From positions 1 through 60,102 of the forward strand of contig NZ_FXLV01000002.1 in assembly GCF_900180345.1 (NCBI RefSeq): a stretch of DNA of 60,102 bases, read 5' to 3'. Made by a program: the position numbers and the translations under genes. Shown one piece after another: positions 1-60,102 of the stretch. Positions within the stretch are counted from its first letter, which is position 1. Each line of letters begins with the position of its first letter. The notes below the pieces were generated by a model, which saw only the letters and a program-made list of their open reading frames with translations, did not search any database and was not told the origin of the DNA. The stretch comes from Bathymodiolus heckerae thiotrophic gill symbiont (GTDB taxonomy: Bacteria > Pseudomonadota > Gammaproteobacteria > PS1 > Pseudothioglobaceae).

Positions 1-571
1 AGACACAGACAAAACCTTTATTATGCCGATTGAAGATGTATTTTCAATCTCTGGTCGTGGTACGGTAGTAACAGGTCGTATTGAAGCAGGTATTGTTAAT
101 GTCGGCGATGAATTAGAAATTGTTGGCATTAGAGATACACAGGTTACCACTTGTACAGGTGTTGAAATGTTTAGAAAACTACTTGATTCAGGTGAAGCAG
201 GCGACAATGTTGGCGTCCTACTTCGTGGCACAAAGCGAGAAGATGTAGAGCGTGGTCAAGTATTGGCTAAGCCCGGTTCAATCAAGCCACATTCAAAGTT
301 TGAAGCAGAAGTTTATATCTTAAGCAAAGACGAAGGTGGACGACATACTCCATTCTTTAACAACTACCGTCCACAGTTCTATTTCAGAACCACAGATGTA
401 ACAGGTGCTTGTCAATTACCCAAAGATGTAGAGATGGTTATGCCAGGTGATAATGTGAAGATGGAAGTAGAACTTCTCTCTCCAATCGCCATGGAAGATG
501 GTTTAAGATTTGCCATTAGAGAAGGCGGTCGCACAGTGGGTGCGGGTGTGGTTTCTAAGGTGACGGATTAA
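1..571 (+). CDS. tuf: Elongation factor Tu, C-terminal part (5' end outside window)
   Basis: This is the last 189 codons of EF-Tu, the GTPase that carries aminoacyl-tRNA to the ribosomal A site. The reading frame is already open at base 2, so the GTPase domain and start lie upstream of the window. What is visible is domain II ([13 protein letters not shown] near the start) and domain III (the RTTDVTG and [12 protein letters not shown] blocks, ending in [15 protein letters not shown]), all typical of the family. It is followed by a strong terminator, a tRNA-Trp gene and secE-nusG, the usual order downstream of tufB in gammaproteobacteria. It is certain as EF-Tu; whether the genome has a second tuf copy cannot be seen. 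Confidence 0.97.
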
Positions 572-618
572 GGATAAAAGAGTAAGTGGCTTGAGTTGTT
601 CTCAAGTCTTATAAAATA

Positions 619-657
619 CCTTTAGTGGCTCATATGACTACTAAAGGAATTTTTTTT
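619..657 (+). terminator. Rho-independent terminator after tuf
   Basis: The arms CCTTTAGT and ACTAAAGG enclose a loop of about 13 bases and are followed by AA and a run of T. It lies between tuf and the tRNA-Trp gene. A smaller hairpin (CTTGAG/CTCAAG, about 590-606) sits just upstream. Confidence 0.8.
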
Positions 658-663
658 AAATTT

Positions 664-739
664 AGGCAAGTGGCTCAATTGGTAGAGTGGCGGTCTCCAA
701 AACCGTTGGTTGGGGGTTCGAGTCCCTCCTTGCCTGCCA
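664..739 (+). tRNA. trpT: tRNA-Trp (anticodon CCA)
   Basis: The cloverleaf is clear. The acceptor arm AGGCAAG (664-670) pairs with CTTGCCT (729-735), followed by the discriminator G and an encoded CCA tail ending at 739. The anticodon loop reads CTCCAAA, giving anticodon CCA for tryptophan, and the T-loop reads GGTTCGAGTCC. Its position between tuf and secE is conserved in gammaproteobacteria. Confidence 0.97.
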
Positions 740-758
740 TATTTTTTAAGGATGTAAT

Positions 759-1133
759 GTGAGCAAGAGTGTAGAGAATCAAGTAAAAACAGGATCGTCA
801 ATAGGAATGATTGCATCAATCCTAATTGTGGTAGGCTTTCTTGTGCTTTTTTATTTAGATCCGTTTGAGTTAAATACAACGCTGTATAAAGTGCTGGTTT
901 TATTGGCGGGTTTGGTACTGGCAGGATTTGTATTTTTCAAATCACCGCAGGGCATCCGATTAAATGCATTTTTTAAAGAAACAAAAATTGAACTACGCAA
1001 AGTTGTTTGGCCGACGAAAGATGAAACTATTAAGACAACCGGTATGATTATGGTAGCAGTGGTTATTGTTGCGATTTTCTTGTGGATTGTTGATGCATTT
1101 TTCACTTGGGCTGTGCAGCTATTAATAAATTAA
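759..1133 (+). CDS. secE: Preprotein translocase subunit SecE
   Basis: SecE is the clamp subunit of the SecYEG protein channel in the inner membrane. The 124-residue product is of the longer, three-helix type found in Escherichia coli: two hydrophobic segments near residues 17-35 and 42-60, then the conserved amphipathic stretch with RKVVWPT (about residues 80-87), then the essential last helix (about 95-118). The start is GTG at 759, with an AAGGA ribosome site at about 748-752; an overlapping ATG at 757 is out of frame. It lies 12 bases upstream of nusG and is probably cotranscribed with it. Confidence 0.95.
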   Translation: MSKSVENQVKTGSSIGMIASILIVVGFLVLFYLDPFELNTTLYKVLVLLAGLVLAGFVFFKSPQGIRLNAFFKETKIELRKVVWPTKDETIKTTGMIMVAVVIVAIFLWIVDAFFTWAVQLLIN

Positions 1134-1145
1134 GAGGAGTTTTAG

Positions 1146-1679
1146 ATGGCTAAGAGATGGTATGTGCTCCATGCAAGAAGCGGTTATGAAGCGAAAGTAA
1201 AGATTGCCATTGAAGAGGGGGTTGCCAGAGAGGGCTTGGAAGACTTGCTTAGCGAGGTTATGATTCCGACTGAGCAAGTGGTAGAGCTTAAAGATGGTCA
1301 AAAGAAAACAGCTGAGCGTAAATTTTTCCCAGGCTATATGTTAATCAATATGGAATTAACTGAGCCAAGTTGGTTGTTGGTGAAAAATACCAATAATGTG
1401 ATTGGGTTTATTGGTGGCTCTTCAGGCAAACCATCGCCAATCACTCAACGAGAAGTTGATAAGATTATGGCACGCGTTCAAGAAGGCACTGACAAACCTA
1501 AACCTAAGGTTGCTTATCAGCCGGGTGAAGAAATTTTGGTTATTGACGGACCTTTTAATGAGTTCAATGGTACGGTTGAAGCGGTGGATTATGAAAAGAA
1601 TTTACTGAAAGTAGAAGTGTTGATTTTTGGGCGTTCTACACCGGTAGAGTTGGCGTTTTCTCAAGTGCAGAAAACTTAA
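1146..1679 (+). CDS. nusG: Transcription termination/antitermination factor NusG
   Basis: NusG binds the RNA polymerase clamp, supports processive elongation and Rho action, and couples transcription to translation. The 177-residue product has the NGN domain at the start (KRWYVLHARSGYE) and a C-terminal KOW domain around residues 125-160 (GEEILVIDGPFNEFNGTVEAVD). Its length matches the family. A GAGGAG ribosome site precedes ATG 1146. It sits in the conserved secE-nusG-rplKAJL-rpoBC order. Confidence 0.97.
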   Translation: MAKRWYVLHARSGYEAKVKIAIEEGVAREGLEDLLSEVMIPTEQVVELKDGQKKTAERKFFPGYMLINMELTEPSWLLVKNTNNVIGFIGGSSGKPSPITQREVDKIMARVQEGTDKPKPKVAYQPGEEILVIDGPFNEFNGTVEAVDYEKNLLKVEVLIFGRSTPVELAFSQVQKT

Positions 1680-1683
1680 TAAA

Positions 1684-1742
1684 ACAACTTTCGAGTTGTG
1701 ATTTAACAGGGGAGCCTAATCTTGTATTAAGCGTTTGCACCC
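1684..1742 (+). promoter_or_regulatory. rplKA leader, probable L1 autoregulatory site
   Basis: The 80-base gap between nusG and rplK contains a hairpin with a TTCG loop (ACAACT/AGTTGT, 1684-1699). It also contains a GGGG..CCC structure (1709-1742) with the GGGAGCC...GCGTTTG...ACTAAGGA layout seen in gammaproteobacterial rplK leaders. There ribosomal protein L1 represses translation of rplK and rplA. The assignment rests on layout and position, not on a covariance search. Confidence 0.5.
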
Positions 1743-1759
1743 AAAACTAAGGATAAAAA

Positions 1760-2188
1760 ATGGCTAAAAAAATTGAATCATATATTAAGCTGCAGATTCC
1801 AGCACAAGAGGCAAATCCTTCACCGCCAGTAGGTCCAGCATTGGGTCAACATGGTGTGAATATCATGGAATTTTGTAAAGCGTTCAACGCTTCAACACAA
1901 GATATCGATAAAGGCATGAAAGTGCCAGTGGTTATCACGGTTTATAGTGACCGTAGTTTTACTTTTATCACCAAGACACCGCCAGCGGCATTGTTGATTT
2001 TAAAAGTAACTGGCGTTAAAAAAGGTAGCGGTATGCCACATACTGATAAGGTTGGTAAGATTACTCGCGCACAATTAGAAGAAGTTGCAACGATTAAAAT
2101 GAAAGATTTGAATGCAAATGATATGGATGCAGCGGTGAATATTATTTCTGGCACAGCCCGTTCAATGGGTATTGAAGTAGAGGGTTGA
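1760..2188 (+). CDS. rplK: 50S ribosomal protein L11
   Basis: L11 forms the base of the ribosomal stalk on 23S rRNA and takes part in factor binding and the stringent response. The 142-residue product has the conserved N-terminal block ([31 protein letters not shown]) and the RNA-binding C-terminal domain ending in [12 protein letters not shown]. An AAGGA site precedes the ATG. rplA follows after 4 bases, so the two are translated from one message under the leader described above. Confidence 0.98.
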
Positions 2189-2192
2189 GAAA

Positions 2193-2888
2193 ATGGCTAA
2201 ATTAACAAAAAAACAAAAAGAGTTTGCAACAAAAATTGAAGCAGAAAAACGCTATCCAATTATTGATGCACTTAATTTATTAAAAGACTGTTCAATGGCA
2301 AAATTTGACGAGTCTATTGATATCAGTATTAATCTTGGTATTGACGCAAATAAATCTGACCAAAATGTGCGTGGCGCAGTAGTATTGCCAAAGGGCACTG
2401 GAAAATCAGTTCGTGTTGCAGTATTCACCCAAGGCGACAATGTAGAAAAAGCAAAAGCAGCAGGTGCTGATGTTGTTGGCATGGATGAGTTGATGAAATC
2501 AATGCAGGATGGCGACCTGAATTATGATGTGGTGATTGCCTCTCCAGATGCGATGGGTGTTGTGGGTCGCCTAGGTCAAGTGTTAGGCCCTAGAGGCTTA
2601 ATGCCCAATCCTAAGGTTGGTACAGTAACGCCAGATGTTGCTACTGCAGTTAATAATGCGAAATCGGGTCAGGTGCGTTATCGCACCGATAAAGGAGGTA
2701 TTATTCATGCTGGCATTGGTAAGGCATCGTTTAGCGCAGAGGCATTGGCTGAAAATATTACCGCTTTAATGGAAGCGTTGAAAAAAGCAAAACCTAGCTC
2801 AGCTAAGGGTGTTTATTTCAAAAAAATGAGCATTTCATCAACCATGGGTCCAGGTCTAAGTGTTGATTTGGCGTCGGTTGATATTTAA
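2193..2888 (+). CDS. rplA: 50S ribosomal protein L1
   Basis: L1 forms the mobile L1 stalk that helps release deacylated tRNA, and in its free form represses the rplKA message. The 231-residue product is full length and contains the family stretch [21 protein letters not shown] (about residues 125-145) and the C-terminal [16 protein letters not shown]. The start at 2193 is four bases after rplK. The next gene in the set, rplJ, is separated by a 196-base leader. Confidence 0.98.
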
Positions 2889-3084
2889 GTAGCAAGAATT
2901 CTTTTGGGTCTTAGATTGTTCTATGACCTCAAAGACCATAGGTGCAAATATTCCTTCTGGAGTATTTGTTTAATTGAGTGGTAACACACTCAGCCTATGT
3001 AGAGGGTATGAGAATACTCTAGGATGAAAGTTATACAGATGTATGGCTTTCTTTTTTTAAACTGTTTTTTAGGAGAGAGACAAA
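2889..3084 (+). promoter_or_regulatory. rplJL leader (L10-L12 autoregulatory region)
   Basis: A 196-base untranslated stretch separates rplA from rplJ. It contains several pairing segments, such as GAGTGGTAACACACTC (about 2975-2990) and CTATG arms near 2922 and 2993. In bacteria this position holds the L10 leader, where the L10-L7/L12 complex represses rplJ and rplL translation. It may also hold a promoter. The assignment is by position and visible hairpins. Confidence 0.55.
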
Positions 3085-3597
3085 ATGGCTCTAAATCTTG
3101 AAGCAAAAAAAGTTGTTGTCAAACAAGTAAATGCACTCGCTGATGGGTGTATCGCTGTTGGCGTAGCTGAGTATCGTGGATTAACAGTTGAACAAATGAC
3201 TAATCTTCGTGCTAGTGCAATAGATGCGAATGTTTCTTTACGCGTGGTAAAGAATTCATTGGCAAAAAGAGCGTTAGAGAATACGGCATGTGAGTGTGTA
3301 ATGCCTGTGCTTAGTGGGCCGGTAATTCTTGGTTTTTCACAAGAAGATCCGGGTGCAGTAGCGCGTGTATTCAATGATTTCGTTAAAGAAAACGAAGATT
3401 TAGTTGTTAAGGGTCTAGGCGTTTCAGGTAATTTTGTGGAAGCAAATGAACTTAAACGCATTGCAGATTTACCAACCAAAGATCAAGCGATTAGCTTAGT
3501 TATGGCATTGATGTTGGCACCAGTTGAGAAACTAGCGAGAAGTCTAAATGACATTCCTAGCCAAGTAACTCGAGTGGTTTCAGCGATGGCACAATAA
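3085..3597 (+). CDS. rplJ: 50S ribosomal protein L10
   Basis: L10 anchors the L7/L12 dimers to the ribosomal stalk. The 170-residue product has the conserved N-terminal part ([44 protein letters not shown]) and a C-terminal helix that binds L7/L12. An AGGAGAGAG ribosome site lies just upstream of ATG 3085. rplL follows after 33 bases. Confidence 0.97.
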
Positions 3598-3630
3598 AAA
3601 CAATAATAAATAAAAAAAGGAGTAAATATC

Positions 3631-4008
3631 ATGGCTAAATTAACCAATGAAGATATTTTAAATGCAATTGCTGATATGTCAGTAATGGATGTAGTTGAGC
3701 TGGTTTCAGCAATGGAAGAGAAGTTCGGTGTCTCGGCAGCAGCGGCAGCAGCACCAGTAGCAGTAGCAGCAGATGCTGGCGTAGCAGTAGAAGAAAAAGA
3801 CGAATTTAATGTAATGTTAACTAGTTTTGGTGAGAAGAAAGTCGCTGTTATTAAAGTAGTGCGCAGCATCACAGGTCTTGGGCTTAAAGAAGCAAAAGAT
3901 ATGGTTGAGTCAGCGCCTGTTGCGGTTAAAGAGAGTGTACCTAAAGCGGATGCTGAAGACACTCAAAAGCAGCTTGAAGAAGCGGGTGCTAGCGTAGAAC
4001 TTAAATAA
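3631..4008 (+). CDS. rplL: 50S ribosomal protein L7/L12
   Basis: L7/L12 is the multicopy stalk protein that recruits translation GTPases. The 125-residue product has the N-terminal dimerisation helix ([31 protein letters not shown]), an alanine-rich hinge (about residues 37-52) and the globular domain ([36 protein letters not shown]). Its short gene lies before two terminator-like hairpins, which in this operon normally keep L7/L12 output above rpoBC output. Confidence 0.98.
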
Positions 4009-4021
4009 TTAGTTTTGCGTA

Positions 4022-4050
4022 AACGCCATAATCCCCGTAAGGGGATTTTG
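4022..4050 (+). terminator. Attenuator/terminator between rplL and rpoB
   Basis: The hairpin has arms AATCCCC and GGGGATT around the loop GTAA, extended by outer CGCCA/TGGTG pairing, and ends in seven T. It lies 14 bases after the rplL stop. It is likely a partial terminator that sets the ratio of ribosomal protein to RNA polymerase transcripts. Confidence 0.8.
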
Positions 4051-4122
4051 GTGTTTTTTTGCACTCCCAATAAGTGCTTTCAGTCTATAGATTTTTTATA
4101 GACCGACCTAATTACTAAAAAG

Positions 4123-4146
4123 ACTTTCTTAGAAGAAAGTTTTTTA
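4123..4146 (+). terminator. Second terminator-like hairpin before rpoB
   Basis: ACTTTCTT and AAGAAAGT pair around a two-base AG gap and run directly into a T tract, 41 bases upstream of rpoB. A third hairpin without a T run (GTCTATA/TATAGAC, about 4083-4103) lies between the two terminators and could be an RNase processing site. Confidence 0.6.
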
Positions 4147-4186
4147 AAAGATGTTAAATTGTAAGATTAAATAATGCGAGGTATTC

Positions 4187-7100
4187 ATGGCTTATTCATT
4201 TACTGAAAAAAAGCGAATTAGAAATAATTTCGGCTCAAGAGAATCAATTTTAACTGAACCAGATTTACTGGCTATTCAGATTGAATCATTCAATGGTTTT
4301 ATTCAGGCTGGCAGAAAAGAAAAAGAGGATGCTGGTTTGCATGCAGTTTTTCAATCTGTCTTTCCAATCACGGCAAATAACGGCTATGCAGAAATTGAAT
4401 ATGTGAATTATAAATTACAAGAACCAAAGTTTAATGTTGAAGAATGTAAATTGCGTGGTGCTACTTTTGCCTCAATATTGCGGGTTAAACTAAACCTAGT
4501 TTTATTTGATAAGAATGGCTCAACTTTAAAGAAAAAACGCAAAGTTAAGCAAATTATTGAAGAAGATGTGTATTTAGGTCAATTACCTTTGATGACCGAA
4601 ACAGGCACCTTTGTTATTAATGGCACAGAGCGAGTTGTGGTGTCTCAACTGCACAGATCTCCTGGTGTGATTTTTGAACACGATAAAGGCAAGACGCACT
4701 CTTCAGGCAAGATTTTATTCTCATCTCGTATTATTCCTTACCGCGGTTCGTGGTTGGATTTTGAGTTTGACCATCACGAGCATTTATATGTGCGAATTGA
4801 CCGTCGTCGTAAGTTGCCGGTAACCACACTATTGCGTGCAATGGGTCTTGACTCAAATACAATTCTTGATACTTTTTTTGAGAAAGTTAATGTCAAACTT
4901 AAGGCAAAATCTTGTGATGTGAGTTTGTCGCCTGAAAAATTAAAAGGCACGATTGCTGAATTTGATATTACCTCAGGTAAAGATGTGGTGGTTGAAAAAG
5001 GTCGCCGTATTACTGCCAAACACGCAAAACTTCTAGAAAAAGCGGGCATAAAATTCATTAACATGCCGCTTGAGTATTTATTAGATAAAGTGGTTTCGCA
5101 AGATTTAATTGATAAGGAAACAGGTGAAATTTTAATCGCTGCTAATAGTGTGGTTACTGAAGAAGTACTGGCAGTTATCACTGGCAATAAAGTTAAAAAA
5201 CTTGAAATTCTATATGTCAATGAATCTGAGACAGGGGCTTATATTTCTGACACCTTGCGCTTGGATGAGACACAAACTGAAATTGAAGCACGCATGTCCA
5301 TTTATCATGTGATGCGCCCAGGTGAGCCAGCAACAGAAGATGCGGTTAATTTATTATTTAATAATTTGTTCTTTAAGAATGAACGCTATGACCTTTCTAA
5401 AGTAGGCCGTATGAAGCTTAACCGCCGTTTGGGTATTGACTCGGAAACGGGCATACATGTATTAGCAAACGAAGATATTTTGAATGTTATTAAATTACTG
5501 ATTGATATTAAAGATGGTAAAGATTCAGTTGATGATGTTGATACGCTTGCTAACAGACGCGTTAGAGCGATTGGTGAAATGATTGAAAACCAATTTAGAA
5601 TCGGTTTAGTGCGTGTTGAAAAAGCAGTCAAAGAAGGCTTGAACTTGGCTGAAACAGACGAACTGACTCCACAAGATTTGATTAACTCGAATCCAGTATC
5701 CGCTGCTGTTAGAGAGTTTTTTGGTTCTTCTCAGTTGTCGCAGTTTATGGATCAAGTTAACCCGTTATCAGGGGTTACACATAAGCGCCGTATTTCTGCC
5801 TTAGGTCCCGGCGGTTTGACTCGTGAGCGAGCTGGCTTTGAAGTGCGTGATGTGCATCCATCGCACTATGGTCGCCTATGTCCAATTGAAACGCCAGAAG
5901 GTCCAAACATTGGCTTGATTAACACTTTGGCAGTTTACGCTAAAACCAATAATTATGGTTTCTTGGAAACTCCTTATCAGATAGTTAAGAACGGCAAAGT
6001 GACACACGAAATTATCTATGTTTCTGCGATTGATGAAATCGCACATACGATTGCACAGGCAAATGCCAATATTGATACAAAAGGCAAACTGATGGATGAT
6101 TTGATTTCTTGTCGTCATAAAAATGAATTTGTTTTGGTGAATTCCACAGATGTAACTTTGATTGATATTGATTCTAAGCAAATCTCATCGGTGGCAGCGT
6201 CGTTGATTCCCTTCTTAGAGCACGATGATGCAAACCGTGCCTTAATGGGTTCAAATATGCAACGCCAAGCTGTTCCTGTATTAAAAGCCGAAAAGCCTTT
6301 GGTTGGCACAGGTATTGAGCGAGTGGTGGCAATTGATTCTCGTGTTTGCGTGACAGCTAAGCATAGCGGTGTGGTTGAGGCAGTTGATGCTTCTCGCATT
6401 GTGATTCGTGTGGATTCTAAACAAGCTAAAGCAGGCGAACTGGGTGTTGATATTTACAATCTTACTAAATACGCTCGTTCTAATCAAAATACCTGTATTA
6501 ACCAAAAACCTTTGGTTAAAGCTGGCGATAAAATAGTGGCAGGTGATGTCTTGGCTGACGGTCCTTCAACTGATTTAGGGGAATTGGCATTAGGTCAAAA
6601 TATGAAAATTGCCTTTATGCCATGGAATGGTTATAACTTTGAAGATTCAATTTTAATCTCTGAGCGAGTGATACAAGAAGACCGCTACACCACAATTCAC
6701 ATTGAAGAGCTTACTGCCTACGCACGAGACACCACGCTAGGTCCTGAGGAAATTACCGCTGATATTCCAAATGTTAGTGAATCTGCTTTGTCTAAATTGG
6801 ACGAAGTGGGTGTAGTTTATGTCGGTGCTAGGGTCAAGGGTGGCGATATTCTAGTGGGCAAGGTAACCCCTAAGAGTGAAACGGTGCTTTCTCCAGAAGA
6901 GAAATTATTGCGTGCTATTTTTGGCGAAAAAGCCAGCAGCGTTAAAGACTCTTCATTGCGTATTGGTGCATCAAAATCCGGTGTGGTTATCGATGTGCAA
7001 ATCTTTACCCGTGATCGCATTGAAAAAGATACCAGAGCGTTGAGTATTGACGAAAGTCGTTTGGCAAAAATCAGAAAAGATATTGACGATGAGTTTGGTA

Positions 7101-8269
7101 TTATTGATGGCGATATTTACCGCCGTATTCGTACAAAACTTTCAGGCAATATGGTAACAAAAGGTGTGGGCAATATTGAGGCAGGTGATAAATTAAATGC
7201 CAAAATAATGCGACCTTTAGAAGAAATTGATTTTGCCAAACTTAGGGTAAAAGATGCCGCTGTTAATAAAGAAGTGGCAGCATTAGTCAAACAAGCCAAA
7301 GTAAAACGAGATGAATTTGATGTATTCTTTGAAAACGAACGCACCAAGATTGATGAAGGTGCAGAATTGCCACCAGGTGTAATGAAGATGGTTAAAGTTT
7401 ATGTGGCAACGCGTAAAACATTGCAAGTGGGTGATAAAATGGCAGGTCGTCATGGTAATAAGGGTGTTATTTCACGCGTTTCTCCAGTGGAAGATATGCC
7501 TTATTTAGCAGATGGATCTACTGTTGATGTGGTACTTAATCCATTAGGCGTTCCTTCTCGAATGAATGTTGGTCAGGTATTAGAAGTTCACTTGGGCTAT
7601 GCAGCCAAAGGCTTAGGTTACAAGATTGCTGCTATGTTGGATGAAAAACGCACTGAAATGGTAGTAGAAATTAGAGATTTCTTGGATAAAGTTTATAATT
7701 CTCATGGCAAGAAAGAAAATTTAGACTCGTTTAATGATGATGAAATCATTGAATTGGCTAATAACTTGCGCACAGGCGTGCCGATGGCAACGCCAGTATT
7801 TGACGGCATTAAAGAAGACGATATTAAATCATTATTAAGGTTGGCTGATTTACCAGAATCTGGTCAAGAGCAGCTTTATGATGGTCGTACAGGTGAAGCA
7901 TTTGACCGCCCAGTAACGGTGGGTTATATGCATATGTTAAAACTCAATCACTTGGTTGATGACAAGATGCATGCGCGTTCAACAGGCCCTTACTCATTAG
8001 TCACACAGCAACCACTAAGCGGTAAAGCGCAATTTGGTGGTCAACGCTTTGGTGAAATGGAAGTTTGGGCACTTGAGGCTTATGGTGCGGCACACACATT
8101 GCGTGAAATGTTAACGGTCAAATCAGATGATGTGGCAGGTCGTGCGAAGATGTATAAGAGTATTGTTGATGGTGTGAACTTAACGGAATCAGTGATGCCA
8201 GAATCCTTTAATGTATTGATTAAAGAGATTCGCTCGCTGGGTATTGATGTTGAATTGGAACAAAATTAG
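4187..8269 (+). CDS. rpoB: DNA-directed RNA polymerase subunit beta
   Basis: RpoB is the beta subunit of RNA polymerase and forms one side of the active-site cleft. The 1360-residue product is full length. The rifampicin region (about residues 508-535) reads [19 protein letters not shown], then [11 protein letters not shown]; the positions most often mutated to resistance (Q513, D516, H526, R529 and S531 in E. coli numbering) carry the wild-type residues. N518, E523 and I524 are replaced by V, G and V. Downstream are the catalytic-core stretches [17 protein letters not shown] and [13 protein letters not shown]. An AGG ribosome site precedes ATG 4187. rpoC starts 9 bases after the stop. Confidence 0.99.
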
Positions 8270-8278
8270 GAGAGTTGT

Positions 8279-11200
8279 ATGAAAGATTTATTAGCGATTT
8301 TAAAAAATCAAAACAAAGAGCAAGATTTTGATGCAATTAGAGTTGGACTGGCTTCTCCTGAGAAGATTCGTTCATGGTCATATGGTGAGGTAAAAAAACC
8401 TGAAACCATTAACTATCGTACTTTTAAGCCTGAACGCGAAGGTTTGTTCTGTGCCAAAGTTTTTGGACCTATGAAAGACTTTGAATGTTTATGTGGTAAA
8501 TACAAGCGTATGAAGTTTCGCAATGTGGTGTGTGAAAAATGTGGTGTTGAAGTAACGCTATCAAAGGTTCGTCGTGAGCGCATGGGTCATATTAACTTAG
8601 CAGCACCTGTGGCACATATTTGGTATTTAAAATCACTTCCATCTCGCTTGGGATTATTGATGGACATGACCCTAAAAGACATTGAACGAGTGTTGTATTT
8701 TGAAGCATTTTTAGTTACTGATCCAGGCAACACACCGCTCACGCATAAACAATTATTGACTGAAGAGATGTATTTTGATGCATTAGATGAATTTGGTGAC
8801 GATGAGTTTGAGGCAAAAATGGGTGCAGAAGCCATTCAAGATGTCCTCAAAGATATGCAGCTTGAAAAAGAAGCAGCTAATTTGCGTGAAGACAGTCTAA
8901 ATACCAAGAGTCAGACCAAACTCAAAAAGTACAATAAGCGTTTAAAGTTGATTGATTCTTTAATCCAATCAGGTAACAAACCTGAGTGGATGGTACTTAA
9001 TGTGTTGCCAATTTTGCCGCCAGATTTGCGCCCATTAGTGCCGTTAGATGGCGGACGATTTGCCACTTCTGATTTGAATGATTTATACCGTCGAGTGATT
9101 AATCGTAACAACCGTTTAGCGCGTTTGTTGGAATTAGATGCACCTGAAATCATTGTGCGTAATGAAAAAAGAATGTTACAAGAAGCGGTAGATTCACTGA
9201 TTGATAACGGTCGTCGTGGTCGTGCAGTGATGGGCAATAATCGCCGTCCGCTTAAGTCAATTGCTGACATGATTAAAGGCAAACAAGGTCGTTTCCGTCA
9301 AAACTTACTAGGTAAGCGAGTTGATTATTCAGGGCGTTCGGTGATTGTTTGTGGTCCTTATCTTAAATTACATCAGTGTGGTCTACCTAAGAAAATGGCA
9401 TTGGAATTATTCAAGCCATTTATCTACAATCGCTTGCAAGCACAGAATTTAGCATCAACTATTAAAGCGGCAAAAAAAATGGTAGAAGCAGAAACACCAG
9501 AAGTTTGGGATATTTTAGAAAAAGTTGTACATCAACATCCAGTGTTACTAAACCGTGCACCTACCTTGCACCGTTTGGGCATCCAAGCGTTTGAGCCGTT
9601 ATTGATTGAAGGTAAGGCAATTCAATTACACCCCTTGGTTTGTGGTGCATTTAACGCCGACTTTGATGGTGACCAAATGGCAGTACATGTGCCGCTATCT
9701 GAAGAGGCGCAATTAGAAGCAAGAACCTTAATGTTGGCTTCTAACAATGTCTTACACCTCGCAAGTGGTGAGCCAATTATCGTACCTTCGCAGGATGTGA
9801 TTTTGGGTCTTTACTATATGACTCGTGATATGATAAACCAAAAAGGTGAGGGCATGATTTTTGCCAATGCAGCTGAGGCGCTGAATGCCTATGAGTCAGG
9901 TGCAACTACTTTGCATGCAAAAGTTAAATTGCGTATTCAGGATTATGAAAAAGTTGATGGTAAATATCAGCCAAGTAGTAAACGCATTGTTGATACCACT
10001 GTTGGTCGTACGATTTTCTCAAGAATTCTACCAAACGGCTTGTCATTTGACTTGATTAATCAAGCCATCAGTAAAAAAGTTGTATCAAAATTAATTCATA
10101 TTTGCTATCAAACGCAAGAATTAAAAGACACTGTGATTTTTGCTGATCAAATGATGTATATGGGCTTCCAGTATTCAACTAAATCAGGTATCTCATTCTG
10201 TTCAAACGATATGACCATTCCAGATACCAAGGAAGGCATGATTGACGAGGCGAAAACACAAGTCAAAGAGGTTCAAAAACAGTATGCACAAGGTGTGGTT
10301 ACCGATGGCGAGCGCTATAACAAAGTGATTGATATTTGGTCACGCACTTCCGAAAAGGTGGCAAAAGCGATGATGGACGAAATTGGTTTTGATGATTTTG
10401 TTAATGCCGAAGGTAAAACTGAAAAATTACCTTCCTTTAACTCGGTTTATATGATGGCTGATTCTGGTGCTAGGGGGTCTCCTGCACAAATGCGTCAATT
10501 AGCAGGTATGCGTGGTTTAATGGCAAAACCAGACGGCTCAATCATTGAAACGCCGATTACTTCAAACTTCCGTGAAGGCTTGAATAATATGCAATACTTT
10601 ATTTCAACACACGGTGCACGAAAAGGTTTGGCTGATACTGCACTTAAAACAGCGAATTCAGGCTACCTGACGCGTCGTTTGGTTGATGTTGCACAAGATT
10701 TGGTGGTCAATCAAGATGATTGCGGTACAGAAAATGGCTTGATGATGAAGGCGACTATTGAAGGTGGCAATATTGTACAAACCTTAGGTGATGCAGTATT
10801 AGGTCGAGTAATGGCCGAAGATATCTTGGTGCCAGATTCGACAAAAGTATTATTACCTAAAGGTCATTTAGTTACCTTAGAGGATTCAGACAAAATTAAT
10901 GAGTTAGGCGTAGAGTCTATTAAGGCACGCTCTACCATTACTTGTAGTGCGCGTTATGGCGTGTGTTCTTCTTGTTACGGTAACGATATGGCACGAGGAC
11001 ACAAAATTGGTGTTGGCGAGGCTGTGGGTGTAATTGCAGCGCAGTCAATTGGCGAGCCTGGTACACAGTTAACAATGCGTACTTTCCACATTGGTGGTGC
11101 AGCATCTGCATCAACGGTAGTGAGTAGCGTTAATATTGATAACGATGGTGTGGCACATTTTGAAAACCTTAAATCGATTACTAATGCAAGTGGTGATTTG

Positions 11201-12490
11201 GTGGTGATTTCCCGTTCTTCTGAGGTTACTATTCGTAACGCCAAAGGTCAAGAAGTTGAACGCTATAAGATTCCTTATGGTGCGATTGTTCACATTCAAA
11301 ATAGTGGTGCAGTTAAAGCAAAAGATAAAATTGCTGATTGGGATCCACACACACATCCAATTATTTCCGAGCAAGCAGGTCGTGTGGTTTTTGTTGATTT
11401 TGTAGAAGGCGTTACCGTTAATAAAAACACCGATCCACTTACTGGACTTAACTTTTTTGAAATGATTGATGAAGGCGAACGCTCTTCAATGGCAAAAGGA
11501 TTGAAGCCAATGATTAAGGTGGTTGATGAGCAAGATTCTGAGATGATGTTGTCCACACATTATTTGCCATCAGAGGTTAAGATTACCTTAGAAGACAACC
11601 AAGTGATTACCGCAGGTGAGGTATTGGCAAAAATTCCTAAAGACCAATCTAAAACCAGTGATATTACGGGGGGTTTGCCGCGTGTTGCAGACTTGTTTGA
11701 AGCACGAAAAGCCAAGGATCACTCTATTCTTGCAGAAGCAAGTGGTATTGTTAGTTTTGGCAATCCAACCAAGAGCAAGGAACGCCTAATCATCACCTCA
11801 GAAGAAGGCGAGGTCATTGAGATGATGATTCATAAATGGCGTCAAATCAATGTATTTGATGGCGAAACGGTCGAAAAAGGTGATGTGATTTCTGATGGAC
11901 CCTCAAATCCACACGATATTCTACGCTTATTAGGAGTAGAGGCATTGGCGAGCTATGTGGTTAAAGAAGTGCAGAATGTTTATCGTCTACAAGGCGTTAA
12001 TATTTCTGATAAGCACATTGAAGTAATTGTTAAGCAAATGTTACGCAAGGTAGAAGTGCTTGATATAGGTGATTCTAGCTTAGTGAACGGTGAAACAGCC
12101 GAGTATGCTCGTGTGATTGAAATGAACAAACAATTAGTAGCGCAAGGCAAAGACCCAGTGGTTTATCAAAGGTTGTTGATGGGTATTACTAAGGCATCAT
12201 TGGCGACAGAGTCATTTATTTCTGCAGCATCATTCCAAGAGACAACGCGTGTGTTAACTGAGGCATCGACTACAGGTCGTGTTGATAATTTACTGGGACT
12301 TAAAGAAAATGTTATTGTTGGTCGTTTAATTCCAGCGGGCACAGGCTTTGTGTATCACCAAGAACGCCGTGCACGCCGTGCACGCCGTGCAGAAAACATC
12401 GTGCAAGCAGCAGAAGCAGAAGCAGCGCTTTCGGCTGAATTGAGTGAAGCAGAGGCAAAAGTAGAGGTGCAAGTGCCTGCTGAGGAATGA
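8279..12490 (+). CDS. rpoC: DNA-directed RNA polymerase subunit beta'
   Basis: RpoC is the largest core RNA polymerase subunit and holds the catalytic magnesium. The 1403-residue product has the N-terminal zinc site (CLCGKYKR...VCEKCGVEV, about residues 70-90), the catalytic [10 protein letters not shown] motif (about residues 458-467), the trigger-loop region and a second zinc site ([13 protein letters not shown]). The C-terminus carries a small in-frame triplication of a 9-base unit encoding RRA (about 12366-12391), then an alanine/glutamate-rich tail. It ends the operon just before a clear terminator. Confidence 0.99.
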
Positions 12491-12534
12491 GTGTTATAGA
12501 CTTTGACAAGGTTTAAGTCTTGTCATTGCTAAAT

Positions 12535-12570
12535 AAAAAACCGTGCTAATGTAAGTTAGTGCGGTTTTTT
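12535..12570 (+). terminator. Terminator of the rpoBC operon
   Basis: The near-symmetrical hairpin AAAAAACCG..GCTAA / TTAG..GCGGTTTTTT lies 45 bases after the rpoC stop and ends in six T. It may work in both directions because it has A and T runs on either side. Confidence 0.85.
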
Positions 12571-12623
12571 ATGTTTCAAGGTTTGCATAATTGTATAAAG
12601 TATTCATATTAGTGGTTTAAAAT

Positions 12624-14084
12624 ATGATTATGAATAAAGTAAATTTTGATAAATATGTGACTGAGGGGTATAACCACATCCCAGTTTATAAATCCTTAGA
12701 AATTGATACAGACACCGCATTAGGCTTGTATTTAAAATTGGCCAACAAGCCTTATTCTTATCTTTTTGAATCGGTTGAAGGTGGTAAAAAATGGGGTCGT
12801 TATTCTATAATTGGTTTGGCGGCAAAAACTGTTATTAAAGTCTTTGATTTTAATGTGCGTATTGAGCATCAGGGTGAATTACTTGAGTCCAATACAGTGG
12901 CAGACCCATTAGTGTGGGTTGAGCAGTATTTGGCACAATACAAGGTGCCACAATTAGATGAATTGCCGGATTTTAATGGTGGTTTGGTGGGGTATTTTGG
13001 TTATGAGATTGTTCGTTATATCGAACCAAAATTATCCACAATCAACAAACCAGATGAATTGAATACACCTGATATTTTACTCATGCTGTCTGATGATTTG
13101 GTGGTGTTTGACAACCTATTAAATCAAGCATTTGTTATTACCCATATCGATCCAAACAAACAAAGTTACGAAGATGCACAAGTGAGATTGGATGAAATTT
13201 CAACCCAAATTCAAGTGCCATTTGAACATACACAGTATCAATCGGATAATCTGAGTGAACAAGATTTTGTTTCAAGTTTTGGCGAGGAAAATTACAAGTC
13301 AGCAGTTCAAAAAATTCAGCAATATATTGTGGCAGGGGATGTAATGCAAGTGGTGCTATCGCAGCGACTAAGTGCCAAATTTAGCGCTCCACCAATTGAA
13401 TTGTATCGTCAATTGCGCCGCCTAAGCCCATCACCTTATATGTATTATCTTAATTTAGGCGATACTACGATTGTTGGCTCATCGCCTGAAATTTTAACCC
13501 GTGTTGATAAAGACAGACGAGCAACAGTGCGTCCGCTCGCTGGTACTCGTTCTCGTGGTCAAAACGAAGAAGAGGATTTGGCGTTGGAAAAAGAGTTACT
13601 AGCAGATGAAAAGGAAATTGCTGAGCATTTGATGTTGATTGATTTGGGGCGTAATGACCTTGGACGGATTGCCAAGACTGGCAGCGTTAAACTTACTAAT
13701 AAAATGTTTATTGAGCGCTATTCACATGTGATGCATATTGCCTCAAATGTTGAATGTGAATTGCAAGAGGGAATGAGTGCGATTGATGTGCTAAGAGCCA
13801 CTTTCCCCGCAGGCACACTGAGTGGTGCGCCAAAAGTGCGAGCAATGGAGATTATTAACGAAGTTGAGCCGTTGAAACGCAATATTTATTCAGGGGCAAT
13901 TGGCTATCTTTCTTGGCACGGTTGTATGGATATGGCAATCGCTATTCGCACAGCAGTTATTAAAGATGAAATGATATATATTCAAGCGGGTGCAGGTATT
14001 GTGCATGATTCAGTGCCACAGCCCGAATGGGATGAAACCTTGCATAAGGCGCGTGCATTAATCAAAGCCGCAGAACGAGTTTAG
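12624..14084 (+). CDS. trpE: Anthranilate synthase component I
   Basis: TrpE converts chorismate and ammonia (from TrpG) to anthranilate, the first committed step of tryptophan synthesis. The 486-residue product has an N-terminal domain (residues 1-200) with a KPYSYLFESVEGGKKWGRYSIIG stretch. Its C-terminal chorismate-binding domain has RPLAGTRSRG, HLMLIDLGRNDLGRI and GTLSGAPKVRAMEI. Two ATG codons (12624 and 12630) are possible starts. It stands alone here, between the rpoC terminator and the sox cluster; trpG is not in the window. No trp leader peptide with tandem Trp codons was seen upstream. Confidence 0.95.
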   Translation: MIMNKVNFDKYVTEGYNHIPVYKSLEIDTDTALGLYLKLANKPYSYLFESVEGGKKWGRYSIIGLAAKTVIKVFDFNVRIEHQGELLESNTVADPLVWVEQYLAQYKVPQLDELPDFNGGLVGYFGYEIVRYIEPKLSTINKPDELNTPDILLMLSDDLVVFDNLLNQAFVITHIDPNKQSYEDAQVRLDEISTQIQVPFEHTQYQSDNLSEQDFVSSFGEENYKSAVQKIQQYIVAGDVMQVVLSQRLSAKFSAPPIELYRQLRRLSPSPYMYYLNLGDTTIVGSSPEILTRVDKDRRATVRPLAGTRSRGQNEEEDLALEKELLADEKEIAEHLMLIDLGRNDLGRIAKTGSVKLTNKMFIERYSHVMHIASNVECELQEGMSAIDVLRATFPAGTLSGAPKVRAMEIINEVEPLKRNIYSGAIGYLSWHGCMDMAIAIRTAVIKDEMIYIQAGAGIVHDSVPQPEWDETLHKARALIKAAERV

Positions 14085-14212
14085 CATATCATAATATTAG
14101 GCTTTAATAATAGTCTTGCATTCGTTTGTAATTTGAGTATTATGCGTATCTAGTTAGTTTTTATGAATTTGACTATAAGTTTTATTTTTTTTAAACAAGT
14201 GAGGAGAGAAGT

Positions 14213-14560
14213 ATGAAAAAAAGCATTTCTGTCTCAGTGGTTGTCACCTTGGCGACATTATTTGTAATGCCAATGGAAGTAGCCGCTAAAGACGCAATGA
14301 CAGGCAAAGAGATTGCCTTTGATCGTAAATTGGGCAATTGCCTAAGTTGTCATTCGATTGCAGGTGGATCGCAACCAGGCAATGTTGGGCCGCCGTTGAT
14401 TGCGATGAAAGCAAGATTCCCAAATAGGGCTGTATTAAGGGCTCAAATTTGGGATCCAACGGTTAAAAATCCAAATTCTTTAATGCCGCCATTTGGTAAG
14501 CATAAAGCATTATCTGAAAACCAGATTGATAAGGTTACAGATTTTATTCATTCATTATAA
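14213..14560 (+). CDS. soxX: Sulfur-oxidation cytochrome c SoxX
   Basis: SoxX is the monohaem partner of SoxA; together they attach thiosulfate oxidatively to the SoxY carrier cysteine in the periplasm. The 115-residue product has a cleavable signal peptide (residues 1-25, ending VAA), a CLSCH haem site (C43, C46, H47), the GNVGPPL stretch and a likely axial methionine in SLMPPFG (M91). An AGGAGAG ribosome site precedes ATG 14213. It leads the soxX-Y-Z-A-SAXB cluster, in which all genes are 11-27 bases apart. Confidence 0.95.
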   Translation: MKKSISVSVVVTLATLFVMPMEVAAKDAMTGKEIAFDRKLGNCLSCHSIAGGSQPGNVGPPLIAMKARFPNRAVLRAQIWDPTVKNPNSLMPPFGKHKALSENQIDKVTDFIHSL

Positions 14561-14576
14561 TTTTAAGGAGATCACA

Positions 14577-15020
14577 ATGAAAAGAAGATTATTTTTAAAA
14601 AGTGCAATGGCAGGTTCTGCTGTTGTAACAGCGGTAGGTGCAGGCTTACTAACACCATCAGCAGTTTTTGCTGCAACGGCAGATTTTAAAGCAAAATCTG
14701 ATACGGCAATGAAAAATGCATCAAGCGCAGGCAAAGGTTCGTTTAAATTTAAAACACCTAAAATCGCTGAAAATGGTGCAGTCGTTCCAATGGAAGTCAA
14801 TGCCTCTAAGATGAGTAATGTGACTAATATTTCTTTCTTGGTAAGGGAAAATAGCACGCCATTAGCGGTATCATTCAATCTGTTTGGAGCAGTTGGTTTT
14901 GCTTCTGCTCGCGTTAAGATGGGTAAAACTTCAAAAGTAGATGCGCTGGTTACTGCAGATGGTTCTACGACGAAAGTAACGAAAGAAGTTAAAGTAACAA
15001 TTGGCGGCTGCGGCGGTTAA
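14577..15020 (+). CDS. soxY: Thiosulfate-carrier protein SoxY
   Basis: SoxY carries the sulfur substrate covalently on a cysteine near its C-terminus while Sox enzymes act on it. The 147-residue product starts at ATG 14577, after an AAGGAG site; an in-frame extension upstream into soxX is not needed. It begins MKRRLFLKS with an alanine-rich hydrophobic stretch, a Tat-type signal with a twin-arginine core. It ends in the diagnostic GGCGG (carrier Cys 145). It is exported folded, probably together with SoxZ. Confidence 0.96.
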   Translation: MKRRLFLKSAMAGSAVVTAVGAGLLTPSAVFAATADFKAKSDTAMKNASSAGKGSFKFKTPKIAENGAVVPMEVNASKMSNVTNISFLVRENSTPLAVSFNLFGAVGFASARVKMGKTSKVDALVTADGSTTKVTKEVKVTIGGCGG

Positions 15021-15047
15021 TTCAACATATTAATAGGAGAATATATT

Positions 15048-15350
15048 ATGGCAAAGATTAAACTAAAGTCGAAGGCTAGAAAAGGCGTTATCATTATTAA
15101 AGCACTCATTAAACACCCAATGGAAACTGGTCTTCGCAAGAAGAAAGGTAAATTAGTGCCTGCAAATCACATTGAACATATGGTTATATTGCATAATGGC
15201 AACAAAGTGATTGATGCAGATATCGGCAGTACAGTGTCTCAAAACCCTTTCTTTAAGTTCAGAGTTGCTGGTGCTAAAGGCGATACTATTAAACTTGAAT
15301 ATAAGGACAATCTAGGAAAAACAGGCTCTAAGACTGTAAAGTCTAAGTAG
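15048..15350 (+). CDS. soxZ: Sulfur-oxidation protein SoxZ
   Basis: SoxZ forms the heterodimer with SoxY that carries sulfur intermediates. The 100-residue product has no signal peptide of its own, as is usual since it rides out with SoxY's Tat signal. The family stretch ALIKHPMETGLRKKKGKLVPANHI (residues 19-42) and the C-terminal DNLGKTGSKT are recognisable. A GGAGA site precedes the ATG. Confidence 0.95.
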   Translation: MAKIKLKSKARKGVIIIKALIKHPMETGLRKKKGKLVPANHIEHMVILHNGNKVIDADIGSTVSQNPFFKFRVAGAKGDTIKLEYKDNLGKTGSKTVKSK

Positions 15351-15377
15351 TTTGCTTTTATTATTGAGGAGAGATTA

Positions 15378-16241
15378 ATGAAAAAATTAATAACAACAAT
15401 AGCGGCAGCGGCTTTGTTAAGTTCTACCGCTGTATTTTCGGTGCAACAATCATCAGTCGTACAAGCTGATATTGATGTCTTTCAAGATTATTTTAAAAAA
15501 AGGTTTCCTGATTTATCGTTAAATGACTTTTCTAAAGGTCCTTATGCAATGGATGAAGATAAAATGTTGCAGTTTGAGGCAGCGATGGATATGCCTCCAT
15601 TTGAAGACCATGTGGATAAAGGTGAGGAATTATGGAAAACTGCTTTTAAAAATGGCAAGACTTACTCTAGTTGTTTCTCAGGTGACGATATAACTTTGCG
15701 TACGCAGTTTCCAAGATGGAATGCTACCAAAGGTAAAGTAGATACTTTAGAGCAAGCCATTGTTGATTGTCGTGTTAAAAATGGCGAGAAGAAAATTGGT
15801 ACTGGCAAAGGCAGGCTGGCATGGATGTCGGCTTATTTAACCACTATTGCTGAAGGTCAAAAAATCAATGTGATTGTGCCTGAAGGTGATGCCAAAGCAT
15901 TAGCGGCTTATAAAGAGGGTAAAAAGTTTTTCTACGCTAAGCGCGGACAGCTTAACTTGTCTTGTGCGAATTGTCATGTTGACAATCCGGGAATGCGTAT
16001 TCGTGGTGACATACTTTCCCCTGCACTTGGTCAAATTACCCACTTTCCAGTATGGCGCGGTAAATGGGCTAGGAAGAAAGGAGATGGTTTTGGCACTATT
16101 CAGCGTCGTTATGGCGGTTGTAACAAGCAAGTTCGTGCCAAGCCATTTAAAAGACATAAGAGTCAATACAACAATCTAGAATATTTCCATACAGTGATGA
16201 GTAATGGTATGGAGATTTCTGGCACTGAATACAGACAATAA
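15378..16241 (+). CDS. soxA: Sulfur-oxidation cytochrome c SoxA, monohaem type
   Basis: SoxA is the larger SoxXA subunit and joins thiosulfate to SoxY. The 287-residue product has a signal peptide (residues 1-30). Only one haem site is present, CANCH (C196, C199, H200). Where dihaem SoxA has its first CxxCH, this one has SSCFSGDD, so it belongs to the monohaem class. The catalytic cysteine that becomes a persulfide haem ligand is in RYGGCNKQVR (C248). An AGGAGAG site precedes the ATG. soxB and soxCD are not in the window; their absence here does not show absence from the genome. Confidence 0.95.
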   Translation: MKKLITTIAAAALLSSTAVFSVQQSSVVQADIDVFQDYFKKRFPDLSLNDFSKGPYAMDEDKMLQFEAAMDMPPFEDHVDKGEELWKTAFKNGKTYSSCFSGDDITLRTQFPRWNATKGKVDTLEQAIVDCRVKNGEKKIGTGKGRLAWMSAYLTTIAEGQKINVIVPEGDAKALAAYKEGKKFFYAKRGQLNLSCANCHVDNPGMRIRGDILSPALGQITHFPVWRGKWARKKGDGFGTIQRRYGGCNKQVRAKPFKRHKSQYNNLEYFHTVMSNGMEISGTEYRQ

Positions 16242-16252
16242 AGGAGATAAAG

Positions 16253-16576
16253 ATGAAAAAGATATTATTAACAACATTAACTGTATTTGCATTGTCGGCT
16301 CAGGCTGATTTGACTTCAGTAGATCGTGGTCACAATTGGAGCAATTCGCCCATTGTATTTGAAGTTGAAGTAAGATCTGCTAAAGCTGAACAAAGGAGAG
16401 CTAAAAAAGCAGGTTTTGAGTGGCGTGATATTGGCAAGTTTTTGAAAAAAGCTGCTAAGATGCACAAAGCAGGCGATACCAAAGGTGCGATGAAATTAGT
16501 TAAAAAAGCTAAAACCCAAGCAATGCTTGGTCAGCAGCAAGCTAAAGATCAAGCCAATGCAGGACCTAGTTTCTAG
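16253..16576 (+). CDS. SoxXA-binding protein-like (SAXB/SoxK)
   Basis: This is a small exported protein of 107 residues with a signal peptide (residues 1-18, ALSAQA). Its mature part is rich in lysine and alanine and contains EWRDIGKFLKKAAKMHKAGDTKGAMKLVKKAK. That helical pattern, and its place directly after soxA, fit the SAXB (SoxK) proteins described as binding and stimulating SoxXA in other sulfur oxidisers. The start has a GGAGAT ribosome site 12 bases after the soxA stop, and a strong terminator follows. The family assignment is from pattern memory and context and would be confirmed by a profile search. Confidence 0.7.
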   Translation: MKKILLTTLTVFALSAQADLTSVDRGHNWSNSPIVFEVEVRSAKAEQRRAKKAGFEWRDIGKFLKKAAKMHKAGDTKGAMKLVKKAKTQAMLGQQQAKDQANAGPSF

Positions 16577-16600
16577 ACTTGTTTAGTTATTTAGAAAAAA

Positions 16601-16628
16601 AAATACCCCTTTATTGGGGTATTTTTTT
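16601..16628 (+). terminator. Terminator of the sox cluster
   Basis: AAAAATACCCC pairs with GGGGTATTTTT around a short TTTATT loop, followed by more T. It lies 25 bases after the SAXB-like gene and closes the sox transcript. Confidence 0.9.
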
Positions 16629-16668
16629 GCCTGTAAAATAGAAATTTTTTATGTCATTATATTTTTAA

Positions 16669-19600
16669 ATGTCCGCTGAATTTGTCCACCTTCATTGTCA
16701 CAGCGAATACTCGGTTGAAAACAGTTTGATTCGCATACCAGCATTAGTCAATCAGGTTAAAAAGTTAGGCATGAGTGCGATTGCACTAACGGATAATAAT
16801 AATTTATTTGCCGCTGTTAAGCTTTATAAGGCGGCAAAAAGTGCTGGCATTAAACCGATTTTTGGCGCTGAAATTACACTTAGAGATGAAAATAAAGCCT
16901 CTTCTTTGTTGCTTTTTTGCCAAAATCAACAGGGGTATTTAAATTTATCTGAGTTGATTTCTTTGTCTTATTTGGAAGGACAGGGTATAGACGATGTGAG
17001 TGTTACAACTGAGCAACTATGTCAATACAGTCAGGGTTTAATATTGATTGCACTGCCTGTACATAGCGATGTGGCACAGGCATTAACTGGGAATCGAATC
17101 TCCGAGGCACAAGAAAAAGCCAAATTTTGGCAACAGACATTCGCAGACCGATTTTATTTAGGTGTACAACGCACTAGTCGTATTCATGACGAACAACATT
17201 TACATCTTTGTATGGAGTTAGGATTGGCACTTGATATTCCTTTGGTGGCAAGTAATGATGTACAATTTTTAGAAAAAGATGAATTTGAAGCGCATGAAGC
17301 GCGTATTTGTATTTCCCAAGGAGGGTTGTTGGATGATGCACGGCGTGAGAAGCATTATTGTATTGATCAATATTTAAAATCAGCTGATGAGATGAGTGAT
17401 TTGTTTGCCGATATTCCTGAAGTGATTGCTAATAGTGTTGAAATTGCTAAACGCTGTAATGTGCATTTTGAACTATACAAAAAGAATTATTTGCCAGATT
17501 TCCCTGTGCCTGAAGGGCTCAATATGGCACAGTTTTTCTCTCAAGAGTCAGAAGCAGGGCTAAACCAACGCTTAGAAGGAATAAAAGTTGAGCGTCAAAT
17601 TTACGATGAACGCCTAAAGTTTGAATTGGGTGTTATTGTTCAGATGGATTTCCCTGGTTATTTTTTAATTGTTGCTGATTTTATTCGCTGGTCTAAAGAC
17701 AATGGCATACCTGTGGGGCCGGGTCGTGGCTCTGGTGCGGGTTCATTAGTGGCATACGCACTTGGTATTACGAATGTTGACCCGATTAAGCATGAATTGC
17801 TGTTTGAGCGCTTTCTAAATCCTGAGCGGGTTTCTATGCCAGATTTCGATGTGGATTTTTGCACCGAACGCCGTGATGAAGTAATTGAGTATGTGTCACA
17901 AAAATATGGCACTGAAAAAGTATCTCAAATTATCACTTACGGCACCATGGCGGCAAAAGGAGTGGTGCGTGATGTTGGGCGTGTTTTGGGGCATCCTTAT
18001 GGCTTCAGCGATGGTATTTCTAAATCTATTCCAAATGATTTAAAAATCAATTTATCGCGTGCACTGGGTCGTTTTGCAGAAGATGATTCGCAAGAAAATA
18101 AAGACAAATGGTTTTCAGAGGAGTTGGCTCAGCGATATGATTCTCAAGAAGATGTAACCACACTGATTGATTTATCTTTGCAATTAGAGGGTTTGGTGCG
18201 TAATGTAGGCACTCATGCGGGTGGCGTGCTGATTGCACCAAGTAAAATTAGCGATTTTTGTCCGGTTTATAAGGCCAGCGAAGAGGACGGCGTAGTTTCG
18301 CAATTTGATATGAAAGATGTTGAGGCAGTTGGATTGGTTAAGTTTGATTTTTTAGGTTTGTCAAATTTAACAGTAATTGATAAAGCTGTCAAACTCATTC
18401 ATGCCAAAGGATTGAGCGAAAATTTAATTGATATCGATGCTTTGTCGTTAGAAGATGAAGGTGTTTACGAATTATTACAGCGATGTGATACCACGGGTAT
18501 TTTCCAGTTAGAGTCAGAAGGGATGCGTAGTTATTTAAAAAAACTGCAAGCCGACTCATTTGAGGATATTGTGGCAATGTTGGCTTTGTATCGCCCAGGA
18601 CCACTTGATGCTGGCATGGTAGATGATTATATCAATGTCAAGCATGGTAAACAAAAAGTAAAGTATCCGCATCCAATGTTAAAAGAGGTTTTAAAGCCAA
18701 CCAACGGCGTGTTTTTATACCAAGAACAAGTGATGAAATCTGCACAAGTGATGGCAGATTATTCACTCGGTGGGGCAGATTTATTGCGCCGAGCAATGGG
18801 TAAAAAGATTGCTGCAGAGATGGATGCACAGAGAGGAGTGTTTGTTGAAGGTGCTGCTAAACATGATATTGATGAGAAAAAAGCCAATGAAATTTTTGAT
18901 TTAATCGATAAGTTTTCAGGCTATGGTTTTAACAAATCTCACTCAGTGGCGTATGCTTATATATCTTATCAAACTGCATGGCTTAAGGCGCATTATCCCG
19001 CTGCCTTTATGGCGTGTGTGCTCTCAGGAGTGATGGGCGATACCGATAGAGTTAGCTCTGTTGTGAATGATGTGCGGGCTATGGGGCTTATTATTCAAGC
19101 CCCAAATGTAAACGAATCGCTTTATGAATTTAGCATTCAGAATGATAAAGCCATTACTTATGGCTTGGGTGCGCTTAAAGGGGTAGGCGAAGGCGCTGTT
19201 GAGGCGTTGGTTGCCGAACGAAATGTGCATGGCAGTTATCAAGACCTGTTTGATTTTTGTATGCGCATAGAGAAGCAATTTCTCAACAAGCGCACGCTTG
19301 AGGCATTAATTTATAGCGGTGCTTTGGATGAATTTAAAGTTGATAGGGCAATCTTGATTCAGACTTATCCAAGTGCCATGAAACAAGCAGAACAACAACA
19401 AAATGACCGATCAAGCGGGCAAAGTGGGCTGTTTGGCGATGTGGAGGGTTGTAACGAATATGAGGCACATTATTTGTCAGTACCACCTTTTTCCTTTAGG
19501 CAAACACTAGAATTTGAAAAGAGTGTGATGGGCTATTACTTTTACTACCATCCGACAGATGAGTATCGAGGTGATTTAAAAAATATTTTTGCTGTTTTAC

Positions 19601-20133
19601 CACAGAACACAGCATTTAGAAATAATAAAGAAGTGCAAGTATTGGCACTTCTTTCTGAAGTGCGTCATCGGACCACTAAGAATGGTAGGCAAATGGCTTT
19701 AATTACACTTGAAGACAGTAAAATTAAACTGAATGGTGTTATTTTTGCCAAGGCATTAGAGTCAGGCTCAGTGAGCGATGTGCTAATTGCTGATACCGTG
19801 GTTGTGGCATCTGGAAAAATCAACAAAGATTACCGTGATGAATGGCAATTGGTGGTTGATAGCATTGAAAGTATTGATAAGGTGAAAGAAAAATACGCCA
19901 GAAGTTTTGAAATATCGCTCAACAATCAACATCTATTGCAGTTTGAACAGCTTTCAATGCTGCTTAAACAAAACCAAGGACAATGCTTGGTTAAACTACA
20001 TTACCAACTAGAACAATCCAGAGGCTCTATATCGTTAAATCAAGCGTATTCTGTTAAGCCAAGTCAACAATTAATTAATGCAGTTGATGCCTTGTTAGGC
20101 AGTCGCACCAGTCGTATTAATTATTCACATTGA
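16669..20133 (+). CDS. dnaE: DNA polymerase III subunit alpha
   Basis: DnaE is the replicative polymerase catalytic subunit. The 1154-residue product starts with the PHP domain (HLHCHSEYS, residues 7-15). The polymerase core has GPGRGSGAGSLVAYAL and the metal-binding PDFDVDFC (about residues 388-395), then the tandem helix-hairpin-helix region (YGLGALKGVGEGAVEAL), and an OB-fold C-terminal part. No strong ribosome site is visible before ATG 16669. The gene ends inside the 3' end of the converging comEC (13-base overlap), so no bidirectional terminator fits between them. Confidence 0.98.
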   Translation: MSAEFVHLHCHSEYSVENSLIRIPALVNQVKKLGMSAIALTDNNNLFAAVKLYKAAKSAGIKPIFGAEITLRDENKASSLLLFCQNQQGYLNLSELISLSYLEGQGIDDVSVTTEQLCQYSQGLILIALPVHSDVAQALTGNRISEAQEKAKFWQQTFADRFYLGVQRTSRIHDEQHLHLCMELGLALDIPLVASNDVQFLEKDEFEAHEARICISQGGLLDDARREKHYCIDQYLKSADEMSDLFADIPEVIANSVEIAKRCNVHFELYKKNYLPDFPVPEGLNMAQFFSQESEAGLNQRLEGIKVERQIYDERLKFELGVIVQMDFPGYFLIVADFIRWSKDNGIPVGPGRGSGAGSLVAYALGITNVDPIKHELLFERFLNPERVSMPDFDVDFCTERRDEVIEYVSQKYGTEKVSQIITYGTMAAKGVVRDVGRVLGHPYGFSDGISKSIPNDLKINLSRALGRFAEDDSQENKDKWFSEELAQRYDSQEDVTTLIDLSLQLEGLVRNVGTHAGGVLIAPSKISDFCPVYKASEEDGVVSQFDMKDVEAVGLVKFDFLGLSNLTVIDKAVKLIHAKGLSENLIDIDALSLEDEGVYELLQRCDTTGIFQLESEGMRSYLKKLQADSFEDIVAMLALYRPGPLDAGMVDDYINVKHGKQKVKYPHPMLKEVLKPTNGVFLYQEQVMKSAQVMADYSLGGADLLRRAMGKKIAAEMDAQRGVFVEGAAKHDIDEKKANEIFDLIDKFSGYGFNKSHSVAYAYISYQTAWLKAHYPAAFMACVLSGVMGDTDRVSSVVNDVRAMGLIIQAPNVNESLYEFSIQNDKAITYGLGALKGVGEGAVEALVAERNVHGSYQDLFDFCMRIEKQFLNKRTLEALIYSGALDEFKVDRAILIQTYPSAMKQAEQQQNDRSSGQSGLFGDVEGCNEYEAHYLSVPPFSFRQTLEFEKSVMGYYFYYHPTDEYRGDLKNIFAVLPQNTAFRNNKEVQVLALLSEVRHRTTKNGRQMALITLEDSKIKLNGVIFAKALESGSVSDVLIADTVVVASGKINKDYRDEWQLVVDSIESIDKVKEKYARSFEISLNNQHLLQFEQLSMLLKQNQGQCLVKLHYQLEQSRGSISLNQAYSVKPSQQLINAVDALLGSRTSRINYSH

Positions 20134-22418
20134 CGCAAATAGTAGCGTGAAAAATCTCTCCTGTATTCTTTAAATTCAACGCCATCATCAAGCAGGATGT
20201 TAATTTGTCCAGAGCAATTGGTTTGTAAAACTTTGATGTTGTTGAGTTGATAGCGTTTAATAATGGTTTTAGCAGGATGGTGAAAACGGTTCTTAAAACC
20301 GCTAGAAACGATAACCAATGAAGGCGATACTGCCTCTAAGAATGTTTGTGTTGAGGAGGTTTTACTGCCGTGATGTGGTGAGAGCAATACTGTACTTTTT
20401 AGTTTTTCTTTGTTGTTTTTTACTAGATGGTGTTCGGCTTCTCTCTCAATATCTCCAGTCAGTAGTACGCTATGTTTTGGTGTGGAGATTTTGAGCACGC
20501 AAGAGGCATTGTTGCCCTTAAAATGAGTGTTTTTATCAGGGCTGAGTATTTCAAATATTACCCCATCCCATTGCCAATTTTGCCCCGTTTGGCAAGGAAG
20601 TGTTGTGGGTTGAATTTTTTCAGGTACCGAGGTTAATATTTCACTCACTTTGAAATTGTCTAAAATATTATCAAGTCCACCGATATGATCGTTGTCGCCA
20701 TGGGAAATAATCACCTTGTCTAGATGTTGAATGTGCTGGGCTTGGAGGTAAGGCGTAATCACGCTTTCGCCAAGGTTGAAGCCAGAGCGATATTTTGCGC
20801 CTGTGTCAAACAACAATGTGTGATGTTTGGTTTGCACCACGCTCGCCAATCCTTGACCCACATCGAGTGTGGTAATCAATACTGAATTGTCTTCTATGTG
20901 GTTATTAGGCGCAAATAAGATCAATACCAACATAGGAGCGGATAGCCACCGTAGTTTTAGTGCCTTGGGTAAGATGGCAATAAATACGATGCCGATAAAG
21001 AAGGTTAAATCTATCAGCGAGGTTTGTGCGTAATGCCATTGATTAAAATCGAATTGTTGTAAATATTCCAGTATATAAGACAAATAAATAAGTGCCTGAT
21101 TGGCAATAGAAAAACTTATTTCTGATAAATACAACAGTTCGCTAAAAGTCAGCAATGCGCCGATGAGCGATAGCGGTGTTACGATAAAACTAAATACAGG
21201 TATGGCAACCAAATTGGCAATGGGTGAGAGCACCGAGCCTGCGGAAAAGAACCAAATCGTGAGTGGTAGTGTGGCAATGCTAATCAGCAACTGGATGTAG
21301 AGTAGGCGATAGAGCCAAGATTTGTTCTGATATTGTCCAACGCCGTAAATAATCACTGCTACTACATAGAATGACAGCCAAAAACCAACACTAAAGACAC
21401 TCAGTGGATTGTTGATTAATACCAAAAGTAGCGCTGCGCTATAGAGTTGCCAAATATGGTGATGGCGTTTGAAAATAATGGAGGCAAAAACCACGCTTGC
21501 CATTATAAAAGCACGACCTGTTGGGACTGAAAAGCCAGCAACCAGTGCATATAAAAAAGCAGACAATAGCCCAAAATAAGCAGCCATAACTGGTGCTGGC
21601 ACCACCAAACTCAGGCGTGTGGAGTAGCGCCATAAAAACTGCACCAACAAAAATACAAAGCCAGAGATAAGACCAATATGCAGGCCAGAAATAACGCTAA
21701 GGTGAGTGGTATTGGTAGCCTTGAACAATAACCAATGTTTGTCGGTGATTAAAGAGCGGTCGCCAATAATGAGTGCATTGATTACACCGCCAAACGCTTG
21801 TTTTTCTAAAATTGGCAATAAAGAATAGCGGATATTTTGTCTAAGTCTGTCGGCTGATGGCACTTTGTCAGCAGCACTAATATGCTGGTTGGCAGACGAA
21901 GAGCGAACATAACCCGTTGCATCAATGCGCTTGTAAAACAGCCATTTTTCATAATCAAAACCGCCTAGATTTTGGTAGCCATTATTGTGTTTTAATTTTA
22001 GCAGCAGTTGCCAAGTATCGCCCGTATGTAAAGTAGGCACTTTTGGGTTATCAGGGTGATTGTACCAAGCCAATTTTAAGTGCCCTTGAAAGGGCGAGTG
22101 TGCTTTGAAAATAAACTTTGTGTTGCGCACGGTTTTTTCAGGTAATTCGATAATTTCACCTGTAACAAGTATGGGTTTATTAAGGTAAATATCCTTGATT
22201 TGATTTTTGAGAACTTGTGTTGATGTTAGGCTCATCCACACAAAACCAAGCACCAAAGCCACTAAATTTAAACTCAGTGCCTTGTGCCTTTTAAAACTCA
22301 CAAAAATTACCAAAATAAAGGTAAAAAATAACCCCCATTCTACAGGGCTTATTTGCAGGGTGTTTTTGAGTGAAAACAAGCCGATTCCAAGGAGAAAATT
22401 TAAGGCATAAATTAGCAT
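20121..22418 (-). CDS. comEC: DNA internalisation channel protein ComEC/Rec2
   Basis: ComEC forms the inner-membrane channel that takes in single-stranded DNA during natural transformation. The 765-residue product has an N-terminal membrane and OB-like region, the multi-helix competence domain (about residues 210-490, with SGLHIGL and PTGRAF stretches), and a C-terminal metallo-beta-lactamase-like domain (TTLDVGQGLASVV, SHGDNDHIGG, SPHHGSKTS). Membrane helices and metal-site motifs all look intact. Competence pilus genes are not in the window, so whether uptake works here is unknown. Confidence 0.93.
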   Translation of the reverse strand: MLIYALNFLLGIGLFSLKNTLQISPVEWGLFFTFILVIFVSFKRHKALSLNLVALVLGFVWMSLTSTQVLKNQIKDIYLNKPILVTGEIIELPEKTVRNTKFIFKAHSPFQGHLKLAWYNHPDNPKVPTLHTGDTWQLLLKLKHNNGYQNLGGFDYEKWLFYKRIDATGYVRSSSANQHISAADKVPSADRLRQNIRYSLLPILEKQAFGGVINALIIGDRSLITDKHWLLFKATNTTHLSVISGLHIGLISGFVFLLVQFLWRYSTRLSLVVPAPVMAAYFGLLSAFLYALVAGFSVPTGRAFIMASVVFASIIFKRHHHIWQLYSAALLLVLINNPLSVFSVGFWLSFYVVAVIIYGVGQYQNKSWLYRLLYIQLLISIATLPLTIWFFSAGSVLSPIANLVAIPVFSFIVTPLSLIGALLTFSELLYLSEISFSIANQALIYLSYILEYLQQFDFNQWHYAQTSLIDLTFFIGIVFIAILPKALKLRWLSAPMLVLILFAPNNHIEDNSVLITTLDVGQGLASVVQTKHHTLLFDTGAKYRSGFNLGESVITPYLQAQHIQHLDKVIISHGDNDHIGGLDNILDNFKVSEILTSVPEKIQPTTLPCQTGQNWQWDGVIFEILSPDKNTHFKGNNASCVLKISTPKHSVLLTGDIEREAEHHLVKNNKEKLKSTVLLSPHHGSKTSSTQTFLEAVSPSLVIVSSGFKNRFHHPAKTIIKRYQLNNIKVLQTNCSGQINILLDDGVEFKEYRRDFSRYYLRQCE

Positions 22419-22752
22419 AAAGATGGGTAATAAAATAACATCATAATGTTACAAGTTTGTGATTGTTTAATATTCTGTGAAACACCTGATTTAATGCGTA
22501 AAACTTTAAAAGTTTTCCCCATTACAAAGTAAAACTAAAAAATACACATACTATTAAAGTTTATTGGTTTTCATTTATTTTATAAGTCATTGATTTTTAA
22601 TTAAAAAAAATAAGTGATTGTTTTTTATTCAAAACCATAAAAACACGCAATACAGCAACACTTTTTCTGATTTTTATGAAGATATTAACAGAGTTATCCA
22701 CAGTTTTGTGGGTAACTCTATTGAGTGTTGATTTAACAAGGTTTTCCGTGTT
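22419..22752 (+). other. AT-rich gap between comEC and coaBC with a paired DnaA-box palindrome
   Basis: No gene is supported in this 334-base gap. It lies upstream of comEC and downstream of coaBC, both on the minus strand, so it must hold the comEC promoter and coaBC terminator. The one striking element is the 28-base palindrome at 22691-22718 (GAGTTATCCACA, 4-base spacer, TGTGGGTAACTC). It contains a consensus DnaA box TTATCCACA and, on the other strand, TTACCCACA. Confidence 0.5.
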
Positions 22753-23943
22753 TTATAAAAATTTTTCACTCAGTATTTCGACAATTTTTCGACCCAGTTT
22801 TTGTTTGCTGTTTTTTTCGATTTTTATGGTATTTTTATGGTCTAAAAATAACACCTCATTTTCATCACTTTTGAAGCCTAAATCGTTTCTAGAAACATCA
22901 TTTAAAATAATGGCATCACAACCCTTATTTTTAAGCTTATTTTTGGCATTTTCGAGCAAATTTTGTGTCTCTGCGGCAAAGCCAATGCACAGAGGTTTTG
23001 GTGTTAATTGACACACAGATTTTAAAATATCTTTGGTGGGGGTAAGCTCTAAAATTAGATTTTTTTCAGACTTTTTGATTTTGTCTTTTTTGATGGCTTG
23101 AGCCGAATAATCACTTACGGCAGCACAGGCAATAAAGATATCTTGCTCAGTAATATTATCCATTACTGCTTGATACATTTCTTCAGCGCTCATTGCTGAG
23201 ATTAGTTGCGCTTTTTGATTGAGCGTAACACTAATATTGCCATGCACAAGTGTTACTTGTGCACCCGCTTCAATGCAAGCATTTGCAAGCGCTGAGCCCA
23301 TTTTCCCACTAGAATGGTTGGATAAATATCTGACAGGGTCAATCGCCTCAATGGTTGCACCGAGGGTGATTAACACTTTTTTGCCACTAAGTTTGGTATG
23401 TTGAAAAAGCAATCCTACTTGCTCAGCAATCGCACTTGGTTTGCCTAGACAACCTTTGCCAATATCGCCACAAGCCTGCTTGCCACTGTCAGGCTCAATG
23501 AGTGTTATTTGCCTTTCGAGTAATATTTTTAAGTTTGCTTGCATGCTATCAGCGGTATACATTTGTTGGTTCATTGCTGGTGCAATTAGGATTGGACAAT
23601 CGCTCGCCAAAATAACGCTGCCAAGTAAATTACCAGCTTTGCCTGAGACTAAATTAGCAATAGTATGGGCACTGGCTGGCGCGATTAAAATAGCATCTGC
23701 CCATTTGGCTAATTCAATATGCCCCATGGATAATTCGGCCTCTTTGTTCCATAAATTGTTGTGCACTTTGTTTTTAGAAACCACTTGTAAGGACAATTCA
23801 GTAATGAATTGTGCGCCACCTTGAGTGAGAATAACACGCACTTGTGCGCCCAAATCTTGCAATCGGCGCACAATATTAGGCGCTTTATAAGCAGCAATTG
23901 AGCCACTAACGCCTAGAATAATATTTTTATTGGTTAATGTCAT
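22753..23943 (-). CDS. coaBC: Phosphopantothenoylcysteine decarboxylase / phosphopantothenate-cysteine ligase
   Basis: This bifunctional enzyme couples cysteine to 4'-phosphopantothenate and decarboxylates the product to 4'-phosphopantetheine in coenzyme A synthesis. The 396-residue product has the flavin-binding CoaC half first (GVSGSIAAYKAP; MGHIELAKWADAILIAPASAHT with the catalytic His; PAMNQQMY; ACGDIGKGCLG lid). The CoaB ligase half begins around residue 190 (VLITLGATIEAIDPVRYLSNHSSGKMG). It starts ATG at 23943, overlapping the stop of ribD by four bases, so the two are translated together. Confidence 0.96.
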   Translation of the reverse strand: MTLTNKNIILGVSGSIAAYKAPNIVRRLQDLGAQVRVILTQGGAQFITELSLQVVSKNKVHNNLWNKEAELSMGHIELAKWADAILIAPASAHTIANLVSGKAGNLLGSVILASDCPILIAPAMNQQMYTADSMQANLKILLERQITLIEPDSGKQACGDIGKGCLGKPSAIAEQVGLLFQHTKLSGKKVLITLGATIEAIDPVRYLSNHSSGKMGSALANACIEAGAQVTLVHGNISVTLNQKAQLISAMSAEEMYQAVMDNITEQDIFIACAAVSDYSAQAIKKDKIKKSEKNLILELTPTKDILKSVCQLTPKPLCIGFAAETQNLLENAKNKLKNKGCDAIILNDVSRNDLGFKSDENEVLFLDHKNTIKIEKNSKQKLGRKIVEILSEKFL

Positions 23944-24986
23944 TTTGGCGTTGCGGTTATTTTAATATCATTGCCTAGCATTCTTATGTCGCTAATGTTG
24001 AGTTCAATTTTATCTGCCAGTGTGTCAATTGGCAGGCTTATCATTGAGTTAGCGTTGCTGCCCATTAATATCGGTGCAGTATAAATGACAAACTCATCAA
24101 TCAGCCCTTCTGCCTTCATAGCACCAATCAAGCCAGCCCCAGCCTCTAGTAAAATGCTATTGATATTTTGCACTGCTAATTGCGACATAACATTGACTAA
24201 ATCCAATTTTCCTGTGCTTTTAATTTGTGTGTTTGTAGGGGTAAAAACTTGGGTGCTGGCATCGCTGGAAAATATTTTTAACGCAGTGTTGGTGATTTGA
24301 TTTTTGCCATCAATCACCACACGAAGTGGGGCGTTATTAATGCCATCAAGGCGTAGCGTCATTGACGGATTGTCTGCTAATATTGTACCAGAGCCGGTCA
24401 TAATCGCTTGGTTGGCGGCGCGTAATTTTTGTACATCTTGCCTTGCTGCCTCGCCTGTAATCCATTTACTTTCACCAGATGCCATCGAAGTTTTGCCATC
24501 TAAGCTCATAGCAATTTTACAGGTAATAAAAGGCAATCCAGTTTGTATACGCTTAATAAAAGCACGATTAAGTTGTCTGGCTTCGGCTTCAAGTAGGCCA
24601 ATTTCTACAACAATGCCAGCATTTTCTAGTATTGCCACGCCTTTGCCATTAACTAAGGGATTGGGGTCAAGTGTGGCAATAATAACTTTTTTAACACCGG
24701 TATCAATAATTGCCTGCACACAAGGTGGTGTTTTGCCTTGGTGGGCGCAAGGCTCTAAAGACACATAAAGTGTTGTGCCATTTGCTTGGTGATTGATTTG
24801 TGCCAGTGCGTTAATTTCTGCGTGTGCCTCACCAAAAGTCTGGTGGTAGCCCTTGGCAAGAATTTCATTATCCTTAACAATTACGCAACCCACCATAGGG
24901 TTGGATGCAACACCGTATCGACCTTTGCGTGCAATCTGGAGTGCTAGCGACATAAAATGCGTGTCATTTTTTGAAAAAGTTGTCAT
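23940..24986 (-). CDS. ribD: Riboflavin biosynthesis deaminase/reductase RibD
   Basis: RibD carries out two steps of riboflavin synthesis: deamination of the pyrimidine and reduction of its ribose. The N-terminal deaminase has the zinc site HAEINAL and PCAHQGKTPPC; the C-terminal reductase has KIAMSLDGKTSMASGESKWITG. I choose the start at 24986 (MTTFSKNDTHFM, 348 residues). A longer frame up to 25070 would run into the recA leader and adds no family sequence. No FMN riboswitch is apparent upstream. Its mRNA diverges from recA. Confidence 0.95.
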   Translation of the reverse strand: MTTFSKNDTHFMSLALQIARKGRYGVASNPMVGCVIVKDNEILAKGYHQTFGEAHAEINALAQINHQANGTTLYVSLEPCAHQGKTPPCVQAIIDTGVKKVIIATLDPNPLVNGKGVAILENAGIVVEIGLLEAEARQLNRAFIKRIQTGLPFITCKIAMSLDGKTSMASGESKWITGEAARQDVQKLRAANQAIMTGSGTILADNPSMTLRLDGINNAPLRVVIDGKNQITNTALKIFSSDASTQVFTPTNTQIKSTGKLDLVNVMSQLAVQNINSILLEAGAGLIGAMKAEGLIDEFVIYTAPILMGSNANSMISLPIDTLADKIELNISDIRMLGNDIKITATPK

Positions 24987-25033
24987 AATATTTCGTATAT
25001 AATTACACCACATTTTACCTAAGGAGAAACGCA

Positions 25034-26059
25034 ATGGATGAGCAGAAAAAACAAGCCCTAAAAGCTGCATTAGCGCAAATTGATAAGCAGTTTGGCAAAG
25101 GCTCGGTAATGTTTTTGGGCGACGAAGGGGCGAGTGCTGACATTGAAGCAGTTTCTACAGGTAGTTTGAGTTTGGATATTGCACTTGGTATTGGCGGTTT
25201 ACCTCGTGGGCGTGTGGTTGAAATTTACGGCCCTGAATCCTCCGGTAAAACCACCTTAACCTTACATGTAATCGCTGAGATGCAAAAACTTGGTGGTACT
25301 GCGGCTTTTATTGACGCAGAGCATGCACTTGACCCTCAATATGCTAAAAGATTAGGCGTTAATACCGATGAGTTGTTAATTTCCCAGCCTGACACAGGCG
25401 AACAGGCGCTAGAAATTACCGATATGTTGGTGCGCTCAGGCAGTGTGGATATTGTAGTGATTGACTCTGTTGCAGCACTCACGCCGAAGGCAGAGATTGA
25501 AGGTGAAATGGGTGCATCACATATGGGTTTGCAGGCGCGTTTAATGTCTCAAGCCTTGAGAAAATTGACTTCTAATATTAAAAAAACCAATACCATGGTG
25601 ATTTTCATTAACCAATTGCGTATGAAAATTGGGGTAATGTTTGGCAATCCTGAAACCACGACTGGTGGCAATGCGTTGAAGTTTTACGCTTCAGTGCGTT
25701 TGGATATTCGCCGCATTGGTGCGATTAAGAAAGGCGACGAGATATTGGGCAATGAAACCCGTGTTAAAGTGTTGAAAAACAAAGTCGCACCTCCTTTCAA
25801 ACAAGCCGAGTTTCAAATTCTTTACAACGAAGGCATTTCTCGTGAAAGTGAAATTATTGATTTGGGCGTAAAACACGGATTTGTGGAAAAAGCAGGTGCA
25901 TGGTATAGTGTTGGCAGTGAGAGAATTGGACAAGGCAAAGACAATGCCAGAGACTATCTCAAACAAAATGCCAAACTCAGCCAAAAAATTGAAGGGCAAA
26001 TTTGCGACAAACTTATGGCAAAAGACGATGATTTAAATCAGGACACAGACTCTGAATAA
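25034..26059 (+). CDS. recA: Recombinase A
   Basis: RecA forms filaments on single-stranded DNA, drives strand exchange and activates SOS cleavage where LexA exists. The 341-residue product has the Walker A motif GPESSGKTT (residues 66-74), the [20 protein letters not shown] stretch, DNA-binding loops with [26 protein letters not shown], and a short acidic tail ([11 protein letters not shown]). An AAGGAGA site precedes ATG 25034. A TATAAT box lies at 24998-25003. No CTG-N10-CAG LexA operator is visible between ribD and recA. Confidence 0.99.
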
Positions 26060-26084
26060 GTCAGTCTATAACAGTGCTTTAACA

Positions 26085-26465
26085 ATGCTCGCCAAACGCG
26101 AGCATTCTTATTTGGAACTGACTAAAAAACTTGCGCAATATTATCAAGTAGACGAAGTAGAACAAGCACTGGAAAAACTTAAAAACCAAAATTACCAGTC
26201 TGATGAGCGATTTACCAACGAATTTATTCAAATGCGTTTTAATCAAGGCAAAGGCCCAATCAAAATAGCCATTGATTTAAAGCAACGAGGCATTGAAAAT
26301 TTTGATTTATCTGCATATGATTTTTTCACCCTAGCAAAAGAAGTTAGAACATCAAAATACAGCGAAGCAACCCCAAGTAACTACAAAGAAAAAGCCAAAC
26401 AACAACGCTTTTTACAATCTCGAGGCTTTGGCTTTGATGAAATTAAGTTTTCTTTTGAACCATAA
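26085..26465 (+). CDS. recX: RecA regulatory protein RecX
   Basis: RecX limits RecA filament growth. The visible product of 126 residues has the typical helical repeat pattern (MLAKREHSYLELTKKLAQY; QNYQSDERFTNEFIQMRFNQGKGPIKIAIDLKQRGI). It follows recA by 25 bases. No ribosome site precedes ATG 26085. The frame is open upstream (VYNSALT before MLAKREH fits the family), so the true start may be a rare codon overlapping the recA end, or translation may be coupled to recA. The product is shorter than many RecX proteins but complete at the C-terminus. Confidence 0.88.
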   Translation: MLAKREHSYLELTKKLAQYYQVDEVEQALEKLKNQNYQSDERFTNEFIQMRFNQGKGPIKIAIDLKQRGIENFDLSAYDFFTLAKEVRTSKYSEATPSNYKEKAKQQRFLQSRGFGFDEIKFSFEP

Positions 26466-26480
26466 TTTTAAGCCAAGAAA

Positions 26481-26541
26481 ACACCTATCGTTAGAATTTA
26501 GCCAATGCATTAGCATTCGGCTAAAATGATTTGTTAGGTGT
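26481..26541 (+). other. attC-like imperfect palindrome (possible integron cassette recombination site)
   Basis: The 61-base structure has outer arms ACACCTATC (26481-26489) and GTTAGGTGT (26533-26541), matching at 8 of 9 pairs. The inner arms are TTTAGCC-AATGC and GCATT-C-GGCTAAA with one extrahelical base. Outer and inner pairings are separated by short unpaired stretches on both sides. The right end carries GTTAGGT, which fits the integron R' core GTTRRRY; the left R'' core has one mismatch. No T run follows, so it is a poor terminator. No integrase is in the window. Confidence 0.4.
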
Positions 26542-26649
26542 GCTACTTTGTTTTTTCTAAATTTATTGATTGTTAATTTTAGTATTTTTAATAACTGACT
26601 TTTAATGCTAGGAGAAGTATCTATTTAGCACTAGAAATGTATTTTTTCC

Positions 26650-26799
26650 ATCAAAGAAATTTACGAAGTTGATGAATCTGGTGAAAGATTATTAGGCGAG
26701 TATAATCACTTAATCCAAAAGCATGATTTAAAAAAAAATTGCAAGTGCGTTTGAGAAGTGGGCGTAAAAACAGAAATTGAGTTTTTGGAGTTAATTTAA
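26650..26799 (+). pseudogene. Remnant of a small gene with frameshifts, upstream of the RelA/SpoT gene
   Basis: Reading frames here join into a protein-like stretch only if single-base shifts are allowed: IKEIYEVDESGERLLGEYN, then HLIQKHDLKK, then (after a shift in the nine-A tract near 26730) IASAFEKWA, and after another shift KTEIEFLELI. The last frame ends with TAA overlapping the ATG of the next gene (TAATG, 26797-26801), the same junction seen at the other end of that gene. No start is identifiable. I do not recognise the family. An upstream antitoxin-like partner is conceivable but unsupported. Confidence 0.35.
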
Positions 26800-26891
26800 T
26801 GATAACTAAAGAGAAAATTAATCAAGCTGGATATTGTTTTATTGGAAAGTCAAATAATCTTTCTAAAAATGATGCTGACAACATATTAAAA

Positions 26892-27052
26892 GAGACCTTT
26901 GCATAAATAGGGATGATTAGCAAAATTCAATTTTTGCCAGATTGGTGATTTTATTAAACCTTGTCCTAGCAGGGCTAAGGCTGGGTTTAAAAAATCGCCA
27001 AGCGGGTGAAAAGTGGATTTTTGATGATTATTCATATTTATGCAAAGGTCTC
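26892..27052 (-). mobile_element. 161-bp MITE, copy 1 (inside RelA/SpoT gene)
   Basis: It has perfect 18-base terminal inverted repeats GAGACCTTTGCATAAATA, extending imperfectly to about 37 bases. The flanks carry a 5-base duplication TAAAA (26887-26891 and 27053-27057). A 48-codon frame beginning MNNHQKSTFHPLGD reads through the whole element on the minus strand. The strand given is the direction of that frame. Confidence 0.95.
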
Positions 27053-27871
27053 TAAAAGGCTTTAGGCTCATCCATCAACATCCAATGACTTTATTTAGGC
27101 ATACAATAGATAGAAAATTAAAGAAACACAATATTAATGCCCTTGTTTCTCAGCGATTAAAAAGAATACCATTAATTGTTAAAAAGCTAGAAATACAAGA
27201 AAACATGCAATTATCTAGAATGCAAGATATTGGGGGTTTGAGAATTGTTGTTGATACAATACAAGAGGCGAATTTAATTAGAGATGAGATTAAAAAAGTA
27301 GAAAAACACAGGAATTTCAAATTTACTTTTGCAAATGAAAAAAATTATATAGAAACACCTGCAGATAGTGGCTATAGAAGTATTCACATGGTATATAAAT
27401 ATGATAAAGGCATAGAATTAAGAAAACAATGTAGAGTAGAGATACAAATAAGAACGCGACTACAGCACGCTTGGGCAACAGCAGTAGAGGTAACTGGGAC
27501 ATTTTCAAACCAACTTTTAAAGCAAAGTCTTGGAAATAAGAAATATTTAAATATTTTTAAAAAAATTAGTAAATTATTTATCAGTTTAGAAGAAAAAAAG
27601 ATAGATAATGAATTTGTAAAAGAAGTAAAGCAAGATATTGAAAATGCACAATTATTGGATAAGTTGAGAAGTTTTACTATTGCTAGCAAACTTGTTGAGA
27701 ACAATTCAAAAGGAAAATATTTGTTGTTAAAAATGAACTTTGAAAAAAAAGAAATAAGTGCATCCAAGTATTCGGATGCTAAATTTGAAAAAGCTAATGA
27801 AGATTATTTAAAAATGGAATTAGAGTACTTTGATAATAATGCAGTTGAAGTTGTATTGTTATCAATACAAG

Positions 27872-28032
27872 GAGACCTTTGCATAAATAGGGATGATTAG
27901 CAAAATTCAATTTTTGCCAGATTGGTGATTTTCTTAAACCTTGTCCTAGCAGGGCTAAGGCTGGGTTTAAAAAATTGCCAAGCGGGTGAAAAGTGGATTT
28001 TTGATGATTATTCATATTTATGCAAAGGTCTC
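27872..28032 (-). mobile_element. 161-bp MITE, copy 2 (inside RelA/SpoT gene)
   Basis: Same element and orientation as copy 1, differing at only a few bases. The target duplication is ACAAG (27867-27871 and 28033-28037). Removing it rejoins SIQ and DIKK in frame. Confidence 0.95.
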
Positions 28033-28254
28033 ACAAGATATTAAAAAATTACGACAATCTTATCCAAATTATTTTATGGATACAACAGAATTTATTAAGA
28101 GTATGGATAAACTATTTAAATTAGTTGTAGAAAATGAGAAACAACAAAAAATAATAGACAGTATAAAAGATGAAGAATTAAAAAAAATAGCCAAAACAAT
28201 GTCTGAAGATATTACTAAAAAAATGTTGAAATTATTTGATAGGAGCAAAAAGTA

Positions 28255-28529
28255 ATGATTTTATTGAAGCGAGAATATAAAGAATTAGAAGAAATTCAAG
28301 AAAAAATTATTAAAGGCACTGTGAAGTCTAATGAAATAACAATATTTTTAGGCTTAATTGTGAAAAGTGGCAATAAATTAGAAATGTTAGAGTATATGCA
28401 AACTATTGGTTTTAATTCAATAGAAGAGGTGCAAGAACATTTTAGTAAAAATAAAAAAATACAGACTTAACAGCTGGTTTAGTAATCGCTGGTGGGGCAA
28501 TATTATTGGCTTTATTGTTAAGCCGATGA
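28255..28529 (+). pseudogene. Small membrane-anchored protein, frameshifted in an A7 tract
   Basis: The gene starts at ATG 28255, overlapping the stop of the RelA/SpoT frame (TAATG), with AGGAGC upstream. It reads MILLKREYKELEEIQEKI and on to FSKNKK. The current frame stops at 28470 after 71 residues. One extra base in the A7 tract at 28453-28459 would continue it as NTDLTAGLVIAGGAILLALLLSR and stop at 28529, giving 91 residues with a C-terminal membrane helix. A clean hydrophobic helix in the shifted frame argues for a real frameshift (or sequencing error) rather than chance. The function is unknown; it could be a partner or antidote of the RelA/SpoT protein. Confidence 0.6.
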
Positions 28530-28580
28530 AACAACTAAAAAACTAATGATTTATTAAGCAAAAAATAGAATGGTAGAAAG

Positions 28581-28625
28581 ATGAGTAATTATCAAGAATC
28601 CACTTTTTTCCAGTTTGGTAATTAG
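28581..28625 (+). mobile_element. Relic related to the MITE-encoded peptide
   Basis: A short frame reads MSNYQESTFFQFGN and then stops. It lines up with MNNHQKSTFHPLGD, the start of the open frame inside the 161-bp MITE (8 of 14 identical). The DNA is also similar over ATCAAGAATCCACTTTT. No inverted repeat is visible. It suggests a diverged remnant of the transposase gene from which the MITE arose. Confidence 0.4.
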
Positions 28626-28707
28626 TTATAAACTACAGATAAAAAGTAAGACATTATTGGAATTGACTAAAACTATCGTTGAACAGGCTATTGAAAATCT
28701 AGATAAA

Positions 28708-29085
28708 ATGAATAAAATATTTACCCTGAAATCACCATTGTATATCAAATATCCTAATGGTGAAACTCGGGTGATTGAGGATATTTTTCAGCATCCAAAA
28801 GGCATTTTGTATTTTGAATTGTTTTGGGAAAAAGACCCAAAATATAGTATTCATTTGATTGAGGGTGAGATAACAGGTGATGGACCTTGGCGAGTGGGTG
28901 AATGTAGTTTTCATGTATTGGGGTGCAATCATACGCATCCACAAATGTGTGAAATGCACAGTTTTTGGCAACAGGAATTGTTGCAAAACTCTGATCAATT
29001 TAGGGTTGGAGATGTGGTAAAAATTGCTTTAGAAAAAGGTGCTGTTTTGCCTTATGATTATCCAGTAAACGATAAAAGGTTTTAG
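28708..29085 (+). CDS. Hypothetical protein
   Basis: I do not recognise this gene. Read from ATG 28708 it encodes 125 residues (MNKIFTLKSPLYIKYPNGETRVIED...). The frame is open further upstream to a TTG at 28615, and residues such as LLELTKTIVEQAIENLDK could be a native helical N-terminus, so the start is uncertain. The product has no signal peptide or membrane helix. It contains three Cys and several His in CSFHVLGCNHTHPQMCEMH, a pattern that could bind metal. It lies 3 bases before the ABC exporter gene and is probably cotranscribed with it. Confidence 0.6.
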   Translation: MNKIFTLKSPLYIKYPNGETRVIEDIFQHPKGILYFELFWEKDPKYSIHLIEGEITGDGPWRVGECSFHVLGCNHTHPQMCEMHSFWQQELLQNSDQFRVGDVVKIALEKGAVLPYDYPVNDKRF

Positions 29086-29088
29086 AAA

Positions 29089-32316
<3,228 letters not shown>

Positions 32317-32339
<23 letters not shown>

Positions 32340-34155
32340 AATAAACATCTAATACCGCTTTAGCGAGTGGTGCGGCTTTTGAACTACCACTACCAGCATT
32401 TTCTACAATAACAGCAATCGCAATTTGTGGATTTTCAATCGGCGCAAAGCCAGTAAATAACGCATGGTCTCGTAAGTTCTCAGCTAAGTTTTCGGCAATA
32501 TATTGCTCCTCTGCATCTAAGCCAAATACTTGTGCCGTACCTGTTTTTCCAGCCAAGGTGTATTTTAAGCCCTTGTTTAATTTTCTGGCTGTGCCTTTCG
32601 GCGCATAGATGGTTAGTTTCATACCCTCAATCACCTCTTCCCAATTATGAATGTCTTTGATGGGGATTTGCCTTTGAGTGCCTTTCTCTACTTCTTTGAT
32701 AGTTTCCCCATGGATTTGTATGCTTTTTAGCACCTTAGGTTGAAAAATTATCCCTTTATTTGCCAAAGCCGCTGTAGCAACGGCAAGTTGTAATGGGCTG
32801 GTGGTCATAAAACCTTGTCCAATCCCAGCGATCAAGGTTTCTCCTCGATACCAAGGCTCATCTTTGTTGATTTTTTTCCAAGCTTTTGAAGGTAGAATTC
32901 CGCCTCGTTCTCCGGGGATATCAATGCCCGTTTTTTGTCCGAAATTGAAATATGCTAAGCCATCGTGTAATGCATCAATCCCCATTTTATCCGCCAGTTC
33001 ATAAAAGAACACATCGCAAGATTGTGCGATTGCACCCTTCATATCAATCACACCATGTCCACTGCGTTTCCAGTCGTTAAATTTGCGCTTGAAGTTAGAC
33101 AGTTTGAAAAAACCTGGGCAATAAGTTTCGGTATGAGTAACAATAGCACCTTGTTCAAGCCCTGCCAATGCAACCATCGGCTTAATCGTTGAGCCTGGTG
33201 GATACAAGCCTTGAATAGTGCGATTAAGTTGCGGAATATCTTTTGAGGTTTGTAATTTTTTGTAATTTTTGTGTGAGATGCCGTTTACAAACCAATTGGG
33301 ATTATAAATTGGGGTGCTTACCATTACCAGCACTTCTCCATTCGTGGTGTCTACTGCCACAATAGCGCCACGCTTACCTTTGAGTAAAGATTCTGCTTTT
33401 TTTTGCAATTCTAAATCAATACTAAGATATAGGTCTGCGCCTTTTTCTGCTGCTTGAATAATCTGTGTATTAATCACTCTGCCGGTTACATTGCGTTCAA
33501 TTTGTTTCTTGCCATTTTTTCCATGTAAAAGCGCTTCATATTGTTTTTCAATGCCAGTTTTGCCTACAAAAGAAGTGCCTAAATAATTTTTCTTGTTATA
33601 GAAGGCTTTGTCTTTTTTGTTCATTCTGGATATATAGCCAGTTACATGAACACTAGAGTCGTTGTGGGGGTAGGTGCGATGAAAATAAGTCTCAATATCA
33701 ACCCCAATAAATCGGTTACTGACCAAAAATTCTGCCACTTGCTTTTCACTTAATTTGTGTTTGAGTGGAATATTGTGGAATTTTTTATAGCGTTTTTTAT
33801 TTTTATTAAAAACGCCAATATCCTTGTCATTAATAAAATCATATTGCTTGAGCAATAGTAATGTTTCGTCAATATTTTTGGTTTTCTCAGGCGTGAGCGT
33901 GAGTCTATAGGCAAGTTGATTGCTGGCAATAACTTTTCCATCACGATCAAAAATTTTCCCACGAACTGGGGTAATCGGCAGTAGTCGCATTTGATTGCCC
34001 AAAGATTCTTCGGTGTAATAGTCGTAATGGATAATTTGCAGATTGTAAAGTCTTGAAATTAAGACCAAAGTTAAGATAAAGATAAAAACAAATGCCAGAA
34101 TCAATCTATTAGAAAAAATTTTATTTTCTAATGCGGGGTTGCTAATTTTATCCAT
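32317..34155 (-). CDS. mrdA: Penicillin-binding protein 2 (elongation transpeptidase)
   Basis: PBP2 is the peptidoglycan transpeptidase of the elongasome. The 612-residue product has a single N-terminal membrane anchor (residues 17-40), a dimerisation domain, then the transpeptidase domain with the serine motif STIK (in YPPGSTIKPMVALAG), SCD in the second motif (AQSCDVFFYEL), and KTG (LAGKTGTAQVFG). It follows mreD by 9 bases in the mreBCD-mrdA order. No rodA copy follows here. Confidence 0.95.
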
Positions 34156-34164
34156 GGATATTTA

Positions 34165-34635
34165 TCAGTGTTTGCATTTCGAGAGTATTGATTGCACCAC
34201 AGGCCAAAATAATGCACCTGATAGGAGGGTAGCTAACAAATAGTAATTAAAATTAAAACTCTGAGTGGATAGGGCGTGCACCAACAGCAATACAAGTAAA
34301 TAGATGGCAGATGCGCTAAATATATAAATTTGTTGGGTGCTAAGATTAGAAACAGCAAAGGATTGTTTTATCTTGATAATAAAAACACTGCTCAAGATGA
34401 GTGCTAAGGCATTTTGCCCTAAAATATCTCCATATAGTACATCAATTAAAGTGCCTAATATTAAGGCAAAAAAGAATTGTCCTTGAAGTTTAAAATAAAT
34501 CAGCCAATAAGTAAAAAATAGCAACACCCAAAAAGGGGCAATATCTAAAACGATTTCAGGCAAAGGCAATGCGCTGATAATGAGCGTAAATAATGTAATT
34601 TTAGCAAGAAAAATATAAGGTCTTTGAGTGTCCAT
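34165..34635 (-). CDS. mreD: Rod shape-determining protein MreD
   Basis: MreD is a small inner-membrane component of the elongasome that links MreBC to the cell-wall enzymes. The 156-residue product consists of about five or six membrane helices (FLAKITLFTLIISALPLP; PFWVLLFFTYWLIYF; and others) with GTLIDVLYGDILGQNALA, a family-typical segment. It starts 2 bases after the mreC stop. Confidence 0.9.
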   Translation of the reverse strand: MDTQRPYIFLAKITLFTLIISALPLPEIVLDIAPFWVLLFFTYWLIYFKLQGQFFFALILGTLIDVLYGDILGQNALALILSSVFIIKIKQSFAVSNLSTQQIYIFSASAIYLLVLLLVHALSTQSFNFNYYLLATLLSGALFWPVVQSILSKCKH

Positions 34636-34637
34636 AT

Positions 34638-35444
34638 CTAGTTATCAATAGCGTTATTAATTAAAACAAATTCCAGCTGTTCAATGGTTTGAGTGGGGGT
34701 GAGTTCAATCGTTAAAAATGAATCATTTGCTTGTTTTTCTATATGACTAACATGACCCACTGGATATCCTGCTGGGAATTTTGAGCCGATAGCACTGCTT
34801 AAAAAGACATCTCCAAGCGCCACATCCAGCCCAGATTCGATAAATCGCACCATTAACTTTCCTCGATGAGAGGTCACACCTTTACCAACACCACGGATGC
34901 CATTGCGTTGGTTTTTAACAGGGATATGTTGGGTTGGGTCAGTTATCAGTAATATGGTTGCATAGAAGGGCATTACCTGAATAATCTGCCCAAGTATGCC
35001 GTCAGCGCCTAGTGCAACTTGACCGATTTTAATACCATCATTACTACCTTTATTAACAACAATTTGTTTTTTTAATCGCGATTGAGCGATGGAGCTAATG
35101 CGCGCTAATATAAATTCCTCTTTATCAAGTTGATAGCGTGATTTTAATAATTGAGTGAGTTTTTGGTTCTCTAATAGTAGGGCGCTATGGTCTTGCAAGC
35201 TAACCTTTAAGCGTGCTAATTCAGCCTTAAATTGCTTATTTTGGCTTAATAGAAGTTGCTTTGTGGTACCTTGATCGCTAATCCAAATATAGAGTTGAGA
35301 GGGCAGATTGACCACTAAGTATACGGGTGAGATAAGTATAGCAATGGATTGTTTTAGGCTATCTAGATAGGAAAATTTATAATCTGAAAAGATCATAAAA
35401 ATCGCAATCATGATGGGTGTAAAAAGTTTTAAAAATCCTTGCAT
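34638..35444 (-). CDS. mreC: Rod shape-determining protein MreC
   Basis: MreC is the bitopic periplasmic scaffold that activates PBP2. The 268-residue product has one N-terminal membrane helix (residues 8-25), a coiled-coil (about 65-105, LLLSQNKQFKAELARLKVSLQDHSALLLENQKL), and the beta domain (IVNKGSNDGIKIGQVALGADGILGQI; VFLSSAIGSKFPAGYPVG). It lies 25 bases after mreB. Confidence 0.95.
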   Translation of the reverse strand: MQGFLKLFTPIMIAIFMIFSDYKFSYLDSLKQSIAILISPVYLVVNLPSQLYIWISDQGTTKQLLLSQNKQFKAELARLKVSLQDHSALLLENQKLTQLLKSRYQLDKEEFILARISSIAQSRLKKQIVVNKGSNDGIKIGQVALGADGILGQIIQVMPFYATILLITDPTQHIPVKNQRNGIRGVGKGVTSHRGKLMVRFIESGLDVALGDVFLSSAIGSKFPAGYPVGHVSHIEKQANDSFLTIELTPTQTIEQLEFVLINNAIDN

Positions 35445-35469
35445 AAAACCCCTAAATACTTATGGGATA

Positions 35470-36501
35470 TTATTCCGCTGCTAAGAATCCTATGTTGTGT
35501 TGGCTAATCATATCTAGGGCGATACCACCACCACGAGCCACACAAGTTAAAGGGTCATCGGCAATACGCACCGGTAGCTTAGTCTCTTTACCGATAAGTT
35601 TATCTAAACCATCTAACAGCGCACCACCTCCGGTTAATACCAAGCCATTTTCTGCAATATCAGAGCTCAGTTCTGGCGGTGTTTGCTCCAATGCTATCCT
35701 AACTGCACCAACAACGGTTGCCAGAGGCTCTTGTAGAGCGCCTCGAATTTCTGTATTGGTAGCTTCAAAGGCTACTGGAATGCCTTTAGCAACATCTCGA
35801 CCTCTAAATTGTATTTTTTTAACCGCACTTGCTGTAAAAGCTGAGCCCACCTCTTTTTTGATTTTTTCGGCAGTAGATTCGCCAATAATAATACCGTGTT
35901 CTCTACGCACAAATTTAACAATATGGTCGTCAAATACATCACCACCCACCCGCAGTGAGTCAGAATAAACAATGCCGTTGAGTGACATAATCGCAATCTC
36001 TGTTGTACCACCACCGATGTCAATAACCATAGCGCCTGAGGCTTTGTTAATTGCCATGCCAGCACCCAGTGCCGCTGCCATTGGTTCTTCAATCAAATAC
36101 ACATCTCGTGCACCTGCACTAACTGCACTTTCTTTGATTGCACGGCGTTCTACTTGGGTGGCACCACAAGGTACGCAAATAAGCACTTTAGGGCTGGGTG
36201 AGAAAAATCTAGAATGTAGGACTTTCTTAATAAAGTGCTGCAACATTTTTTCCGTGATTTTAAAGTCAGCAATAACACCATCTTTCATTGGGCGAATTGC
36301 CTCGATTGATCCAGGTGTTCTGCCTAACATGTCCTTGGCATCTTGACCGACTGCGATAACAGTTGCTTCTGTTGCGCCTTTTTCATGATGAATGGCAACA
36401 ACAGAGGGCTCGTTTAATACGATTTCACCGTCCATAAAAATAAGTGTGTTGGCTGTGCCAAGGTCAATAGAAAGGCTTTGAGGCTTGAAAAAATTAAACA
36501 T
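35470..36501 (-). CDS. mreB: Rod shape-determining protein MreB
   Basis: MreB is the bacterial actin homologue that organises lateral wall synthesis. The 343-residue product has the nucleotide-binding motifs [10 protein letters not shown] (about residues 13-22), [12 protein letters not shown] (about 158-169) and [13 protein letters not shown] (about 288-300). It leads the mreBCD-mrdA operon and diverges from the fumarase gene across a 90-base gap that must hold both promoters. Confidence 0.97.
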
Positions 36502-36591
36502 AAAAACTCCGTTTATGTATTAGATAAAAATAAAGGGATATAATACTATAAAATTCAATGATTTATTGGTAAAACTTAGATAATAAGCAAT

Positions 36592-38067
36592 ATGAACATC
36601 CAGCAAAATCATGTAATTAAAAGTGTTGCTAATGCTTTGCAATATATTTCTTACTATCACAGTCCTGATTTTATTCAAGCGATGGCAAGCGCTTACGAGA
36701 AGGAAACCCATCAGACTGCTAAAAATGCCATTGCTCAAATTTTAATTAATTCAAAAATGGCAGCGATTGGACAGCGTCCAATGTGTCAAGACACAGGCAT
36801 TGTTAATGTATTTGTTGAAGTAGGTATGGACATTGTTTGGGTGGCAGATTTGTCCTTAGAGGATATGATTAATGAAGGCGTTCGCCAAGCCTACACCAAA
36901 GCAGAAAACCCCCTCCGTGCTTCAATCGTCAAAGACCCGCTGTTTAGCAGAGTCAACACCAAAGACAATACGCCAGCCGTTATTCATACGAGAGTGGTTA
37001 AAGGCAATCGACTTAACTTTATCGTCGCTGCCAAAGGCTGTGGTTCAGAAAATAAGGCAAAATTTACCATCTTACAGCCTGACAGCAATGTGGTTGATTG
37101 GATTATTAAGACAATTCCAACCATGGGTGCAGGCTGGTGTCCGCCAGGCATTATTGGTATTGGTGTGGGCGGTACGGCTGAAAAAGCCATGCTTATGGCA
37201 AAAGAAAGCTTAATGGATCCGATTGATATTCAAGACATTGCCCAAAAAATAAACCCAAGCAATCTAGAAAAACTACGCCTAAAATTGATGGAAAAAATCA
37301 ACAATCTTGGTATTGGTGCTCAAGGCTTAGGCGGTTTAACTACTGTGTTAGATGTCAAGATTAAAGACTACCCAACCCACGCCGCTTCTCAAGCTGTTGC
37401 TATGATTCCAAACTGTGCTGCTACTCGTCATCTGCATTTTTCTATGGACGGCTCAGGCGTAGCAACTCTGCCAGAAGTAGATATGAGTATCTATCCTGAG
37501 CTAGAAATGGATTACTCTAAGTATAAAAAAGTTGATTTAGACACACTCACTCGTCAACAAATGACTCAGTGGAATATTGGTGACACCTTGTTACTCACTG
37601 GCACACTTATTACTGGCAGAGACGCAGCACATAACCGTCTTAAGCAAATGCTAGGCAATGGCGAAGGCCTGCCTGAAGGTGTAGATTTTAAGAATAAATT
37701 TATTTATTATGTTGGTCCGGTGGATGCTGTGGGCGATGAGGTAATTGGTCCTGCGGGTCCTACCACAGCCACACGCATGGATAAATTCACTGATATGATG
37801 CTAGAGGAGACGGACATACTTGGCATGATTGGAAAAGCCGAGCGAGGTACGGCAACCACGCAAAGTATCAAAAAACATCAGGCCAGTTATTTGATTGCCG
37901 TGGGCGGTGCGGCTTACCTGATTTCTAAATCCATTAAAAAAGCCAAAAAAATAGCCTTTGTAGAAATGGGCATGGAAGCTATTTATGAGTTCGAAGTTAA
38001 AGATATGCCAGTAACAGTCGCCGTGGATACTCAGGGTGCAAATATCCATGTGCAAAATCTAGGTTAA
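36592..38067 (+). CDS. Fumarate hydratase, class I (iron-sulfur)
   Basis: This enzyme interconverts fumarate and malate in the citric acid cycle. The 491-residue product is a fused class I fumarase: the N-terminal domain has MCQDTGIVNVFVEVG and KGCGSENKAKFTILQP...GAGWCPPGIIGIGVGGTAEKA, with the cysteines expected to hold the 4Fe-4S cluster. The C-terminal domain has LLTGTLITGRDAAHNRL and GPAGPTTATRMDKF. Class I enzymes are sensitive to oxygen damage. Many tartrate dehydratase-like paralogues share this fold; fumarase is the likelier call at this length. Confidence 0.9.
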   Translation: MNIQQNHVIKSVANALQYISYYHSPDFIQAMASAYEKETHQTAKNAIAQILINSKMAAIGQRPMCQDTGIVNVFVEVGMDIVWVADLSLEDMINEGVRQAYTKAENPLRASIVKDPLFSRVNTKDNTPAVIHTRVVKGNRLNFIVAAKGCGSENKAKFTILQPDSNVVDWIIKTIPTMGAGWCPPGIIGIGVGGTAEKAMLMAKESLMDPIDIQDIAQKINPSNLEKLRLKLMEKINNLGIGAQGLGGLTTVLDVKIKDYPTHAASQAVAMIPNCAATRHLHFSMDGSGVATLPEVDMSIYPELEMDYSKYKKVDLDTLTRQQMTQWNIGDTLLLTGTLITGRDAAHNRLKQMLGNGEGLPEGVDFKNKFIYYVGPVDAVGDEVIGPAGPTTATRMDKFTDMMLEETDILGMIGKAERGTATTQSIKKHQASYLIAVGGAAYLISKSIKKAKKIAFVEMGMEAIYEFEVKDMPVTVAVDTQGANIHVQNLG

Positions 38068-38378
38068 TCTTCGTCGTCTCCCCACATTAACGCCTCTTGT
38101 TTGGCTTTCCAATAAGGTGAACGAAAGTCTCTTGTCCATATCTTAATGGCTTCTCTGCCTGCATCCTTTCTCCACATAGTTAATCTAGCGCAATCAACGG
38201 CTTTACCCGTCCTCCATGCCCAATTAACCTTGCTCATACAGTCTCTGGCATCTATACATTTAGTAATACCTGATTCGACATCACCAGTCGCATCTTCCAA
38301 TTTTTCAAACTCTAAATAAATGGCTGCATTTGCACTCAAAGAGGATAAAGTTAACGCCATAAGTATTATTTTTTTCAT
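38064..38378 (-). CDS. Small secreted protein of unknown function
   Basis: The 104-residue product starts with a signal peptide (MKKIILMALTLSSLSANA, residues 1-18). The mature part has three cysteines (ITKCIDARDCMSK and DCARL) and several tryptophans, suggesting a small disulfide-stabilised periplasmic or secreted protein. An AGGAG ribosome site lies upstream. It converges with the fumarase gene, overlapping its stop by four bases. I do not recognise the family. Confidence 0.7.
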   Translation of the reverse strand: MKKIILMALTLSSLSANAAIYLEFEKLEDATGDVESGITKCIDARDCMSKVNWAWRTGKAVDCARLTMWRKDAGREAIKIWTRDFRSPYWKAKQEALMWGDDED

Positions 38379-38446
38379 TGTAACTCCTTTTAAAATATAT
38401 TTATATTATAGCATTCTAATATAAAAAGAAGCGCTTATTATTCTTA

Positions 38447-38452
38447 TATAAT
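38447..38452 (+). promoter_or_regulatory. -10 element of rnpB
   Basis: A consensus TATAAT lies 8 bases upstream of the predicted RNase P RNA 5' end. No good -35 hexamer is visible 16-18 bases further up, where the sequence is A-rich. Confidence 0.6.
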
Positions 38453-38459
38453 TACCCAC

Positions 38460-38797
38460 GAAGTTGGTCGGATGGTCGCTGGTAGGTTTCCCTATCAGAG
38501 GAAAGTCCGGGCTCCACAGAGCAAAGTGCTAGCTAACGGCTAGGTATGGCGACATAACGGAAAGTGCTGCAGAGATTTAGACTACCCATTAATGGGAAAA
38601 GGTGAGAAGGTGCGGTAAGAGCGCACCGCACAGTTGGTGACAACTGTGGCAAGGTAAACCCCACTTGGAGCAAGCTCAAATAGGCCACCCATGGTGTGGC
38701 TCGTGCAAGGTGGCGGGTAGAGTGCTAAAGCATATTGGTAACAATATGTGTAGATGAATGACCATCAACTACAGAACCCGGCTTATAGACCGACTTC
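38460..38797 (+). ncRNA. rnpB: RNase P RNA, type A
   Basis: This is the catalytic RNA that trims tRNA 5' leaders. The ends GAAGTTGGTC and GACCGACTTC pair as P1. Conserved cores are visible: GAGGAAAGTCCGGGCTCC near the 5' side, ACAGAACCCGGCTTA near the 3' side, and AAGGTAAACCCCACTTGGAGCAAG in the middle. The length of about 338 bases is normal for gammaproteobacterial type A RNA. A MITE copy lies only 17 bases after the 3' end. Confidence 0.97.
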
Positions 38798-38814
38798 CCT
38801 AATTTATTCTTTAT

Positions 38815-38975
38815 GAGGCCTTTGCATAAATAAGGATGATTAGCAAAATTCAATTTTTGCCAGATTGGTGATTTTCTTAAACCTTGTCCTAGCAGGGCTA
38901 AGGCTGGGTTTAAAAAATCGCCAAGCGGGTGAAAAGTGGATTTTTGATGATTATTCATATTTATGCAAAGGTCTC
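38815..38975 (-). mobile_element. 161-bp MITE, copy 3 (just downstream of rnpB)
   Basis: Same element as the other copies, with one change in the left terminal repeat (GAGGCC instead of GAGACC). It lacks a direct target duplication: the flanks are TTTAT on the left and ATAAA on the right, which are reverse complements of each other. That extends the inverted repeat outward. Confidence 0.93.
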
Positions 38976-39140
38976 ATAAAGACTCTTTTCCTTTTACAAA
39001 GATTCTTTTATTATGCTCAATAAAAGTCATTTTGGGTGCTTGTAGGCAAATAATAATAAATATGATTACAAATAGAGGCAGGCAGTACGGCGTGAGTATT
39101 CATTAATTTTCTTAGCTATTTTCATGTAAAAACATCTGGT

Positions 39141-40436
39141 TTAAAATCCAGTAAAGCCATACCATTGTGGGAAGATTATCAGGCTGAGTAGGACGGCGAC
39201 TTGGATGATGATAAAGGGGATAACGCCTTGGTAGATGTCGGTGGTTTGGATGGATTTTGGGGCAACACCTTTGAGATAAAACAGGCTGAAACCGAAGGGC
39301 GGGGTGAGGAATGAGGTTTGTAGATTCATGGCGATGAGGATGGCGAACCATTGCATATCAATGCCGAGTGAGAGGGCAATGGGGTAGAAGATAGGGACGA
39401 TGATGAGTGAGATTTCTACAAAATCGATGAAGAAGCCGAGGATGAGAATGATGCCCATAGAGATGAGGATAAAGCTCATTTCTTTGGCGGGCAAACCCAT
39501 CACAAACTCCTCTACTAATGTGTCGCCGCCGCTGTAGGTGAAAACCATGGAAAAGGCGGTGGCACCGATGAGAATGGCAAATACCATGGCGCTGACTTTG
39601 AGGGTTTCAATACTTGATTGGTAGAGGATGTCCCAGTTTAGTCGTTGGTAGAATAGGGCGAGGATTAAAGCGCCGACGGCACCGATGGAGGCGGATTCTG
39701 TGGGGGTGGCAATGCCTAAGAAGATGGAGCCGAGCACAGCAATGATAAGAGTGATGGGGGGAATGATGGCTTTGGCGACTAGGATGTATTTTTGAATATT
39801 GGGTAAGTGCTGGCTTTTGCTGACAAAGGCGGGGGCAGCTGTTTTGTCAAAATGGGCGATAAACAAAACATAGGTGATATAGCCCCCGACCAAAACCAAA
39901 GAAGGCATAACTGCACTGTGGAATAAATCCCCGACTGGCACACCTAAGACATCTGCCAAGATGATTAAGACGATAGAGGGTGGGATGATTTGCCCCAGTG
40001 TGCCCGAGGCGCAGATAACGCCTGTGGCTAGGTTTTTTTTGTAGTTATGTTTGAGCATAACGGGCAGGGAAATCACCCCCATGGCGATGACGCTGGCACC
40101 GACAACGCCTGTGGAGGCGGCGAGCAGTGAGCCGACTAGGATGGTGGAGACGGCCAAGCCACCACGGATATTGCCGAATAAATCGCCCATGGCTTCTAAT
40201 AGTTGCTCGGCGAGGCGGGTTTTTTGTAGGATGATACCCATAAAGATAAACAGCGGGACTGCCATGAGAATGGTGTTTTGCATGACGCTCATAATGCGAT
40301 AAGGCATAAAACCGAATAAATCAATGCCCTCGGAGAAGATGCCGAAGATAACGGCTACACCTGCGAAGGTGAATGCCACGGGGAAGCCGACCATTAGCAG
40401 TATTAAGGTGATGGCGAACATGATTAAGCCAATCAT
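39141..40436 (-). CDS. dctM: TRAP transporter large permease (DctM type)
   Basis: This is the 12-helix subunit of a TRAP transporter that moves organic acids with a sodium gradient. The 431-residue product is hydrophobic throughout, with family stretches such as PLFIFMGIILQKTRLAEQLL, GVISLPVMLKHNYKKNLATGVICASGTLGQIIPPSIVLI and ATPTESASIGAVGAL. The DNA is clearly more GC-rich than its surroundings (40 of 60 bases are G or C at 40081-40140), hinting at transfer. It overlaps dctQ by four bases. Confidence 0.95.
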   Translation of the reverse strand: MIGLIMFAITLILLMVGFPVAFTFAGVAVIFGIFSEGIDLFGFMPYRIMSVMQNTILMAVPLFIFMGIILQKTRLAEQLLEAMGDLFGNIRGGLAVSTILVGSLLAASTGVVGASVIAMGVISLPVMLKHNYKKNLATGVICASGTLGQIIPPSIVLIILADVLGVPVGDLFHSAVMPSLVLVGGYITYVLFIAHFDKTAAPAFVSKSQHLPNIQKYILVAKAIIPPITLIIAVLGSIFLGIATPTESASIGAVGALILALFYQRLNWDILYQSSIETLKVSAMVFAILIGATAFSMVFTYSGGDTLVEEFVMGLPAKEMSFILISMGIILILGFFIDFVEISLIIVPIFYPIALSLGIDMQWFAILIAMNLQTSFLTPPFGFSLFYLKGVAPKSIQTTDIYQGVIPFIIIQVAVLLSLIIFPQWYGFTGF

Positions 40437-40906
40437 TGTTTTAGCACTTCGTAGTTGTTTTTGGCAAAAATTGTGCCGGAAATGATGACTAGGATGAAAC
40501 TGATGGGGATGATACTCTTGATGATAAAACGCTGGGTTAATCCACCAGGGTCGCCGCTTTGTTCGTTGATAGTATAAGCGTTGTAGGCGAAATCAATGCC
40601 GTAATAGGTGATGAGCAGGCTGATGGGCAGGATGAACAAGATGAAGCCGAGGATGTTGATTAGGGCTTGTGTTTTTTTGGCAAAGTTGGCGTAGAAAATA
40701 TCCACCCTGACATGAGCGTCTTTTTGCAGGGTATAGGAGATTGCAAGCAGAAACATAGCTGAGAATAGGTGCCACTCCATCTCTTGCAAGGCGATGGAGG
40801 AGGCGTTGAAGGCGTAACGAAGCACGACATCAAGGAAAACATTGAAAATCGTGAGTAACAGTAGCCCAACGATTAGGCGCTCTAACCATTGGGTGTAATA
40901 CTTCAA
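40433..40906 (-). CDS. dctQ: TRAP transporter small permease (DctQ type)
   Basis: This is the four-helix membrane subunit that pairs with DctM. The 157-residue product has hydrophobic segments at about residues 8-28, 45-62, 85-108 and 130-150, with ASSIALQEMEWHLFSAMFLLAISYTLQKDAHVRVDIFY, typical of the family. It lies between dctP (1 base gap) and dctM (4-base overlap), so the three form one operon in the order P-Q-M. Confidence 0.93.
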   Translation of the reverse strand: MKYYTQWLERLIVGLLLLTIFNVFLDVVLRYAFNASSIALQEMEWHLFSAMFLLAISYTLQKDAHVRVDIFYANFAKKTQALINILGFILFILPISLLITYYGIDFAYNAYTINEQSGDPGGLTQRFIIKSIIPISFILVIISGTIFAKNNYEVLKQ

Positions 40907-40907
40907 T

Positions 40908-42005
40908 TTATTTGGATTGGGAGTTTAGGTAGGCTTGGTCTGAGATGGTCGTCCAAGCACGCGCTTTTTTGAGATAGTTGGATTGGGATTTAATGATTTC
41001 TTTGGAGAGTGGGTTGTTTGCAGCTAGTCTTTTGAGTAATTTGTCGTTTGCTGTTCTGAGTGCATCAAAGACGGGTTTGGGGAAGGTTTTGACTTTAATG
41101 TTGGGATAGTCTTGTTTCATCGTTGCCCAGTTTTTGGCGCTTTCGTGTTCGGATTGTGCGTACATCTGATAGGCAGATAACTTCATTGCCGAGATTAGAA
41201 TAGTTTGCAAGTCTTTGGGCAAAGCGTTGTATTTCTTCAGGTTAATTAAGAATTGTAACTCGGCGCCGGGTTCGTGCCAACCAGTGTAGTAATAGGGGGC
41301 AACTTTGTGGAAACCCATTCTTAGGTCTAATGAAGGGCCAACCCATTCCAGTGCATCAATTGTGCCACGATCTAGTGCGGTGTAGAGCTCGCCTGCTGGG
41401 ATATTGGTGGGTTTGGCGCCGACTTCTGCCATGATTTCACCTGCAAAGCCGGGGATGCGCATTTTTAAGCCTTGAAGGTCGGCAATTGAGTTGATTTCTT
41501 TTTGAAACCAGCCACCCATTTGGTTGCCTGTGCTGCCGCCGATGATGGATTTTAGTCCATGTTTGGCATAGACTTTGTCCATCAGTTCTTGTCCGCCACC
41601 GTATTCAAACCAAGCGTGTTGTTCGGGGGTGGTCATACCAAAGGGCATAGAGGTGAAAAACAGGGTGTTGATGTCTTTGCCTTTCCAATAATATGAGCCA
41701 GAATGCCCGAGGTCGTATTGCCCTGATTTGACAAAGTCAAAAATACCGAGTGCGGATTTGTGTTTGTTTTTAGAGTCAATACGGATTTTTAATCTGCCAT
41801 TTGACATAGTCTCTGCCAGTTTTTTGAAATTTTTAGTGGAATCGCCAAAGATTGGGAAATTGCTTGGCCAAGTTTCAGCTAAGTTAAGTGTGTAGGTTTG
41901 GGTATCTTGTTTTGTGCTGGTTGCTTTGTCATCATCGCCAAACCAGCCAGCGGCAGCAGATGCACTTAATATTGATAGGGCGAATATTTGGATTATTTGT
42001 TTCAT
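40908..42005 (-). CDS. TRAP transporter solute-binding protein (DctP family, TakP-like)
   Basis: This periplasmic receptor captures the substrate for DctQM. The 365-residue product has a signal peptide (residues 1-19). The stretches GGSTGNQMGGWFQKEINSIADLQGLKMRIPGFAGE and GTIDALEWVGPSLDLRMGFHKVAPYYYTGWHEPGAELQFLIN match the layout of the TakP branch, which binds 2-oxo acids such as pyruvate. The substrate class is inferred from these motifs. It opens the dctPQM operon. Confidence 0.9.
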   Translation of the reverse strand: MKQIIQIFALSILSASAAAGWFGDDDKATSTKQDTQTYTLNLAETWPSNFPIFGDSTKNFKKLAETMSNGRLKIRIDSKNKHKSALGIFDFVKSGQYDLGHSGSYYWKGKDINTLFFTSMPFGMTTPEQHAWFEYGGGQELMDKVYAKHGLKSIIGGSTGNQMGGWFQKEINSIADLQGLKMRIPGFAGEIMAEVGAKPTNIPAGELYTALDRGTIDALEWVGPSLDLRMGFHKVAPYYYTGWHEPGAELQFLINLKKYNALPKDLQTILISAMKLSAYQMYAQSEHESAKNWATMKQDYPNIKVKTFPKPVFDALRTANDKLLKRLAANNPLSKEIIKSQSNYLKKARAWTTISDQAYLNSQSK

Positions 42006-42014
42006 TTTCTTTCC

Positions 42015-42827
42015 TCAAAGTTTAAGTTGTGCGAAGATGGCGCGTTGGTTATAATTATAGTCATTAAATGTTTGGATATTAAAAAAATCTTTTTCCAATA
42101 ATTGTGCGATTTCTTGCTGCTGATTAAAGCCGTGTTCTAATAAAAGATAACCTTGTTTGTTAAGGTATTTAGGTGCGTTCTCAATAATCAGGCGAATAGC
42201 GTCTAAGCCGTCTTTACCAGAGGTCAGTGCGCTTTGAGGTTCGTAAGTTAAATTCTTTAGATAGGAACTGCCTTGTTCGATATAAGGCGGATTGGAAATA
42301 ATCAAATCAAAATGCGTATTGGGCACAGCTTCAAACCAACTACCTTGTTGAAAATCAATTTCATTAGTAACAATCGTGGCATTTTGCTTTGCCACTGTCA
42401 GTGCTTTTTTGGAAAAATCAGTGGCTGTAATGTGCCAATGTGGATTTTTGTCTGCTAGCGTAATAGCGATGATGCCACTGCCTGTGCCTAAATCTAGTAA
42501 ATGACAAGGTTTGGTTTTGTCGGCGAATAAATCTAGCACAATATCGATTAAAAGTTCAGTTTCTGGGCGGGGAATAAGGGTGTCAGGCGTTACTTTAAAA
42601 TCCAAGTGATAAAACCCCTTTGTACCACTTAAATAGGCGAATGGCACGCCTTGTTCACGCTTTTTTATCAGTGCATTGAGCTGGCACGCCTGCGTTTCAC
42701 TGAGTTGATAATCGTCATTTGCCAGTAGCCATGCGTGGTTTTTCCCCAGTGTTAAAGACAATAACTGAGCGATGTCTTTAGACTGATTTTTGAGATAATT
42801 TTTGATCAATGAGATTTTTGATTGCAA
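42015..42827 (-). CDS. prmC: Peptide chain release factor N5-glutamine methyltransferase
   Basis: PrmC methylates the glutamine of the GGQ motif in release factors 1 and 2. The 270-residue product has an N-terminal helical domain ([18 protein letters not shown]) and a SAM-binding domain with [22 protein letters not shown] and the catalytic NPPYIEQG. The start at 42827 lies 50 bases inside the end of rnfE, an unusually long same-strand overlap; no other start keeps the family N-terminus. Release factor 1 is not adjacent. Confidence 0.95.
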
Positions 42828-43425
42828 CGATTAAACCCAAGCCAATAAATGCGCCCGGCGGCAGAACTGCCATTAATGTACCTTGGTAGTCTGTAAATAC
42901 GGTAACGCTCAATGTGCTGCCTAAATCACCCAATAATAAAGCCGATTGGTCAAACAAGGTGCCAGAGCCAATCAACTCACGCATAGCACCGAGAATAACA
43001 AGCACAATTGAAAAGCCGACACCCATCATTAGCCCATCTAACAGGGATTTATCCCACGAATTTTTGCTAGCAAACGCTTCAGCCCTGCCTAAAATAGCAC
43101 AATTGGTTACAATCAGCGGCACGAAAATGCCCAATATTAAATACAAATCATAGAAATATGACTGCATAACCAGCTCGACAATGGTAACAAACGAGGCGAT
43201 GAGCAAGACAAACACAGGAATGCGAATTTCCTTGCGAATATAGTGGCGAAAAATCGAAATAGTGGTGTTTGAGGCCACCAAAACAAAGGTAGTTGCCAGT
43301 CCTAGCCCAATCGCATTGACGATATTACTGGTTACTGCGAGTAAAGGGCACAAGCCCAAAAGTGCAACTAGGGCTTGGTTATTGTTCCACAGTCCGTTTT
43401 TTGTGATTTTGATGTAATCTTCCAT
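42778..43425 (-). CDS. rnfE: Electron transport complex subunit RnfE/RsxE
   Basis: RnfE is a membrane subunit of the Rnf complex, which links ferredoxin and NAD oxidoreduction to ion pumping (or reduces SoxR as RsxE). The 215-residue product has about six membrane helices and family stretches such as [66 protein letters not shown] and [14 protein letters not shown]. The other rnf genes are not next to it on the upstream side (clpB is), so this is either the displaced last gene of the operon or an isolated copy. Confidence 0.93.
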
Positions 43426-43452
43426 GGTGGTTGATTATATCAAGTTATTTCT

Positions 43453-46011
43453 TTAAGCAAATACAATCTCGTTATTCACCACGCTACCGTGAATGACTGT
43501 CCCTGAGATAAATTCGCCAGCCAGTATTTTTTGAGAAAGTGGATTTTCAAGCAATCTTTGAATGGTGCGTTTGAGTGGTCTGGCGCCAAATACGGGGTCG
43601 TAGCCTCGGTCAACAATTAATGTCATTGCCCCATCATCCAGTTCAAGTTTGAGATCCATTTTAGCCAAACGGGATTGTAAAATCTCAATTTGCAATGCAG
43701 CAATGCCTTTGATTTGCTCTTTTTCAAGATTGTTAAAGATAACAATTTCATCAATACGATTGACAAACTCAGGACGAAAATGTTCACCAACAATTTGCGT
43801 GAGTTCTTGGGTCATGTCCTTGCCAGGATTTTCCTGAATAAGGTGAGATCCAAGGTTAGAGGTCATCACAATTACCGTGTTTTTAAAGTCCACGGTGCGA
43901 CCTTGCCCATCAGTTAGGCGACCGTCATCTAGCACTTGAAGCAAAATATTAAATACATCCGGATGGGCTTTTTCCACTTCATCAAGCAAAATAATAGAAT
44001 ATGGCTTGCGTCTAACAGCCTCGGTTAAAACCCCACCCTGCTCGTAGCCCACATAGCCTGGGGGTGCGCCAATTAGGCGAGCGACTGAGTGCTTTTCCAT
44101 AAATTCGCTCATATCCACTCGAATAATAGCCTGTTCGGTGTCAAATAAAAAGTCCGCCAAGGCTTTGGTGAGTTCAGTTTTTCCCACACCAGTTGGGCCC
44201 ATGAACATAAACGAGCCATCAGGGCGATTTGGGTCAGACAACCCAGCACGAGAGCGACGAACTGCATCAGAAATCACTTTAACCGCCTTATCTTGACCAA
44301 CCAGTCGCTGGTGAATAATATGCTCCATTTGCAACAGTTTATCCCGCTCGCCTTCCATCATTTTATCCACAGGAATTCCCGTCCAGCGGGCAACAATGTG
44401 GGCGATTTCGTCTTCGGTAACTTTGTTACGAAGTAGCGTCATTTCTTCTACGCTAGCAGATTCTGCTTCGGTGATTTTGGTTTCTAATTCTGGAATTTTG
44501 CCGTATTGCAGTTCACTCATTTTGGCTAAATCATTATTGCGACTTGCCAACTCAAGCGCTGCTTTTGCTTGTTCCAGCTCTTCTTTTAAGTGTTGCGCAC
44601 CTTGCACCACGGATTTTTCTTTTTTCCAAATCTCTTCCAAATCGGCATATTCTTTTTCCAAGGATTTAATCAACTCAAGTAATTCCTTGAATCGTACTTT
44701 AGAGGCCTTGTCTTTCTCTTTTTTAAGCGCCATACGCTCAATTTTGAGTTGTACTAATTTGCGGTCAAGTTTGTCCATTGATTCTGGTTTTGAATCAATT
44801 TCCATGCGAATTTGTGAGGCCGCTTCATCGATTAAATCAATGGCTTTATCAGGCAGTTGTCTGTCAGTAATGTATCTGATTGAATAGCTAACAGCGGCAA
44901 TAATTGCAGGGTCGGTGATTTCCACCCCATGATGCACTTCGTATTTTTCTTTCAGTCCACGCAAAATGGCAATCGTGTCTTGTTCGGTCGGCTCATCTAC
45001 TAACACTCTTTGGAAACGACGCTCTAAGGCGGCATCTTTTTCGATATATTGGCGATATTCATCCAGCGTGGTTGCACCCATACAGTGCAAATCACCACGA
45101 GCCAGTGCTGGTTTGAGCATATTACCTGCATCCATTGCGCCGTCGGCCTTTCCTGCGCCGACCATGGTGTGTAATTCGTCAATAAATAAAATCACCTGCC
45201 CTTGCTCAGCTTCTAATTCTTTTAATACCGCTTTGAGGCGTTCCTCGAACTCGCCTCGGTATTTTGCTCCTGCCACTAATGCCGCCATATCTAGTGACAA
45301 TAACCGCTTACCTTTAATACCTTCTGGCACTTCATTGTTGATAATGCGTTGTGCCAAGCCTTCGGCAATTGCAGTTTTGCCCACACCAGGTTCGCCAATT
45401 AACACAGGGTTATTTTTGGTACGGCGTTGTAAAACTTGAATGGCACGGCGGATTTCACCATCTCGCCCAATCACAGGGTCAAGTTTTCCATCCTGTGCTT
45501 GCTGAGTAAGGTCAAGGGTGTATTTGTTTAAGGATTCTCTTTGGGTTTCTGCATTTTGGTCGTTCACGGTTTCTCCTCCTCTAAGGTTGTCAATGGCAGT
45601 GGATAAACTTTGCTTATCAACACCTAAGTCTTTTAACAATATTGTAGTGGCATCACTACCATCAATAATTGCCAGTAAAAATAACTCAGTGGACAAATAA
45701 CTGTCGCCTTTGTCTGTTGCTAATTTTTCAGCGATATTTAACAGTTTTGATAAGTTTTGCGAGATGTTAATATCACCATTCGGATTGCTCACCACGGCTA
45801 AATTATCAATGGCTTTATCGACATTGGTTTTAAGCTGTTTGGTATTTATGCTCAGTGTTCTAATGATATTACTCACACTGGAAGCATAATCGCTGAGCAT
45901 CGCACTTAATACATGCACACCTTCGATAACGGTATGATTTTTGTTAATCGCAATAGATTGCGCAGCGCCCAAGTTTTGCTGAAATTGTGAAGTTAGTTTA
46001 TTAATGTCCAT
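43453..46011 (-). CDS. clpB: ATP-dependent disaggregase ClpB
   Basis: ClpB pulls aggregated proteins apart together with DnaK. The 852-residue product has the N-terminal Clp repeat domain, a first AAA+ domain with Walker [14 protein letters not shown], a middle coiled-coil domain (about residues 400-520), and a second AAA+ domain with [14 protein letters not shown] and the sensor/arginine stretch [12 protein letters not shown]. Length and domains match the family. No sigma-32 promoter was searched for systematically. Confidence 0.98.
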
Positions 46012-46089
46012 TTCATTTTACTTTTTTAATTATCTAAACATTATTTATGGGATGATTATCAACTTATCAAGTCAAAAAAATAAAATATT

Positions 46090-46551
46090 ATGTTAAATTT
46101 AGTGTTATTTGAGCCTGAAATACCCAACAATACCGGTGCCATTATTCGCCTGTGTGCCAATATGGGTGCAAATTTACACCTTATTAAACCTTATGGCTTT
46201 GAAATGGAGGATAAAAAATTACGCAGGGCAGGGCTAGATTACAAAGAGCTTGTGTGCGTGCGTGAATATGAGAATTTTGAGGATTATTTAGACAAAGCCA
46301 AACCTGAGCGTATTTTTGCTGTGAGTTCTAAGGTTAAAACCGTTTATACAGAGGTTGAATATCAAGTCAATGATTCGCTACTTTTAGGTCCAGAAACACG
46401 AGGTTTGCCAATAGAAATACTGGATAAATTTACAGGCATTACTTTACCAATGCAAGAGGGCTCTCGTAGTTTAAATCTGTCTAATTGCGCCTCTATTGTG
46501 GCGTATGAGGCTTGGCGACAAATCGGTTTTAAGGGGGCTAAAAATGTTTAA
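46090..46551 (+). CDS. trmL: tRNA (cytidine/uridine-34 2'-O)-methyltransferase TrmL
   Basis: TrmL is a SPOUT-class enzyme that methylates the wobble ribose of tRNA-Leu isoacceptors. The 153-residue product has the family blocks LFEPEIPNNTGAIIRLCANMG, KKLRRAGLDYKEL, LLLGPETRGLP and the knot region SRSLNLSNCASIVAYEAWRQ. The start of the disrupted deacetylase gene (46544) overlaps its 3' end by eight bases. Confidence 0.93.
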   Translation: MLNLVLFEPEIPNNTGAIIRLCANMGANLHLIKPYGFEMEDKKLRRAGLDYKELVCVREYENFEDYLDKAKPERIFAVSSKVKTVYTEVEYQVNDSLLLGPETRGLPIEILDKFTGITLPMQEGSRSLNLSNCASIVAYEAWRQIGFKGAKNV

Positions 46552-47702
46552 GTTTATTATGAGACCTTTGCATAAATATGAATAATCATCAAAAATCCAC
46601 TTTTCACCCGCTTGGCGATTTTTTAAACCCAGCCTTAGCCCTGCTAGGACAAGGTTTAATAAAATCACCAATCTGGCAAAAATTGAATTTTGCTAATCAT
46701 CCCTATTTATGCAAAGGTCTCATTATATTAATGCTGTTTCCGTTGTCTGTAAGCGCCAATAACTGCGTGGTTTTGTTGTATCATCATTTTTCTGACACCA
46801 CACCAAAATCAACCAGTATCAGCCCTAAATTATTTGAGCAACATTTACAATATTTGCAAGACAATGATTTTCAGGTGCTTAAGCTCAACACCATGCTTGA
46901 GCGCTTAGATAATGACAATCTACCTAACAAATGTGTGGTATTAACAGCCGATGATGCTTATCAATCCATTGCTAAAAATGCCTATCCATTGCTAAAAAAA
47001 TATCAAATGTCGATGAGTGTTTTTGTCCCTACCGAGGCTATTGATAAGAAATATAAAGCTATGATGTCGTGGCAACAAATGCGTGATATCCAAGGTGAAA
47101 CCATGCAATTTTACAACCATGGCACCGACCATTCGCATTTTTTAGATTTAGACGCATCGCAAATTCAAACGCAAATCCAACAAGCGCAAAAACGACTTAA
47201 TCAAAAATTAGGCAAGCGTCATAAAATCCTTGCTTATCCTTATGGTGAAGCGAGTTTAACCATCTTAGAACAAGTTAAAAAAATGGGTTACACGGCATTT
47301 GGACAACATTCTGGCGTAATCTCCAAAGCCAGTCATCAGCAAAATCTCCCCCGCTTTCCTATGGCAGCACATTATGCCAAAATGCCCAGTTTTAAAACCA
47401 AAGTTAACACTTTACCCATGCCAATTAAAGCCAAAATCACCCATCCAATCTTTACTCAAAATCCACCAACCTTAACTCTAGAATTCTCTAAATCCCTTAA
47501 CAAACACCAAAAAGCCAACCTAAATTGCTTTGCCAATGGCGGCGTAACCATGGTGTGGCAAGGTAGCCAAAGTGTTACTATTACTGCCAAAAAACCTTTA
47601 ACACATCGTCGTAGTAAATACAACTGCACCTTGCCTAGCAAACAAAAAGGCAGATACCACTGGCACAGTATTCAGTGGATTAATCCTAATATTAAAGAAT
47701 AA
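46544..47702 (+). pseudogene. Polysaccharide deacetylase-like gene, signal peptide split by a MITE
   Basis: The original ATG at 46544 follows GGGGG at 46533-46537. MITE copy 4 is inserted after codon 5. Removing it with one ATTAT copy gives MFKFIILMLFPLSVSANN, a good signal peptide, joined to VVLLYHHFSDTTPKS and the rest. With the element present the original start reads only 13 codons to a stop. The long open part (to 47702) continues from a frame inside the element (ATG 46578) or from ATG 46731. The domain resembles NodB/CE4 deacetylases (VVLTADDAYQSI in motif 1 position, TDHSHF in motif 2 position, ILAYPYGE). About 100 C-terminal residues form an extra domain. Export is likely impaired; truncated expression is possible. 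Confidence 0.75.
46561..46721 (+). mobile_element. 161-bp MITE, copy 4 (in deacetylase signal peptide)
   Basis: Perfect terminal repeats; target duplication ATTAT (46556-46560 and 46722-46726). Opposite orientation to copies 1-3. Its internal 48-codon frame reads through the right end in frame with the deacetylase. Confidence 0.95.
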
Positions 47703-47811
47703 GATAGGCGGGAATAAATGCAATATTGATGATTAGTCCAATGAAAGGTAGGATAGAGTGATGGGTGATAGCATCGAATTTATTTATCAGATTTGAGTGG
47801 TATGATTATTT

Positions 47812-47972
47812 GAGACCTTTGCATAAATATGAATAATCATCAAAAATCCACTTTTCACCCGCTTGGCGATTTTTTAAACCCAGCCTTAGCCCTGCTAGGA
47901 CAAGGTTTAATAAAATCACCAATCTGGCAAAAATTGAATTTTGCTAATCATCCCTATTTATGCAAAGGTCTC
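47812..47972 (+). mobile_element. 161-bp MITE, copy 5 (at the fmt stop codon)
   Basis: Perfect terminal repeats; target duplication TATTT (47807-47811 and 47973-47977). It entered exactly at the stop codon of the minus-strand fmt gene, changing TAA to TAG, whose last base is the element's own terminal base. Confidence 0.95.
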
Positions 47973-48910
47973 TATTTGAGTTTTGTCAGTTGGTAGGCGT
48001 TGCTAAAGTCTTTAATATTGAGTGCTTTTTTGCCTGCCAGCTGCACAGTCTCTAAACTTAACAGCCCGTCACCCGTTGTCACGAAGCAAGTACCTTTAGT
48101 GGATTCAATGATTCCTCCCGGACTTTTAGAGGCCTTGCTTCTAAAATTGTCTATTATAGAAGTGGATAAAATACGCAAAACTTGGGTATCAAATTTGTCA
48201 CTACTCGCATGGGTTTGGGCGATGGGATAGGGGTTAAACGCCCTGATTTGGCGACTAATTTGTACGGCGGATTGCGTCCAATCTACCCATGCCTCTTCTT
48301 TTTTGAGTTTTTTGGCATAAGTAGCCCCTGCCTTGTTTTGCGCTGTGGGCGATAAATCTTTAAGATTTTTTAAAGCCTCAACAATGGCATCTGCACCCAG
48401 TATAGCGAGTTTGTCATGCAAAGATTGTGCGGTGTCGGTATTGGTAATTTCGCAGGGTTTTTCTAGCAAAATATCGCCCGTATCCAAGCCTTCGTTCATT
48501 TGCATAATACCGATACCTGTGGTTTTGTCGCCTGCGAGAATAGCTCGTTGAATTGGCGCTGCGCCACGCCAACGAGGCAATAGTGAGGCGTGAATATTGA
48601 GGCATCCGTATTTTGGTGTGTCTAATATAGATTTTGTCAATAGTTGACCGTAAGCCACCACTACCATAATATCGGCGTTTAGGTTTTTGAGTTCAATTTG
48701 TGTGCTTTCGTCTTTAAGGCTTTCTGGTTGTAAAACAAGCAGATTGTGCGCCAGTGCTTTTACTTTAACAGGGCAAAGGGTTGGTATTCTGCCACGACCT
48801 TTGGGGCGGTCGGGCTGGCAATATACGCCAACAATATCGTGCCTAGCATCAATCAATGCCGTTAAAACACCGACTGAAAACTCAGGTGTACCTGCAAAAA
48901 CTATTTTCAT
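47972..48910 (-). CDS. fmt: Methionyl-tRNA formyltransferase
   Basis: Fmt formylates the initiator Met-tRNA. The 312-residue product has the N-terminal formyltransferase domain ([51 protein letters not shown], with the catalytic Asn-His-Asp set) and the C-terminal tRNA-binding domain. Its start overlaps the argH stop by four bases. The stop codon is TAG, made from two host bases plus one base of MITE copy 5; the protein is not changed. def is not adjacent, unlike in many bacteria. Confidence 0.96.
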
Positions 48911-50289
48911 TTAAGGGCTTTTCGTGCAGTTTTAATGGCTTGTATGACTTGCTTTGGCGCAGTGCCACCGAGATGGTCGCGTGCACAAAGTGAGCCTTCT
49001 AAAGAAAGAATATCAAACACATCGCTCTCAATATCTGCGTTAAATTTTTGCAATTCTTCTAGGCTTAATTCACTAAGGTCTTTTTTCTCTTGAATACCGT
49101 AGGCGACTGATTTTCCCACCACTTCGTGTGCATCACGAAACGCCAGACCTTTTTTAACCAAATAATCGGCTAAATCGGTCGCCGTGGTATAGCCTTTTTT
49201 GGCGGCGTTGTACATATTATCGCGTTTGGTTCGGATGGTTGGCACCATATCGCCAAACACACGCAAACAAGCCTTAAGGGTATCAACTGTGTCAAATAGT
49301 GGCTCTTTGTCTTCCTGATTGTCTTTGTTGTAAGCCAGTGGTTGAGATTTCATAATCGTTAGCATCGAAGTCAAATTGCCATATACACGACCTGTTTTTC
49401 CACGCACTAATTCTGGCACATCGGGGTTTTTCTTTTGTGGCATAATCGATGAACCTGTGCAGAAGCTATCAGGCAACTCAATAAAATCAAATTGCGCACT
49501 TGACCACAAAATCAATTCCTCAGAAAAACGCGATAGGTGCATCATAATGATGCTTGCTACGGATAAAAACTCAATGGCAAAATCCCGATCACTAACGCCG
49601 TCTAATGAATTATTACAACTATTTTCAAAGCCTAATAATGTTGCTGTGCGACTACGATTAATGGGGTAAGTTGTCCCCGCTAATGCAGCCGATCCTAGCG
49701 GCATAGAATTCATGCGTTTGCGACAATCGACCAAGCGCTCAGCATCACGAGACAGCATTTCAAAATACGCCATCATATGATGAGCAAAACTCACAGGCTG
49801 TGCGGCTTGCAGGTGTGTAAATCCAGGTAATATAGTGTTGGTTTCTGTTTCAGCCAAATCAAGTAGTGCTATTTGCAGGCGTTTGATTTCACTGCTGATA
49901 GCATCAATTTGCTCGCGCAAATATAGACGAATATCGGTTGCCACTTGATCGTTGCGTGAGCGCCCTGTGTGTAGTTTTTTGCCTGCATTGCCAATCATCT
50001 CTACCAAGCGAGCTTCGATATTCATATGCACATCTTCTAAGTCGATTGACCAGTTAAATTTATCGGCTTTAATCTCTGCAAGAATGGTATTCAAGCCCTT
50101 AATAATTTGTGATTTTTCCTCATCGGTTAAAATACCAACTTCGTATAGCATAGTGGCGTGTGCAATCGAGCCAGCGATATCATAAGGGGCAAGGATTTTA
50201 TCAAAAAATACTGAGGCACCAAAAATCTTTACAAATTCGTCGGTTGGTTGGCTGAAGCGTCCGCCCCAAGATTGATTGGTTGGTATCAT
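48907..50289 (-). CDS. argH: Argininosuccinate lyase
   Basis: ArgH splits argininosuccinate into arginine and fumarate. The 460-residue product has the family N-terminus ([13 protein letters not shown]), [13 protein letters not shown], the [13 protein letters not shown] signature (about residues 280-292), and the [16 protein letters not shown] stretch with the catalytic His. Its start overlaps the stop of the thioredoxin-like gene by four bases and its stop overlaps fmt, so the three form one operon. Confidence 0.97.
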
Positions 50290-50690
50290 AATACTGCCTT
50301 AAGTTGTTTGGTTGCTTGTGCAATCAAGGTGTCTAATTCGGTCCAATAAGTCTCAATCAAGGTAACGCCGATTTTTTTACCAAGGATATTGCCCTTATTG
50401 TCAAGTAGCATCAATGCTGGGTAAAAATTAGCATCGTAGATAAAACTAAATTTAGAGTGATTGCTGATTTGACCTGAAAAATCAACCACATCTTTTAATG
50501 AAGAATAAAAAACATGACGCAAAATTACCTTGTCTCTATACTCTTCTAATTCACTCATTGGTTCAATCACTTCCTGTTTAACCAACTCACAGTAGAGGCA
50601 ATTTGGTGCCGAAAATATGACCAAAATGGGTATTTGTTTGCGTTTTGCCGTTTGCCCATCGGCAAAAAAATCTTTTGCGTCTATTAACAT
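50286..50690 (-). CDS. Thioredoxin-fold protein (CxxC), cytoplasmic
   Basis: The 134-residue product has a thioredoxin-like fold with CLYC (C31, C34) after ILVIFSAPN, and a cis-proline region [16 protein letters not shown]. No signal peptide is seen, so it is either cytoplasmic or its start is further upstream. It resembles thioredoxin-like proteins near sox or arg genes in sulfur oxidisers. It leads the operon with argH and fmt and diverges from hemC across a 37-base gap. Confidence 0.7.
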
Positions 50691-50727
50691 CAGTAAAATA
50701 GTTTACTCTTTAAAGTTAGTATTTTAT

Positions 50728-51645
50728 ATGAAAACACTAAAAATCGCTACACGCAAAAGTCCCTTGGCGCTTTGGCAGGCAGAATATGTAAAGTCAAAGC
50801 TGGAATATCACCACCCAGATTTGACAGTTGAGCTGGTAAAAATGACCACTAAAGGTGATCAGATTTTAAATTCCCCGTTGTCTAAAATTGGCGGAAAAGG
50901 TTTGTTTATTAAAGAGTTAGAAGTAGGAATGATGGAAGGTGTAGCCGATATTGCCGTGCATTCTATGAAGGATGTGCCGTATGAAATCCCTCAAGGGTTT
51001 ACACTGGGTGCGATTTTAAAGCGTGAAAATCCATTCGATGCCTTTGTTTCTAATCATTTTGATAGTATTGATAATTTGCCACAAAATGCCAAAGTAGGCA
51101 CTTGCTCAATGCGCCGTATTGTCCAGCTTAAAGCCATTCGTCCTGATTTAGAAATTCTAGATTTGCGTGGCAATGTTAATACGCGGTTACAAAAATTGGA
51201 TAATGGCGAGTTTGACGGTATTATTTTGGCGTGTGCTGGGCTTATTCGTCTAGGTTTTGAAGACAGAATTAAACAGCAAATACCCGCCGAACAATCATTA
51301 CCAGCGGTAGGGCAGGGTGCAGTTGGTATTGAGATTCGTGAGAATGACGAGGAAATTCTAGTTTTAATCAGCCCATTAATCGACCAAGAGGCGACTTACA
51401 GAGTGCGTGCAGAACGGGCAATGAATGCACGCTTAGAGGGCGGATGTTCGGTGCCAATTGCAGGATTTGCAACGCTGAGTGGCAACCAGCTCAGCTTAAC
51501 AGGTTTAGTGGGTAATGTAGATTCTGGGGTGATTTTAAAGCATCAGATGTCTGCTGATGCTGCTGATGCTGATGCTGCTGAAGTGCTGGGCACACAGCTA
51601 GCAGATAAATTAATTGAAATGGGTGCACGAGATATTTTAAAATAA
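50728..51645 (+). CDS. hemC: Hydroxymethylbilane synthase (porphobilinogen deaminase)
   Basis: HemC joins four porphobilinogen units into hydroxymethylbilane in haem synthesis. I choose ATG 50728 ([21 protein letters not shown], 305 residues); a longer frame would overlap the divergent gene. Visible are [46 protein letters not shown] and the cofactor cysteine in [12 protein letters not shown] (about residue 239). Near the C-terminus there is a short repeat of GCTGAT-type units encoding [11 protein letters not shown]. Confidence 0.97.
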
Positions 51646-51675
51646 GCGATATTTTTAAAAAAAAGAGGCAGTACT

Positions 51676-52308
51676 ATGTTAGGATTTATCGAAAAAAGTT
51701 TTCTTAAAATTACGCAAACCATAGGTTTGTTGTTTGCAATTATTGTATTGGTTGTGGCAGTTTCTGTAGGCTATAACAAAATCAATATTAAAGCTGATGA
51801 TAAGGTTGAAATGCCGACAATTAAACTTGCTGATTACCAAAAACTAATACGCACTCAGGAGACAAGGATTGGCAAAGACCTAAGCAATAACCAGCGTTTT
51901 AACCAAACATTTAATGTGTATATAGACAACATTGTTAACGCTTTGAGTAATTTGTCTGATAAAGTTGTCGATAAGACTGACCTTAGGCAGAAAGTTAAGA
52001 TTTCAACTAGGACTAAATTAAATCAATTTCCCCAATCATTGCAACTGACTTATGTTAAATCTTTGGCAAAATTAACCAAACAAGTTGCAAATGTTGGCGG
52101 TGAAATTGATATGGATAATTTTATCAAATGGCATGATCGGGCTTTTTTCCAAAAGATGAAAGGAAAAGACCAGCGCAATTTTTTACAAATTGGCTCATTG
52201 AGAATAGAAAAATCAGCCTATTTTGCAATCTGGGAAGCGCTGGCTATATTTATGATATTGGTGATTATGCTGGCTGTATTGCGTATTGAGAAAAACACTA
52301 GAAAGTAG
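51676..52308 (+). CDS. Membrane protein of unknown function, two helices
   Basis: The 210-residue product has one hydrophobic helix near the N-terminus (about residues 14-34) and a second near the C-terminus (about 182-202). The intervening region of about 145 residues is lysine- and leucine-rich and largely helical. The topology suggests a periplasmic loop held by two anchors. A GAGGCA ribosome site lies upstream. It follows hemC by 30 bases and converges with the HlyD-like gene. I do not recognise a family. Confidence 0.75.
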   Translation: MLGFIEKSFLKITQTIGLLFAIIVLVVAVSVGYNKINIKADDKVEMPTIKLADYQKLIRTQETRIGKDLSNNQRFNQTFNVYIDNIVNALSNLSDKVVDKTDLRQKVKISTRTKLNQFPQSLQLTYVKSLAKLTKQVANVGGEIDMDNFIKWHDRAFFQKMKGKDQRNFLQIGSLRIEKSAYFAIWEALAIFMILVIMLAVLRIEKNTRK

Positions 52309-52309
52309 T

Positions 52310-52786
52310 CTATTCCAATACCATCAATACTTTTGGTGCGTTGATATTGGCAGCATTTCTTAAATTTGGCGTGGCTTGAATCGTGCCAGAAATAGGGGCG
52401 TGGATTTGGTATTTTGTCAATTCAATTTCAGCAATTTTGACCTTAATACTATGCGCTTCTAATTCGCGTTTGGCTTTGTCAAAAATCAATTGTACGATAT
52501 CTAAATCCCTGTGTGAAGAGACCAAGCGGTCGTACAACTCTTGCGTTTGTTGGAGTTCTAACTGCTTGTCGTCAAAATTTTGCTGGTAAGTTTTTTGCAG
52601 TGCTTTTAGATAATCCAGCTCTAATTTTGCTTGCGTGTTGTCAATTTGTATCAACAAATCCCCTTGCTTGACAGCAGTTCCCGCAGGCTTAATCAGGGTA
52701 ATCTCACCAGAAACCAGCGGGTATATATCCAGCGCTAGTGCATTTATGCTCATTAATGATAGTAAAAATATTAGTTTATTTTTCAT
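52310..52786 (-). CDS. Short HlyD-like periplasmic adaptor
   Basis: The 158-residue product has a signal peptide (residues 1-18). It carries a lipoyl/barrel-sandwich half-motif (PLVSGEITLIKPAGTAVKQGDLLIQIDN), a long coiled-coil hairpin (about 52-120), then the matching second half (YQIHAPISGTIQATPNLRNAANI). That is the core of a membrane fusion protein without the usual extra barrel and membrane-proximal domains, so it is about half normal length. It ends an operon of thioredoxin, TolC-like and this gene (4-base overlaps). No pump gene is adjacent. Confidence 0.75.
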   Translation of the reverse strand: MKNKLIFLLSLMSINALALDIYPLVSGEITLIKPAGTAVKQGDLLIQIDNTQAKLELDYLKALQKTYQQNFDDKQLELQQTQELYDRLVSSHRDLDIVQLIFDKAKRELEAHSIKVKIAEIELTKYQIHAPISGTIQATPNLRNAANINAPKVLMVLE

Positions 52787-54057
52787 TGTATTTCTCCTGT
52801 GAGTAAGGCAAGTTTTTCAAACCAAATAACAAAATCGAACTGGTTTTTTGCCAGTTTATATTCGGTATTGGTGAGCTGAATGAGCGCATCGCCAATATCA
52901 CTTTCTAGCTCCATTTCGTAATTTGCTCTGGCGCGTTCAAGGTATAAATCACGATAATCAAGCTCAGTGGCGAGTGATATTTGAACTTGTTTTAGCTCGT
53001 TTAGCGTAAGCCAAAAGGTGAGTATTTTCGAGGATAGATTTTGTTTGAATTGTTTGATTTCAAGCGCAACCTGTTTCATCCGAACTTTCAGTTTTGCAAT
53101 AGTTTGCCGTTTACTGTTGTCTTCGCCGAGCGGCATAGTTAAGTTGATACCAAAGCGTAAATTGCTATTTTTATCACGCTGATAGGCTTGCTCTCCTACT
53201 CTGATATTGCCTTTAATAACCACGCCGTAATCACTTTTATGGTGACTAATTTGGCGTTTTAGCGAGGATAAATTTTGGCGCATAATTTGTAGTTCGGCGT
53301 TGTTTTTAAAGGCGCTTTCTCTTAATTCGTCAAGTGAGGCCAACACTTTAGAAAAATAATGCTTTAACTTGGGCTTTACCAAATCATCGGGGCGATCTTC
53401 GTATTTAATGCCTAAAATATCTGCTAATTCTGCACGCTTAAGGATTTGTTGCGCCTCAATTCTTATGCGCCTGCTCACATCTAGTTGAGTGATGGCTTGC
53501 TTGCCAAGTAACTCTACCTCTGATGCTTTATTAATATCAAAATCATCTCGCACATCGTTTGCCTGAATGGCGGAGATTGCCAAGCGTTCAAGCATGGTTT
53601 CAAGCTGCATATCTACTAAAATCACCTCAAAAAAACGACTCATAATATCAATATTTTTCTCTTTTTTTAGATAGGCTAAGGCTTGTTTGGCACTGGTAAT
53701 TGTTTGCTGAGCCGTGCCAATATCAATATCAGCATTTTGCTCAAACAGGGTTTTTTCAAGGCGAATAAAGGCATGAGAATTATTAACACCATTAGAAAAT
53801 TCCTTTCTTTGTGCTAATTGCAAATCCAAGTTAGCTTGAAAATCAAAACTGGATTGCGCACTTTGCAAGTCAATCAAACCTTCGTTGATGGCTAATTGTT
53901 GTTTTTGCACCTCAAAACTTTGATTTTCCCCAATTTTAAATGCTTGCTCTAAGCTTAGTGGATTGGGGGTTTTAGCGGCTGTGGTAAGCGATGAGAATGC
54001 AAAAAATCCAAAGATTATCAAGCTTTTTAGGCGGTAGTTAGGTATTAGTAAAATCAC
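52783..54057 (-). CDS. TolC-family outer-membrane efflux protein
   Basis: The 424-residue product has a signal peptide region (FGFFAFSSLTTAAKT), then long helical repeats typical of TolC-type channels (SLEQAFKIGENQSFEVQKQQLAINEGLIDLQSAQSSFDFQANLDLQLAQRKE and related C-terminal repeats). It overlaps its neighbours by four bases on both sides. Such channels dock with HlyD-type adaptors to export metals, drugs or peptides; the substrate here is unknown. Confidence 0.85.
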   Translation of the reverse strand: MILLIPNYRLKSLIIFGFFAFSSLTTAAKTPNPLSLEQAFKIGENQSFEVQKQQLAINEGLIDLQSAQSSFDFQANLDLQLAQRKEFSNGVNNSHAFIRLEKTLFEQNADIDIGTAQQTITSAKQALAYLKKEKNIDIMSRFFEVILVDMQLETMLERLAISAIQANDVRDDFDINKASEVELLGKQAITQLDVSRRIRIEAQQILKRAELADILGIKYEDRPDDLVKPKLKHYFSKVLASLDELRESAFKNNAELQIMRQNLSSLKRQISHHKSDYGVVIKGNIRVGEQAYQRDKNSNLRFGINLTMPLGEDNSKRQTIAKLKVRMKQVALEIKQFKQNLSSKILTFWLTLNELKQVQISLATELDYRDLYLERARANYEMELESDIGDALIQLTNTEYKLAKNQFDFVIWFEKLALLTGEIQ

Positions 54058-54557
54058 CGATGTTTGCGTTTATAGCGTATAAATTTTTCATCTTTATAAG
54101 CTTTTTCAACGAAATAATTTGCTAACAGTAAAAAGTCTTTTTCATTGGCAAAACCCGTACGGCGTACCATGCGCTTGCCAGTTAAGTCAAAAAAAGCGAG
54201 CACAGGTGTGGCACCAACTAGATTATGGCGTTGAGCAAAGATTTTCTCTAAAGTGTCGTTGCCGTTAAAATCAGTCAAATCCACGCTGGACTCTATATCT
54301 ACTTCAAAGTTTAAGAAATTCTGCTTAAAATAATCAATCACAGGCTTTTGGCTCAGAACATTACGGCGCATTTTTTGGCAAAATGGACACTCTTCCATGT
54401 GAAAAAAGATAAAAATCCCCTCTTTTTTGGCATCAATAGCATCTTCTAGATTTTCAGAATAATCATTAAAGTGCTGGTCAAATAGCGTGTTATTCTCTAC
54501 CGCATAAGTAGAATGAGAAAAAACTAATATCAGCAATAAGTATAAAATTTTTTTCAT
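54054..54557 (-). CDS. Periplasmic thioredoxin-like protein (SoxW-like)
   Basis: I choose ATG 54557 (MKKILYLLLILVFSHSTYA, signal peptide to about residue 19; 167 residues). The CxxC site is CPFC in MEECPFCQKMRRNVL, and the cis-proline is in VGATPVLAFFDLTGK. Layout and length are close to SoxW and related thiol-disulfide proteins that keep periplasmic sulfur-oxidation or cytochrome proteins reduced. It starts the operon with the TolC-like and HlyD-like genes. Confidence 0.75.
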   Translation of the reverse strand: MKKILYLLLILVFSHSTYAVENNTLFDQHFNDYSENLEDAIDAKKEGIFIFFHMEECPFCQKMRRNVLSQKPVIDYFKQNFLNFEVDIESSVDLTDFNGNDTLEKIFAQRHNLVGATPVLAFFDLTGKRMVRRTGFANEKDFLLLANYFVEKAYKDEKFIRYKRKHR

Positions 54558-54616
54558 TAGCACTCCTCAAGTTACAAAGGCAATGATAACATTTATTTAA
54601 GCAGTCATTAAGACTT

Positions 54617-55648
54617 TTAATTATTGTTATTTTCTAAGGTTAATAAAAACTGTTTTCTGTCTAATCCGCCGCCATAACCACCGAGCGATCCATCTGAGGC
54701 GATGACACGATGACAAGGCACAATTAAGCCAATTTTGTTACAACCATTGGCACTGGCAACTGCACGAATAGCGCTTGGTTTATGCATAAATTCTGCCTCG
54801 TATTTGTAACTCCAAGTCTTTCCATATGGGATTTTAAGTAAGGTTTGCCACACTTGTCGCTGGAAATCGGTGCCTACCATGTGTAAATCAAGGTCAAAAT
54901 TTTTGCGTTTGCCATCCAGATATTCTGCGATTTGTATTTGCACTAAGTCCAAATATGGATTGCTACCCGGCAAAATCACCGCATTTAGTCGAGCGCACAA
55001 ATCCTTAAATTCAGTCTCTAACATTCGTCTATCACTAAATTCCAATAAGCACAAGCCCTTTGTGGTAGCACAAGCAAACATGGTGCCAATTTTAGTAGGA
55101 AAACGAATGATATTAATCACGATTTTATTTGTCTTTTTATCACTTGTTCCGAAGAGCTTTTTCCAGCCTTGATTAAAGCTACTTAAACTCTCATAGCCCA
55201 GTCCAAAAGCGGTATTAGTGATAGAATTTCCGCCTTTTATTTGATTGTAAGCCTTGTTAATTCTGAACATTCTTTGATAAGCGTGAAAGGTCATATTATG
55301 ATTAACCTTAAACCAGCGGCGAATTTTGTTAGGCTCAATACCTCGTTTTCTCAAATCATAATCTTTGATTTTTAGATAAGGATCGTTTTGCAAATCATGG
55401 ATAATTTTTTCAACATAGTCAGGTGTTTTACCTTCAATCCCCATTGGTTTACAAATTTTACAAGGACGAAAACCTGCTTTAATGGCATCATTTTGACTGT
55501 CGTAAAATACCACATTTTGCACTTTTGGTTTTTTAGCTCGGCAGGATGCCCGGCAAAAAATACCTGTGGTTACAACGGCAGTTATGTATGGCGACAATGA
55601 GTTTGCTTTAATAAGTGCATATTTTTCGTCAAAAGTTAAGTGTTTCAT
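54617..55648 (-). CDS. ada: Bifunctional DNA alkylation repair/regulatory protein Ada
   Basis: Ada removes methyl groups from DNA and, once self-methylated, activates adaptive-response genes. The 343-residue product has the N-terminal zinc domain with four cysteines (C32, C36, C63, C66 in GIFCRASCRAKK and RPCKIC), an AraC-type HTH (about residues 85-165), and the C-terminal O6-alkylguanine transferase with PCHRV (C312) and the SLGGYGGG loop. All key residues are present. Target genes such as alkA or alkB are not adjacent. Confidence 0.93.
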   Translation of the reverse strand: MKHLTFDEKYALIKANSLSPYITAVVTTGIFCRASCRAKKPKVQNVVFYDSQNDAIKAGFRPCKICKPMGIEGKTPDYVEKIIHDLQNDPYLKIKDYDLRKRGIEPNKIRRWFKVNHNMTFHAYQRMFRINKAYNQIKGGNSITNTAFGLGYESLSSFNQGWKKLFGTSDKKTNKIVINIIRFPTKIGTMFACATTKGLCLLEFSDRRMLETEFKDLCARLNAVILPGSNPYLDLVQIQIAEYLDGKRKNFDLDLHMVGTDFQRQVWQTLLKIPYGKTWSYKYEAEFMHKPSAIRAVASANGCNKIGLIVPCHRVIASDGSLGGYGGGLDRKQFLLTLENNNN

Positions 55649-55714
55649 TGGGCTATTTTATAAGCACCAAGAGACAGAGCGCTTACAAAAACTTAACAAG
55701 TTCATTGAAAAAAA

Positions 55715-56659
55715 TTAATCAAACAAAGCTTCAATAAATTCTTTTGCTTTAAACGGTTTTAAATCGTCAATCCCTTCACCTACGCCAATGTAGCGAATAG
55801 GGAGATTGAGTTCATCAGAGATGGCGAATAGCACGCCGCCTTTGGCAGTGCCGTCTAGTTTAGTGATACTAATACCACTTAAAGAAACTGCTTTGTTGAA
55901 TTCTTTGGCTTGATTGATGGCATTTTGCCCTGAGCCACCGTCAATTACCAGCATTACTTCATGCGGTGCATTTTCATTTTGTTTGGTGATGACACGCTTG
56001 ATTTTGGTTAATTCTTGCATAAGATTGTCCTGTGTGTGCAAGCGTCCTGCGGTATCGGCAATTAAAATATCGATATTTTTGGCTTGTGCTGATTGGTAGG
56101 CATCAAAGATGACTGAGGCGGCATCAGCACCTGTGCCTTGTGCAACGACCGTTATATCGTTGCGTTTACCCCAGACTTTGAGCTGCTCAACAGCGGCGGC
56201 GCGGAAAGTATCACCCGCTGCCAACATTACTGATTTGCCTTGGTTTTGGAATGATTTAGCCAGTTTGCCAATAGTGGTGGTTTTGCCAGCGCCGTTCACA
56301 CCGACAACTAAAATAACAAAAGTTTCACTGCTATTGATGTTGAGTTGGTTATCTTCAATCAACAATTTGGCTAATTCATCTTTTAAGAAATCATACAAGG
56401 CATCAGAGTCTTTAAGGATTTTTCGAGAGGCATTTTTACGCACAGATTCTAAGATTTTATCAGTGGTGTTGATACCAATATCTGCGGTAATGAGTAGTAT
56501 TTCTAACGCCTCTAACAAATCTTCATCAATGTTTTTTTTACCCAATAGTAATGACGACAAGCCAGCACCTAATTTTTGCCTAGATTTAGCTAAGCGCTGT
56601 TTTAAAGAAGTTGGCTGCTGTATTAAATCGGATTTATTTTTTTTGAAAAAATTAAACAT
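55715..56659 (-). CDS. ftsY: Signal recognition particle receptor FtsY
   Basis: FtsY is the membrane-associated GTPase that docks the signal recognition particle. The 314-residue product has a short N-terminal region, the helical N domain, and the G domain with GVNGAGKTTTIGKL (residues 120-133), DTFRAAAVEQL, ADTAGR, TKLDGTAKGG and a membrane-facing C-terminus (GVGEGIDDLKPF). The long acidic A domain of E. coli FtsY is missing, as in many small genomes. In the fourth block the usual DAGTGQN is DGGSGQN. It diverges from the M16 peptidase gene. Confidence 0.96.
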   Translation of the reverse strand: MFNFFKKNKSDLIQQPTSLKQRLAKSRQKLGAGLSSLLLGKKNIDEDLLEALEILLITADIGINTTDKILESVRKNASRKILKDSDALYDFLKDELAKLLIEDNQLNINSSETFVILVVGVNGAGKTTTIGKLAKSFQNQGKSVMLAAGDTFRAAAVEQLKVWGKRNDITVVAQGTGADAASVIFDAYQSAQAKNIDILIADTAGRLHTQDNLMQELTKIKRVITKQNENAPHEVMLVIDGGSGQNAINQAKEFNKAVSLSGISITKLDGTAKGGVLFAISDELNLPIRYIGVGEGIDDLKPFKAKEFIEALFD

Positions 56660-56673
56660 TTATAATATTGATA

Positions 56674-57999
56674 ATGAAAAATTTGATTTTACTATCCTTT
56701 GCTTTCTTTTTTAGTGCTTTTGCTTGTGCAATTGAACTTGAAAAACACAACATCACCCAAACGACCTTGGACAATGGGCTGAAAATTATCATCAAAACCG
56801 ATAAGCGTGCACCTGTATTTATTTCTCAACTTTGGTATCGGGTTGGTGCTAGTGACGAATCTCGCCCTAATACAGGCATCTCACATATGCTTGAGCATAT
56901 GATGTTTAAAGGCACACGGGATTACAAAGTTGGCGAATTTTCAAAAATTATTGCCCGTAATGGCGGCAATGATAATGCCTTTACTTCCAAAGATTACACC
57001 GCTTATTATCAAAAAATGCACAAGTCAAAATTAGCACTTGCTATCAAAATGGAAGCAGACAGAATGCGTCATTTGCAACTGTCTAATGATGAATTTGAAA
57101 AAGAAAGACAAGTAGTGATTGAAGAGCGTCGATTACGCATAGAGGACAACCCGAATGCCCAAGTGTATGAGCATTTAAAGCTGATTTCTTTTGACAAAAA
57201 TGGCGCTTATCACGCGCCAATTATTGGCTTTCAAGCGGACATAGAGTCTTATCATTTGCATGATTTACGCACTTGGTATGAAAAATATTACGCACCTAAT
57301 AATGCCTCATTAGTGGTGGTGGGCGATGTAGATCCTGCCGAGGTAATTGTGCTGGCTCGGCAGTATTTTGGCGGCTATAAAGTTAATCCAAATATAACCA
57401 ATGTTGACAACCCCTCTATTGCTCAAACCAGCAATACTCGTGTGTTAAAGCTCAAAGCACAGCTGCCTTTTTACATCTTATCTTTTTCTGTGCCGAGCCT
57501 CAAAACCACAGACAATACACACAATGCTTACGCTCTAGATATGTTGGCTTATGTATTGGATAACGGCTTGTCTAAAGCCTTGATTAGAGAGCAACAAATT
57601 GCCTCAAGTATTGGCGTAGAGTATCGACTATACGATAAATATAACACCTTATTTACCCTGAGTTTTATCCCCGTCAAAGGTGTGAGTAATGAGGCGGTTT
57701 TGTCAGCAATTAAAAGCAAAATTACCGAATTGATTCAAAACCCTGATTTGATTAAAGACGAACTAGTCCGTATCAAAACCCAACTTGAAGCCGAATTTGT
57801 GTTTGAGCAAGATCACATATCCACCCAGTCTTATTACCTGGGTATGCTCTCTGCCATTGGTTTAAGTGTTGAAACTTTGTTTTCCTATGTGGATAAAATG
57901 AACGCCATTAGTGCCAATGATGTGGCGCAAGCTGCTAAACAGTATTTGAATTTCTCTCAAGCAAACTCGGTAGAGCTCATTCCCCAAGGCATTAAATGA
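56674..57999 (+). CDS. M16 zinc metallopeptidase, periplasmic (catalytic)
   Basis: I choose ATG 56674 (441 residues) rather than the TTG six bases earlier. A signal peptide covers residues 1-19 (ending SAFACA). The inverted zinc motif HMLEH (H71, E74, H75) is followed by the distal glutamate in VVIEERRLRIEDNP. Family blocks YRVGASDESRPNTGISHM and NNASLVVVGDVDPAEV are present. It is the active half of a tandem M16 pair; the second gene overlaps by four bases. Natural substrates of such pairs are short peptides or fragments in the periplasm. Confidence 0.93.
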   Translation: MKNLILLSFAFFFSAFACAIELEKHNITQTTLDNGLKIIIKTDKRAPVFISQLWYRVGASDESRPNTGISHMLEHMMFKGTRDYKVGEFSKIIARNGGNDNAFTSKDYTAYYQKMHKSKLALAIKMEADRMRHLQLSNDEFEKERQVVIEERRLRIEDNPNAQVYEHLKLISFDKNGAYHAPIIGFQADIESYHLHDLRTWYEKYYAPNNASLVVVGDVDPAEVIVLARQYFGGYKVNPNITNVDNPSIAQTSNTRVLKLKAQLPFYILSFSVPSLKTTDNTHNAYALDMLAYVLDNGLSKALIREQQIASSIGVEYRLYDKYNTLFTLSFIPVKGVSNEAVLSAIKSKITELIQNPDLIKDELVRIKTQLEAEFVFEQDHISTQSYYLGMLSAIGLSVETLFSYVDKMNAISANDVAQAAKQYLNFSQANSVELIPQGIK

Positions 58000-59285
58000 A
58001 AGTACTCATCTTATTTTTATCGTTAATAACCAACGCATACGCTACGCTTGACATTCAGCATTGGACAACACCTGAAGGTGCAAAGGTTTTATTTGTGCAA
58101 ACCCAAGACTTGCCAATGTTAGATATTGCCTTAAATTTTGATGCCGCCAGTAGTAGAGATGGCGAGCAACACGGTTTAGCCTCTTTAACCAGTAATTTAC
58201 TGGGCACAGCCACCCAAGCTCACAACGAAGAACAAATTATTAACGCCTTTGAATCAATAGGTGCACAGTTTTCCAGCAATTCTCTAAAAGATATGTCAAT
58301 TTTGTCATTGCGTACACTCTCAAGAGATGAGGTTTTAAAAAAATCCCTCAATATTTTTACCGAAGTGGTTACTCTGCCAAGTTTTCAACAAAAATATTTA
58401 ACCCGTGAAAAACGCCAAACTTTACAATCAATCAAGGCCAGCGAACAATCTCCAGCCAGTGTAGCATCAAAGGCTTTTTCTAAGTCGGTATTTGGCAAAC
58501 ACCCTTATGCCCATAGCAAAATCGGCACACAAGCAACGATTGAAAATATCACCATAGAAGATTTAAAACGACATTATCAGCAGTTTTTCGTTGCCAAAAA
58601 TCTCACTATTGCTTTGGTGGGCGATGTCAGCAAAGTTAAAGCCAAACAGATTGCACGCCAAATTTCTCATGGCTTAAATGTAGGTAAAAAAGCCAAGCCT
58701 AATCCAATGGTTATGCCACTTAATGCAACTCAAAATATTCACATTAACTTCCCCTCAAAACAAACCCACTTGCTGATTGGTCAAATGGGTATTAATCGCA
58801 CTCATCCCGATTATTACCCCTTATATTTAGGCAACCATATCTTTGGCGGTAGCGGGCTGACTTCACTTTTAAGCAATGAAATTCGTGAGAAAAAAGGTTT
58901 GGCTTATTCGGCGTATAGTTATTTTAGTCAAATGCAATCAAACGGTTTATTTATGATGCGTTTGCAAACCAAAAACACCCAAGCCAACAAGGCCAAAACC
59001 ATTGCTATTGCAACACTGAATAATTTTATCAATAGCCCAATTAATACACAAAAATTACAAGACGGAAAAGACAATATTATCGGCGGTTTTGCCCTGCAAA
59101 CAGCCAGTAATGCCAATATCTTAACTTATCTTTCACTTATTGGTTTTTACAATCTACCCTTGGATTATTTAAGCAGTTTTGTGCACCAAATTAAAGACAT
59201 CAGCGCACAAGATGTGCAAAACGCCTTCAAACGCCTAATAGACATAAACAAACTTGTTGTTCTAAGCGTTGGAGCAGAACAGTGA
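57996..59285 (+). CDS. M16 peptidase-like partner, non-catalytic
   Basis: The 429-residue product has a signal peptide (MKVLILFLSLITNAYA). It shares the M16 fold (SSRDGEQHGLASLTSNLLGTAT; FGKHPYAHSKIGTQATIENITIEDLKRHYQQFFVAKNLTIALVGDV) but lacks the HxxEH zinc motif. It keeps a substrate-side RxxxY stretch (SNEIREKKGLAYSAYSYF). Together with the preceding gene it should form the two-part protease chamber. It overlaps its neighbours by four bases on both sides. Confidence 0.92.
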   Translation: MKVLILFLSLITNAYATLDIQHWTTPEGAKVLFVQTQDLPMLDIALNFDAASSRDGEQHGLASLTSNLLGTATQAHNEEQIINAFESIGAQFSSNSLKDMSILSLRTLSRDEVLKKSLNIFTEVVTLPSFQQKYLTREKRQTLQSIKASEQSPASVASKAFSKSVFGKHPYAHSKIGTQATIENITIEDLKRHYQQFFVAKNLTIALVGDVSKVKAKQIARQISHGLNVGKKAKPNPMVMPLNATQNIHINFPSKQTHLLIGQMGINRTHPDYYPLYLGNHIFGGSGLTSLLSNEIREKKGLAYSAYSYFSQMQSNGLFMMRLQTKNTQANKAKTIAIATLNNFINSPINTQKLQDGKDNIIGGFALQTASNANILTYLSLIGFYNLPLDYLSSFVHQIKDISAQDVQNAFKRLIDINKLVVLSVGAEQ

Positions 59286-59635
59286 CAAGTGCAACCATTT
59301 TGCTATTTTCCTACGGCACTTTACAAACCCCCGCCGTACAACTAGAAACCTTCGAACGCAAATTGGTGGGTTATGAAGATCAATTACTCGGCTACAAACT
59401 AGCAATGGTCAAAATCCAAGACCAAGGTGTAGTGGCACTCAGTGGCGAAACCCACCACCCAATCGCAATCCCTAGCTCATCCGAACGCATATTAGGCAAA
59501 GTATTCAAAATCACTCCCGAAGAGCTTGTACAATCTGACAAATACGAAGTGGACGAATATCAGCGAGTATTAGGGCAAATGGCATCAGGCAAGCCTGCTT
59601 GGGTGTATGTTAAAGACACCCTAAAAAAAATCTAA
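59282..59635 (+). CDS. Gamma-glutamylcyclotransferase-like (AIG2-fold) protein
   Basis: The 117-residue product starts at GTG 59282, overlapping the M16 stop. The N-terminal ATILLFSYGTLQTPAVQLETF carries the YGTL motif of the GGCT/AIG2 fold. GKVFKITPEELVQSDKYEVDEYQRV carries the conserved glutamate-rich segment, and PAWVYVKD ends the fold. Related proteins act on gamma-glutamyl peptides, but the substrate of this branch is unknown. Confidence 0.85.
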   Translation: MTSATILLFSYGTLQTPAVQLETFERKLVGYEDQLLGYKLAMVKIQDQGVVALSGETHHPIAIPSSSERILGKVFKITPEELVQSDKYEVDEYQRVLGQMASGKPAWVYVKDTLKKI

Positions 59636-59656
59636 CAGGCTATTATAGTACGATCA

Positions 59657-59835
59657 GAGGCCACTGCATTAATCCATTACAACTTATGAAATGCATAAAA
59701 TAGCACTTTTTTACCCAAAAACTATACAACAATCCTTGTAGGATAGTAAATAACTGGCTATTCTCCTCATTTTTGGATAAAAATGCACTATTTTTTTATA
59801 TTCTCTAAGTCGCACTGGGTTAATGCAGTGGTCTC
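59657..59835 (+). mobile_element. Second MITE-like element, 179 bp with long inverted ends
   Basis: The left end GAGGCCACTGCATTAATCC and the right end (reversed) GAGACCACTGCATTAACCC match at 17 of 19 bases. The similarity continues inward for about 60 bases (ACTTA..., AAATAG(C/T)..., TTTTTACCCAAAAA against TTTTTATCCAAAAA). No reading frame and no clear target duplication are seen. Only one copy lies in the window. The ends share GAGRCC with the 161-bp family but differ after that. Confidence 0.7.
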
Positions 59836-59882
59836 AAAGAGGGCAGTCTCAATTCAATGATTTTTGTTTTATTGCTTTTATA

Positions 59883-60043
59883 GAGACCTTTACATAAATA
59901 TGAATAATCATCAAAAATCCACTTTTCACCCGCTTGGCGATTTTTTAAACCCAGCCTTAGCCCTGCTAGGACAAGGTTTAATAAAATCACCAATCTGGCA
60001 AAAATTGAATTTTGCTAATCATCCCTATTTATGCAAAGGTTTC
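59883..60043 (+). mobile_element. 161-bp MITE, copy 6
   Basis: Same element with a base change in each terminal repeat (CTTTACATAAATA on the left, GGTTTC on the right). The target duplication is TTATA on both sides. The right end may be off by one base. It lies 48 bases after the 179-bp element in the otherwise geneless stretch 59636-60102. Confidence 0.93.
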
Positions 60044-60102
60044 TTATAATCACATTTTTTTAAAAGAATTTGACTTTTTTTTAAAAAGTTTGACTTATGC
60101 AA
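60044..60102 (+). other. AT-rich end of window without a recognised gene
   Basis: After copy 6 the sequence is short runs of A and T with two TTTGACTT repeats. Nothing codes within the window. Confidence 0.5.

Follow-up and report, generated by a model that had tools for sequence, protein, structure and literature searches.

A palindromic MITE of a Bathymodiolus symbiont whose core has probably outlasted several sets of ends

Introduction

What is the long palindrome at positions 59657-59835 of this Bathymodiolus symbiont contig, and if it is mobile, what recognizes its ends? An initial annotation, made from the sequence alone, took it for a MITE-like element unrelated to the 161-bp family next to it. 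It is usually the ends that decide how a MITE is classified, namely as a shrunken insertion sequence (IS). The window, that is, the whole 60,102-nucleotide stretch of DNA that was analyzed, is contig C2 of G000 (hereafter the host genome), an assembly of 1.44 Mb and 119 contigs. The identification of 59657-59835 as a MITE is well supported. Our main reading, with a probability of roughly 0.87, is that it is a non-coding MITE of an end type that we call A, that its ends have been used in trans by an IS5-family transposase with duplication of 5 bp of target, and that across the bacterial family the ends around its core have been replaced, if the four sets found there are not one drifting lineage.

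Results

The stretch is a 179-bp imperfect palindrome in which 17 of the 19 terminal bases pair, as first annotated, with mismatches at positions 4 and 17. A repeat finder delimits arms of 44 nt each (59657-59700 and 59792-59835) that are 75% complementary, and in an opposite-strand blastn self-match the inverted likeness, at 76% identity, reaches some 65 bases in from the ends (the earlier figure was about 60). The long single-strand hairpin proposed for it also holds up, as the stretch folds far below its shuffles both as RNA (-56.7 kcal/mol, z -7.82, equalled by 0 of 200 shuffles) and as DNA (-30.5, z -6.98, equalled by none). The features are as follows, with the basis of each in parentheses.

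59657-59835, + strand: type-A MITE, 179 bp, imperfect palindrome end to end (sequence, repeat finder, blastn, fold)
59657-59676, + strand: left terminal inverted repeat GAGGCCACTGCATTAATCCA (sequence; matched in other copies)
59816-59835, - strand: right terminal inverted repeat GAGACCACTGCATTAACCCA, read on the - strand (sequence; end-pattern search)
59678-59816, + strand: core common to relatives with other end types (covariance-model match, blastn)
59724-59747, limits approximate, + strand: additional inner stretch that holds a small hairpin, ATCCTTGTAGGAT (alignment of cores)
59883-60043, + strand: neighboring MITE of the 161-bp family (type D), with related ends, separate from the type-A element (sequence, copy comparison)

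The inner stretch at 59724-59747 amounts to about 20 bases more than most relatives have, and the copies in the host genome share it.

The element proved real at these positions, and the search for further copies proposed with the initial annotation found them in the host genome and in relatives, in place of the solitary structured element that was the alternative. By blastn, the host genome has eight both-ended type-A copies (on C2, C25, C13, C38, C53, C4, C43, and C6), a ninth at C52 that is interrupted by a 161-bp element, and truncated copies at C66 and C5; with a 28-bp fused-end remnant found by end-pattern search at C1:21397-21424, the total is about a dozen. The other copies are 91-97% identical to the one in the window, and no plasmid match to the element was found in 72,556 records. 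It is dispersed (the eight both-ended copies and the interrupted one), short and without a transposase gene (179 bp, with an open frame that has no coding signal), and bounded by terminal inverted repeats (17/19 here, and two ends that match in every one of the 67 loci scorable for both).

Target-site duplication, the remaining mark of a MITE, is found at the level of the family: of the 34 type-A copies that could be scored at both ends, 9 are flanked by exact 5-bp duplications, when 1000 re-pairings give 0.8 on average and never more than 4. The window copy, flanked by GATCA and AAAGA, has none, and in the host genome an exact 5-bp duplication flanks only one of the eight type-A copies, compared with 19 of the 20 distinct 161-bp copies among those listed. 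Simple age explains this poorly, because the type-A copies are still 91-97% identical to the window copy; the 161-bp copies of the same genome keep their duplications. The single local duplication, together with the finding of transposase fragments only (below), counts against recent activity here, and most type-A copies in the host genome are probably no longer moving.

Insertion events can also be read from nesting. On C25 a type-A copy lies within a 161-bp-family element, after its base 53, with AACTT on each side; on C52 a 161-bp element lies within a type-A copy, with ACAAC on each side; and on C6 a small RAGACCCCTGCATTAR-ended element lies within another 161-bp copy, again after base 53 and at AACTT. 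This common insertion point at base 53 is the strongest pointer to a transposase, or a target preference, shared by the type-A element and the RAGACCCCTGCATTAR element. The surroundings of the hairpin were first described as a stretch that seems to collect insertions: the three nested pairs lend this some substance elsewhere in the genome, but at this place there is only adjacency, the 161-bp copy at 59883-60043 lying 47 bases (48 by the earlier count) from the hairpin, with its own TTATA duplication at 59878-59882 and 60044-60048. The element is absent from G003, the closest relative with the neighboring gene (87%), where the alignment ends 11 bases before the element; an empty site for the window copy was not found there, since the alignment does not extend into the G003 sequence on the right of the gene, and the right flank is unmatched. 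In the C6:451-1180 region of the host genome (L078) and at C52 (L076), broken IS5-type transposase genes lie beside or within MITE copies, including one IS remnant inside a 161-bp copy and one type-A copy inside a transposase fragment.

Which transposase might have used the type-A ends? A relative, G011, carries an intact 1303-bp IS5-family IS with ends AAGACCCCTGCATTAA and an open frame of 341 codons, whose transposase matches NCBIfam NF033581 at 181.9 bits (cut-off 140) and whose three copies read all have 5-bp duplications. Type-A ends agree with this IS at 14 of 16 bases, and at 13 of 16 with both the 161-bp family and a 1243-bp IS of G007. The G011 IS is like the type-A MITE in its terminal bases and duplication length; unlike the MITE it encodes a transposase, and by eye no likeness of the two was noticed inside the ends. 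The initial annotation had proposed looking for an insertion sequence with the same ends, and this was answered in part: no IS with exactly type-A ends occurs in those of the listed places that were read, where the nearest has 14/16. NF033581 has 10 matches in the host genome, all of them fragments and none over the cut-off. Three of these begin at base 2 of a contig, so that intact transposase copies may have been lost in assembly gaps. The window contig itself ends at 60102, 59 bases past the 161-bp copy; this end and the three fragments at base 2 indicate that repeats probably broke the assembly. From these sequence matches, the mover of the type-A MITE would be an IS5-family transposase. 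The outer 16-20 bases are its putative binding and cleavage site, on which an NF033581-like enzyme would act in trans, duplicating 5 bp of target.

Type D, the 161-bp family, is bounded by ends GAGACCTTTGCATAAA and occupies at least 40 places in the host genome, including 59883-60043. It was originally described as sharing only GAGRCC with the ends of the hairpin, which is an understatement, as the two end consensuses agree at 13 of the first 16 bases. "Unrelated" is right for the interior and wrong for the ends, both families making 5-bp duplications as well, and no 161-bp copy is among the 43 own-genome matches of the 179-bp query. Type D is thus palindromic like type A, with similar ends, but its interior is unrelated, it keeps its duplication, and there is an IS with its ends, the 1243-bp element that is intact in G007. 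The type D neighbor is a possible user of a related transposase.

In several relatives the blastn matches ended about 17 to 22 bases before the termini, and other terminal repeats stood there. A covariance model of the core found a core of about 120 bp in 26 of 83 family genomes and 4 of 11 genera, and a 28-base piece of it has one named exact match, a contig from the Bathymodiolus brooksi thiotrophic gill symbiont. We read and end-typed 110 loci (10 own and two further sets of 40 and 60). Both ends were recognized within 4 errors in 67, the other 43 not being scored for pairing, and all 67 have two ends of one type, with 0 mixed: 34 of type A, 22 of C, 10 of B, and a single locus of F. The consensus ends are GAGACCACTGCATTAA (A), GRGACTGTTGAATATTGA (B), GGGCACCTCCAAAAACCC (C), and GGAGYGTCTGACATAA (F), and any two of them agree at 5 to 8 of 16 bases. 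Type C copies have exact 4-bp duplications in 16 of 22 cases (control mean 2.2, maximum 7). Type B copies have 5-bp duplications within one mismatch in 9 of 10 (control mean 2.1, maximum 6), and exact ones in 3 of 10, a count that the control, with a maximum of 4, also reaches. One B-like IS was found, in G022 (L337), without a clear duplication. Type-C-like ends with at most two mismatches were looked for in three genomes, and the regions read had no transposase beside such ends; G005 gave 0 matches, its own type-C copy exceeding that limit.

Did one set of ends drift into the others, or were the ends replaced? If the MITE lineage and its transposases had co-evolved, with ends drifting faster than the core, the types would be products of gradual divergence. 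Shared traces are consistent with this: A and F have an ATAACCC-like inner stretch, and A and C have CCCA...TGGG beside the core. End types also cluster on the core tree, with 7 changes (minimum possible 3, shuffled mean 32), and a single-group constraint is unrejected for C (p-AU 0.497) and A (p-AU 0.107). Against gradual divergence, the ends agree at only 5-8 of 16 bases although the closest cross-type core pair has an identity of 0.933; the duplication lengths differ, 5 bp for A and B and 4 bp for C; two types coexist in each of five genomes (G002, G007, G024, G096, and G098); and intermediate ends are absent from the 67 scorable copies. Forcing B into one group costs 22.8 log-likelihood units and is marginally rejected (p-AU 0.047), on a tree of 75 cores and 120 columns that is weakly resolved and includes 8 rows typed from one end only. 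Core identity averages 0.899 between copies that share both type and genome. The mean is 0.831 for pairs of unlike type within a genome, 0.792 for pairs of like type from two genomes, and 0.786 for pairs that differ in both respects. Drift is an unlikely account of the whole pattern, if one that keeps some real weight.

It is likely that the ends were replaced several times during evolution. Four end sets require at least three replacements, provided that the sets are unrelated and not one drifting lineage, and more than three are suggested. An old palindromic MITE would have been moved by IS5-type transposases and then re-ended several times. The fuller form of this model, in which a palindromic core outlives its ends and complete matched repeats are swapped several times, between 5-bp and 4-bp duplication systems, with each new end copied from arm to arm, we hold at somewhat better than even odds. 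The model starts from what was directly observed: the copies, their matched repeats, the 5-bp duplications of the family, the nesting, the 14/16 IS, the cross-type homology of cores, and paired changes in the arms.

The paired changes are found in individual copies. The outer 30-base arms of the 34 type-A copies agree at a median of 23 bases. In the C43 copy they agree at 28, compared with 23-26 in the other seven host copies, and the right arm bears left-arm bases; in L136 (G029) they agree at 29; in L281 (G085) both arms have the same derived first 20 bases; and in L320 (G022) a shortened, altered end, CACTCATCAACCCA, is present on both. These paired changes in four copies are what arm-to-arm copying predicts. 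A new end would arise on one arm and be copied to the other by snap-back replication or palindrome repair, and the same process may account for joint changes of ends up to whole new end sets. The arms also covary, with 43 cells changed on both sides and no more than 15 when the partners are slid (score 0.094 vs at most 0.056), counted on 32 insert-free cores (L115, L118, and L312 of 35 omitted) over a structure folded from L116. Further pair types were not above shuffles, 133 of 500 of which reach the count, and when the inserts were kept in the alignment, RNAalifold predicted next to no structure (energy -0.52). Arm-to-arm copying would fit the covariation, and so would selection acting on the hairpin.

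Some copies carry small hairpin inserts, about 10-30 bases long (for example CACAGCAGTCCTCTAGGAGGG, CGGCTTCGCC, and CCCCTCAAGGGG), at points of the core that differ between copies: L112, L114, L115, and L118 in G002, and L129, L131, and L133 in G022. The inserts may themselves be tiny mobile palindromes.

In five genomes, which belong to two genera, a degenerate core copy immediately precedes the start of one and the same gene (L285, L304, and L326 in genus g2; L300 and L314 in genus g1). It lies behind the same terminator-like hairpin and has partly lost its right arm. Judged by the encoded peptides, the gene after it resembles gyrB or parE, and the gene preceding that one resembles groEL. 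This copy is possibly a co-opted old insertion. Its ends, where readable (genus g2), are of type A, and for this reason type A may be the oldest.

Could the hairpin be a structured RNA or regulatory element, kept for the genome's own use and repeated by another route? The strong fold, the covarying arms (43 cells vs at most 15), and the degenerate copy before one gene in two genera would all suit such a role. We nevertheless consider it improbable, as terminal repeats, duplications, and nesting are what a mobile element shows, part of the right arm is gone from the old copies, and arm-to-arm copying predicts covariation too; the further pair types at shuffle level (133/500) and a structure taken from one sequence in the set also weaken the case. 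The Rfam matches in the window are RNase P and a tRNA. None falls at 59657-59835, and a known RNA family was rejected.

Three 28-bp remnants without a core exist, one in the host genome (C1:21397-21424) and two from G007 (1102603-1102630, and L237 1185-1212), and these raise the reading that the core itself is the mobile unit and that tiny MITEs, of types A, B, C, and F, served as its hosts. In all three, however, the two type-A ends are joined at CACTG. The full element has this 5-base sequence as a direct repeat close to each end, and a slippage deletion would leave just such a junction, when an empty host should measure about 40 bp; and the junction of core and end has inverted matches but no direct ones. 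A mobile core is therefore very improbable, and the shared CACTG junction in the host genome and G007 suggests recurrent slippage deletion of the hairpin.

A small protein gene in the frame MKHIKQHLFHPKTRQIAGYSPHFWVKNALFS... was rejected for want of a codon-position signal and deserves hardly any credence: the frame is stop-free across the core in 60% of 75 copies, but there is no third-position rise (entropies 0.503, 0.549, and 0.468), 26% of consensus shuffles are also fully open, and the host-genome copies among those listed stop at codon 6.

Discussion

The ends of this lineage look exchangeable and the core lasting, so that classing by ends would split one lineage into several. If this is true, a non-autonomous element that has lost its transposase could survive by turning to a different one. 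The copies also offer a natural series in which to study how one arm of a palindrome comes to be copied onto the other.

In open-licence papers, searched by titles and abstract openings, no description of the element was found in the literature on MITEs of Bathymodiolus or SUP05-like symbionts. Bacterial IS-derived MITEs are reviewed in PMC10969869 and PMC2229807, and type A resembles the elements described there in being short, AT-rich, non-coding, and dispersed, with terminal repeats, target duplications, and a hairpin. Unlike the MITEs outlined there, the type-A lineage combines a conserved core with four terminal repeat sets and two duplication lengths. In the titles and abstract openings of open-licence papers no match was found for MITEs with changed ends, the closest statement being that on QMITE1 of Coxiella burnetii, which is described as having variable ends and a conserved core (PMC5896051). 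By that description alone, QMITE1 resembles the type-A lineage in both respects.
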